Assembly: GCF_008831285.2 (NCBI RefSeq)
Contig: NC_045140.1
Location: forward strand, 27,918,131-27,982,130
Source of the DNA: Nymphaea colorata
Lineage: Eukaryota; Streptophyta; Magnoliopsida; Nymphaeales; Nymphaeaceae
DNA length: 64,000 bases
Reading direction: 5' to 3'
In this document: piece after piece, positions 1 to 64,000 of the stretch
Position numbering within the stretch: position 1 is the stretch's first letter
How the letters are laid out: each line of letters begins with the position of its first letter
Notes under the pieces: model-generated
What the model saw: the letters and a program-made list of their open reading frames with translations, nothing else
Database searches by the model: none
Told to the model about the DNA's origin: nothing
Position numbers and translations under genes: made by a program

Positions 1-184
1 TGTAGATTGAAACTTAGAGAGTGTAAATGTTATGGGCGCCTTTAGCAATTGTTTCTCGCTGACCAAGTTCTGGGACCTTACTTAGCTTTATAGTCAAAAC
101 ACTTGTACTGGCCTTCATAATGGTTTTCCCTGTGATGTTGGTGTAGTTAAATTAGTCAACTAACATGGTGAGCTCGAAGTGCAG

Positions 185-1693
185 ATGTGCAAGTTCTTTC
201 TACAGAAGCGATGTCGATTTGGTAGTACATGCCGATCATCCCATGGTATGTTCTTTTGTTGTAAGCATCTCAATCTTGGGTTAGTCATTTCCTTAGGAAG
301 AGGAGAAGTGTGGCAATGCAGGTTCATTGTTTTAGCGTAAACTGAAACACAAGGCCATCGGTCTTATTCTCAGGATAGTATTTGCTGCTAGTCCATCATC
401 CTTGTAAAATGCTTTTATTCTTTCCATTTTTGACATGGCAATGTCCTTTTTTTTCTTATTCCAACTTGGAATTACGGTTCAGTATTCCACTCATGCATTG
501 GTCGGTGATTGCTCAACATGTGGTGGTTTCATATTCCAGTCCTGTGTTGGTCAGCGATTGTTTAACATGTGGTTGTATCTGTGGGTTCTATGCTCTATAT
601 ATATATATGTATAATATCATATAAGCTCCTCAAGTGCTTCCGTTTTGCTCGGTTATTGTGATGCAACGTTGAACAGCAATACTGGCTTCTGGCTTGTGCA
701 GGTATTGATGTTCCACTCTCATCATTGAAGCCACACGTGCCAACAATTTGGGGTAAATCATTTGTTGGTTTAGGTGTTTTTGCCCTTTCTGAAAGCAGTG
801 TTGGCATATGGAGGGAAGCTGAGCTTGAATCCTGGGATGATGAACTCAAAATGGGCAATGTTGTTTTTAGGGATGACGGAAGTCACGCTAGGCTGGGGTG
901 TGAAGCTCTTTCCTTGAGAGAGTATGCTGAAGATAGTGAAGAGACAAGTTCTGAAGACTCTGAGTCTGGTGAAAGTGATGATGATTCTGAACCAAATTCT
1001 CAGGGCATTGGCTTCTTGCAAGCAAGCACCGCACAGCAAGGTATACAAACAGAAACTGTCATGTTTGCTGACTGGGAGATTCACACTCGTGGTATAGCTT
1101 CAAAGATGATGGCTAACATGGGTTACCGCGAAGGGATGGGTTTAGGTGCATCAGGACAGGGAATTGTTAATCCAGTTAGTGTAAAAGTTCTTCCACCAAA
1201 GCAATCCCTTGATTTCATACGTGAATCTTTAGAGAATGGTGCAAATGAAAGCAGAAAGGCCAAAGGCCGAAGTAGAGGAGGTAAACGAAAACGTGAAAAG
1301 AAGTATGCAGAAGCTACACGAGCCCTAAAAGATGCAGAAGAGCGAGGTCCAGATGTCTTTGATTTCATTAACAACCAACTTGCGAATCAAAATGGAGTTC
1401 AAAGGGATTCAAGTAACCAAACAGGGAAAAGCAGCACACAAGTGAAACGGGAGAGGAAAGAAGACAGACAGTCACTGGTTGCATATGAAGAAGAAGTGAA
1501 GGACCTGCGCCTACGGATAGAGAAACTGGAAGAAATGGTGAACCGAAATCGGAAAGATAAGGCTGTCTGTGAAGCAGTTTCACGAAAGTTGGACGAGACT
1601 CGCAAGGCGTTAGCAGAGGCAGAGGCTATTCATGCATCTGCTTCTCATGCAGTGGTCAGCAAGGAAAAAGAAAAACGATGGTTGAAGTTCTGA
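185..1693 (+). CDS. CCCH zinc-finger and G-patch protein (ZGPAT / Arabidopsis C3H22 type), 3' part
   Basis: Two exons are visible, 185-245 and 702-1693; the 5' part lies outside the window. The first encodes a CCCH finger with spacing C-x7-C-x5-C-x3-H ([10 protein letters not shown], then CRFGSTC and RSSH). Its donor (G|GTATGT at 246) joins in phase 1 to the acceptor TGTGCAG at 701, giving [15 protein letters not shown]. Downstream come an acidic stretch ([19 protein letters not shown]), then a G-patch ([19 protein letters not shown]), then a basic segment ([10 protein letters not shown]), and a C-terminal coiled coil of about 90 residues rich in E, K and R. About 350 residues are in view. 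Finger, then acidic region, then G-patch, then coiled coil is the order in ZGPAT-like proteins, which bind nucleic acid in the nucleus; Arabidopsis C3H22 (At2g24830) has it. The exact upstream acceptor (184) is inferred because an in-frame stop lies at 161-163. Family assignment is firm, ortholog identity less so. Confidence 0.88.
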
Positions 1694-2704
1694 TCAACGC
1701 TAGAAACGAATGAAACTTATTTTGAGGTCATGGTAGAATGGTGGCCCTCTTTTATCAGATAATTCGGCTCTTGGTCATGCCTGATAAAAGACGTCTTGGT
1801 GACAGCGTGCCAAAATCACCTAAGAATGCCATAAAAATTCGTGCGGGCGTCAAGGACTATGGTTTCATGTTTTAAGCAGCTGATACGGTAGGTTTTCTAC
1901 CTGAACTACACATTTTAATTTGGAAGAACTGCTTCTAGTTCGGAGACATCTGCCAGGTGCTGGAAGTTCTCACCCAATTTTCTCCATGGCGATGACTCAT
2001 AAACAGCATCATCTGCAAAGCAGATTTATTCGTGAAGTTGACCGTGTATATTAATATAATTTTTTGATAAAGCCCTACACTAGATCTCTGCAAGGTGTTA
2101 TAATATAGTTATATTGAGGTTTGATGTAAAAGAAAATCGGTTGCATCTTCAAGGTCTCTCTCTTCGGTTATCGAACAAAGAATTTGAGAACCTTGCAGAC
2201 ATCTGAAGATTGACCAGAACCTTGAAGGCCTCTGGAGATTGTCCTTGATGGCACCTATCGCATATTGGCGAAATCTGGTAGTGATATAATAGTTGGTGCA
2301 ACTTCATGTTACTGTTATTATTATTGGCTTTGCTGGAGGTAGGCCAATCCTTGCCAGATTATGCCAATAGAATGTACTGTCAATTCTTACCCTTCAACTG
2401 AAGGTCTTAAATGCAACCCGTTAGCCAGGTGAATCTCCACAACTAGCGATGGCCAACAATAATGAGGGTGATAAATTAGCCACTATTTTGATCCACGTAA
2501 GGAAAAAGTGCCAGCGAAATTCGCAGTGCATAATCGGTAGTATTTTTATCAAGAAACCATACAAAAATACAAAAAACAGTCCAATAGTATCCTCTATGAC
2601 ATATGAATAGACTAACCAATGGGATTTACAAACTGTAATATTTCAATGTCTAAAAAATGTGCCTTTATTGGCCTTGACACTTGACAAGAGAAAAGCGTCT
2701 GTCT
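1694..2704. other. Intergenic region between convergent genes
   Basis: This is the 3' flank shared by the G-patch gene (+) and the small membrane-protein gene (-). A possible 3'UTR stem-loop lies at 1749-1790, about 55 bases after the stop. The rest is AT-rich with no convincing coding exon, RNA gene or repeat seen. Confidence 0.5.
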
Positions 2705-3013
2705 TCAAATGAGCCTCAGTTTGCCTTTTCTAATAGAAGATTTCGCATGTGCCAAATGACAGGATGCCCTCTCAACACCATTCATGCCGGAACAAGTTTC
2801 TGAGCCCCCTAAAGTTACTGCAAAGTAAAGATAGATGGTGCACAAAAAGGCCAGAAGCACAAGCATTGTCAAAAGAAACCGATGTCGACGAAGCAGAGTT
2901 GTGCAACCCTCAAAATCACCACGAGACTGGGTCTGCTTTTTTAATGCGTTGGAAAAAACAGACACTGGATTCTGAGATCTCCTGTGTGGTGACAGCAATG
3001 CATCCATACCCAT
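2705..3013 (-). CDS. Small single-pass membrane protein, unknown function
   Basis: An uninterrupted reading frame of 102 residues (100 if the second Met at 3007 is used). It has a basic, Ser-rich N-terminus (MDALLSPHRRSQNP), a charged stretch ending LLRRHR, one strong membrane segment at about residues 46-68 (FLLTMLVLLAFLCTIYLYFAV), a short loop with two cysteines and a basic C-terminus (SSIRKGKLRLI). The Arg-rich side suggests N-terminus in the cytosol. A strong acceptor (pyrimidines then TTAAACAG) ends at 3048, just upstream of the ATG, and a perfect donor (CCGAG|GTACGTATG on the minus strand) lies at 4970, so a 1.9-kb intron appears to sit in the 5'UTR. I believe similar small proteins occur across plants but cannot name a family. 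Coding status rests on the membrane segment, length and flanking splice sites. Confidence 0.6.
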   Translation of the reverse strand: MGMDALLSPHRRSQNPVSVFSNALKKQTQSRGDFEGCTTLLRRHRFLLTMLVLLAFLCTIYLYFAVTLGGSETCSGMNGVERASCHLAHAKSSIRKGKLRLI

Positions 3014-3047
3014 TGTTAAACTGGTCTTAAGTTCGTACCCAATGATC

Positions 3048-4970
3048 CTGTTTAACAAGTATGAAAAAAAATTAAATCTCAAATGGAAGCGAAGGGAAGG
3101 CATACATGCTTATCCAGTGAATTGTTACATTTCATGCTGATGCTGCCAATTGAGCTTATTAGTGAAGCGAAGAAACGGGTGAAATTTGGTTTTACAGGAT
3201 AATTTCAGTACAGCAAGAAAATTCATGCTTCAAAGTCATGAGGTACAGCTGCCTAATGAGGCTGCTAAACCTTAAAACTAGCAACAGCTTTTCATACAAC
3301 AAGAAGCAGGTAATTTCTTAGTAACACAATACAACCAATGTCCAGGAGTTTCACTTGCCGGAGAACATGGTAAATACAACAATAACATCTTTCATCGGAT
3401 ATACAGCAATAAAATCTAATAACAGGAAAAGGGGACCAGGTGACCTAAAGAAGGCATGATGTAAGGAAGCTTCCAAGGGCTCTGTATGCCTTGCTAGGTG
3501 GGTTGCCTTGATGCTTCTAAGTTTAGAGGACTACAGTTCCATATTAGGAGTCTGCCTTTCACATCCTTTTCCATAACACCAAGAGAGACTTGCCCAGTGG
3601 GCAATGAAAGGGCACTGGAGGTTCTGCTGGAGCACAACCATGGTAGACATGCATCTCTTGGAACAGCAGGTCCAAACACGTCCAAAAAATTCAGTAGTTT
3701 TGCTCGTAATCAAATGCTCTACAGAGACAACCATCAGAAGATATTTGAACGAAATACAGACAAAGCTAAACACTGCATCCAAGTAGGTAGTCGGTGCAGA
3801 ATCCGTTTCAATTCATGATGATAACATTTTAGCCAAACAAATGGCTCAGAAGAAATTGTCCCTTCCTTCGTAGAAAAATATTTTCCCTAAACTGTTGCAA
3901 GGTAGTTCTATTTCGAAGCCATATTTATGGTGAAATAACTTCCAAGCACGAAGAAATAGCTAATATAATTATAAAAAAAACGTTTCACAAGGTTTGAGAA
4001 AGGTTGATTGCTACAACTTGGACAACCTAACATAGTAATACGTGAACAGAGGGCATAAAATATGGACTACTAACTAAGCCAGTTCACGGGGCACCCTCAT
4101 CTAAACCAGATGCCTCTTAGGCACTTATCAGCTTATGACATCGCTGGGTCGGATGTTGGTGAGCTAATAGCACTTGCTAGTGACTTGGTTTCTAGTATCT
4201 TCCCTTTTTCCTTGTGACCTTCAAGCTGGATCATATCCATGAAGTTGGAAAAACACAAAAAAATGATTGACAAATTGGTCAATTTATGAAGATCGGAGAC
4301 CACTGGTTCCATTTTCTTTCTATCTGAGAAGCCTTCTAGTCTCAAATTTGAAAAGTTGGCGAATGAATGCACTGTTGGACCATCTTGAATAGTTCAAGCC
4401 ACATATAGGAAACCCAGAGTATGGTTCAAGAGGATGCAAAAGAGCAGATGATGGTCTAGAATATCATGTAACAGATTCACAAACATGGTTGCTATTTTCC
4501 AAACACCATGACAAGAAAACAATATTCTTAACCACGACAAAATTCTCAGTGGAACAAGATTAATCTTAATCTCTCAGGAGCTTATATCTATGAAGATGGT
4601 ATGATAGTAATACCCATATTATCAGCAATATATGAAGCGGAAAGATCAAAGAAACTCAAATTCGATTCAATCTTTTCCTAGATAATCCACATCTTCAAAA
4701 ACCCTTCAAGCATAAAAGAGCCAGCATAGAAAAACTCAAAAAGTACGACGTCTAAGATTTTGGGCATCCTATGTATTCGATTGCAGTAGCTGCTAAATAG
4801 CAATAAGACACCTACTCCACAGATTCAGTTTCATGACAAAGACGCAACCTGTAGAGGTGGATCGTCGTCATTCCCGTGGATCGGCAACAGCCAAAATACA
4901 ATCCCCAACACCATCAAGAAGATTCCGAGAAACAAATAATGAACACTGGGAGTAATTCCGCCATACGTAC
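3048..4970 (-). other. Probable 5'UTR intron of the small membrane-protein gene
   Basis: Bounded on the minus strand by donor GTACGTATG (4970-4962) and acceptor TTAAACAG (3048). It holds no recognisable coding exon or transposon; short open frames around 3.5-3.8 kb and 4.1-4.4 kb show no domain or conserved motif. Confidence 0.5.
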
Positions 4971-5240
4971 CTCGGTTACGGGATCTTGAACGGACGATAA
5001 GAATCTCAGATCAGAACAAAAGCCCCATAAAGAACAGGCAGAGAAAAAAATATCAGCTCTCCTTCATCGTCACGACGAACACCTCATAAGAGTCCTGAGA
5101 CCTCCTGATCTTGATAGGGAGAGGAAAGGCGAGCAAATAAGGAAAGAGAAATAGAGCCACCTCTCGCCCCTCCCCTCTCACGCGTTTTCAGCCTTTCACT
5201 GTTCCCGCTTCTGCCCCCGCCCTCCCCCCTAAATATATGG
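4971..5240 (-). promoter_or_regulatory. 5'UTR exon and core promoter of the small membrane-protein gene
   Basis: On the minus strand a TATA-like motif (CATATATTTAG, about 5231-5241) is followed by a CT- and CG-rich stretch typical of a plant leader, then by short upstream ATGs that stop quickly (ATGAGGTGTTCGTCGTGA). The leader ends at donor position 4970. The transcription start is not determined. Confidence 0.4.
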
Positions 5241-5299
5241 AGTCCAGTAGATTCCCATTGGCTGACCGCACTCCAAAGCCAGCCAGCCCTCATTTTCTT

Positions 5300-7386
5300 G
5301 TGAATCGCTTTTCGGGTCGGTTTTTAAAAAAGGAAAAAGTTTTTTAGTTTTCTTTTAAGTTATGACAGACCATAATTAAAAAAAAAAGTTTTCTTCGGAA
5401 TTTTTTAATAAGAAAACTATGGTCTTCATAAAAACTGTGAACTTTCCGTCTTGTAAAGCAAAACAAAAAATAGTATCTAAAAAATATTGACAGAAACATT
5501 ATCTAAAAGCGTAACAATCGAAAGTAATATTCACAAAAATATTGTGGCCAGATTTTGCGGTTTTTCAGGTTAACAGAAAATCCTTTTCAGTCTTTTATTT
5601 GATAAATTTGAGTAGAAATATCAAATATAGCTCTTATTAACAAAATCTTGAAAGCTTTTTTTTTTTTTTTATACATTAGAAACGAAACCTGAGGCGGAAA
5701 AGAAAAATAATAAAAGCACTTTTACACATAATCTCTGATAAAGATATGCTTTTTTTTATTTTATTCTTATTTGGGTGTCAGTTTTGCACGTAGTTAGCCA
5801 TGGATTGACTCGTTCGATGTAGAAGTTGAGCCGAGCCCAATCGAGTCGAACTTAAACGAGTCAAGACCGAGCCAAGTTCAAGTAAGCTTGGCTCTTTCTT
5901 CATCCGGCCAACCAATGTTTATTTGGATTGAGCGATACCGTCAAGAAATTTAGGCAGGATTTTGGACTTAGTAACTCGGATTGACTTTGACTTGACTTGG
6001 TTATAGCATTAGTCAAATCTTATGAACTCGCCCACATGACTTTTTTAATACAACGGGATGAGTAGAAAAAAAAAAAAAAACAGGGAAGATATCTTCTTCG
6101 AAGGAAACATCAACTTGTGAACGAGGCCAAAAAACCAAACTAAATGTATCAAGTAGAACCGTAGAAGGTGAAATGAAGCTTCCAATATTTATGATATAGA
6201 CTTGGGATGCAAATGGATTCATTAGATCTTAGACATTTGAAAATTTAATCCGGTGGAACTTGGTAAGGTAAAAATCCAAATTCTCCATCCTATATTATTC
6301 TCTCCCATATTATTCTCACTGTTCACCAATTATAGGGATGGATACTTACATTATCAAACAAGGTGTCCTATAGCGCGACCTGTTTGTGTCTAGTAGGTGG
6401 TTAGTTTCTGGTTCAAATGATATGTGTGCTCTCCTATCGTAGGCAGAAGAAAACAATGCATGAATTAAAATACAGTGCGGCCTTTTAACACCTGACACCC
6501 ACGCAACTTTAGACTTGGGTGGGGGACAGAAGAGGACCTTATAGCCACTTGTTTTGAGTGAGATTCAACGTTCAAAAAAGTATTGGAGATGCACCAATCG
6601 CATTAAATGTTTTTGGTGCTTTTTAATTTTTCTATTCCCTTAGTTGGTTACCTCACAGTTGCTTAACCACAGGTTGAAGGGTGACCACAGGTTGAAGGGT
6701 GCATGCACGCACACACATACAGACGTTGGTATTAGATGTCAAATCGATAGTTGAAAACCAAGAAGGAAAAAGTATGAATTAATACTAGATAATGGAATGC
6801 CATCACTTTTTTCTTCTTGTTTTTGCTCATAACTCTCTATTTAAAAAAGATCAAGAGGTGAGATTTTTTTTTTTTATCTATGCAGCATCTAAGTATTTTC
6901 AATAAGAGATTACTTGGAGGTAGGGTTGCCACCTTTATTGCCAAGAAATGATATGTACAGAAGCAAGAAATCAAAAAATAAAGGGGGATGATAAGCATTG
7001 ACCACTAGGGAAGACCATCGACAAAACTATTCATTGACATTGGCGAAAAGAGACAAACCAAGGACCCAATTCCTTGAAGGAGCACTAAGAACATACTACA
7101 ATAACGCCAAAGCCAAAAACTGAATGCTTGGAAGTGACAGCACCTTCAGCCTCCCTTCATCATCCCTTCTATCACTTTGTCCATATATTTTGAGGGTCTT
7201 TCATAGGGGCGCAGAGACCAAATTATAGTTTCAAAATTTTAATAAGGGCCAAAATAGTAATTTTTAAAATTTATATATATATTAAACTAAAATTTTTTAG
7301 ATTTACATATAATTTTTTGAAGTTTTTAAAATATGAGGAGGAGAGGGAGCCAAAGGCCCCTACAGGCCACCTTTCCAGCTTCAATG
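5300..7386. other. Intergenic, AT-rich; degenerate repeat remnants
   Basis: Homopolymer A and T runs and short AT-rich blocks. Around 5800-5900 there are repeated GAGTCGA/GAGCCGA words like those in the hAT element at 45.4-46.7 kb, probably a degenerate relative. No coding sequence is supported. Confidence 0.4.
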
Positions 7387-7571
7387 CAGGGGCGGAGCTA
7401 GGATTTTTTTCTAAGGTCGGGCCAAGACGAGCCAAGGTCAGGCCAAGAAGAGTGATGAGGAGCGATCGGTTAGGGCAAACTAAAAAAAATTGATTTTTTC
7501 AATGTAAAAAAAAAAAAATTCCTGGGCTCACCCGAGCCATGGCCCTGGCGGCCCCCCTCCCTCCACCCCTG
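7387..7571. mobile_element. Short hAT-type MITE (185 bp)
   Basis: The left end reads CAGGGGCGGAGCTAGG and the right end, reverse-complemented, CAGGGGTGGAGGGAGG, giving imperfect terminal inverted repeats. It is flanked by an 8-bp target duplication differing at one base, CTTCAATG (7379-7386) and CTTCAATC (7572-7579). An 8-bp duplication and CAGGGGCGGAG-type ends are typical of plant hAT elements. It has no coding capacity. Confidence 0.72.
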
Positions 7572-8780
7572 CTTCAATCGACAGATGATCAGCCACCAAA
7601 ATCTTGTGATGGGATAGTTTGTGAGCAGTTCATGGAAGAGGAATCAGTTTGAGACCATCCAAAAAACCTTGCAGTCTTCTCTTCCATTTATAGTTTGAAG
7701 TCATTACATGTATTGGCTCATTATGCACCCCCCATATTTTAATACAAGGTATCATTTAATAGCTGCAGCTCAACTGCGAACCTCGTTATATGTGTTATAC
7801 GGGTGCACAAATTTATTGTTAATGAGTAAAATATTTTAGTTTACACAGATTTTTTTAAAAAAACAAAATAAAAATAAAAAAAATTATAAAAAACCTTTTT
7901 TAACAAATTACCAAAATGTTCTTCCCTACTTTAGGCCTCTTTAGCTTCTGAACGGAAGATCTTCTTGTCCTCACAGCACCAAGTTGTAGCCACCATGGAT
8001 TTATTGTGGGTTAGTTGCAGCATGTTCTTGTTCTTATGACCACTAAGAGTGCAAGAAACCCGTTGCCCACCATACTTCAATCGACTTTCACTCCTTCCTC
8101 TTCCATGCAATTGATTCAACCACCATCTGGCTTATTTTTCATATGCGTTTGGCAATATCTTTCATATATCATCTAAGTATTTATATATAACTTACCACAC
8201 ACACACATATATATATTACAAAAAGTCTTTGCTCATGCAAATGGTAAGCTGATATGATATACCAGCGCATCTCAGCCCTTCGATTGGTGGTCTTTTTAAG
8301 TTATATGAGGCAGCTTCATAAAACCCTGGTCGCAGGTTTAATGTTAACTGAAAATTTGTTAATTATATATTTAGTGTTCCATAGAAAATTTCACATTGCC
8401 TTACCTTAGACAAGGAAAAGAAAAAAAATTAGGATTGACCTGACTGTGAGGACTCACAACATTTTACTAAAGTTGCACAAAGGATCAAATCAAAATTGTG
8501 AAAGGAACGAAGAGATGAACTTCAATAGCCATTAAATTAAAAGAGAATAGATCTAAATGGCGTCTCATTCTCTCCCAGTCTCTTTAGGAGTAAAGTGCGT
8601 TTCTTAGAGCGCAACCGAAGGGCAGTGGCCCAAACCAGTGGAGATGGGGTTGGTTTCTTGCCTATGCAGCTGTTCAGCGGGACAGCAGAGTGAAAAAGGG
8701 GCTGCGCTATAATTTTGGAAAAATGGCGGCAGATGACCAACGACCTCTGCCAGCCAGATGGTGGGATTTCCTATCTCTTC

Positions 8781-8871
<91 letters not shown>

Positions 8872-9780
8872 TAAACTTACTTCTCAACTACTTTTTCTTT
8901 TCACAATCATTCTATCTATGTCACCAAGGTACGGGGTGATGGTGCTGGTGTTGGCACATCTCAAAAAATTTAGGTGCAACAATGCGGTGAGTGTATTTAT
9001 TATTGTTATTATTATTTTATAATATATATATATATATAATATGACAAAAAGTTGTCTATAAATCACAAAATTATTAAATAACAAAATCAAAATTACAATT
9101 TGCTAACGATGGGTTAATTTTGGTTTTGGGTAGGTCGAATGGATTGAGGTCCAGACCTAGACCTGAACTCCATCACTCGAAAAGAAAGCCCGATGCAGGT
9201 TCCCCTTCTCCTCCTCATCTTCCTCTCTGTCTCTCTCTTTGTTGCCCTCTCATTTATAAGGTGAACAAAGGACGCAGAGAAGAAGAAGGTGGAGGAAGGA
9301 GCAGCAGTGGCGATGGCGGTGCAGTGCAGCGGTGATTAGGGTAACTAGGTTTATTCCCCTTCCTTCTCACCCTATCTCGCTCTAACCCTTTTTGTCTGCA
9401 CTCTCTTCCTCCCGCCCTCTCTCTTTACCTTGGTGCGGTTTGAGTGCGAATATGAGTCGCACCCGCACTCACTTCGCATCGACGTGACTGCGGGTCCAAA
9501 ATAGGCGCCCTTTGGTTACATAGCATTCTGTCCACGTTATAGAGAAGAAACTGACTTGAAATTTCAATTTTAGACTATACGTACAAATATATAACATTGA
9601 GCTAAGTGAACACTAGTTATGGCAAAAGACAAGTATGATGGTTTGAGCTTTTGGTTTTGTTATGCGGCGATTTGTAATTTTTTTGCAAAATTTATCAATG
9701 GATTTATGGGCTTGGTTCTTAGTATCTACAAGAGAGGATCCAACCCGTTCTATATTCCTTTCCCGCGCCCGCCACCATGC
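7572..9780. other. Intergenic upstream of the PDE327-type gene
   Basis: AT-rich sequence containing a long TA microsatellite (8785-8868), a smaller AT tract near 9019-9038 and a purine-rich patch at 9265-9320. The short open frames here have no domain, start context or splice support. Confidence 0.45.
8785..8868. repeat. (TA)n microsatellite, 42 units
   Basis: Uninterrupted alternating TA for 84 bases, then GACTAAAC. It is self-complementary and able to form hairpins or cruciforms. Confidence 0.95.
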
Positions 9781-9788
9781 TATAAATA
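9781..9788 (+). promoter_or_regulatory. TATA box of the PDE327-type gene
   Basis: TATAAATA lies 43 bases before the first ATG of the long frame (9824), so transcription would start near 9810-9815 with a very short leader. It follows a CG-rich stretch (CCCGCGCCCGCC). Confidence 0.6.
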
Positions 9789-9823
9789 CCGACAAGCTCC
9801 ATACCTGCCTTAAAACCTTATCC

Positions 9824-12800
9824 ATGGCGATGAAATCTTCATTCCTCCATCTTCCAGTCCCAAATTTCAAGGGCTTTTCAACGATTTCCGAATCCAAGAA
9901 CCTGTCTTTTCCGTCGTCGACATCACTATCTCAGCGGCCACCACCGCCATCACCGTCGTTACCGTCTTCTGAGACAATTTTCTGCGGCAAGCAATCTGTA
10001 AGAAGAGGGAAGCAGAGGTACCCGTCGGAGAAGAAGAAGCTAGAGAGGCAATTCAAAGACCTAAACAATGTGGAGAACAAAGAGGAGGGTTACTGGAGAT
10101 TCTACAAATTGGCGGTTCCGGTGCAGAAGGATCCGGGCAAAGACCATATCGGCATTTCAGATGGCCTCCTCGAGGCCGTTGCGAAGGCTCTCAAATTCCC
10201 GGTAACTGAATCAGATTTTCCATATTTTATCTTTTTCCCGTAATTTTCCTTCTGTTATTCTTGATTGATACGTGCGCTATTTCCATGTTCCGTGTATATG
10301 CCCTTTGATGTAGGTTGCCTCATTGTTGCCTCACGAGGCGTTTTCTGTCGTCAGAAAATCGTTCGATGCCAGAAAGGTTCGTCGACCCATCACCTTCCTT
10401 TCATTTTGTTATTTTGCTTATTATCCTCTGTTTGGTGCCTATGTTCTTACTCTATTCGACTTGTCCTTTTCATTTTCTGTTATCGGGTAGTTCATCTGGT
10501 GTTGTGATTTACTACTTACTTTTCTATTACTCTATTGACTTGTCCTTTCAATTTCCGTTGGAGGACATACTCTTTGGCAGGTGTGAGCATTCCACTGACT
10601 ATTCAATGCAACTTATGGTGCAGGTGCTGAAGGAACCGAAGTTTGTATACACTGTTGACATGGACACGCAAAAGCTACTGAGTTTGCAGCCTCGTGCCCA
10701 GGACTTTGTTTCTCGGTTGGAGCCTAAAGCAGGGGTTGTGGAGCATTTTTCCACTGAAAAGGATTCTGGTGACTTGATAAGCATCTTAAATGGCTATACA
10801 GCGACCAATGTTAGCGGTGTACCCGCAAATGGAACTCGTGCTGTTTCTTCAAATAGTCTCCACAAGTTTCAGGGTGGAAAAAAGCCCAAAATTGCCGTTG
10901 TGGGTAGCGGACCATCTGGGTTGTTTGCTTCTCTTGTTCTTGCAGAACTTGGAGCTGATGTTACTTTAATAGAGAGAGGACAAGCGGTCGAGCAAAGAGG
11001 GCGTGATATTGGTGCACTAGTTGTGCGACGAATTTTACAACCTGAAAGCAACATTTGCTTTGGAGAGGTGCATGTCTTCGACTCTTCTGTCACCTTGTTT
11101 CTGCTTAACACTGTTCGGTTTTGATATGGGTTCTTGGCACATGGTATTTGCATGTGGTAAGGAGAGCACAATTATGTGCAGCATCAAAATGGTGCACCAT
11201 AAACTACATCTGTATTTACATTTAGAACTTGGAGTTTCCAAATTTGGATCGAGGCAGTGAGAAGCCTTCAAGAACTCAATTTTTATCAAGAAGCTGCTGT
11301 GATTCTTTAATGACAAATTTACCTTTTTCGGTGCTCTATGCCTTTGTTTTCATGTGCTTTTGCAGCAGAACCTGTTCCTGCTACATGCTTTGGTGGTGCA
11401 TCTAGTAAACGGTCTTCTGATTTTCCTTATTTGTCTTAAACTATGTAGCATCATTAACTTATGCCATTTTTACTGTCACTTAAGCCGTACAAATGCATTA
11501 TTTTTTCAAGCCAGTATGTTTTAAGTGACAGTAAAATGGTATAAGTGACAAAAAAATGGTATAAGATAATGATGCTACACAGTTTAAGACAAATAAGGAA
11601 AATCAGAAGACCGTTTACTAGATGCACCACCAAAGCATGTAGCAGGAACAGGTTCTGCTGCAAAAGCACATGAAAACAAAGGCATAGAGCACTGAAAAAG
11701 GTAAATTTGTCATTAAAGAATCACAGCAGCTTCTTGATAAAAATTGAGTTCTTGAAGGCTTCTCACTGTCTCGATCCAAATTTGAAAACTCCAAGTTCTA
11801 AATGTAAATACAGATGTAGTTTATGGTGCACCATTTTGATGCTGCACATAATTGTGCTCTCCTTACAACATGCAAATACCATTGTGCTCTCCTTAAGACA
11901 AATAATGGCTACTGGGAAATGCACTTATCTTGCAAACAGGGAAAATAATGGCTACTAGGCATGCACTTATCTTCTAATTTTCCTTATTGGTCTACTAGGC
12001 ATGCACTTATCTTATGAAAGTAGCCCCTGTTCGGATTTTGGGAATTCATGATACTAATAAATTGTGTAAATATTTTGTCCTACCGGGACAAGTTACTATC
12101 TTTGTTGTTCCTTCTCCCAACTATAACAATATAACTTGTTTTCTTATAATTTTGCATATATCATCAAGAATTTGCTATGGACTTAATGCACATCAGGGTG
12201 GTGCAGGTACTTGGAGTGATGGGAAGTTGGTGACTAGGATTGGGAGGAACAGTGACAGCGTGCAGGCAGTATGATTCTCCTGAATTTCTTGATTGCTTTC
12301 TTTTGGGTAACATTATGAATAGACAAATATGATTCCAACCTTATATCATACTTTGACATTTTTTTTTGCTTTACTACTGGATTTGGATTTTGGAGTAATA
12401 AACCCTTTATAGGAACATGCTTTCAGATTTTTCTTAGCCTTACAGTGGCATTTCTAATAAGGTTGATCCTTGTCCTCATTTTTGTAGTGATTTTGCATCT
12501 TCTCTCAGTAAGGTATTATTTTCTTTAGTTATATCTGCTAGTTTGGTGAATTTTTCTGTCTGCAGGTAATGAAAACTTTGGTTCAGTTTGGTGCTCCTCC
12601 AAATATCTTAGTTGATGGTAAACCTCATCTAGGAACTGATCGGTTGATCCCCTTGCTGCGGAACTTTCGGCAGCATCTGCAAAACCTGGGGGTACATTAA
12701 ATTTTACCAACTCACGGTGATGCCTCTTTTTCATTGGTTATTTCTACCCATTGCTGCTGCAATGATTTCATATATGCAGGTTGATATCATGTTTGGCACC

Positions 12801-15800
12801 AGATTAGATGATCTGCTTGTTGTGAATTCACGTGTTGTGGGGGTTGAAGTTTCCAATCCAAGGTCGGATTTGGGCAATGGTAAGAGGAAGCTGGAATATG
12901 ACGATGTTATTCTTGCAGTTGGGCATTCAGCTCGTGATGTATACAAAATGCTTCTTCTGCACAATGTTGACTTGAAGACAAAGGATTTTTCTGTGAGCCA
13001 ACCAACCTAATTTCTCTCCTCATTTCCAACATATGGAAAATGCTTCTTCGGCACTATGTTGACTGATGCTTACAAATATTAACTGGAAACAGGTTGGCCT
13101 ACGAATTGAGCACCCACAGGAGCTAATAAACAGCTTACAGGTTTGGTTACTTATCCATCTTTTAAAGAAAAATTGGTCGCAATGTATTGTAAGCTTTCAT
13201 AAATTTGTATGTTCAGCGGTTCTTCCTGTCCCATGATAAGTTTTTGTGATTGTTGGGTGAGTTCATTTCATGCAATCCATATACATATGCACATGCATAA
13301 ATATACTCACACATAGTCCAGATATTATTTGCATTCTATCTTTTGTGACTTTCCACAAAGTGGAGATATTACCTTCATTCTTTTCATATTTCTTTCTTTT
13401 CAAGTATAATTTAACTATTTAAATGAATATGTTTGAACTTGCTAGAGCTGAGTTCCCATGATATTCTCTCAAAGAATCTTGTCTATGTTCATCTATAGAT
13501 GATAATTCATTCTTTGATAGCTTTAGTACCGAACCTAATGTTAGTTGCTGATGTTATCTATATCCATCTGTTATATCATGTCGAATGTGTTCGGCATATT
13601 GATGCTGGGAAGAGACGTTTCTGTATTTTGGCAGCTTGGCTTGTTGTTGATTAGCAGTCTTCCTGATACACCATACTGCACTTGATTGTGCCTGTTAGTG
13701 AGTTCTTATAGAGATGCACAGATTTTTTTTTTTTTTGCTTGAGCATGATCATACTTCTGATATGTTATATAGATAAAGTTTGATACTGTCATATTCTGTA
13801 GTTGACTGAATCAGTTCTACAGTATAATTCATTGGCTTCAGAAGTTCACCAAGGACGTGGAAGAGTGCCCGTTGCTGATTATAAGCTAGTGAAATATGTT
13901 GATGGAAATGCTATTACAACAGCTGGTGGTTTAGATGAAAGGAGGCGTAGTTGTTACTCATTCTGCATGTGTCCTGGCGGACAGGTGCGTTCCTGCACTT
14001 TCTGCTTCAGTAATTTTGGTTATTTCTGTTTTCCTTTCAAATTAAAGACTTGTCTTGCACTGGCAGGTTGTTCTTACTAGCACTGATCCATCAGAGCTTT
14101 GTATCAATGGCATGTCATTTTCTCGGCGTGCATCTAGGTGGGCAAATGCAGCTCTTGTTGTTACTGTCTCACAAAATGACTTCACTGATCTTGGCTGTTA
14201 TGGGCCCTTAGCTGGTGTTAAGTTTCAGGTACCATTATGATGCCTGTACTGTCTCATAAAAGCAAATGTTCCCCAGGAGCACGTACTTTTCATTTTTTAT
14301 CTTCTAGAAAGTCTTCTGTATATCTCTTGTACATTCGCTCTGTTTTATGACTGATGAAGCCTCTATTCTTGTCCATCATGCATTTGTTTCTTGTCTGTAG
14401 AAAGAAATCGAAAGAAAGGCTGCCTCAATGGGGGGAGGGAATTTTGTTGTACCTGTTCAAACAGTTCCTGATTTCCTCGATGGCAGGTTATCAGGTAACG
14501 CATTCAGGTGAAAAAAAAAAATCTGTGTCTGTTCCAATGCCTAACTTTTTCTTTGGACATGTTTCAGTAGCCCCTTTACCATCATCAAGTTATCGTTTGG
14601 GTGTCAAGGCATCAAATCTCCATGAGTTGTTTCCTCTTCATATAACGGAAGCTCTGCAACGGTCAATAGCTCTCTTCAATGAAGAGGTTTGGACATGTTT
14701 CTTTCCTTAATCAGATGCTTTGGATAAATCAATGTTTGTGCGAGCTTGCTTTCATTCGGTTCTCTAACATGCATCGAAAAATGCTTCAGATGCCTGGATT
14801 TGTTACAAAAGATGCTCTTCTTCATGGAGTAGAGGTACTATGGCCCACAAGTTCTTTTATGTAGTATATTTAGAATTGTATTCATTGATAACTTTTCATG
14901 TGAAACTGGTCCATATAGCTCTTTTTTTTTTTATTTTCTTCATTATCAACCAACTTGAAGCATTAATCTGTTTTGTAATGAAAATTGTTTGAATACTATA
15001 TGTTGGTAGATGTAGATAATCTCGATTTCTAATTCAGAAAGTGGTCAAGTGACTTGGTGCTTCCGCTATCAAGTCTCTGACCAATTTTTGATAAGCCATG
15101 CTGGAGGGTGCTTCATGACATTAAGAATGAAAATTGCAGCCTCGGTTTCTATTTCCAATTTGATGTGTTGCTTAGTCAGTAACTAGGATGTGACTTAATA
15201 CCGAGCATGGAGTCCCAAAGCAATATCAAGTACATGAAAACCAGAATGAAAGCTTAATGGACATGTTGTCTATCTATGCTTCTAGTTTTAGCTTAGTTCT
15301 GATGGCACCTTTGCAGCTTTTACCCTTTTTGTGGAATATTTGTTTGCTGTTACTTGCTAACTTGACATCCTTCCACAGTAAGTTGCTATTCTTTCGTATG
15401 GATGTGCTAGCTGATGTTAGGCAATATGTAAGGTTGTTTGCAACACCGTGGGCAACTATCATTCTCCTGTTGAGTTCCTGTGATGTATAACCAAAATGAT
15501 CTAACTGGGAAACACAATAGGAGAGAAGTTTTGGATGGCGTTCCTGTTTTTTGTTCATATTAGTGTTTTGTAAATTTTAATACATGTTTGCGGTTTCTAA
15601 GAGTGTTTCAATGCAGTTCCTATGTTGAACAGGTAACTTTTTCATAGGTGCGCAATTATGAAATCCTCAATTGAGTTATTCATGCTATAACTGTCTCAAT
15701 GTTGCAGACTAGGACAAGTTCACCTGTTCAGGTTCCACGTTGCAACGATACCTATGAGTGCTTGTCCTTGAAGGGGTTGTATCCAATTGGAGAAGGAGCT

Positions 15801-15944
15801 GGTTTTGCTGGTGGGATTGTTAGTGCTGCCGTGGATGGCTTGTACTGTGGCTTTGCTGTTGCAAAGCATCATAATTTATACGAGGGGGATATTGAGGCAA
15901 TCCTTGGCAAAGTGCACAAAGAAACTGGATTTGTGAAGTATTAA
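9824..15944 (+). CDS. PDE327: FAD/NAD(P)-binding oxidoreductase, plastid type (PDE327 / At4g30720 ortholog)
   Basis: Thirteen exons splice in frame: 9824-10201, 10314-10376, 10624-11067, 12197-12268, 12566-12691, 12780-12992, 13093-13140, 13802-13984, 14067-14228, 14401-14494, 14568-14686, 14790-14834, 15708-15944, for about 727 residues. The Ser/Pro-rich first 60 residues (SSTSLSQRPPPPSPS) look like a chloroplast transit peptide. A Rossmann FAD-binding motif GSGPSG sits at about 241-246, with the ribose-binding acid in LIERG near 264. Further conserved blocks are ICFGE-GGAGTWSDGKL across the exon 3/4 junction, ILAVGHSARD near 405-414, CMCPGGQV and, at the C-terminus, YPIGEGAGFAGGI. This is the pattern of a family shared by bacteria and plastids; loss of the Arabidopsis member gives a pigment-defective embryo phenotype, but its substrate is unknown to me. 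ATG 9824 is the first ATG after the TATA box. Intron 3 carries the hairpin at 11141-11883 without disturbing its splice sites. Confidence 0.93.
11141..11883. repeat. 743-bp near-perfect inverted repeat (hairpin) inside intron 3
   Basis: The left arm (about 11141-11456) is the reverse complement of the right arm (about 11564-11883). By eye I count roughly five mismatches over about 315 bases, plus shorter pairing further in (11458-11483 with 11520-11547) and a loop of about 35 bases. Both strands therefore encode nearly the same peptide in opposite directions (MSLKNHSSFLIKIEF). A transcript of this intron would fold into a long duplex. No target-site duplication was found, so I do not call it a transposon. 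Confidence 0.93.
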
Positions 15945-16507
15945 GCTGGCGTCTATTACTTTTATAAAAGATGTCCCTTGCTGCGGAATTTTGGTTCTTT
16001 CTCTCTCTTTCTTTTTTTCTTTTTTTCCCAATATTAGCTATTGATGTACCTGGGTTATTTAAATGAAAATGTAAGTTCCTAGACTAGAATGACATGTCAA
16101 ATTTGCTTCTCTCTACATTCTAAGAGCTTGCTCGATGAGTTGATTTGAGCTATTATTAAACAATTGAAGAGTGTGCCAAGTTCTTTGAGTGCATCTTCAA
16201 TAATGCTACGCTAACGTAAAACATGTGCTTTGAGACAGCCATTGTTGTGGATCTCCGCTTCACAAGATAACGAGTTATTCAGCAACAGGTTGATTGCTTA
16301 AATAAGGCTTAGCATGGTTCTGGCTTTTGAGCATGATTCTGGTCATGAGCATTGCTTGGATGGCGTTTGAATATGGTCAGCGCATTTGTGCAGAGGTACT
16401 CCAGTATTATGACGAGGCGCTATTGAGACAAAAGGGCAATCCCAGCGGGCCGACATGAAATTTCAGTTCTTGTTAGCTGGTTGTCAAATGTGCTGTTTTA
16501 CATGAAT

Positions 16508-16543
<36 letters not shown>

Positions 16544-17229
16544 TATAAGAGCAAGCATCCTTGGTATCATAAAACCTTTGGATGTGGATTTCCTGTGCGG
16601 TTTTAATATGTTGCTTGGTGATGGCCTGTACTTCAGTGATAAGTTATTTTTCACCTTTCAAATCTTTATATCTCAAGTCTTTGTTTGGCATGCCCACTTG
16701 GTATTGCTGGTTTGGTAATTTTCCCCATAGGTTCCATTAACCAATACCAAAACTTAACAAGAAAGAGTGCCATAGGCATGCTTGGACTCCATGGTTTCAC
16801 TTCACCATGCCTCTACAAACTTAGAAAAGGGTCTGCCAGAAAACAGCACATGGTAAGCCTATCATTCTGGTGATACTGCAGCCACCTGTAATGGAGTATA
16901 TTTGCTGTCAACATAGCAGGACACTGCCTAACAGGATCCAAAGATGTAGATATTGAGGACTTCAATTTTAGGTTGTATGGGGACGATAGACAGTTCTGTG
17001 TACGGTCTATGAACTACTCTTTAGCTGACGGAATCATTCATTTGGGCAAATTTTTGTTAAGTTGCAAATTAATGAGAATAACAATTACAAGAACTGTAAA
17101 ACGTTTCATGAAACAAAATCCGAGCATATCCTCAAACAAGTAGTGCGCCAAACGTCGTAGCGTTCTTGCCGTGTTAACATTCAACGTCATAGGACAAAAG
17201 ATGGGTGCCAATTGCGAGAGGGTATTCAT
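15945..17229. other. Region between convergent genes (PDE327-type and glycosyltransferase)
   Basis: Contains the 3' flank of the oxidoreductase gene with T-rich tracts, a (TC)n microsatellite at 16513-16539, and the 3' flank of the minus-strand glycosyltransferase. One open frame near 16.7-16.9 kb lacks any support. Confidence 0.45.
16513..16539. repeat. (TC)n microsatellite
   Basis: About 13 uninterrupted TC units in the 3' flank of the oxidoreductase gene. Confidence 0.9.
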
Positions 17230-18702
17230 TCATCGTCTCCCCGTCTTCTTCGGAGCCTTCACGATCTGATGCATAACAAATTCTGCAACAATTTCCGGTG
17301 AGAATCTCCTAACCATATCTTCTCTGGCCTGCTTACTTCTTTCTCTTGCCTCATCAGGTTCTTTTACCACCTTTCTCATGAGAATTCTCAAATCATCAAC
17401 AGAGGGCTCAGCCCACAGGTGGCCACTGAAAGGCCCTTCAGTTACTTCACCCATATGATCCACAGGCAATGGATAGCTATTCTGCTCAGTCATATATTCA
17501 GTTGGCCCCGACCAGTTGGTGGCAATCACTGGTAATGACATCGCCATGGCTTCTACATGTGGCCGGCCCCAACCTTCCCCTCTTGACGGCAGCACGAATG
17601 CATCAGCTGCACGATAAATCTCAGGCAGCTTATTCTGAGGTATGTGGGTATCATGCAAATAAACTGGTGCCCATCCAGAAGGAGGCTCTTCTATGTCAGA
17701 ATCATTAACAAACCTTTTGATCCTGTCACCAAAGTTTCTATCAGAGTGATATGCATTTGTAACCAAGTACAACACCACTCCATCACTAGCACTGAACTCT
17801 TTCAAGTATGCTCTTAATAAGACATCCCAACCTTTCCTGATCTCCCACTTGAAAATACTCAGAAACACAAACTGGTTCTTGGGTATGAATTCTGTACCAG
17901 AGTTATAGCCTATAACCAACCCTTTTGTTGGGAGCCTCATTTGTTCCCATTTTGCTGGGTCGAAGAACTCGGTGTCAACAGATTCGACCACTTTCACGAC
18001 CTTGGAAGGATCAACACCGCTTGCTGTAAAAGTATTGACATGAAAATCCGTAGGGACCCAAACAGAATCCATGCGGTTGCAGCGCTCAACATGTTCCCGA
18101 TTAACTCTATCAGTTTCAAACATGGTTCTGCCGATCACGTATGCTGGGTCTTCATATCCGCTAGGCGGGCAGGGTAAGGTCTGAAACAGAGGTGGATACC
18201 ATGCCCCAGGCTCACTGTGACAGATGACGATGGTCTCATCCATGTCACATTCTGTGGCATAGAGTCTAACAGCGAGATCCTTTGCATTATCAGGCAACCC
18301 ATCCCAGAACTCAATGTTTTCAAGGTCACCATGTTGCAGTATCCTCAATCTGAATTGGTCTCCTCGTTTTCTGTCCAATGCGGTGATGTAAGCCCAAGCT
18401 TCCGAACTGTACCCCCCTCCGGCAAGAAAGGGTGCCATCCAGAGAACGCATCGCGGAGGGGCGTCGGCCTTCCCCTTCTGATTTCTTGGAAACCCAAAAA
18501 ACTTATCCACGAATAAAGATCTAAGTGGCAGACCGAAGCTTGATTTCAAGTACTTCAGCCTGTAATAATCGGTGTCTTTGATTCCGGCAAACATAGCAAG
18601 CAGAACGATGAGAAGAGGAAACACCAAGAAGCCGAACTTTCTCCATCGTAACGAAGGTGCGTGATGAGTATCGGGGAGATGGCGGCCTTCTGAGGTATCC
18701 AT
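17230..18702 (-). CDS. Type II membrane glycosyltransferase, GT4-like (At3g10630 type)
   Basis: A single uninterrupted exon of 490 residues. A short basic N-terminus is followed by one membrane anchor at about 23-41 (FGFLVFPLLIVLLAMFAGI), then a stem and a lumenal catalytic region of GT-B form. The N-terminal domain has the loop MAPFLAGGGYSSEAWAY; the C-terminal domain has FLSIFKWEIRKGWDVLL, VLPSRGEGWGRPHVEAMAMS and VIATNWSGPTEYM. EGWGRPHVE fits the E-x7-E nucleotide-sugar motif of GT4 retaining transferases. A type II anchor suggests the Golgi or ER. The donor sugar and acceptor are unknown to me. The length agrees with the Arabidopsis homolog At3g10630. The start is the first Met of the frame, with the leader upstream to about 18.9 kb. 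Confidence 0.9.
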   Translation of the reverse strand: MDTSEGRHLPDTHHAPSLRWRKFGFLVFPLLIVLLAMFAGIKDTDYYRLKYLKSSFGLPLRSLFVDKFFGFPRNQKGKADAPPRCVLWMAPFLAGGGYSSEAWAYITALDRKRGDQFRLRILQHGDLENIEFWDGLPDNAKDLAVRLYATECDMDETIVICHSEPGAWYPPLFQTLPCPPSGYEDPAYVIGRTMFETDRVNREHVERCNRMDSVWVPTDFHVNTFTASGVDPSKVVKVVESVDTEFFDPAKWEQMRLPTKGLVIGYNSGTEFIPKNQFVFLSIFKWEIRKGWDVLLRAYLKEFSASDGVVLYLVTNAYHSDRNFGDRIKRFVNDSDIEEPPSGWAPVYLHDTHIPQNKLPEIYRAADAFVLPSRGEGWGRPHVEAMAMSLPVIATNWSGPTEYMTEQNSYPLPVDHMGEVTEGPFSGHLWAEPSVDDLRILMRKVVKEPDEARERSKQAREDMVRRFSPEIVAEFVMHQIVKAPKKTGRR

Positions 18703-19906
18703 GTCATGGTTTCAAGTCAGGTTAATCTTGGAGAGCTACTTTAGAACGGATAGGGGAGCCCCACAGCCTCGGTAGAGTTGCCCATCGACACAAATGTTTG
18801 TTGAAACGTGGGCAGGCTTGATTTCTTTTCCTGACATTCAAGCGCATAATGGTAAAGACTTTGGTCTGTTTTAAAGGGGAGAGCAGTTTGAGATATTTCG
18901 AAAGACGAACATGAATAATAGATGAAGTATGTTAAGGGGTTGGGGATAAATAATAAACTTGTCCTAGTTGAGTGATAGGATGAATAATAAAAAGTCTATC
19001 ACGTATCTGAATCCGAACCTGACTTGAATGTAATTATAAAATTCACAATCAAATCCGAGCCTGACTTTTAAATTAAATACGGACTGCTTTAGAATAGGAT
19101 AAAAAAGAATTTTCAAGATGGATGGCTATCAGATGTAAGATATAATTCGCGCCCAACCCCAAAAAGAAACCTTTGTCAGATATTTATGTAAATTTGAATC
19201 CAATGCCGACTTGATGTCGTTTCTTAAATCTGAATCCGAATCAATTTCTTAAGGATATGGTAAATTGTTGATTCTTGACGCACTAATCGTTACACCTAAC
19301 TTTGAAAGGGGAACTCTAAATCCAAGGCAATTTTCTGCTCATTCTTGAAACTTTTTCATAATAGACCTAATTAAACCTAACTTTTTCCTGAATCATATGT
19401 TCCTTTTACTTGCCAGATTGATACTACATTTCCTTAGTGGAACAAGTGCATAAAAGGTATTCTATTCCATTTCCCATAAATGAAATTGAGCAAAAGGCGA
19501 AGAAATTTTGTATATTTATTTATAATTTTCTGACTACCCAAATTATTTGAATGGTTTCAAACAAAAAAATGAATTTATTGTACGTAACGAATTACTATGG
19601 AAAGATAGTCCATGTTATTTCCAAGAATTCGTGTCAAGATAACTACTCCAACGTTCATCAGTTTCCATTTATATTAGATTGTGTCTTCATAATAGAAGAG
19701 AAAGATAATCTTCCGGAAAGTGAGGGTGAATATCTTCAATAAGGAACGCCAAACAGATTCCAGTATCTGAGCGACTAAAGGTGGTAGGCTGGGGTCTTAC
19801 CACCACTTACAGATAGCAGGAAGGAGGCCGCAAAACCAGGATCATAAGGCAATTCTCAAGCTCCGAGTGTGGTCGATCGATTACCTTCACCAACCATTCC
19901 TGCAAA
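18703..19906. other. Divergent intergenic region (glycosyltransferase and defensin-like genes)
   Basis: Shared upstream region of a minus-strand and a plus-strand gene. AT-rich, with repeated CCGAA/CCTGAC words at about 18.99-19.26 kb suggesting an old repeat fragment. No clear TATA box could be tied to either gene. Confidence 0.4.
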
Positions 19907-20431
19907 ATGGCGCAAAAGACACCGGCTATGAGCTGCCTCCTCCTGCTTGCCCTCCTCCTGCTGCCCTCATCACAACACGGTTTCTGCTTCCATTACCTTT
20001 TCTCTTTGGCTTTTTACTGTTTTTACACTGATTTCTTGGTGTCGTCGCTTTTTTATAGCTTACATTAGACTTTCTGCTTATGCCACATCTCTCCTTCTCT
20101 TTTCCTTTCTCTCTCTTTCTCTTTTTCTCTCTCTTGCTGTTGGCAATCATATGTTCAATGACACTGTAGAGAGTGTCTCTTTTGTTGAATGTATCCTGAA
20201 GGCAGATGTCCACCTTTCTTCATATTGGTCACTGAATCACTTCTGCCTCGAGCTAGCTCGCTCAGTCCCTCTTCTTCATCTTGTTTTTTTTGTTCATGTT
20301 CTGGTTTCTCTTGCTGCATGTTTTTTTTTGCTTATGCTTTCTTTGCTTTTTTTTTTTTGCCATTTTTATTACTTGTTATTTGGTGACGCCTTGTCACTAC
20401 TTATGTATTAAATTTTACTGGCTCTTTCTTT

Positions 20432-20480
<49 letters not shown>

Positions 20481-20777
20481 TGTTTGTTTGTTTGCATGCC
20501 TCTTGATGGAGATCTCTCTTTAGAAAGAGACTAGAAAATAAATGGGTATTTAAATATATATATTTGAAAAATTATGGCTAATATTAAGGTTGTTTCAGGA
20601 AAAAGCGAAAGTAGCAGCTGCACATTCATGGGAGAATGCACCAGCAAGGCCGACTGTTGCAATTTGTGTTCCCAGAAGGTTGGACAGCCCTACAACCCGA
20701 ATGCTGGTCTTTGCGTACCAGACGCTAGCGGCAGCGGACAACTTGCTTGCTGCTGCCTCCATGATGCACATCCATAA
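19907..20777 (+). CDS. Secreted cysteine-rich peptide, defensin-like
   Basis: Two exons, 19907-19979 and 20599-20777, join in phase 1 to an 83-residue precursor. Exon 1 is a signal peptide (MAQKTPAMSC then LLLLALLLLP, ending SSQHG). Exon 2 holds the mature peptide with eight cysteines spaced C-x5-C-x5-C-C-x2-C-x16-C-x11-C-C-C by my count. The C-x3-C inside CCNLC and the C-x-C inside the final CCC are what a cysteine-stabilised alpha-beta fold uses. One intron separating signal and mature parts is the usual layout of plant defensin-like genes. The peptide is Ser/Gly rich with a short tail (LHDAHP). The acceptor (TTGTTTCAG at 20598) is strong and the donor (ACG|GTTTCT at 19980) is ordinary. An antimicrobial or signalling role is inference only; it could be another cysteine-rich family. 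Confidence 0.75.
20432..20480. repeat. Compound (CT)n(AT)n microsatellite in the defensin-like gene's intron
   Basis: About 25 bases of CT followed directly by about 24 bases of AT, roughly 120 bases before the exon 2 acceptor. Confidence 0.9.
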
Positions 20778-22176
20778 TTTATGTAGTTTTCAACAGTTTT
20801 TGAGCAGCCTCGATGTAACCCTGCGAGGACATTAGGCTCCTGATCCTTTTATTTTCAAAAAGTTCGTGCTTCAAGAGGGAGATGACAGAGATATGTTTTC
20901 GTTTTGGTGCTAATCAGCTTGTTTCTGAGTAGGCATTGAGAAGGATGTGGAAGATGTCAAAAAGAAAACTTCATATCAATTTTGAAAAATTTTGTTGCTT
21001 ATCATGGTGTTATATTTGAATATTTTGAAAAATTTTGTTGCTAATCACATTTCAGAACTTAAGAGTTTATATTTGAATCTGTTTATTTGAATATTCTTGG
21101 GTGTTAAATAAACTAGTCTAACTGTGAACGCCTAGGTTTTAAAACATGTTAATCACATTGGTGCAGCTAATATTTCGGAGGAAGACAGGAAAAAATGTCT
21201 TTTAGAAGTTTTGATTGTCGGAGCATCAACTTCATGTGTTGCAAAATATGGGTCATTGATGTGCAAGTTGAAATGCAGTAGTAAATGGCTAAAGGCGACA
21301 CCCCAATATGTCAAAAACCAATTCTATATTTTAAAAGGATAAAGAGTTAAATATAGGCTTTAGCTCTCTACACGGCCATGGGGCTCCATTAGATGTGCAA
21401 TGTTGATTTTATCAATGTTGATTTTATAACAGTTTATCTTCTCTCCAATGACCCATTTTGTCACCTTTTTTGGTAACTTATTTTCCATTTTAACGGCTGT
21501 GTCTCTGATAGTAGAATGTGCCTATTGAATACCATTTTTTCTAAATTAAATAAATAATGCAAAATACTAAAAATTTAAGAAAAAAAAAGAAAAAGAAAAA
21601 GCTCGATACATGTAGCACACCCGAAAGTTTCCATAGGCTATTAAAACTTTTCTCGCAAATTTTACACATAATTCAATTCTGGCCTCTTGGTTCATTTAAT
21701 TAATAAAACAGTCATTAAAATATCATTAAAATACCATATGTTACATAGCACCTCAATCTACTAAAATGGCTTCTTCAAGGGCTTTGTGGAAGAGAAAACG
21801 TTATAGCTCTTACAACGCATGTTCCTAAACAAATGTCTTAGAAAACAAATTATTTGTTTTAGAAAACAACCTATGTTTATTTCAAGAAACACAGTTAAAT
21901 TGCTGTAATGGGGTATCAAGTTTAAAATTATTGCAAGCAAAGTTCTAATACTTCAATTATGAAGCATGTTTTTTTTTTTTAATGATGTTGTCCTCATCAA
22001 ATTCCGCTTGCTTGGGGTTCACCTTCTCAAAGTTTATGTTCCTTATTTAAAAAAGAAAAAAGAAAAGCTTAAGATGGTTGGTGCAGAGCGAGGGCTAGGA
22101 GGCTGCACCTTGCACTTCAAACTCAAGAAAGAAAAGGGCGGTGCCTTAAAATACTCCTCTTGCCCACTAAACAAAG

Positions 22177-22226
<50 letters not shown>

Positions 22227-22728
22227 AACTACAACTTCTAGCCTCCGGATTCAAGGAAACAAATTTTTTTAGTATGTAATTTTTCAAAAAAAAGACGTAT
22301 AAATGGCTTTTTCTTAGAAATTTGTAGATGCATCTACGGAAGTGTAGAGGAAACGTATTATAATGCAGTTGTTTTAGTGTCGCGTGCAGCATTGCGAGTA
22401 TCAATTAGCCTATATGTTGCATACGATCACTTCGAAATCAAAAACGATGAGAAGGTTAAAATGGCTTGTTAGAACTAAGGCGTTCTAGTAGAAGAACGCT
22501 ATGCTCTTAGAATACATGTACATAAAATATGTTTAAATGTCTTGAGAAGCACCATGTTTTTGGTTCAAGAAAATTATGATTTTTTTATTTTTAAATAAAA
22601 ATAATAATGCCGTGTTCTTACAATGGGTACAGCTTCTAAAATTGCGCCGCTTTGGATAAGTGGCGTTGCCACAGCTCTCTCCTCGCCGAAGCTAGTTCCG
22701 CACAAGCGAGAAAAAGCCCAGAGGAGCA
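20778..22728. other. Intergenic, AT-rich
   Basis: 3' flank of the defensin-like gene and upstream region of the At4g37920-type gene. It contains A-rich runs and an (AT)21 tract (22179-22220). A TTTAAATAAAA stretch near 22590 is a weak TATA candidate. No coding exon is supported. Confidence 0.4.
22179..22220. repeat. (AT)n microsatellite, 21 units
   Basis: 42 bases of uninterrupted AT between GGA and AAAAGAAAC. Confidence 0.93.
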
Positions 22729-25700
22729 ATGGCTGCAACCAACTGCTACCTCATGCGTTTCATCAGCAACCATCGACTAGCGAGACCAGCGAAGCTCTCC
22801 GTCCACCAATTGAATCACCACGGTCAAATTAGTTTCCCATCTTCAGGCAACCAAACTCTCTCTCTCACAATCTCTCCTTATTTATAGATGTAGGCATGTA
22901 TTTGTGTTGTTTTCCATTGGTTTCCGCTTCTTCACGAACTGCCAAGTGATTACGCATGAAATTTTCTTCATTTATTGTCATTTTCAGGTTGTTCGAGGAT
23001 TATGCTCCATGGGGTTGTCCGGCCACTGGGGTTCGGTGCTCTAGCAACTGAAACTGCGACTGCACAAGTTGTCGAAGAGGTGGAAACGGTAGTGGCTGAA
23101 GGGTATACGATGACCCAGTTTTGCGACAAGATGATTGAGGTTCTGTTGAACGAGAAGGCGCAGACAAATGAATGGCGGAAGCTACTGGCGTTCAGGGAGG
23201 AATGGAAAAAGTACAGGGAGAGGTTCTACAGACGATGCCAGGAGAGGGCTTCTGCTGAGAAAGATCAGGTCACGAAAGACAAACTGGCTACTCTCTCCAG
23301 AAAGCTTAAAAGGGTAAAACTCTACCCCCGTTTCTTACAGTTTTTGATTCCTTAATTATTAATCTCCTCCAAATTGAGCCTTATATGTTGTTCAAAATGA
23401 AAAGAGTTTCGATTTGTACAGTTCGGAATTTTGGGTTTTCTCCGCTGAGAATAAATTTAGTTGTTCCAAGCTCATGGCAATCAACGAAGCGTCAAGTAGC
23501 GAACCGAATTGATTGAGAACTACTTCTTGTTGCTCTTAGTTTCTTGTACACAGTTGTGGCCTACGCCGCACATTTTGCATGTTCACTGGTGTCTTTCATT
23601 TGCTGTTGTCGCTGTGCTCTTACCTTTGTATCAGAACAAGTTCTAAACTTTGATGTTATTGATGATCTTCAATTTGTAGATTGACGATGAAATGGAGATT
23701 CATGAGGACCTTCTCAAACAGATACGCGAAAACCCACGAGACCTGAATTTGATTGTAGCAGCACGACGCAAGGACTTTAATGGTGGCTTTTTCAACCATC
23801 TTAATATAATTGCAGAGGTGAATGATGGACTTGAAGAACGTGATGGTAAAGAATAAACTTTGCTTGTGTTTAAGATAAACTATGGTTTTGCTGCCAAATC
23901 TCAAAACTAAAATCAAATTCACCAGCCATTTCTCAAGAATGACAAGTGGTGCCAGTTTGAATAGGAGGTTTATGAAATTTGTGTAGCTTTGCTATTTCAG
24001 AGATGGCTGATGGACCATTCAATGTGTGACCAGAAATATCTAGGCTTTCAACCAGGTGTTTGTCCGCTGTATCAGCATATGATAATGCAGCTGAAGACGC
24101 TGAAGTCTTAAATGCCGCACAGTCTAAATTTGATGACATCTTGAATTCTTCTTCACTTGATGAGGCATGTGAAAAAATAAGCAGTCTTGCTAAGGCTAAG
24201 GAGCTGGATTCCACTCTGATTCTGTTGATAAACAGAGCATGGGCAACAGCAAAAGAATCAACAACGATGAAGAATGAGGTAAAGTAGTAGCCTTACAAAA
24301 GACTTTCTGATTTTTCCGATCACTGTAACCATTTGAGCTTTGTTATCTTCATGAGTGGCAAGTAAAGCCTACTACCTTCTGCTAGTCGAAGGCGCAATGA
24401 ATTTTTTTTATTGTTATATTAGATATAAATGGTCGGAGGAGAAGGCCTTCATTTAACGGCATGTCTATCTATTGGCTTTTATAGACATAGTACATCTAAG
24501 CCAATCTCTGTAGGATGCTGAGCCCCAAGTATGGTCGTAGGAATCACAAGAATAAGGATGGCCTAGGAGCATAACCAAAATGCTGTTCTAATTCTTATGA
24601 CAGAGTAGGTACGACACATTTGCATCACGATCCATTGTGGTATCCAAACATAAGAACGTCTTGTGAATTTTCAATATGATATATGAGATTAGGATGTTAC
24701 TCTGGAATTGTACAAAGAAAAGAACAAACTCTTCCGGTCGCAATGGAAACAGCAACAGTTTCTTCATTTTCTGTTCACAGGAATTTATTTCTTGACGACG
24801 TACTACAGTTGAGTGAACCAATTTTACGGCTTGCTAACTTCAACTTCTTGTGGGTAGTAACTTACAAGTTGCGAAGCTTCTTCTCAGGAATAGCCTTTTC
24901 AGCCTGTTTTCTTGATAAATGGAATCCAGTGAGGGTGATGAAATTTATCCATGTTGGCATCCTAGCTAATAAACTTTATAGTTGTTTAGCATCCTTGCAT
25001 TTCAGAATGATAAATGGTTTGTCTTCGTTTCTGTGATTTTAAGTAGTCATGGAACCAGCCTTTAGTTTTACATGATCTGTTGAGGTCTCTCTTTTTACGC
25101 TATGTACCCACAGTATGTGCTGTCCAAACTTCGTGCTTGCTGATTGAGTTTGGAACTGCCAATTTTTTTCCCTCATCTTGGTTGCTTGATTATATTATAT
25201 ATGGCTATCCCTTGCAAAAGCTTTAGTCTAGGAAATGAAAATTGGAGATGCTTGACACAATAGGCTTAAGGTACACTTGGCTACTTCTTGTTTGTCCGTT
25301 ACTGTAAACCAGCTATGCTTCATGCTCTAATATTCATGGCCTATGTCCGCTTCGTATTGTCATGGGTATCGTTTTTCTGGTAAAACAAACAAGAACTGGG
25401 AATTTTGCATACGGATTGCGTGTGCCGATAGATGTTTTAATACAACACTGGTATCTAGTCACAGAAAATTCTTGTTTGCTGAAACATTAGCCGTTCGTTT
25501 CTTCTTAGACTTGTCATCTGTATCCAAATCTAATTTGTTTGTGTTTTGTGCTTGCACGTGCTTTTCTGTGCATGTTGACGACTGCTTATAATGTTCATGG
25601 TTACATCTTGTAAGACATTAGGCGTGACACTTCACACAAATCCTGTTGAATTTGTTGGGAACAGAGAAATGCAGTAATGTTTCTCACCGGCCACAATTTA

Positions 25701-26195
25701 CAGGTGAAAGAAATCATGTATCATATTTACAAAACCACAAAATCGAGCCTTAAGAGCATCGTCCCGAAGGAGATCAAGCTGCTCAAGTATCTGCTCAACA
25801 TTACAGACCCCGAAGAGCGTTTCTCAGCACTAGCAACTGCATTCTCTCCAGGAGACGAACACGAGGCAAAGGTTATCGGCTCACTGCACACGTGAGAATC
25901 GGTCCCCTGCTATTTGCATAAGCGGTTCAGGTGGCCAACATATAATCTTATCATCATGCTATGCATCTTGTGGCGCAGGACACCAAAGGAACTACATAAA
26001 TGGGTAACGATCATGCTGGACGCATATCATAACAACAAGGAAGAAACCGACCTGAGGGAAGCACGAAAGATGGCACAGCCAGTTGTTATCCAGAGGCTGT
26101 TCATCCTCAAGGAAACCATTGAAGAGGAGTACCTGAGGGAGAGGATAGCGGCACCAAAAAAGGATTCCGAACCTAATGAGGAAGATACGGCCTGA
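22729..26195 (+). CDS. Chloroplast protein of the At4g37920 family
   Basis: Six exons: 22729-22846 (or to 22822), 22988-23313, 23680-23845, 24034-24278, 25704-25891, 25979-26195, about 419 residues, close to the Arabidopsis protein. The N-terminus (MAATNCYLMRFISNH) is Ser/Arg rich, as in a transit peptide. Conserved blocks follow the Arabidopsis order: MTQFCDKMIEVLLNEK, EEWKKYRERFYRRC, CLSAVSAYDNA, SLAKAKELDSTLILLINRAW, KEIKLLKYLLNITDPEERF, SALATAFSPGDEHEAK, TPKELHKWVTIMLDAY and VIQRLFILKETIEEEYL. It is helical and charged with no catalytic motif I recognise; some databases call it endoribonuclease E-like, which the sequence does not prove. The first donor is uncertain: a GC donor at 22847 (CTTCAG|GCAACC) and a GT donor at 22823 (CACG|GTCAAA) both keep phase 1. 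The other junctions are clear. Confidence 0.9.
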
Positions 26196-27582
26196 CTGCC
26201 TGAGAATACCGTCTGCAGAGTCATCAGAGGAACATCATATATCGCGCTGCGGCTCCTACTTTCCCGGAGAGAACCTCCAACCAGCGACTTGCTAGAGTGG
26301 GGTCTTATGACCACGAATGTCGAAATCCGCTGGGTAGGACCATACAAAACGATACAATTCCGAGCAAGAGAAACGAACCGAGGGCTTTTCTGCGATTTCT
26401 CTTCCCGAATGTATACTGTTTTAGATTGTTGGACAGCTAGATTTATATGAAATAGAACAACCTTGTTAACCATTTCAGTATCTAAATATCTGATCAAATT
26501 CGTAGTCACCAGATGACTTGGTGCTTGGGAATAGAAGCATATTGAATTTCCTGCCTTTTCACCCAATGTTACATCTGAACAAACGGATGAACACAATCAC
26601 ATAGTTCCACCTTCGATCCACTCGTTAAGATAAAAGGTATGATCGGAATTCAAAGTTTCAGTCGTTAGTATTACCAGACTACCAGACAAGCCATGCGAAC
26701 AGAAGGGTAATCTAAACATCAACTAATCTGGGAAATCAGCGGATCTTGGGCAATGCTGCTACAGGATGCACGTGAGGGGATAGTTTAGGTACAAAACCGT
26801 GCAAGCAACATTAACGGGCCAAGTAGCCGGAGATTCGAATTACTGGTTAAATGATAAGGGTATCTTCAAAAGGACAAAAAAAACAAAAAATTACCGTATG
26901 CATCAGCAAAATACCCAATAGAACTAGCAGAAATAGAAACCGTCGGCATCAGCACCTCCATTAAACATTCACAGCACTAGATCAGAGCATGAAATAATGT
27001 AGGTTTATTCAAAGCTTGCGTGCAGGCAATTTTTATAATAGTTCCTTTTGAACCCCATGATTTTCAGTCCCTTTTCTTTCTTTTTTCCATCTGTTAAAAT
27101 CTTTTCCGTTCCATCCATTCAAACAGGCCTTAGTTTTCAACGTATAGTTATCTTTAGGAACGCGAATCAGAGGACAAGCCATGACAGTTAAGATCGACTA
27201 ATTAACCAACAAATATTGCAACGAAAGATCGCATAACATGAAAGCAGAACTCCACAAAGAACCAGCTATCTATGAAAATTAGAATCCTCTGATAAAAGCC
27301 ACAGAACAAGTACAAACAAAATATGCGGGGTCAGTAGAAAGCATGAACAGATTCCTCACGCTACTATTCAGGATACATATGTTTTTCCTTTTAAACTTTG
27401 GGAAAAGCTTTCAAGAGGTCCTTTCAGCATGAAATTCACCAGAAACCCGGAGAATTTCACAGCATGTGTTAGTGAAATGCCAGACTGCCCAGCAATGTGT
27501 ACAAAACGAACAAAATACTATTTTTTCAGACCAGAATGCTGCCATAAGTCAACAGTCAGCGGCAGAAACCACTGCTATTGCA
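26196..27582. other. Region between convergent genes, includes 3'UTRs
   Basis: 3' flank of the At4g37920-type gene (+) and 3'UTR and flank of the HMG-box gene (-). No coding exon, RNA gene or repeat recognised. Confidence 0.45.
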
Positions 27583-30189
27583 TCAGTCTTCTTCCTACAC
27601 AACACGAGGAAAAACAAAAAATAAATTCAGCAATCACCCAGTGTTTAATACTACATTAACAAAAATACTAATGACAAGCAAGCTATTGTTCTGTATTTTT
27701 TAGCATGCTATATTTAGAGATTGTTGACATATTAGTACCAAAACCATTAAGGTTCCAGCATAAAGAAATGACGTCAACAGATCTTCAACGTGTCAGGCAA
27801 GTTAAACACACTTGATAGTACAAAATAGTTTGCAGGTACTTCAAGATGAATGAGAATAAACTGATTGCAATGGAGAGGAGCCCCAAACCACAATATAAGA
27901 AAGATCTCGTCAACTTATAAAACAACTCAGTAACTTAGGTTTCAAAGCAAGATAATGCCAATTATTTAATCAATAACCTTACACTAAGCATCAGATGCAG
28001 CCCTCAAATAATAAACCAAAAATGTACCGTCATGCTGCTAAACCACCGATTAGGGGTAGGTGAAGTATTAGGGAGCTATGCTAAGAGAGCATCTAAAACC
28101 AAAATTCTTAATAAAATTAATAAACATAGTTTTAAGCAATTTGGAGCAGATGATTGTGGAGGTAAATGGTAAGGATTTAAGCAATTTTCAAAATCATCAA
28201 TGCCTGCGTAGATTATAAACAGACACAAAGTCCCTAGATCAACCAAAAATGTAGAACAATAAGTTTGCATTAAGAATTGGCAAGCAAACCACTCTACTGC
28301 ATGAAAAACAATGGGTTTTGACTGTTCAACAATTAACAGATGACAAATTTTCTAAAAACAACCACCGGGAACAATTGCAAAACTATAATTCTTAATCTGT
28401 TGGGTCCCTTAGTTACAGTACCTAGAATTCAAAATTTTATTCCACCTGATTATTGGGTGACTAACAATGAGATCTTATTAAAAAAAATATTCAATACTGG
28501 AAAATAATAATCCAAAACAGACCATTCCAACTACTTAAATAAGGCCTTTCCCGGGGTCCATTTCCATTAAATGCAAACTACATTGCGAGTGTTACAGATA
28601 CATGCAAACAAACTATGAGTAATACCCAAACTTGAATAACAAAATAACTTAAACACATGAGCAAATGAAAGATCTGTATAAACAAACAAATCATACAAGA
28701 AAAATGCATGTGATATTCCATATGAGAAGGGAAAACATATGCAAGCAAACAATCAACTGGAACGTCATAAATGATCAAAAAACACATAAGCAATACCTCA
28801 TCCCCACTTTGCTCTGGTCCAGAGTCAGACTTTTCACCTGACCCATCCCCAGCTTCCTGTTGAACAAGAACAATATAAGAATACAAGAATGGGATAAAAC
28901 ATCAAAGAACTGACCCACATAACCTTTTTCCAATCCAAATTGTTTTACCTGTTTCTTTTGATAGTCTGCTACCGAATCATCATACTGAGCCTTCTTCTGT
29001 GCAGCCTTTGCCACATATGGAGCTTTCTCCTGAACCAAGACAAAAAATGACATATAAGAGAACCTAGCTTGCACGACCATGCTAGTAGTAATTTGATAAT
29101 TGACATTATGCAACAACAACTGCCTCTATGAACATGTACTTCGAAAAACAAAAAAATTCTAAATTTACTTCAAGGACCTGTGCATAGGCAGTGATATTGG
29201 CAACTTGGTCAAAGAAACCACAAGTGATAGGCAGAAAAATCTAGCAATACTTCAAAATTCAAATTATTGAGTAAAAGCACACAACATATGGTATCAAGCT
29301 TTTTTTGCAACATCCCATCAAGAACTTTTATATATAATCCAAGTGTCAGCATTTAATTTTGTTTCTTTAACGACCCAAAACGTCTTATGAGATATTATTG
29401 CAAGAAAAATACTGAAAAGCTTATTAATTTATAGTTTTTCTTGGTGCCCTTTACATTTTATATTTCCAAAAGCTTCAATATTTTCTAAAAACATAGAGAA
29501 AAATTCTGAGATTCATTCAAATATAGTGGAGCCTACCAATTCATGAATTGGAACCAGACCCAGAGAAAACTGAGTTGACAATATTACAAGCAGAAAAAGA
29601 AACATACCTGCTCACTCATTGATCTCCATTTTGCACCACAAGCTTTCACAACCTGTCATCAGAGGGATTATTGATATATTTCAGACAGTAAAATAAACCG
29701 TCAAAACAAAGTGGGTAGTCGATTAAAATGCTCACAGCAGTCACACCCTTGACATTAGGATTGTCTCGCTTATATTTCTCCCGAAATTCCTCCCTGTACA
29801 TAGACAGAAAAAAATAATAATGACATGAATTACACAAAATATATTGATCCAAACTTATGTGAAGTATGATGCCATTACAGGAAAACAAAATAAGCAGTAG
29901 GTGGCTTCTTAGGTTTCCCAGTCTTTTGCTTCTTCACAGCCTTCAAATTCCTTTCAGAATCTGATCTCTTTCTGCATAAAAACAGGGAGCCAGAATGATA
30001 AGTGTAAGAAAACAAAAAGAATGAGTGAAAATATCAATAACAATATATTTTAGTAATTGTGTGTCATACAACCACTACCATGATACCACTAACTATAGCT
30101 ACAATTCCGTAAAGTAAAGAGATCAAATCATCAAAGGCAAGAGCATATGGAGGTTCAACATCATACCTGTCAGCTTTGGTGTTCTTCAT
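27583..30189 (-). CDS. HMG-box chromatin protein (plant HMGB type)
   Basis: Seven coding exons on the minus strand: 30167-30189 (ATG), 29879-29971, 29736-29793, 29608-29652, 28949-29029, 28797-28856, 27583-27594. All junctions keep phase and give 123 residues. A short basic N-terminus (MKNTKADRKRSDSER, then KKQKTGKPKKPP) leads into one HMG box: PPTAYFVFLEEFREKY, NPNVKGVTAVVKACGAKW, RSMSEQEKAPYVAKAAQKK, then QYDDSVADYQKKQ. A short acidic Ser/Gly tail ends SGDEEED. HMGB proteins bend DNA and bind nucleosomes without sequence specificity. Most plant HMGB tails are longer and more acidic, so this is a short member. The last exon adds only EED plus the stop; its acceptor (GTTGTGTAG) sits far downstream in a 1.2-kb intron. 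The start exon is preceded by an acceptor, so a 5'UTR intron is likely. Confidence 0.87.
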
Positions 30190-30197
30190 TTTTGCAC

Positions 30198-31567
30198 CTG
30201 TATGATAGAGTTCACAGTCAGAGACTCCACAAAATAGAATAGTGTAACACAATATTTGACAGAAAATAGAAGAAGCTCCCTTGGATAAGAGGACAAAAGG
30301 AAAGTTCAAACTTAGACAACTAAAATAGTAAAAAAATGCAGACTGTATGCAGACAAAAGAAGTTGATGAAATTTCACAATCAAGCAAACTTTCCAAGGGA
30401 GACAAACAACCCGTGCACCATAACCCACACAAACATCGAGACGCACAACCTGCTTCCAAACTCCAAAGGCATAGTTGCCGTGTCTTACCCCCAACTGTCA
30501 TATCCAGTTCAAGAAAGACACACATAGTGTCTTTTTTCTTAATCCTTAAAGGCGAGTTTATTTGATTGCTACAAAGTACAAAGTACAAACTAAGCTTCTG
30601 ATTGGATTATCCACTGCACATTCTTCAAAACCACAGATAAATATGAAGTAATGTAAATACATTCTTCAGATAACTAAGCTCGGTCTAGTAAACTTGCAAA
30701 TTCATGTTAAGAAAGTGCCAGCAACTGTACTTTTCCAAATCGTAATAGGTCCCTTGTAGTATATATGTCTCTTTTGTCACTTGTCAACTTCACATTTTTC
30801 AATAACTTGTCAGGACAAACAAACTAAAATAAGGAGAAGCGAGTTCAAGGAAATGAAAATAATGCAGACATATAAAAGTTGCCATGATAAAGTGCAGTTG
30901 AGGCATAAGATCACCGGCTTTGGCATAAAAAACATCTCTCAGTCGCGTTCGATCAGCAAAAGGGGCTTATGACCGAGAGCTCGCACGCGCACGCATATAG
31001 ACACACGGAAGAAGCAGAGCGCGCAGTCTCGTCGGTATAGCTCCAAACAAGGGACAGCGCAAATCAAATACATATAAACAAGAGGAAACACTAAAGTAAC
31101 TTTAAATCAAGCAGAAGATCAGAAGAGTTGAACGCTTGTCCAGCAGAAACCCACTTCCGCCTCCAAAACCCTAGCCGACGCACTCAAACGGAAGCCTTAG
31201 CCAGTAAGAAACCGACGTAGCAAAGACGAAGCCAAAACGCAAACCGGGGCTTTAAGAAGGCAAACACGCACAAATCTTCAAGCACGGTTCCCGAAAGCCC
31301 CTCAACAACGAGGTTCCCGGTTACAAAAGCCCGTAAATTCAGCCGGAAGCGTCTCTGCAAGCAGAAGACGCCCCGGACGCAAGAGAAAAACCGAAATATC
31401 TCAGGTGATGAGTGAAGAAGAGAAGATTCTCCAGGAAATGCTAGATGAAACGACGGAAGACGGCGAAACACGAAAGAAAGAAGGACATAGAGTATACCGT
31501 CGGTGTTAGGGTTTTCTCTTACTCTCTCTTCCTCCGCTGGTTGTTCCTCTGCAAACGACACTGCGCT
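30198..31567 (-). other. 5'UTR intron and leader of the HMG-box gene
   Basis: An acceptor (ATCATACAG on the minus strand) ends at 30198, eight bases before the ATG. Upstream, the minus strand shows a typical leader (AGAGAAAACCCTAACACC near 31500-31517) followed by a possible donor (CGACG|GTATAC). The exact leader donor is uncertain. A long open frame through 31.2-31.7 kb on this strand is most likely leader and promoter, not protein. Confidence 0.45.
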
Positions 31568-31593
31568 AATGGTGAAAAAAGGGCGGGGAAAGG

Positions 31594-31601
31594 TATTTAT
31601 A
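31594..31601 (-). promoter_or_regulatory. TATA box of the HMG-box gene
   Basis: TATAAATA on the minus strand (TATTTATA on the plus strand) lies about 80 bases upstream of the AAACCCTAA-containing leader. It is well placed for transcription toward lower coordinates. Confidence 0.55.
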
Positions 31602-33989
31602 GGCGGGTTTTGAAAAAGGAGAGGTGTGGGGAGAAATAGCGGAGAGGGATGACCGGAGGAAGGCGTTAGGGCAGAAGGGCTTCCATCGCCCAGGACAAAG
31701 AGGACTCTACGAAGAGGATAACCGGAAACCGGCTGGGCCACCGGTTTCTCCGGTAACCTGTCCTTCTGTCAACGATTGAAGGCCTGTCTTTCCTCATACG
31801 TGGCAGATTCCTATTGGTTATGCTCCACTCGGTCTCCGCAAAAGTGACGCTTTCTTTTTGTCTCTGGTTGTCACAAAAATTACTTCCGTGCCACTGGATT
31901 CCTCTGGTTTTTCTTTGCTTAGTAGTTGACCTTCGATCTGGCCGAACGATCTCGGGTCCCCATCCTGGTCTGGATCTGGATCAGACCCGGGACTTTTGAA
32001 AGGCAAGACCCGACAGACCCGGTTTGAAGCAAGAAAACCCGACCCGATCTTTCGTCACACGATTTTTGAATGGGTGGTGTCTTATCCCGCTAGCGGCTAG
32101 CCAGTGTCAGGTCGGGTCGGGTTCCTCCGGGGACCATTTTCTGGGCCGGCCAGGCCGCATTAACAACTTCTCGGGCCGTGAAATTCGGATCCGGCCGTTC
32201 CAGCTTGCACGTTACTCATACTTTTAATTTCATATGGATATTTTCACGTGGGGAGTTGATATCGGGTTGCCGTTTGGTTTCCTTTTTATAACTTGTCATT
32301 GTGTTGGCGTCTTTGAATCTCGGATCCGAAGCTGATCAGAAATGCACAGCTTGTGGGACCTACTATTTGAAGAAACATACTTCAGATCCATATTTTGGGT
32401 GTTGTTTGATCTTAGATCTTCCGATTTGAAATCCTCAATAATCTCACATCATCTCTGTTCTTAGTTTAAAATAAGCAAACGTACTCCTACCCACAAAAGC
32501 ATTCGTGGTTATAAGTTGGTCAGTACAATCATTGTTGTTACATGATCTAATTTACAATCTGAGTTGAGATCTGAATCAAGCAGTCTGTTTGAGTAGCCAA
32601 TTGGTCGAATAGCTTTAGTTTCCATTACACGGTTCCTTAATTCAACAAGTTAATGAACTTAACATGATCTTTATTGAACCCCTAAAAAAGTGCATATTCA
32701 ATTTGACTTTCTTGCAATCATTTATTAGTAAGTTCAATACTACTTATGGGTTGCATGAGATTCAGTTTCCTTTTCTCAAATCCAACTACTTTTTTCAGAC
32801 AATCAAGAGAGATTCTCAGGCAACCAAATTATCTTTAAAGACTACTTCTATTGTCGGATGATGTAAGTTGTAATTAAGGAGAGCTTTCCTCGGCGAGCAA
32901 ATGGCATGGAATTCGGATTCAAATTCCAAGTGTGCGAAAAGATTACGACCCAATGTCTAAAAAAGACCCAAAAGGTCTCATCCCCTGCCTTCAGAGTCCG
33001 AGTAGGATTAGCATTAGCTGCCTCCTTGATGCTCAGTTCTGTAAAGAGATAGAATTTCTTTCTTCGACACTTCTTCCTCCCTTCGCGTTTTCATCCGCCA
33101 TTGTGTAAGTGTTAAAATTATGACATGCTTGTCTTCATCGTCCTCGGCAGTTGTTGTTTATAAACTTGATGTAAAATTATCCATGTTCAGGAAGATTCAA
33201 GTCCGACGAATGTCAGATGTTGCTAAATAGTAAACAACTAAAAGTACGTCGTTGAAAGTATCATAAACCATTGATATAAAAAGTCTCATGATTTATTGCT
33301 GCTGCATCGTCGTTTAGTTGCATTTTTAATGATAGATGTTTTATTTTTAACCATCCATTCAGGAACATCCGTCATTTGGTATATACATGTGTTTGATTAA
33401 AATTCAATCTGTTGATATGATGCAAACGCTTGATCCATTAGTCTGACGAAGTCACTTTCACAAAATTTCTCAGTAAATCTCCGCTTCATTTTTCTTCCTT
33501 TTCTAGTGCTTGTTAAAACGTTGATGCCCACTTTCATTTTCCAGTGCTTTTTGTTGTGTAGATGACTGTATCATAACGTATGTCAGCACCATGTCCTCCA
33601 TCAAACATGCTTCTTCTACCAATGGAAAAGCTTTACACTTAGTCCAGAACATTGGCATGTCTTGTTATGTAAGTTCTTCAATGCACACTGTAGCCATCTC
33701 AAACTTTTGGCGAGATTGCAAGATTGAACAGCAAAAAGAAAGTGAGAGACACCACACAACTAACGAACAACGATCACTCTCTAGGCATTGGTTGAATCTG
33801 GAAAATATTAATGATCAATCAATCCTGATGAGAGAGTGCACATAACAGTCCCCATCAAACCATAATAAGTATAGATCACAAATAACATGTTCATGCAATC
33901 AATACAACTCCAATCCTCAACACTATATACAGGTGTGCATGTGGGACTCAAGCCCCGGGCAGTATCATGCATTTCTAGCTTTGAACAAG
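31602..33989. other. Intergenic; GC-rich CCCGACC-repeat patch, otherwise AT-rich
   Basis: Upstream of the HMG-box gene and downstream of BRK1. A patch at about 31930-32200 repeats GACCCG/CGGGTC words in both orientations, a pattern often left by degenerate plant repeats. No coding exon is supported. Confidence 0.4.
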
Positions 33990-35666
33990 TTAGCGGAAGA
34001 CAGATGTGCCAGCCGATGCAGTGCTTAACTTGACCTCAAGCATCTCCAAGCGCCGCTCGAGTGCGTCCAGTTTCTCATTGACAGTTGCCAATTTGGTTTT
34101 TGTTGCAGACGCTAGAAAAGAACAGCTTGTCACGGTAAAGAATAAGAGAAAAATGGTGAAACCAACAAATAAATGCTGCAACCATTTAGATGGCATAAAA
34201 AATTTAATAAACTTGTCCGCATAGTGCATCCATTCAACATCCGTGAGATGCATCCTAGTAAGACGGTATATGGTTCATGACAGACTGGGTGTTTGTAGGA
34301 ATTCAAAATGGCTACTCCCGCTTCTCTGCAACTCCTGTCATGACATCTAAAACACTTCTCCTTCGTGACAGTTGCTTTCTCTTTCATGCTGAATGGCCAG
34401 GGCATGTCTGACCTCCATATTCTAGGGCTGGCTTTCTTATTTATGACTGAATAGGGTTAAGGATAAACTAGTTTGAAACCAAATAAATGTGAGTAAAAGC
34501 GTTCATGGCGAACTTGCTGACTGGTGAAATTGGAGGTTTGCCACTAGTATCACCACTTTCTGAGAGCAGATGCTTAGATCAAGCTGGTTTGTGACTTGTG
34601 AGCATTCTGCTGCTTCTGATGTCCAAAATTAAGATTGCATAACCAAAGGCAAATCCCTTACCTTGGCTGGACAACTTCTCACACAAGGAAGCTGCAAAAT
34701 GTTCTGTTCTAATTCTCATAAGTTGGGGATAGTTCCTTTACAATTCTAATAAACAAAAACTGTGAAGGAAAAAAAAAAAAAACAACTGATCCACCTACTT
34801 GCCAAAATTGATCCGTTTCCTCCTGAACAGAATGCTGAAACTATGTTCATTCTCAATTTTACTTGTAAGCTTACTTCTTCAACAGAAAGAGAACAGTAGT
34901 ACACGGCGTTCCTTGCTAGCAAAGCCACAGACAAGGAAAAAACATAAGAAACTTTCAGCGATGGTTTTGCAATGACACTCATTAGCTGGCAACAAATCCG
35001 CGAACCAAAATTAGTAACAGCGATGTCCTTGACACTATTTTATTATTTTGTGGCCCAAATTTCTAGAAGTATGAACAGACCTTCTTTTGACTCGATGGTC
35101 TCAGGATTTGATACGACTCAAAAGTCCTTTGAACCACTTTACCTTCCAATAAGATGGAGAACTTCTAATTATACATAGGCAAGGTGGCATCATGAACCAA
35201 ATGAGTTCACATCTCCAATCGTTACGCAGAATTCCTACCATTAATTATTCATGGTTGGCATTGTTAACTTTTACATCATGCATAAATTAGCCCTGACAGA
35301 GGATTCCTGGAGGCTGGAAATTTTGGAATACTAAGAAGTGATCGAGAGATAGATACGCAATTAGAATCATGGATGCAATGTTTTTCCAGATAGATATGCA
35401 TTGTTCTCAGAGTAATTAGGCAACCAATTCAAGCCACTGCAAGAGGGAATCAAGTGATCAAGAGCCATAAAATGAGAAGGAAAAGATGCCCATGCACAAT
35501 AACTTCGTAAGAAGATGCAACCACCATACTCACCAAACTGCAAAACGAATTCGAACAGCCGGCGAACGTTGAGAGAGATGTTCGAAATGAACTCTCTGTT
35601 TTCCCAGTCTTCCTGGACGGCTATTCCCACATTAACTGCATTGGTCATCGCCCCAACTTTAGCCAT
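33990..35666 (-). CDS. BRK1: BRICK1, WAVE/SCAR complex subunit (HSPC300)
   Basis: Two exons, 35534-35666 and 33990-34111, joined in phase 1 across a 1.4-kb intron, give 84 residues (85 if the ATG at 35669 is used; ATG ATG GCT). The protein starts MAKVGAMTNAVNVGIAVQ, continues DWENREFISNISLNVRRLF and ends in a heptad coiled coil (KTKLATVNEKLDALERRLE, then MLEVKL). This is the BRK1/HSPC300 signature at its usual size. BRK1 is the smallest subunit of the SCAR/WAVE complex, which activates ARP2/3 actin nucleation; in plants it shapes epidermal lobes and trichomes. FASATKTK at the junction replaces the more usual FEATTKSK, the only notable divergence. The ATG directly follows AACGCAG, so a 5'UTR intron is possible. 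Confidence 0.95.
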
Positions 35667-35669
35667 CAT

Positions 35670-37090
35670 CTGCGTTATTTATTAGCCCAATCCTCTCAAG
35701 CTTTTCCCTGGTTCTAATACCCACAGGAAGCAAATCAGAGTACGCCAAGAAATTAAACTTTCATTCAACTGCTGGCAGCTGCCTAGAAAGAACTTGATGA
35801 AAAGACGACCTAGACAAAGGGTTAGACAACTTCCACTACCCAACTCAAAGAACTAACAAGTTATACAGGAAACAGCTCATCTGAGGTTAATAATTGAAAA
35901 AACGAACAGAACCAAACTATAGAGAAAAACTAAGTGCAACGAAAGAACCAGACATGAGTCCGTCAAGGAAACAAAACCAACAAACTAAAACGAAGAAAAA
36001 ACTACATTTTAGTACAGAATTTAGACCAGTCATAGAGTCACCTGTTGTCCGACATGAAAACATTGAAAAAGCAACTAACGACTAAATGGAGAGAAAATTT
36101 AAATCTAGGGAAAGAAAGTAAACCACGCGGAAAATATCACATGAATCCATTGGGAAAAACAAAATCAGCAAATAAAATGGAGAGAGACTAAATCCAAGTA
36201 GGAAAGGTGGAAGACCAGCCTTCTCCAAATCAGCGAAACAAATATATAAATCCCCTCAGACACATTTGCCAGAAGATGAAGCGGGTTGGCATCCTTTTCC
36301 AGGTTCTCGTTCTCATAATAGAAGGGGAAGAAGGAAAGGTCGACCTTGATAATTGGTGTAATGCAGTTTCTACTCAGACGGATCCACCTTAGTGTATTTA
36401 CAGGATCACTTCCCTGTCATCACATAAAAAAAGATCAAGGAATCGAATTGACCGCCTTAACAGCGAAAATCTCTCGCTCCATTCAAACCAACGATCGGTA
36501 AAGAAGATATACCAATTGCCCGTGAATATAAAGACGAGGATGGTAAGTAATGGTGGTGTCGTGGTGGTATTATTCCTAATGATGGCCATGATAACTCTGC
36601 TGTATCTTGCACGTTAAGCATGTCAGACTCAACTAGAAGAAACCGATTGATAAAGTCTCCTCCACTTATGACCAAATCATGCCGTGCCTTACAGACTCCA
36701 CAATGTTCTTCGGACAAAGATGAGAGACACCGAAGTTTAACTCAATTTGTTGCCACCAAGGATGTGGGCCTTGCCGGCCATTTGGCCAGGGTTGGACTTA
36801 ACAACCTCATCCAAGAAGGTCACGGAACAAGAGTCGGTACTTACCATCCTGGCAGCAGCTGCAAAATTCAAGTGCAGGTTTGATCCTCGGAATATGACTC
36901 CGATACAATACTGCTAGATCAATAAAACATCCCATAGCAACTTCAAGTGCAGGTTTGATCCTCGGAATAATGCGTCAGCCCTTGTTAGCCAAATGGCGCG
37001 CTAAGCTGTAAATAACCAGCACCTCCAACAGCCTCCGCGCCTCCTTGTTCCACTAGAATTGAAGCTCCAAATTGGTTCGGTATCGCTTTG

Positions 37091-37121
<31 letters not shown>

Positions 37122-38923
37122 TCACATTCTTACGGGAAAGCAGAGACCTATTTACCTTCCTGGCAGCAGCTACAAAATTTGTAGGTCCTCCCCAGAAAAT
37201 TATGCCCAAGTGAAAAGAAACTGTTTCCGTAGCAGCTTTAGCCCGCCTCGCTAGCATCAAAACTGACAAATTCTTTAATTCTTAGATGAAAGATATGTAT
37301 AATCGTGGTGTTCTTATCCTAGAAAGGAAAAAATCATTTTTTTTTTAAATCTTTCTCACCTCAAAGAGTGGGGCAAAATAAGACATGTCAATGGTATGTC
37401 ATTTACGAGGTGTGTAGAAAAGGTGTCACCATATTTGACCATCACACTTTAAACAAGAGAGAAAGGTGGATAATTTTCTTGTTGAATCCATTCAATAGAA
37501 CTCGAAATGCACCATAGCGAGTCAGAAAGCCTGTACCTTTCACCATTCACAGAGCTGCTACATTGAATGACACAGTAGCAACTATAAAAGGTTTCATGGG
37601 TCCACTTACGAATTCTGGTTTAACCATTTAAGAAGAATGTCTAATCCATTTTTCCAATCAATAGTTAGTTGATCATCCTCTTTCTTTTTCCTAAATTCAA
37701 GCAAAAGATTTCTTAAGATCAATTGTTCGGTGAACAATCCTCTTAGGTGATTGGACCTCATTGTAATACCAAAATAGGTGATTGAGTGGATTCCTCATCC
37801 TATCGGCATAGAAGACAGGAGGAGGCTAGCGGCATTCCGCATTTTTTCAAGTTCTTCTGAGTTTGGATTTTGACTTTAATCACCATGACGAACCATGCAT
37901 GCAGCAGAATTTTTGGTGGGTGACCCGGTCCCCAGAGCAATTGTTTGGGAAACAAATATGACATTGGCAGCTTAATAGAATGGTAAGCATGTAAAAGGGA
38001 CAAGGCGATCCGATGATCCGCACCCCATATGAAAAGGTTAGTGGAAGTGGACTGACGATGGTTGTCGTGAACAAAATAGAGCGAACAGTACACCGACAAC
38101 CATGCTCAGAACAAATAAGAGGCCTGCAACTATGGTGATCTCATGTGGCGAAGAGTTGTCACCAAGCGATACTTTTTCCCGTAACACAGCCTCAAAGGAA
38201 TTCGAGCGGAATACTTCATGTGATTTCAGTTAGGACTGCACATTGAGTAAAGCTAGCTCAAGCTTGACTCATTTATAAACTAGTCTACCTCAAGTTCAAC
38301 CGAATGTAGACCGTATGCTCTACATGTTTTAGTGAGTCGACTCTGAGATGTAAGAACTCAACTCGTTTAAACTCACTCCACTAATGAAAAAATGGTTAAA
38401 CGAGTTAATAAAATTAAATGAATTAAATCAGTTAAAAAGAAAGGAGACATTCTTAAGTAAACAAGTTAAACGGGTCTAGTTCAAACTCAACGTTATATTA
38501 TCAAGTTGAGCTCCACTTGAGTTCGAGCTCAAACTGGCCCAACTCGAGCGCGTACAGCACGCCATTTATTGAGGATGGAAAACCTTTGAGCCGCAGATAA
38601 GGAATATTCAAGCCTCCCTTTTGCAATGGAGTGCAAATGTCGAAATTATTATTCTCGTTACAATTATTGCCATTGCAATACCATGGTGATTGAAATGCCA
38701 TGCTTAATTGTTTTGACGTACACCGAAACATCGTCATTAAGATTTAAAAAAAAAAAAAAACCTCGTCCGCCAATACACACACACCTCCCCTCAAATAAAT
38801 ACACCCATAAGAAAACGAAAAGGGAGAGAGATAATATCGCTAGCAAAGCAATATCAGACGGATTGAGAACTATGAATCATCTATCTGCTAAAACTACCCA
38901 ATGAACCTAAAAATTTGCAAAGG
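35670..38923. other. BRK1 upstream region and flank of the oligopeptidase gene
   Basis: No coding exon is supported. It includes a T29 run (37091-37119) and a short duplicated segment (see findings). From about 38231 to 38561 there are words resembling the hAT element at 45.4 kb (GGACTGCACATTGAG at one end, CTCGAGCG near the other), probably a degenerate relative. Confidence 0.4.
37091..37119. repeat. Poly(T) run, 29 bases
   Basis: Uninterrupted T. Read on the minus strand it is poly(A), but I see no retroposed gene immediately 5' of it. Confidence 0.9.
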
Positions 38924-41022
38924 TCATGCAGATGCAGCCATGGGCAAAAGGCCGTTGTGTCTCAGCAGGGCATCTGGAGATGGTTCGCGGCCACGGAATT
39001 CCACAAAAACCTGAAGATGCCCAAAAACACTTGTTTAGAAGATTATATAATTATCAAAACTTAAAAGCAGCTTTAAAGGCTGTGATGCCAAGAAGATGGG
39101 TGGAACACGAATGATGATAAGCAACACAACGATCAAACCGTACACATACTATAGTCCGAGATGCTTCAACATCTCATTTTTGTTCCAATACCTTACTTTC
39201 ACACGGTCAAACAGGTTTACACCTTATAATGAAATTTAAAAATCCATGCATGAAACACATGGACATGTGGAGGTGGTAAAAAGAAGCTCACTACTTGAAT
39301 GATCAGATGGAGATGGGCCTTCTATACAGAAGAACATCTCACAATAAAGATAACAGTTGTCGTTGCTAAGAATTTGAAGTTGGCAGCACCATTTAATATA
39401 TGAGCTTGAAGAGAACCAAAGTTCCATTTGTATCTGACTAAATTGGTTCATTAGAATCACTAGAGTATGGAGCACAATATGGAAGGCCTGAGAGTAAATG
39501 CTAGAGCTAGAAACCAAGTTTGACTGTACAAAAGTTTGAGTGAAAAGGCCCTCGTCAAACAGATGTTTGGTCTTTGAAACACAAATTGTTCTATGACCCA
39601 AATGCATGCACAACTTGAAAGGCTAATAACTTTGACGTCATTTAGTTTGGGTCCAAACTACAGCCGTGATAGGGCCACGATCTGTGTTGCTAACAGGTTA
39701 AAGTTCGCATGCATCAGACATTTAATATACAAGCATGATAAGAATCAAAGGTCCATTTGAATCCAACTCAACTGATTCATTACAATATGGAAACATGAAA
39801 TTTATTAAGGTAAATTAATTCTTGTAGGACCTACGTGCCTAAATGCATGCGTCCACATTTACTCTCTTCATGTGATGATTTTGGTGAACATTATAAATCC
39901 CAAGTGATCAACATTTGACAGAATAAAGGCAGTGCAACAGAAAGCTTTCTCTCTCTCTATTAAAGGAACAAATACGATAGAAGTAACTCATCGAGTATAG
40001 AAAAATTTTACAGAAATATATGACAATACTAAAGTATGTTTTTTAACTTACTTGTAGAGGCGGCTTTCCACCACCAAGAGCAAGTATGGTTTCTCGGAAC
40101 CTACGGCCAGTTTCTTTGACAGCCTGGTACATCAGGAGAAATATTTCAGCAAGAGATCAATAAAGAAGAAAGCAAGCAAAAATAGTGTCAGACAACATAA
40201 TTTCAATATGATAAAACAATGTCTCAGTAATCTTGTAAAAGAAGGAATTTCACATTTGCCAACATAGCACATGAAGCAGATAGAACATCCGCAACTCAAG
40301 TCAACATGTAGCAGTTCACAGAAAGGGACATAAAAAAACTATAGTTGTCTCTTATAAACATTTGGAAAATACACTCATCATTGTGCAATCCCATAACAAT
40401 ACCACCAAACGGAGGTTGTCAAAGAGGAAAGTGGAATAGAGAAGTGGCAACAAAAGCGAGCCATTAAGATTCACTAGTTGGTGTTCACAAATGCCTAGGA
40501 AGCAAGAAATGACAGAGAAGCATCTCACACGAGACTAAAGAAGTCTCAGTGAGTAAATAAATAAGTTGCTGCAAGAGGCAACACTATTTAGCTTGAAACA
40601 GTGAAACTTTTTATTTAAAACTGCATGTAATTTATGATAATAAAACTTAGCCAGCACCTAAGGTTTATGCATTAGAGAATCAATTGAGAAAATATTCTTG
40701 TATTTGATCCTGAACCTGTTATTTAGATAAGCAACATAAAGGACCCTAAAATCTGGTAACATAATAAGCTTTTCTGACATAAGGTTTCATTAGTTTTAAT
40801 TTAACTAAAATAGGTCGACATGTTCTGGCTTTTATAGGCCACAAAATTTATGCACCAAGACTTCACATTCCAAGGATGTCTACCACTTTCACAGAGAAAC
40901 CAGGACGCTTGCCTGCTAGCCTTTTAAGCTAGTCACATAGGTAGATGTATGGGTATAGGTACAGCAATTTTAGAAAATCTTGATCAGGAGGTACGGCAAA
41001 AAGAGAGAGAGAGAGAGAGAGA

Positions 41023-41062
<40 letters not shown>

Positions 41063-44000
41063 ATAGACAGACAGCACATCACTAAGGCAATGTTTAATAG
41101 TTCCTTTCATAGTTCCCACATACAATCTCATAAAACATAAATAGACTAAGAAAAATGTGGTTTTGATCGGTTACAATCCAAACGTATGAACAGCATACCA
41201 CGGTACCAGTATTGGTGTACAGCTGTACCGGCACTGGTACGTGGGTATAACCCATGTACTTATGTGATTTAACATTAAAAAAAAAAATTGATACTCAGAT
41301 TGCCATTGCTAAGCCTGCAGTAGGCTTGATACAGCTAATGTGAAAAGGATGTGACTTAGTTCATCAGACTCTAGCTCATAAAAAGCCCATTCTGGCATTT
41401 GAACAGGAACTGTCATGAAAAACTCCTCATTTGGCTAGTGATACACTTGATGGTAGCTAGGATTCATATGCTGCAGTTATTTACAGGAACAATAGAACTA
41501 AAACAAGACATGAGTCCTTCATATAACGTGCCCTCACATACAGACGGTAGGCACAAAATCAATAGCTTTATGTGGTCTCTGCTGTGAAGTGCACACCCAT
41601 TTTGTTTACTGTTTAAAAAAATAATTGAAGACAAAGCATTCAGTGTCTAGAAAGTGCCAAAACAGCAAATGATATCATGGCAGCAACTATTATAAGAGTG
41701 GACATGGCACATACCCTGATTTTTTTTGCATAAAACATAAGCAAAGAGCACAGTTATACTACAGTAAAGTGATGAATCAACCATGATGTTATCAGGTGGT
41801 TTAGGAACTTTACAGTAGAATGGCCGCCCATTTGTTTTAGCTTACATCATTTAACTAAGCCACTTAAATACAAACAAAAGAGTAGCATTGACAATGAGTA
41901 AAATGATACACAGATCTTATCAGCAAAATTAAAAACACATTGTTAAGAAAATCAACAGAAACTGAATGAAAATATATCAAATAAGTATGTCCAGCATACC
42001 TCATGGTCATCCAATCCCACATCCTCAAATGCTGAAAATGCATCAGCTGACAATACCTCAGCCCACTGCATATGAGTCAGATTGACTGACATTAGGAAAG
42101 AAGTGCACTTGTTACCATAGCTAGCTGGTGTCAACCAACTTAGTTTTGACAACCATCCAGCAGAGAATTAACTGAGAAGTGTCTATCTCAAGGTGGCTTT
42201 AAAGCATATTTAATCTGGTGGTAGCACGGAGAGGAGGAAAAGGACCAATATACACAATTTTATAAATGGAAAATCTTGACTTATATTTACAAACAGAAAA
42301 TCTCGCCCTTCAAAAGAAGAGAGAAACAGGAAAACTGATTTTTAGGAGAACGTCGCATTTTAAGTTGGGTGTGACTACCCATTTTAACGAAGGGAAAAAC
42401 ATATTTTGGTTCAATATCTGGGTTAACACCTAAAACCTGGTTAAAAATCAGGTCTTCTATGCTGTCCAAACTGGGCTTACAAGGGAAAGCATACTCAAGT
42501 ATATTACAAACAAAGAACTAAAAAAAAATAACAATGCAAAATTTGAAATTCATGGCAGTTTCAAGTCATTTTCTTATATTCTGATCCCCAGAATTATTAG
42601 ACACGAAAATATCAACTTTCTAATCAACCAAGCCTTTCAACCTGAGAACTTTCAGGAAGAGTTTTACTTAACCCATAAATCAGAAGCACAAACGTAATGG
42701 TGGAGACAGATGTTTTACATGAATGCATGTGCACAAGAATCTGCGTATCTAAACGTCGAACTTTATATTAACTAACATATCAACAAGAGTAGAGAATTGC
42801 ACAAACCTTATAACTATAATACCCAGCATCATATCCTCCTGGAAAATGTAAATAATGAAATTAAATCATTTAAGCAGCTAAAGAAGCAAAATCTTCCGAA
42901 CGGTAGAAAGTAATCAAGAATCTACACAGACCTGCAAAAATATGACTGAAGCTACACAGAAACCTGTCTTCTGGTAATGGTGGCATCACTTGTGTTCTCT
43001 TACATATCCTCTGGTCAACATCATAAATTGACTCTGTTCCACCAGGTGTATAATTAGCGTGCAGTTCCAAATCAACGCTTGCGAACCTTATCTACAAATA
43101 CAAGCACTCACTGTTTTAGTCAATGCAAACAAACACAATAAGGACTTACTACCACCTATCATATGTTCAAGATCTCCCAGTTGAATTGAAAGCACCTTAA
43201 GGCATCAGTAGTGCTTTACATAATTTGGCAAAGTAATCTACACCCCATATGTAGGCATGCATTTATGCATATGTACATACAGGATCCTTAGATTAAACAG
43301 GTGGCCTCAGTAATGACAAAATTCCTGGGAGAGACTCTGCTTTCAGGAAATTACATCACGCATTTTCACTAGAAGCACCTGAAGCCTGAAGGTGAGGCAA
43401 TAAGTGTTTCTTTGTCTAATAGATGTGCATGGGGCTCAAAATGAATACTCCAACAGAAGTAGCTCAATGTCAGCTATCGTTTATTCAGAAAAAATTACAG
43501 GTCAAACAGAATGAAGTAGATATCACCTTGAACGATTGTCACATATATCGTGTACAAGTATTATACTGCAAAGAATTTTTCAGGTATAATACGGCAAAGT
43601 TGTATATCTCAGGAATATCTCAAGAAAATCTCCGCAAACTTTTTAACAGTACATAAAACATTTTATAAATCCTGAAACTTATAAAAAAATAAAAAATCAT
43701 AAAAATTACGAAAAAACGCGTACATGCGTATAATATGTGTTTTTTTCATGATTTGTATTCTCTAGAGTTTTTAAAAAACAAGACATGTTTTTTCACGTTT
43801 TATACAGCTGACTGTTTTTTCGCGTATTATACGTGTTTTTTCCGAAGACGCGTTTTCTGTGACAATGCCTTGAACTAACCGTAGCTAAATGACAAAAAAA
43901 GGAACAAACAAAATTCTGATAATAATAACAAAAAGAAAGAAAGGTTCTCAAGAAACCTGAACATGACGGTGCGTTAAAAAAAATCTAGGTATAAAACTGA

Positions 44001-47000
44001 ATCAGGCATGAGCAAATGTTTCCACAAACCTGGCGAAGACTCATCGAACCTGCACGGAAAGTCCTAGCAGCAAGCAGCTTTTGATACACTTCCTCAGGAA
44101 GATTTTCACCAGTCTCAAAGTGCTTAGCAATGCCCATTAAAGTATCTCTGGACCAGAAAACAGATGTTATTACACCATGTTTCCATGATGAGTCACCAGC
44201 CTTCTAAAGAAGGCATGCCATACAAAGCAACTTAAAAACAGGACAGCAATGCATAAGCAAACTCTATAGTCACAGAAATCCGTCATTTTTTAAAAAGACC
44301 CAATAAAAACGTTAAAAAGCATGCTTTCTGCTTTTTTGAAAAAAATTAAAAAATGAAAAATGAACTTCTTGAGTTTTTTCGCATTTTTTGGTGTTTTTTC
44401 TCATTACTTTTATGTTATTTTTGCTCTAAAGGTTAATACTTAAGCTAAATTATTTATCTTCGTTTCTGTCATTACTATAACATCATTTTTATCATTTTAT
44501 CAAGTTAAATTAGTATGGTTTTTGTTAGTTTTTTATTTAGTTTACTTTTCCCTAACTTTTAGAATTTTTTCTTTCCAAAAAAGTTGTCAAACTGTTCCGA
44601 AGATTTCCTGACATTTTCAGCTTTGCCGAAAAATACCTAAAAAAAACCTCACTGTTTAAAACCCTTAACTATATTTGTGACTATTTGGCAAACTAAGAAT
44701 ACTAAATCCCCATGCATGCAAGCACAATTTATTCTTCCACAACTAAGAAAATAAAAAACCACTTCTTTATATAAATATTCTCATATTACAATAAGACATA
44801 TCTACAAATATCGTTATCGGGCTTTAAATGCTCAGAATTTTACCGGGTATTTTTTTCAGCAAAGTGGTTTTTTCTTGGTAAAATATCAGAAAGTCTGGGC
44901 AAATTTTAAAAAAGTTTTAAAAAATCCTAGACATTAGGTTAAAAAAATAAATGAGAAACTAAATAAGAAGAAAAATAACTAGGTAAAATGGTAAAAATAA
45001 TGTCTTAGTGATGACAGAAAATACTAAGTTTAACACTTCAACTATTCAACTGACTTTGTCTCTTTAAAAAAAAATCTTCAAGAAATAGAAGTTGTTTCTT
45101 ATGACTTGCAAGTTTCTAAAAGTTCTTTTTTTGTTATATAAGCAAAGTATAGGTAAAGCTAAAGAAATTTTAAATAAAGGTTTGGGTCAAAGGGTTGACC
45201 TTTGACACTTTAAAGCAGATTCAAAACCCTTTTTCTCATGGACCTTCTCTCTCTCTCTCGCCCCACCCCTCTCAAGCCATGAATCAGGCTTGCTGGTAGT
45301 GCAACACCCTCTCTACATGTAAAGGGTCATAACTCCCCCCCCCCCCCTCCTCCTACCTAGGGCTGAACAACGAGCCGAGTAACTCGAACTCGGCTCGTTA
45401 AAGCTCGGCTCGAATTTGAATTCGAGCCAGTTTTTTTACTCAACGAGCCGAGCTCGAGTTGTTCCTCAACTCGTTTATTTTATCGAGCCGAGTACGAGTT
45501 CGGTTAAGAAGGCTCGCTTAACTCAACTCGGCTCGTTAGGTAAGGCTATTTATTGCTTTTCTCCTTCGCGCATCGTCATTTCTCGTTTTTTTTTTCTCTC
45601 TTTACTCTCTTCCTCCTCCTGGCGACCGATGGAACCCTCAATGGCTCAAACCCCGCACGAGGAGTGTGATGAAGCCTTTATCTTCTTCCTCCTCTCCGTT
45701 GGACCTCCACCCGGTCAAACTTCTTTTATTCGTTCTGTTTCTGCAAGCAATGGCCTTTTTTGTTTTTTGGTACCTGACCTCTATCTACCTTTCTCTTTCA
45801 GGATTCAGAATCAGGCCTTCTCCATGTGTTACAGAGGCTTGGACTAGTGGAAAAAGAAGTAGAGCTTCTTATTTCGAAACACCCAAACTCTCCCTCTTCC
45901 TCTCTCTCTTTCTCTCTCTCTCTCCCTCTCTCCCTAAATCAGATAAACCCTCTCCCTCAAACGAGAGGGGGTTTCAAGAACCCAATGATTTTTAGGTTTG
46001 TTTTGCAGAAGAGAATAAAAAGAAGAAGGAGAAAGAAGCCTTGAAGCGCCTGATTTTTTTTGGAAAGCAATGGGGGGATGCCAGGTTCTATGCTTCCTGG
46101 GATGGGATCAGGAATGCTAGGACTAGAGGTGCCCCCCCCCATCAGCAGCACCACCACCATCTCCAGCAGCAGCAGTTGTCCTCCTTCGCCTCTTCCCTCG
46201 TCCACGATGTCAACACAAGCCACCATCATCCTCAGCAGCCGCCGCTGCTACCGAAGCCTCCCTACGGGATGCCCATGACCACCAAGGCCACCGCCGCCGG
46301 CAAGCAGCAGATGTCCTTCAGCGATGAGGAGGAGACCGCAAGCGACTACATCGCCGAAGACGGCAACAGGGGCCCTGGCGAGAGGCGGGCTGTGAAGAAG
46401 GCGTCTCCATGGCAGAGGATGAAGTGGACCGATGTTTTCTTCGTCGGCGACGATGCCGCCGGTTTGGATTCCGGCACCGGCGATAAGAAGAAGCCCGGTG
46501 GTAGTGGCGGCGGGATGTTGCAGGAAAAGGGGAAGTGGAAGTAAACGAGTTAAACGAGTCGAGCTCGAGCTCGACTATGTATAGTCGAGTCGAGCTCGAG
46601 CTCGTGTAAGGGAACTCGACTTGAGTTCGAGTTCGAGTTCGAGCTCGAGCTCTTTGAGCCGAGTCGAGTTCGAGCTGGCCAAGCTCGGGCTCGACTCGGC
46701 TCGTGTGCAGCCCTACTCCTACCTTCCCCTCTCTCTTTTTTCTTCATCCCCTGGTTGTAGTCGGACTGAGACATCAAAACTGCTGATTCTTTTTAAGGAA
46801 TGTATTCTTAAGTAACTTACCCATGATTGAAAGACACAAAAAAGAAAAAGTAATAAAAAAACAAATAATTTATTTCATGTTTTTTCAAAAAATTTGTCTT
46901 TATTGCATTTTTTCGTTTTGATCATTTCTTTGTTACTATCATGACGTTTTCAAAAGTATCACAACATTAGAGGCTAATGAATGGAGTTGTTTTCCCAAAA

Positions 47001-48462
47001 TGATCTTTCCTAAACTAATATCACATCCATGGGTTGTGCAGTGTGCACTCACGTATTCAGCAAGTATTTAAATGTACATAAGGGGACATGATATGGGAAT
47101 CAGAACAGATAATGTGTATTGTGTCACGTAGGCCCAAGATCATGGCTTAAGTTATCACAAAGTCACCATCAATTAGCCATGGAAAAGCTTTGGTGAGACA
47201 AGAAATGGATAATAAATAAGCAAGCACCTGTGGTAACACCAATTCTCCATGAACTGAGAAGGCAACTCCACAGCATCCCATTCTATTCCCCGGATGCCAG
47301 AAACCAAACCTTCGTCTTGCCTTGTGAGCATATGTTGAAGTGCATGACCAAATTCATGAAAGACAGTCTCAACCTGTATACTCAAAAGAATTCAAAATGG
47401 GATCTCATTATATTATTATCTATCCGGTCACACCACAAAATCCATTGTCTACAATAAACATATCTCACATTAAAGTAAAACTAAAGCCGGCCATGTAATT
47501 TTAGGATCAGCAAAAACCTCTGCATCCTAAAATTATAGACACAAACCAAAAATGTTATTTGGTTCTAAAAAGGAAAAATGCTTAATGACTAGCACATAAA
47601 TAAGCAATGATAGACACTGAGACTAACTAAAGTTTCATATGCACTTGCCTCACGGAAAGTCATAAGGCTGGGTTTACTCCCCACTGGAGGTGTTTGATTG
47701 CAAACCATGTGTGCCACAGGAAGCCTGGGAGAGGTACCATCATGTGAGAGTGCAAAACTTCGACCAACAACCTCGTCCATCCATGCACCACCTCGTTTTT
47801 CTGAAGGCCTAGAGTAAGGATCAAAATAGAAGTATGCAATGGGATTGCCAGCTGAATCTTTCACACGATAAAATTTAACATCATCATTCCACACCTGAAC
47901 AATGGGCACACAACTGACTGCCAGTCCATTGAAAACCAGTATGCAATAGCACAGAGAAAAAGGTAATAACAAGATAATCTTACTGGAGCAGCTCCATCAG
48001 CAGGTTCAATGTCAATCTCAAATAATGTCTTTGCAAGTCCAAAAAGTCCGTCCATAACTTTTGGTAATGAAAAAAATGGGCGCAACTCCTCCTGCATGTT
48101 ATGAATTTAGGAAATTATAAAGAAAAAATTTAGCATAATCCCCTTCCTGGCCAAATACTATCAATGAAGAAGCCAGTAATAGTGTATAATTGCTCCAACA
48201 TGCACACACACATATAGGGAAACTAGATCCTGATGGAGAGATAGAAAGAGATGTTTGAGTTGTTCCAACAGTTAGTTGTTAGAATGTAGGTCCCATCTAG
48301 CTGATCCCCTTTCATCATGCTATCCAGTCTGCTTCCCTATGGGTGGCTTGGATAAGTTCGTTCAAGCTCATTTGTCAAAATCCCAACTAATTAGCGGACT
48401 AGTCCAACTACTTGGTTGAGACGGCTAACAACCAACCTGTGTTTCAGACCAGCAACTAGTTT

Positions 48463-48504
<42 letters not shown>

Positions 48505-51500
48505 ACTAGTGACCTTTTCTGTTCCTATTTTCATAAACATATAGTAATGTACATCTAGCCAAATAGACATGATCTCCATGTCCGAAAACCTACAAATCAA
48601 CATGAAATTCTTATTTTTCTGATGCATAGATAGAAATTTTATTAGCCAAAAGAGCTTAGACTGTTTATCTTGAAACCCAGACAACATATATTTATGCACC
48701 TAAATAACATGAGTTTACATTGGTTTCAAAGGGAAACACATAGTTTTTACATTGCTTTCTAGGGTGTCGGACATGAAGATCACGCCTATGTGGTTCTTTT
48801 CACAAGAAAACAGATCTGAAGGTGAAAGGTTTGGCAATACATTCACTTGAGAGCACATGATAATTCGTTTATTTATTTAGGTTTATATCTAAAGGACAAT
48901 TTTAAAATTTAAGCTAATCAAGAAAAATTAACACCTGCCAGTGCAGCAACAGACACACAGAGAAAGAGAGAGAGAAAGAGAGAGAGAAGGAGAGAGAGAG
49001 AGAGAGAGAGTATTGTACAGTTTATGGTTCAAACCAAGTCACAGAAAACGTGTATTAATCGAAAAAACGCATATAATACGCGAAAGATATGTCAGCCATA
49101 TAAAACGGCAATTAGACACTTTTTTTTTAAAAATGCCAGAAAATAAAAACGTGAAAAAACATGTATTATACGCATTTTTTCACGTTTTTTGTATTTTTTA
49201 TTAATTTTTATTTTTTATAACTTTCAGGATTTATTAAATGTTTTAAATTTTTAAAAAATTTGCCAAGATTTTCCCGAAATATACAACTTTTCCATATTAT
49301 ACCCAAGAAATTCCCGAAATATACAACTTTTCCATATTATACCCGAGAATTTCCTCGCAGTATAATACCCATACACAATATATGTGACAATGGTTCAAAT
49401 AAATTCCATATTAGAAATTCTTTTTCAAAACTTCAAGCTACTAAAAGGTTAAAAAATGTTAGAATTCCACACACATGACACCACTATGAACCAATACAAC
49501 AATGTCAGAGCTCTAGTATGTATGCTTATTTGGGTGTATGTATGGAACCAAAATTGAGCACCTAGAATTGAAGTTCCAGTGCAGAAATCTTCATCTCATC
49601 AAGTTATCTGGTGCTGAGACTAGCACCAGTTGAGGACATTCTGTGAATGTCTATAACAAGCCTTACCTTGAATTAACACTAAGGATAAGATACATTTAGG
49701 TAGCGTTTCATAAGCCGGAATTTTACTGTAGCACAGGAAATTTAATTCAAATTTTCAAAATTTTTCCAGTTTCATCAAACATGGAATTTTTTTTTTACCG
49801 TTGGGGCTCAAAACGGAATAATATTTCCGGAAATATTATTCCAGCTGAGAGACGGAATAATATTTCCGGTTTTTTTTTTTTTTTAACCGTTGGGGAGGAA
49901 GAAGGGACGGGGAGGAAGGAGGGAGGAGGAAGAAGGAGGAAAAGGGAAGGAGGGAGGAGGAAGAAGGGAGGAAGAAGGGAAGGAGGGAGGAGGAGGGAGG
50001 AAAGAAGAAGGGAAGGAGGGAGGAGGAAGAAGAAGGGAAGAAGGGAGGAGGAGGGAGGAAAGAAGAAGGGAGGAGGAGGGAGGAAAGAAGAAGGGAAGAA
50101 GGAAAGAAAGGAAGGAGGGAGGAGGAAGGAAGGAGGGAGGAGGAAGAAGGTAAGGAGGGAGGAGGAAGCAACAGAGGGTTTACCCTCTGCTGGCGACGTC
50201 CGCTGCTCACAATCGGAGAAAGAGAGGGGCGGAAGCCCCTCTAATCGTGGCTGATGGGAAAGGAAGGAGAAAGGGCAGGCCTGCCGCCCACCCTTTTTTC
50301 CCTCTCCGTCTACACCCTCGTCGCCATCATCGGTGATGGCCCTCTTCCTCCTTCTTCCTCCCTTCCCTTCCCTCACCCTTTTCCTCCTCCTCCTCCCTTC
50401 CCTTCCCTTCCCTTCTTCCTCCTCCTCCCTTCCCTTCCCTTCCCTTCTTCCTCCTCCTTCTTCCCTCGCTCCCTTCTTCTTCTTCCCTCCTTCCCTTCCT
50501 CCTCCTCCTCCCTCCCTTCCCTTCCCTTCTTCCTCCTCCTCCCTTCTTCCTCCTTCCGCCCTGGCTCCCTTCTGCCTCCTCCCTCCTTCCGCCCTGGCTC
50601 CCTTCTTCCTCCACCCTCCTTCCCTTCTTCCTCGTTCTTCCTCACCATTTCCACCAAATGAAGAATTTTTTTTCTAGAAAAATATTTCCTCTATAACAAA
50701 CAGAAGCTGGTTTTGGAAAAACAGAAAAATATTTCCCATTCTTCAATTCCAGAAATTTATTTCTAGAAATTTTTTTCCAGAAATATATTTTTGGCCATCA
50801 AACACTACCTTAGTGAAACAACTCTTCCCAAGTTCCCACTGTTCCTGACTCTCCATGGCACCATTGGGGTTCAATTTCATATACTTGAGCATTTAAATTT
50901 TGTAACCCTCCCCCCAAATTTATTTATGAAACATAGGGATGTCATAATTCGCTGGTACCAACATAAAGCATATGACCACCCGAACCTAATTTCAGCACGT
51001 CTTATCTACTATTTCTCATTTAATGTAAGGAAACATGAACAAAAGGAGACAAGCTAAAAAAACCACAGCATTTTAGCCATATGTTTCACATGGATATTCA
51101 GAATATCAAATGGTTTCTTAGCATTAGCTATAGTTTTTGTCTCCAACAAATAAATCGACTAAGAACAATAGCATTTAATACAAAATCTAAAAACAGTTCC
51201 CGATGCACAAAACACATCAATTCAAGTACTATGAAGTAGAGATGACAGTATATGTGTGTGTGTGTGCATGCACTTCAACCTATAGAATTAACAATAACAA
51301 TACCATTACCAGGTCAATGAAAGGCCTTATACTGTATTTTGCTGCGACAAATTCATAAACAGTAAAAAACAAACAACACATACCTCCTTTATATCATACT
51401 TTGATTCACGAAGTCTTTCACTCCAAAAGGTAATGTCCCAATGTTTCAAATCATCTGCTTCAACTGCACCCTGCTCTCTTGAGAAAATCTTAAGGTCCTC

Positions 51501-54500
51501 CATGTCTGCATAACATTTTAAACCTTCTAATTTCCAATTCATTAATCAATAGAAAAAAAAAACAAATTTCAGCTCTGAATCCAAAAACACATATAGACGT
51601 GCATATATAAGAGGAATCTCTTAACTCATATCCGAGATGCCTTCAAGATGGGCGGGCAGTGTTCATTTGCAGGCTCTGACGAGTGATGACATACATACGT
51701 ACATACATATAATATACGGGAAAACCTATTGAACCATCCATTGACATAGATGGACAGGTTTTTCTTCTTTTCCCCTCAAATCCTATTTTAATTCTAGGAT
51801 TACATCTTGGGTGAAGGTCTGGATACCCTGGACATGGTCAACCTCGTGTCAAGTGTGGCCCACAAAGAGAGGTCCTTATCTGTCCAAATAGATTTGAACA
51901 AAGTTGACCGAACCCATTTTTGACTTTTTTAAGGTAAAATAATTAATATATTTTAAATAAATAAAAGGAAGAGATCAACTTTGATTGTCCTCCTATGGAT
52001 CTCCCTCCCTGCAGCCGTTCAGTTCATCTGCTCAGCAGTGACCAGCAGCAACTCACCAGCAAGAAGACCCACAAGTGCTGTGCTCTCCTTCCTCTCTCTT
52101 TCCCTTTCTAAATTTAGGAATTCTAAAAACCTGAAAATTATGTTGAACTGAAAAAGATTTCATTTATACTTCTTTGAAACATAAATTAAATTCATGAACT
52201 GAAATCCATTTTTATTTATGTTCCTTTGAGATCAACTTTTTTATTGGTGGATATTTTACTTTATTTTATTTTCTTTAAATTTTCAATTCCAATACGTAAA
52301 TGAAATCAATTTTTATTGTGCATTTTTTTGCTATATTAGTCATTTTATTTGCTATGTTGTTAAGGCCTCGCCTAGGCATCAGCGACACCTAGGGATGGAC
52401 TAAGCATTGTCACCTATGTCCACTACTTAGGCGACGGGATATGTGCTGGTGCCTAGGCTGGCTTAGGCACCAGCACGCCTAGTCCATGGGAAAGTGAAAA
52501 GTCATCTTCTCTTTCAATTAAAGTTTCTTAATTGAGTATATATTGTTATGTACTTTATTTTGTATTGATTACGTATTTTTATGTATTGTTAAGTTGATTA
52601 CATTGTTATATGTATATACTGTTAGTCACTTGTTCTGTTAATATAGTACTGTGATACCTCATACCTATTATATATATGTATACCCTAGTATGGTTATGTA
52701 ACGGACTTATATCATATAGTCATATGTATTATTAATTAGTTATACCTGTTATGAACTTATATGTATAAACTTATCTGTATATACTATTATGTACCAATGT
52801 TATCACTGGCGTAGCGTATCGTGTATCGGTCGGGCCGACCTATACGCCGTATCGTAACGTATCGTAAACGTATCGTAACGTATCGTAAAATTAATTTTTT
52901 AATTTTTAAAAAATATTTAAAAATTATAAAAATTTCCAAAAAATCATAAAAACTTCTAAAAATTCCGAAAAAACAAGTAAAAATCAGAAAAAATCAAGAA
53001 AATTGTATTTAAAGGAACATTCATCACTCATGTATATGATTATGAAGTGTGAACTATGAAGTATGAACAACACATTCCAAAATAAGAAATCAGACATTCA
53101 AAATAACATAATAGGCAGCTGAAGAGAATTCAATTACATCACAATTCATAAGTTCAAAAGTGAAAACATATAGTTATCAATCATGATTCATTCAAGTTTC
53201 AACAACAATCCTCGTCAATCGCCATTTCCATCATCATCTTCATGATCATCTTCATTTTCTTCATTAAGTGCTTCTATCCCCTTTGTTGGAAATGGAATGT
53301 CACCAACATTCCATTGCTCTCCAGCCTCTCATTCTTCAATAATCTCTGCTACTCCTTCAAGGTTCAAAAAATCAAGATCGTCCTCAAGGTCATCAAGTAT
53401 TACATATTGGTGTTAGAAATCAAAAAACCCTCTTTCTCCAAGCTTCCCACCGTCCCGAGACTACCCACAACAAGAAATAAAGCTTCTTCACCGGCAAATC
53501 TTGATGCAAATGGAGAAAATCTCTCCATCCCACGTCTCTTGCAGTGTTTAGAAACAATAGAGGAGAGAGAGAGGAGCGTAGGTTTTAAAAAAAGATGCAA
53601 AAAAGGGGCCGTCGGGCCCCATTTTCATTTTAACCCCGTATCGTACGATACGGGGGTGTATCGCCCGTATCGTACGATACGGGCGATACGCGTGCGATAC
53701 GCACGCGTATCGTGCGTAATACCTGTATCGTACCGCTTTTGTTGATACGGACGATACGTATCGTACGATACGCGTCCGTATCGTACGATACGGATAACAT
53801 TGTTATGTACTATTAGTCTGTATTGTTATTTTACCTGCTGTTATACCTATTACATGTATTGTAATACCTGTTATATGTATTCTTAATTTGTTTTAAAACC
53901 TGCTGTTATACCTGTTATATGTACTTTAATACAATTTGTTATTCCTGTAACCCTGTTATATGTATTGTAATACCTGCTATATGCATATACTGTATGTATA
54001 GTATTGCATTGCATCAATCTGTTATATGTATATACTGTGTAGTATTGTGATACCTGCTATATGTATACGTTAGTATGGCAGTACTTATATGTATTGTTAC
54101 TGCTATGTACTTATATGTATGGTATTATGTACGGTTAGTCTTTTTTATTATATTATACCTTCTTTAAGTACAGATGGATAAAAGTCTTCTTGTGGATTTA
54201 CATTCATTCTTATAGAGATTAGATTTAGTTTGTTTTGTTGTTTCTTGTATTAGATTACATTTAATGAGTAACATTACACTTCTGCTATGATTTTGCATAT
54301 TCAATGAAGTCAACAATTATTTTTTGATTGTTTAAGTTGATTATGCTTGTTATATTACTACTCTCCACATTTCAAATATTAATAATAGTTAATCAAAATA
54401 ACCTGACATATTAACATAACTAAAAAAATTTTTTAAAAATTTGGTCACCTTTTTTGCCTAGGCCCATCTAGGCATGGCGCCCAGGTAGCGCCTTGACAAC

Positions 54501-54545
54501 ATAGCTTATTTGTTTGTTTAGAATTTATACATACACACACATATA

Positions 54546-54588
<43 letters not shown>

Positions 54589-57500
54589 ACATCCATATCC
54601 CTACACCAAAAGCTTTTGAAAATGCTTCACCTGTAACTGTACTGGTTCCCACACTCGTGCGGCAATAGTTCATAACTTGATAACAAAGTGAGACAAAAGT
54701 AGATATGTGGAAAATGAAAGCAAAGACAAAAACATGAAAATCTCTACATTAACCTATTCAAAAGGCCTATACCACATTCCCAGCGCATGATGTACTTTTT
54801 TCTTTCTTGCTAGGTTGAGGGATCCTTTTTCCACCGCCTTCAAGAGAGGACATTGTGCCTCTCGTCCTCGGGGTCACAGAGCATGTTTCAAGACTTTTTA
54901 TGGTACAGGGGAAAAGCGCATTGGGACGTGACAACGACCACAAGTATTGTAACCTAAAACCCTTGTAAGTGGACCGCCTTGCCGCCCATATCACCCCCCT
55001 TGAGGCCCAGTGCATTGATGTCTATTGCACTTGAAATATGAGGGAAAAAAAATATTCTACAAGAAATAAAAAAAGAATGTGTGCATAGAAAAACTTAATG
55101 CTATTAGTATTGAGAGAAAACAAAATGAGGAAGAAGCTGAAATGCTCCCCTAGATCTCAGCCAATACAAGGCTTGTGACGCCAAATCTGCCTACATTAGC
55201 CGATATGGCCCCATATCGAACAAAATGGTTTTTATTTTTTTACTTAATTTACTGTAGCATATACAGCCTGATACAGCCATTCAGGCTGATGCACATCAGC
55301 CAATGTAGTATACTGTTCAGGTTTCTGATACCAGAAGAAAACCAATGTGAACAACACTGGAGAAGATAAAACAACAGCAAGCAAACTTGGAAACTAATTT
55401 CCACCTTTAACCGCAGCATCCCAAGAAGCACTCCGGAGCTTTTCCAATAGTTCTCCAGCCTTTTCAACTGTTGCCATTTTCATTGCCATGCTTACCTAGA
55501 AAAACCAAATTTGTATAGTTCTGTAAATACACATGTCCAATATGATGACACAAACAAGTTAAGTGCTAAATCTGTCATACCTCTGCATGATTCTTGTACC
55601 CAAGCAATCTTGCCTTCTCCTGTCGTAGCTTCAGAATTTGGTCAATAAGAGACGTATTGTCAAGATCCCCATCAGAGGCACGACTTATGTATGCACGATA
55701 AACTTCCTCGCGTAAAGACCGATTCCGTGCATGCTGCAAAATTGGAAGATAGCTAGGAGCATCTAGTGTAATCATCCAGGGACCATTTTCAGCAGTGGCA
55801 CCTTCATGTCCCTGATCATGTAACACAACAATGAAAATTGAGACAAAAGGAAGACTATACAAACAGAAGATTTTTCAGAATCAGCAACATGATTTAATAG
55901 ATACACAAAACAGTAACAATTTCAATTATTAGTCTAATCTGCATATCAAAGAACAACACCTTGGATGCTGCCATTTGGGCAAACAGAGCAAGTGCAGTCG
56001 CAGGCAACCCATCAAGTTCATTCTTGTCTGTGATCAATTTCTCAAACTTCTTAGTAGCATCTAGAACATTTTCACCAAACTTTTGTGATAGTTTTTCCAG
56101 TTCCTGCAACATAAATCTCACTGTGAAAATGTGGAGCAGAATTATGATGAATCAATTATCTGGAGCATATTGTTGAACTAGCCAAGAGCTTACTTCTACA
56201 CTAGAGTCCTAGAGAGTGCATGGTGGACAACTAGCATTCCCTTGTCCTCCTCTATATGAAGAACAGTAAAGTAGGCAATCAAGGGGGAAATTCTAGCGTT
56301 AAGAATGACGTGAGTCATGCAAGCTAGTGCAATATCTAACAAAACAATCACATCAAAGAGAAGAAACTGATGAAAACTAACAAGCCAGCACCTAGTTTGG
56401 AAAAAACCATTCAAGTCAAGCACCCATTTTTAGTTAACAACGTGACACTCTTTTTTAGTGAACAATATGGTAACCTCCACCTCTGCAGAGATACTCAGGT
56501 AAAGCTGTTAACTCACACACACTTCGATAACTAAGGCAATTAGGGCAAATCCCCTCTGCAGCGGGTTAACATCTCATCAAAGACTCGGGTCAACTCCCGA
56601 CTACATATAAGGGTGATCACATTTGGGTAATTAAAAGAGATCTGACCCAATACATGGAACAGAACCGACTCGTGTATTGTCTATATTCTGCCCTTTTATT
56701 ACGAGACCTATACTTTTACTGGGTTGCTATCAATTGCCTCCCTCTCAGGACCAGCAGCTTGTCCTCAAGGTGTGAAGTTGGGAAAGCATTGCTGTAATGT
56801 TTTTGATTCTTCCCAAGTAGGCTCAAGAGCATTGTCTCTGTGCCATTCGATCAACCACTGAGTAAGAATGGCCAGACCCTTGAACAGAACGCTGCTGGAG
56901 TACCCTGAATGGCTGGGGCTTGGGGGGTGTCATGGCTGGTCATTGGAAGTGGAAACAGTTCTAGCAGTAGTTCCTTTCATTGGTAGCATGGCTTGAGTCT
57001 TGAGACATGGAACACAGGGTGAATAGCTGAGTCAGCTAGTAAGATTAGACTTTAAGCCACTCTGCCTACCTTGCCTTGAATCTGAAAGGGCCCAGCATAC
57101 CGAGCCATCAATTTGTGCACACCAGCAGATTTGCGTGCTACTTTGCCTGCAGGAAAAAATTTCAAATACACTGAATCCCTTGTCTTAAACTCCTTGTCCC
57201 TGCAGTATTGATTATGTTGCTGTACCATCGGTTCTCGACAGCAGCTAATCGAGCCTTGATTACATCTAAGGCTTTATCACAGCAAAGTAGCTGAGCATCT
57301 ACTTCAGTTATCTGATCTCCTTGCGGCTAGTACCTGTTAAGGTCAGGGGTGATCTCCCATACACTACCTCAAACAGGGATACACATTGTTTAGCTGTATG
57401 ATATGCATACTCAGCCCATGACAAATATTCAGTCCAGTTGTGAGGTTACTGTTCCGCATAACATCTCAAGTAAGTTTCCAGAATCATATTCACAACCTCC

Positions 57501-60500
57501 ATTGGCCCATCTGTCTGAGGATTGTATCCAGTACTCATGCATAGTTTCGTTCCCTCCAGGGCAAAGTATTGCTACCAAAAGTTACTGCGAAACAAGGAAT
57601 CCCTATCACTTACAATCGACCTATGCATGCCATGGAGCTTCCCAACTTGTTCCTGAAAGGTATCCGTACACCCTTGGTTGTCAAGGGATGTGACAAGGAT
57701 ATAAAGTGAGTGTACTTCGACAGCCTGTCCACTACCACCCGCACCACAGATTTTCCCTTTGATCTCGGTAATCCTTCGAAGAAATCCACCGAAATGTTCC
57801 CCAAATGCGCATCAGAATTAGTAAAGGTTACAAAAGTCCAGCAGACTTCAATGACTCATATTTGTGCCTTTGACAAACGTCACATTGCTGCACATATTCT
57901 CGTATTTCTTCTTCTTTCCTGGCCAGTAGAATATGCGGCGAATACATTTATATATGCCTTTTGCTCCTTGGTGCCTGGCTTTCGGGGAATCATGGTATAT
58001 GGCCATTAATGCCCTGGTCAACCCAGACTCTGGTGGTAAATAAATTCTATTCTGAAATAGAGGTATGGTTTCCACCAGGTATACCCGTAAGTCTTCACTG
58101 GTTCTCCTTCCAGCCTCTTCTTAAGGTTATTCACTGACACAACAGTCTGATAATCTGAGTCAATTGGCCGAATAAGGGAACAGAATTGGTGAGCAGTAAC
58201 CACCTTCTGGTTTTCCACTTCATATTGTCTTGAAAGTCCTTCTACTGCACTGTCTTGAGATCATTTCTTATATCTAACTTCAAAGTCATAACCAGTTACT
58301 TTGAGTATCCATTTCTGCTGGGCAAGGGAATGGATCTTCTTTTGCATGCAATATCTTAAACCGTGATGATCCGTTTGCACAAAAAATCTCCTTCCGAGTA
58401 GGTAGTGATGCCACTTTTGGATGGCAGCGACCATGGCTATTAATTTGCACCCATACGCAGATTTCCCTTTAAATTTTTCTCTCATAGCTCTACTGAAGTA
58501 GGTGACATGATGCTGATTCTGATTGTGAACAGGGCCTATGCTGACTTCTGAGGCATCAGTCTCTACAATAAAGGGCTGCAAATAGTCAGGCAGCCTTAAA
58601 ATAGGGGCACTGCTGATGGCTTCCTTCAATTTGTTGAACGCCTCTATTTTGTTCTCCCTCCATTCAAACTGGCTATTCCTTAACGCGGCTGTGAGAGTGG
58701 CAATGATAGTCCCAAAATTGTTGACAAATTTTCGGTAATATCCTGCCAATCCAAAAAAAAACATGCAGTCCTTTAACTCCCTTAAGCACTTCCCAACCTT
58801 TTATCGCAGATACCTTCTCTTCTTCCATGTTTACTCCTCCCTTCAAAATGGTATGCCGCAAATATGTCAGACGACTGCTCCCGAAGAAGCACTTGGAGGC
58901 TTTGGCATGCAGTTGGCGATGAAGCAGCAACAGTGTTATCCATATCGTACGATACAACTCGTCTAGGTGAAGAAAACCCAGACGATACGGCTCGATACGC
59001 TTGCGTATCGTGCCCGTATAGAGTGTATCGTACGATACATGTAGTGTATCATATGATATACCCTGTATCTTACGATACAGAGTTAAAATTTGAAAAACGA
59101 TCCCAGGGCCCCTTTTTGAGTTATTCTTTTAAATTGAGACCCTCTCTAAACTTACCTAAAGGCTGTGAGAGGGAGAGATTTTGCTGGTTTCTCCAACAAA
59201 TCACTGTTTTGAGGAAGAAAGTAGAAACCATCAATTTGATGAACTCGTGATGTAGTTTACTAGACTTTGTAGCACTCTAAAGTCTAAAGTCAAAACTCGT
59301 ATGTGATAGATGCTCTTTAAACTTGTGATGGATCATGGATGCTTTAATATGCTATTTTCAATCTCTTAGCCTTACTATTCATTTTTCTGAATTTGTTGCT
59401 GATATATATGCCTATGGTTTATGAATGATGAATCATTAATGTTCCTTATGTGTGATGAGCTTTTTTTTATATGAAATACATTGTTCTTGACTTTTCTGTT
59501 TTTTTAGATATTTTTTCTTATTTTTTACTATTTTTAGTGTTTTTTAATTAAAAAATCAATTTTACAATGTGTTACGGTACATTTACGATACGTTATGATA
59601 CACTGTATAGGTTGGCCCGACTGGTACGCGATATGATATGCCAATGACAACATTGAGCAGCAGACTTAGGACCTATCAAAGAGGACTGAGATGCAAGCTT
59701 TCGTCTGAGCTAAAGACCAATATATCATTAAAAAAAACAGTACAAACTTTCTTAAGTAGGGAGGAAATATCTCATTCATGAGGGCTTGGAATGCGGGCGG
59801 GGGCATTTGTAAAACCGAAGAGCATTACCCTGAATTCGTAGTGCCCTTCGTGTGTTTGGAAGGCCGTATGTATGTCATCCTTGTCCATATGGATTTGGTG
59901 GTCCCCTACCCTCAAATCCAGCTTTGAGAAGACTCTTGCCCTTGCAAGTTCATCCAACAATTCTTCAATAACGGGAAAGGGATATCTATCATTGATCATG
60001 AGGGTATTGAAGGCCCTGTAATCTACACAGAAACGCCACGATCCATCTTTCTTTTTTACTAACAGGGCAGGTGATGAATAGGGGCTGCGATTGGGCTGTA
60101 TGACCCCTTCTTGCAGCATTTCCTTTATAAGTCTTTCAATCTCTTCAGTCTGGCCATAATCGTACCGACAGGGTCTGATATTTACTGGTTTAGCACTGGG
60201 CTCTATGGATTTGGTGGTCCCCTACCCTCAAAACCAGCTTTGAGAAGACTCTTGCCCTTGCAAGTTCATCCAACAATTCTTCAATAACGGGAAAGGGATA
60301 TCTATCATTGATCATGAGGGTATTGAAGGCCCTGTAATCTACACAGAAACGCCACGATCCATCTTTCTTTTTTACTAACAGGGCAGGTGATGAATAGGGG
60401 CTGCGATTGGGCTGTATGACCCCTTCTTGCAGCATTTCCTTTATAAGTCTTTCAATCTCTTCATTCTGGCCATAATCATACCGACAGGGTCTGATATTTA

Positions 60501-63167
60501 CTGGTTTAGCACTGGGCTCTAGCTCGATTCTATGGTTCAGTACCTTGGCTGGTGGCAGACCTTTGTGTTTTTCAAACACCCTTACAAATTCGGCCAGCAG
60601 AGGCTGCACAAACCCAAGTGGAGTGCTGCTCCCTTCTGCATGTGACTGAGATCCTACAGCACAAGTCATTAGAACCAGATGTAGGCATTCATTTTTTTGG
60701 CTTACTTTGCTGATCTATACATTCTCTTCGCTGGATCTTGCTGCCGGTACATTATTTTCACCCCCTTTTCCTCTAAAATTCATCTTCATTTCGATGAAAT
60801 CCCACTCCACACCCCTAACTGCCTTAGCCATTGTATTCCTAGAACCACGTCTGCTCCACCCATGGCTAAGGGGTACAACTCGATTTCAAAGTGTTGTCCC
60901 TATATTTCCACTACCTACTGTGGGCATTTGCCTTTGCATACTAATGTTACTGTCGTTGCCCGCCATTACTCTAAATTCAGACTGTTCTTCCACTAGGCAT
61001 CCACAAACCTTCGCTGTCCCTTCACTAAGGGGGTGTTTGAATTGCGCGGACGGCACTGCAGCCCGCAGTCTTCAGTCTATGCTGTACAGTTTTTGGCTTC
61101 GTGCAATCACCTACGAAAGTTTTGTCCGCAAACAAGGAAGCCTTATTGTGGACATGGGTCCATGAAATTTTCTCCAGCCTGAATAGGTTTAGTGTGCCAC
61201 CTATCTCTTCTACTAGGTACATATGCAACCGTTTGCATACATGCACTAGGTTTCAACGCTCATCGGCCATCGCACTGGAAGCATAGTCCCTTCCTTCTCC
61301 TTTCCTTAATCTGTTCAACAGTTCAGGGTTAAGTCACTTGATTAGGATATATTTCCCTTCAGGCAACTGTTTCGTGAACCCTCTTCCGATGCACTCCTCT
61401 TTCACAATTGTACCCCCTTAGCCGCAAGTCCCTTATTGACTTTGAGGTCCTTCAGCCCGCCTCCCAACCTATTGTATTTTTCTTCTGCAATTCAAGTCAT
61501 CACGAAGCTATCTAGTAGAGTTTGCAGTCACACTGCCTGCTCTTCCACTTTGATCTTATCCTTTAATCCTCCCACAAACACTTCTGTAAGCACCTCTATA
61601 GGCCTCCCACGGACCATGTTGTTCAATCCTGACATTCTAGGACAGACCTTCTCTGTCTTATCTTCGATAACTCGACATTGTACTCGAAATACGCTGATGG
61701 CCCAAACCTCACTGTTAGGTCTTCAACAAATTTCTCCGAAGGAGGTTTTCCTTGCTAGGACACCAGCCAACGGTACCACCTGATCATTGGTCCTTCCATA
61801 TGCACAGCAACATGCACAACTCTCTGTTCTGATTGGATTCCTTGGCATTCGAAAAACTGTTCTACTCTGAATATCCAACTTAAGGAGTCTTCGCCAAAAA
61901 ACCTAGGAAATTCCATCTTGGGAGTCTTGAGATTTCATGTCGTATCCCCTGTTCGATAGGAAGGCCCAACTGACCCATTCACGTTGGGATTAGGCATACC
62001 TGATATGTCGTTGGGTGGAGAGCGCAGCAAGCTGTTGCGCATCTCTGGTTCTGTTCAGCGTGGATTTTCTCCATTCGGATGCAGCCGACTGGACGATGGG
62101 TTGTCCGGTGCTAAGTGTTCTTCCATGCAATAGAGCATCTTTCTCATCAAGTCAGCTAGGTTTTGTTGCTCCGCCATGACTGTCGCCACCATCGACTGTA
62201 CCTTTGGTCGACTTCCATCAACTCTACTCGAGCTCCCCAAAGTTCTTCTCCACCTTCTCCCTTCTTCCCGCCATTACATGGCAAGCCTCCTCTGACTGCA
62301 TTCGGAAGTTTTCCAAGATGGACACGGTTTGCCTCGTTGTCATCATTCCTCGCTCTGATACTAGTTGGCAGCCTCCACCTCCGCAGAGACACTCAGGCAA
62401 AGTTGTTAACTCACACGCACCTCGATAACTAAGGAAATTAAGGCAAATCCCCTCTCCAGAAGGTTAACATTTCATTACTCAAAAGACTAACTACTTCGGG
62501 TCACCTCCCGACTACATATAAGGGTGATTACATTTGGGTAATTAAAAGAGAGCTGATCCAATATATGGAACAAACCCGATTCATGTATTGTTTATATTTT
62601 TCCCTTTTATTACGAGATCTATACTTTACTGGGTTGCTATCACAATGTGACGCTAACTTTTAGTTAACATTATGACATTGTGTATACCAATAAGAAGCAA
62701 TGAGAATAAACTGGGGAAGCCGGTTTAATTTCCCAAACCAGTTCAAATAGAAATGTGTGAAACATATGTTCCTGATCTAGAACCATAACACTTACATTTT
62801 TATTTTTCCATTACAGAGAATAGTAAGATATGCATGTTAAATAGGTACCATTACTATGTGTCAGTTGATGTATCAATCGACCATGGACCAGTGCAAAACC
62901 TAACCATGGCTACAAGCCTCATGGAAATGGATTGCAGACCTATGAAGAACCTTGAATTAAGAATAACCAGAAGTTTCTAGATGGAAGTACAAGCCACATG
63001 AATAAAACGGACGGTACCACCAGCTAAGAGGCAAGCTTGACAAAGAAAATTTTGATCAAGAAAAAGCAAAATGGAGAACTACATGAAAGAAAAACCTGCT
63101 GAATTTCATTAAACTGCTGTCTTTTCTCATCTTCCAGGGCCACGCCATTGAGAACAGCTTCTTTTAT
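38924..63167 (-). CDS. M3 zinc oligopeptidase (TOP1/TOP2, organellar oligopeptidase family), 5' end missing
   Basis: Thirteen minus-strand exons: 63096-63167, 55960-56103, 55581-55811, 55405-55495, 51384-51505, 47984-48091, 47649-47894, 47228-47373, 44030-44147, 42932-43091, 42807-42838, 42000-42065, 40052-40123, with the last coding exon at 38924-39010 as a fourteenth segment. All join in phase and give about 564 residues to a stop at 38924. The catalytic exon (47228-47373) holds the zinc motif HEFGH and, downstream, the third ligand Glu in [10 protein letters not shown]. The Gly/Tyr loop [12 protein letters not shown] spans the 42838 junction. Blocks such as [45 protein letters not shown] and the C-terminus EFRGREPSP match Arabidopsis TOP1/TOP2. 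These enzymes clear short peptides, including cleaved targeting peptides. About 140 N-terminal residues or more lie beyond the window, so plastid/mitochondrial or cytosolic form cannot be told. One intron is GC-AG (47648). Confidence 0.94.
40124..41999 (-). other. Oligopeptidase intron with compound GA/TA microsatellite
   Basis: AT-rich intron; the microsatellite lies at about 41002-41060. Nothing else is recognised. Confidence 0.6.
41002..41060. repeat. Compound (GA)n(TG)n(TA)n microsatellite
   Basis: About 22 bases of GA, a short TGTG bridge and about 32 bases of TA, inside an oligopeptidase intron. Confidence 0.92.
43534..43867. mobile_element. hAT-like MITE, family 1 copy A (334 bp)
   Basis: Ends GATTGTCACA and, reverse-complemented, CATTGTCACA. 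It is flanked by a perfect 8-bp target duplication CCTTGAAC at 43526-43533 and 43868-43875. The interior is AT-rich with CGCGTATTATACG-type palindromic words. No coding capacity. Confidence 0.85.
44264..44687. mobile_element. hAT-like MITE, family 1 copy C (424 bp, diverged)
   Basis: Ends CTATAGTCACAGAAAT and, reverse-complemented, CAAATAGTCACAAATAT. It is flanked by a 7-bp repeat GCAAACT at 44257-44263 and 44688-44694. The termini resemble copies A and B, but the interior is more diverged, so membership is probable only. Confidence 0.55.
45358..46715. mobile_element. Non-autonomous hAT element carrying a captured gene fragment (1358 bp)
   Basis: Terminal inverted repeats TAGGGCTG...CAGCCCTA, with subterminal regions dense in GAGCCGAG/CTCGAGCTCG words. 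It is flanked by a perfect 8-bp target duplication CTCCTACC (45350-45357 and 46716-46723), which defines hAT-type insertion. Between the subterminal repeats (about 45546-46540) lies unrelated sequence with a CT-rich leader-like part and a degraded trihelix-type coding segment. No transposase is seen, so it would depend on an autonomous relative. It sits in the oligopeptidase intron between exons 44030-44147 and 47228-47373. Confidence 0.85.
46060..46544 (+). pseudogene. Captured, broken trihelix-type transcription factor fragment
   Basis: Two overlapping frames read the start of a protein like the plant trihelix/Myb-SANT group of At1g21200. The first gives [12 protein letters not shown]; the second continues [17 protein letters not shown], then [20 protein letters not shown] and LQEKGKWK. 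The frames switch at a run of nine Cs (46132-46140), where one more C would restore continuity. The conserved segment between KWTD and VGDD is shorter than in family members I recall, and the copy stops right after KGKWK at TAA, losing the rest of the DNA-binding and C-terminal regions. The expected start codon position reads TTG. All this marks it as non-functional passenger sequence of the hAT element. Confidence 0.6.
48455..48510. repeat. TA tract with inverted ACTAGT..CCCTATA flanks
   Basis: ACTAGTTTCCC followed by about 36 bases of TA, then GGGACTAGT. The whole block is a near-perfect palindrome. Confidence 0.85.
48965..49011. repeat. (GA)n microsatellite
   Basis: GA-rich tract with occasional AA/GG interruptions, within an oligopeptidase intron and just left of MITE copy B. 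Confidence 0.9.
49034..49391. mobile_element. hAT-like MITE, family 1 copy B (358 bp)
   Basis: Related to copy A in inverted orientation. The left end CCAAGTCACAGAAAACG matches the reverse complement of copy A's right end; the right end reads ATATGTGACAAT. It is flanked by a perfect 8-bp duplication GGTTCAAA (49026-49033, 49392-49399). A segment (CCCGAAATATACAACTTTTC) is tandemly repeated near 49275-49340. Confidence 0.82.
49699..50809. mobile_element. Foldback TIR element with purine/pyrimidine arms (1111 bp), Harbinger-like
   Basis: Outer ends GGTAGCGTTTCATAAGCC and, reverse-complemented, GGTAGTGTTTGATGGCC. They are flanked by the trinucleotide TTA on both sides (49696-49698, 50810-50812), the target duplication typical of PIF/Harbinger (Tourist-like) elements. 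The left interior (about 49888-50170) is an almost pure purine tract of GGAGGAAGAAGG-like units; the right interior (about 50340-50640) is the matching pyrimidine tract, so the arms can fold back. A mixed-sequence spacer (50171-50335) lies between. Another short palindrome, GGAAATATTATTCC, lies near 49829. No transposase. Confidence 0.75.
52351..54505. mobile_element. TIR element with GCTATGTTGTYAAGGC ends (2155 bp), host of a nested element
   Basis: The left end reads GCTATGTTGTTAAGGC and the right end, reverse-complemented, GCTATGTTGTCAAGGC. Flanking TTATTT occurs on both sides (52345-52350, 54506-54511). Subterminal CGCCTAGGC-type palindromes occur near both ends. The interior is AT-rich with repeated TGTTATATGTATTG words and contains the hAT element at 52795-53802. 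Without that insertion it would be about 1.1 kb. The superfamily is not certain. Confidence 0.65.
52795..53802. mobile_element. Nested hAT element, family 2 copy 1 (1008 bp)
   Basis: Ends CAATGTTATCACTGG and, reverse-complemented, CAATGTTATCCGTATCG, flanked by a perfect 8-bp duplication TTATGTAC (52787-52794, 53803-53810). Its right part is packed with GTATCGTACGATAC palindromes. No intact transposase frame. Confidence 0.85.
54555..54585. repeat. (TA)n microsatellite
   Basis: About 31 bases of TA ending in TGTCAC, just outside the TIR element. Confidence 0.88.
56468..56732 (-). repeat. 3' LTR of the Gypsy element
   Basis: 265 bases, clearly alignable with 62366-62642 but with many substitutions and small indels. 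A purine tract (GAGAGGGAGGCAAT on the minus strand, about 56733-56746) adjoins it, as expected for the polypurine tract. Confidence 0.88.
57610..58075 (-). pseudogene. Integrase remnant of the Gypsy element
   Basis: Minus-strand frames read a zinc-domain-like part ([20 protein letters not shown]) and an integrase core-like part ([31 protein letters not shown]). The two parts are in different frames with stops between them, so no full integrase can be made. C-terminal remnants extend down to about 57.0 kb. Confidence 0.8.
58261..58930 (-). pseudogene. RNase H and RT thumb remnant of the Gypsy element
   Basis: Reads [11 protein letters not shown] (RT thumb side), [15 protein letters not shown], then RNase H-like [21 protein letters not shown] and [16 protein letters not shown] frameshift near 58.76 kb splits it. 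Its upstream side is cut off by the nested hAT element. Confidence 0.82.
58931..59655. mobile_element. hAT element nested in the Gypsy element, family 2 copy 2 (725 bp)
   Basis: Ends CAGTGTTATCCATATCG and, reverse-complemented, CAATGTTGTCATTGGC. These match the two ends of 52795-53802 in opposite orientation. The flanks AGCAGCAA (58923-58930) and AGCAGCAG (59656-59663) form an 8-bp duplication with one mismatch. It carries the same GTATCGTACGATAC palindromes and splits the retrotransposon's reverse transcriptase from its RNase H. Confidence 0.82.
59664..60669 (-). pseudogene. Reverse transcriptase remnant of the Gypsy element, with internal duplication
   Basis: Minus-strand sequence reads [72 protein letters not shown] and FGFTNAPA, followed by a catalytic-box region reading [10 protein letters not shown] 316-bp tandem duplication (59889-60520) repeats the middle and shifts the frame. 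Stops follow, so it is dead. Confidence 0.85.
59889..60520. repeat. 316-bp tandem duplication within the RT remnant
   Basis: 59889-60204 and 60205-60520 are head-to-tail copies. I count about three substitutions between them (for example TCAAATCC/TCAAAACC and CAGTCTGG/CATTCTGG). Confidence 0.93.
60700..62350 (-). pseudogene. Gag/protease region remnant of the Gypsy element
   Basis: Heavily degraded. A minus-strand frame at 62055-62240 reads [20 protein letters not shown], gag-leader-like; no intact protease or zinc knuckle was recognised. Confidence 0.55.
62351..62363 (-). other. Primer-binding site of the Gypsy element
   Basis: Just inside the 5' LTR the minus strand reads TAGTATCAGAGC, one base from the initiator-methionine tRNA primer site TGGTATCAGAGC common in plant LTR elements. 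Confidence 0.7.
62366..62642 (-). repeat. 5' LTR of the Gypsy element
   Basis: 277 bases matching 56468-56732. Orientation is fixed by the adjacent primer-binding site on the lower-coordinate side. Confidence 0.88.
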
Positions 63168-64000
63168 CTGAGCTGAGAATGACACAAGCAAATTATCAGC
63201 AAATCAATGATTGCTTACACTCAGAAAGTGTGAAATGATGGTTTCCTTTTGCAGACAAACAAAAGTTAGACACCAAAGGAAAAATATACTAGCATGGAAG
63301 TTTAATGCTGCACCAGTTCTGCAGTCATAATATATTTCATCGGCAGACTAACAGAACGGCCTACAAGATGAAAAAATCATCTAAACAAGCATCTATATAG
63401 CATGAGTTTTAGATCAAAGAGCTAATAAACATCAAATAATGTGAAAATGCAAGAGTCCAAGCAAGGAGAGTTGTTCTGACTGCATCTTGGGACACGGAAA
63501 AGTTGTTCATGATGTGCAAGGTATGGTTTCTAAATCAATGCAGAGACAGTACACTTTTGAATCTAGGATGATGGTTATAATTTACTAATCATATGGTTGG
63601 AATGCATGCACCACAAGTAATTTCAAAATTTCATTTGCCAGTCTTCAATTTTGACCACTTCTGGCTGGAGTTATTTCTTTATAGGGATCGTATTAATCCT
63701 GCTAAATAACCCAAAGGTTCTTTCATATCAGCATACCGCATTGATTAGATTCTTATATTTCCTAAATGAATTTATTTTGTGAATGATCTATCATAATCAT
63801 AAGAACATCGATTGCAAATTGTAACTCCAAATTGTTCCGATTTTCCGTCGTCTATTTAGGAAACTGTAACAAGCAACCATCAAATGAAGAACGTCTATGT
63901 GATCTTTTTATCAATTATCTAATTCCATGCCTCAAAAAATTCTACTTTTTCATGCTTCTTTTTTATTGTATACAACTAGGTATTTTCTATTTTAGATTCT
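63168..64000 (-). other. Oligopeptidase intron, upstream side
   Basis: AT-rich sequence upstream of the first visible exon; the conserved residues expected before IKEAVLNG are not found, so the preceding exon lies beyond the window. Confidence 0.5.

Follow-up and report, generated by a model that had tools for sequence, protein, structure and literature searches.

How did a long and nearly perfect inverted repeat come to lie within an intron of an oxidoreductase gene, and what might its transcript give rise to? We examined it in a 64-kb window, the whole stretch of DNA that was analyzed. With one intron-bearing gene, pieces of other genes and fragments of retroelements, its content looks like plant nuclear DNA, and the source is presumably a plant. 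Plasmid origin or contamination was rejected, as the intron had no match in the plasmid collection. The best explanation for the hairpin, to which we give a probability of about 0.6, is a young local inverted duplication formed by fold-back at a short inverted repeat.

The host intron and its neighboring exons are placed as follows.

10624..11067, plus strand: exon preceding the intron (exon 3 in the gene model).
11068..12196, plus strand: third intron (GT...AG) of an FAD oxidoreductase gene, containing the hairpin (gene model; the alignment with 3nlc spans the splice).
12197..12268, plus strand: exon following the intron (exon 4 in the gene model; gene model and protein alignment).

Exons 3 to 6 (exon 6 in part) fused into one open frame, which matched Pfam FAD/NAD-binding families. 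Its product aligned with the bacterial solved structure 3nlc (VP0956) at E 7e-40 and with no gap at the intron site. The open frame and the gapless alignment across the splice therefore place the intron at 11068-12196 with the hairpin inside it, at 69 nt from the 5' and 309 nt from the 3' splice site. The intron is number three by the gene model, of which exons 3 to 6 are the part that was checked. Relatives of the host protein were encoded in 87 bacterial stretches, 80 of which were kept, and the best-scoring was 52% identical. NCBIfam gave weak matches to the host protein, all below the curated cut-off among the best 25 of 31 families. The sequence-only reading had placed the hairpin in intron 3 of an essential plastid oxidoreductase gene: the intron position was upheld by the gene model and the oxidoreductase kind by Pfam and 3nlc. 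The gene may correspond to Arabidopsis PDE327, the sequence comparison showing the oxidoreductase kind only. In a plastid study, a table gives PDE327 as an oxidoreductase (PMC8889267).

An inverted-repeat search recovered gapless arms at 11141-11471 and 11552-11882, each of 331 nt, 98% complementary and with 80 nt between them. Gapped alignment, in which 344 of 354 aligned bases were identical, extended the arms to 11137-11490 and 11514-11887; the right-arm input ended at 11888, leaving one unmatched base past 11887. Of the 127 inverted pairs that reached 40 nt or more in the 64-kb window, the hairpin was the longest. It is A+T-rich, about 750 bp long and nearly all inverted repeat.

11137..11490, plus strand: left arm, 354 nt (from its gapped alignment to the right arm).
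11491..11513, no strand: loop, 23 nt (gap between the extended arms).
11514..11887, minus strand: right arm, 374 nt, in reverse complement to the left arm (repeat search and gapped alignment).
11516..11565, plus strand: tandem repeat of about 20 bp in the inner right arm (TRF 11522-11565, period 20; direct repeat 11516-11555).
11468..11536, no strand: short inner inverted repeat, 11468-11490 with 11514-11536, 87% (repeat search); proposed fold-back seed.

Besides 10 substitutions in its 354 columns, the arm-against-arm alignment held two gaps, one of a single base and one of 19 nt, the latter owing to the tandem repeat in the right arm. Runs of exact identity reached 112, 81 and 75 bp. The hairpin had been described earlier as spanning 11141..11883 with arms of about 315 bp and about 98% identity; its existence and the identity were confirmed, and its size was corrected to arms of about 354 and 374 nt over 11137-11887.

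Within the left arm, 11340-11439 carries a pyrimidine-rich stretch ending TTTTGCAG (AG at 11365), followed by about 23 open codons and a stop. The segment resembles an intron end plus a last exon and could be a captured gene end. The open frame had no match in PDB or Pfam, so a captured gene fragment is unproved.

The predicted RNA fold of the hairpin had a free energy of -612.5 kcal/mol, against a mean of -177.7 (SD 6.2; z -70) for 20 shuffles. The DNA fold agreed (-408.4 against -82.4; 20 shuffles), and the stem was retained in the predicted fold of the whole intron plus exon edges. One mark of a long hairpin-RNA locus, a near-perfect long inverted repeat able to pair on one transcript, is present. 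A long duplex in the pre-mRNA had been expected, and as a prediction both the hairpin fold and the whole-intron fold bore it out: the pre-mRNA or the excised intron should form a duplex of about 350 bp.

The differences between the arms were not evenly spread. Six of the 10 substitutions fell in the inner 48 nt (11443-11490) and four in the outer 306; central crowding was significant by Fisher test with a boundary picked after seeing the data (p 0.0006) and by a scan test (p 0.02). This central divergence agrees with a center formed by an older, imperfect short inverted repeat, from which copying of the outer part was later seeded. It need not signal a pre-existing seed, because the center may mutate faster. 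Substitution rates of 4.5e-9 to 1.3e-8 were used to calculate age as K/2r within the window. The estimates, which carry wide error, were about 0.5-1.5 My from the outer arms (divergence 95% range 0.4-3.3%) and 1.1-3.2 My from all columns; conversion between the arms would make the true age older. Judged from its sequence, the hairpin is probably young.

If the hairpin arose locally, its flanks may hold traces of the event. Three right-flank features resembled the arms.

11881..11900, plus strand: outer junction, in which 11881-11895 is the reverse complement of 11158-11172 (15 nt; repeat search, control 40-mers).
11893..11905, plus strand: 13-nt exact copy of an arm piece in right-arm orientation, wholly outside the hairpin (control 40-mers).
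11970..12016, plus strand: diverged arm fragment (from about 11413-11464) in the right flank, direct to the left arm (local alignment score 19.5).

Seven of the 15 nt in the junction match (11881-11887) are also the end of the right arm. The 15-nt match and the separate 13-nt match were each of a length reached by none of 1578 control 40-mers, the best of which gave 12. The score of 11970-12016 was reached in 0 of 804 window comparisons, whose segments overlap and are not all independent. The right flank as a whole resembled the arm in one orientation (0/500 shuffles) and in the other (p 0.012). No such likeness was seen in the left flank, exon 3, or introns 2 and 4 (8 comparisons, p 0.10-0.77). 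The repeat search also showed further short arm fragments downstream of the outer junction, and the junction holds a repeat spaced at 30 bp.

About three related units were observed over 11896-12016 in the right flank, with a 22-nt exact repeat at 11952 and 11992; the last unit resembles the inner left arm.

Two flank fragments were more diverged than the arms (2/24 and 2/20 mismatches) and are therefore possibly older, or else the arms may have been homogenized by conversion. The few arm differences had been read earlier as recent origin or conversion; the low divergence stands, and gene conversion fits the more diverged flank fragments, in numbers too small to decide.

The arm pieces in the right flank, the diverged central inverted repeat and the lack of a target duplication above 3 bp speak for a local duplication by fold-back or template switching rather than for a transposon. 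A nascent strand would have folded back, during replication or repair, at a short imperfect inverted repeat that presumably existed beforehand and became the present hairpin center. It would then have copied about 300 nt of the intron in reverse and rejoined the chromosome where the right flank offered a short match. The short inverted repeat typical of such duplications is indeed found at the inversion center (11468-11490 with 11514-11536). One simple fold-back step does not give the 30-bp-spaced repeat and the extra arm fragments at the junction. The fold-back origin and the age of the hairpin are our inference, as is the reading of the flank scars as the kind of trace that template switching would leave.

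PMC4689423 describes a model of fold-back between short inverted repeats, one at either end, and states that this model had not been recreated experimentally. As in the fold-back or fork-closure inverted duplications treated in that report, the present hairpin has a central short inverted repeat and outer-junction sequence matching the arm. Its loop is 23 nt, and the smallest loop given there at stable junctions is 17 bp. That system differs in consisting of yeast amplicons, which are much larger, whereas the present case is read from the sequence left after the event (PMC4689423).

A DNA transposon of MITE or foldback type, inserted in the intron and bearing very long terminal inverted repeats, would also give about 750 bp of A+T-rich DNA that is nearly all inverted repeat, and about 68% of counted Arabidopsis inverted repeats are reported as likely derived from transposable elements (PMC12595863). 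An insertion of this kind is recognized by its target-site duplication, and none longer than 3 bp was found in a scan of 3-11 bp that paired left ends at 11130-11145 with right starts at 11876-11892; the best were four of 3 bp (CAT, TTG, CTT, TCT). The absence of target duplications, as claimed earlier, therefore held above 3 bp. The range scanned leaves room for a 2-bp type, and a symmetric TA pair (11145, 11877) sits within the arms. Against an insertion, a blastn search with the intron region returned no further copy of the arms within the 64-kb window, a result that leaves room for a repeat family elsewhere in the genome, and the outer ends do not appear to match typical MITE terminal motifs. 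The arm pieces in the right flank are expected of local origin, but an element wider than the hairpin could hold them too. Taken on both sides, we consider a transposon unlikely.

Other repeats were observed in the window. Imperfect arrays at 49892-50627, purine-rich then pyrimidine-rich (GGA/TCC type), face each other and give many inverted matches of 70-77%. A 121-nt inverted pair (52795-52915 and 59535-59655; 80%) lies 6.6 kb apart with short CGTATCGTAA-type repeats nearby, and may bound a degenerate element. Pure TA/AT microsatellites occupy 8785-8868 (84 bp) and 22179-22221 (43 bp). At 59888-60521 there is a 316-bp tandem duplication with two copies about 99% alike, either a young duplication or an assembly duplicate; near it, on the minus strand, lie the remains of a retroelement, with RT RNase H domains (58261-58764).

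An assembly or sequencing artefact, such as a palindromic read with a missed adapter, would leave palindromic sequence of this sort, and the 99% tandem is a second near-identical duplication in the same window. The 23-nt loop, the 10 substitutions (seven transitions and three transversions) and the tandem-repeat difference between the arms look like evolved divergence and not like one molecule copied twice, which makes an artefact very improbable.

The preferred reading, a local fold-back duplication, has the duplicated segment transcribed passively within the intron, assuming that the hairpin is transcribed. The duplex of about 350 bp would be a potential Dicer-like substrate and would yield heterogeneous 21-24-nt siRNAs at most, which might possibly methylate their own locus. 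The intron may be spliced out and degraded beforehand, which counts against small-RNA processing. Our default view is that the hairpin is near neutral.

Selection could instead have kept the hairpin as a hairpin-RNA or young miRNA-type locus silencing a target gene or the host gene. The long duplex within an intron and the precedents in rice introns and in rice inverted-repeat small-RNA hotspots speak for this. In a transcript read in the gene's direction, five of the 10 substitutions leave a G-U pair and five break a pair. Five of the seven transitions keep a G-U pair, in keeping with selection but with no excess over an even split (p 0.45). None of 668 arm 21-mers (both strands) found a target within 3 mismatches in the window outside the intron, and a single shuffled arm, used as control, gave an equal or better result. 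The exon-like open frame in the left arm, matchless in PDB and Pfam, also counts against a selected locus. The earlier suggestion of a young miRNA-type locus found no support as far as known miRNAs are concerned, as no Rfam family reached gathering score across the 64-kb window. Five families matched below gathering within 11361-11662 (E 1.1e-18 to 0.3, one on the other strand), the best being MIR5048, over the full model, at E 1.1e-18 and 87.4 bits, where gathering requires 160. Such matches may simply be what any long hairpin would attract. We regard a selected silencing locus as improbable.

Intronic long hairpins are a kind already known in plant genomes. Two in rice, MIR3863 (1147 nt, intron 3) and MIR2284 (1681 nt, intron 5), are reported to yield microRNA-like small RNAs, with 11414 and 24735 unique reads; one gave chiefly reads of 24 nt, the other chiefly reads of 21 and 22 nt (PMC3661559). 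Long inverted repeats are given as the probable cause of several rice small-RNA hotspots (PMC7649420). The present hairpin resembles the former as a long hairpin in a plant intron (PMC3661559) and the latter in its two similar arms and short spacer (PMC7649420). It differs in that it is shorter than the intron hairpins (about 750 nt) and than the hotspot arms (about 1.3 to 7.4 kb), and that small RNAs are reported for both rice groups, whereas ours is known from sequence alone (PMC3661559, PMC7649420).

Genic hairpins in maize are reported to be intronic in 76% of cases and, taken together, to have a small-RNA density about 89 times that of the remaining gene sequence; these hairpins are short, with a median of 25 nt (PMC10760457). 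In Arabidopsis, about 486 of 634 gene-proximal inverted repeats are reported to give 24-nt siRNAs (PMC12595863). Those repeats, mostly transposon-derived, likewise lie in or near a gene, but the present hairpin has no recognized transposon ends and no target duplication above 3 bp (Arce et al. 2023, via PMC12595863). By analogy with these loci a small-RNA role is plausible, and the hairpin can be regarded as a candidate for a hairpin-RNA locus, a kind already known.

A more specific possibility, which we hold to be doubtful, is that a fresh intronic fold-back duplication already supplies a range of siRNAs, acting on its own locus through methylation or tuning the host gene. It would be a hairpin locus at birth, formed with neither a transposon nor a duplicated target gene, in which the seed repeat, the return site and the template-switch scars can still be read.

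Young hairpins are the supposed raw material for new plant miRNA and siRNA loci. Even if this one gave no small RNAs it would be instructive, as a case of an intronic duplex possibly spliced out ahead of Dicer-like action. A young intronic hairpin with visible scars of its formation would allow a direct test of the passage from DNA accident to small-RNA locus.
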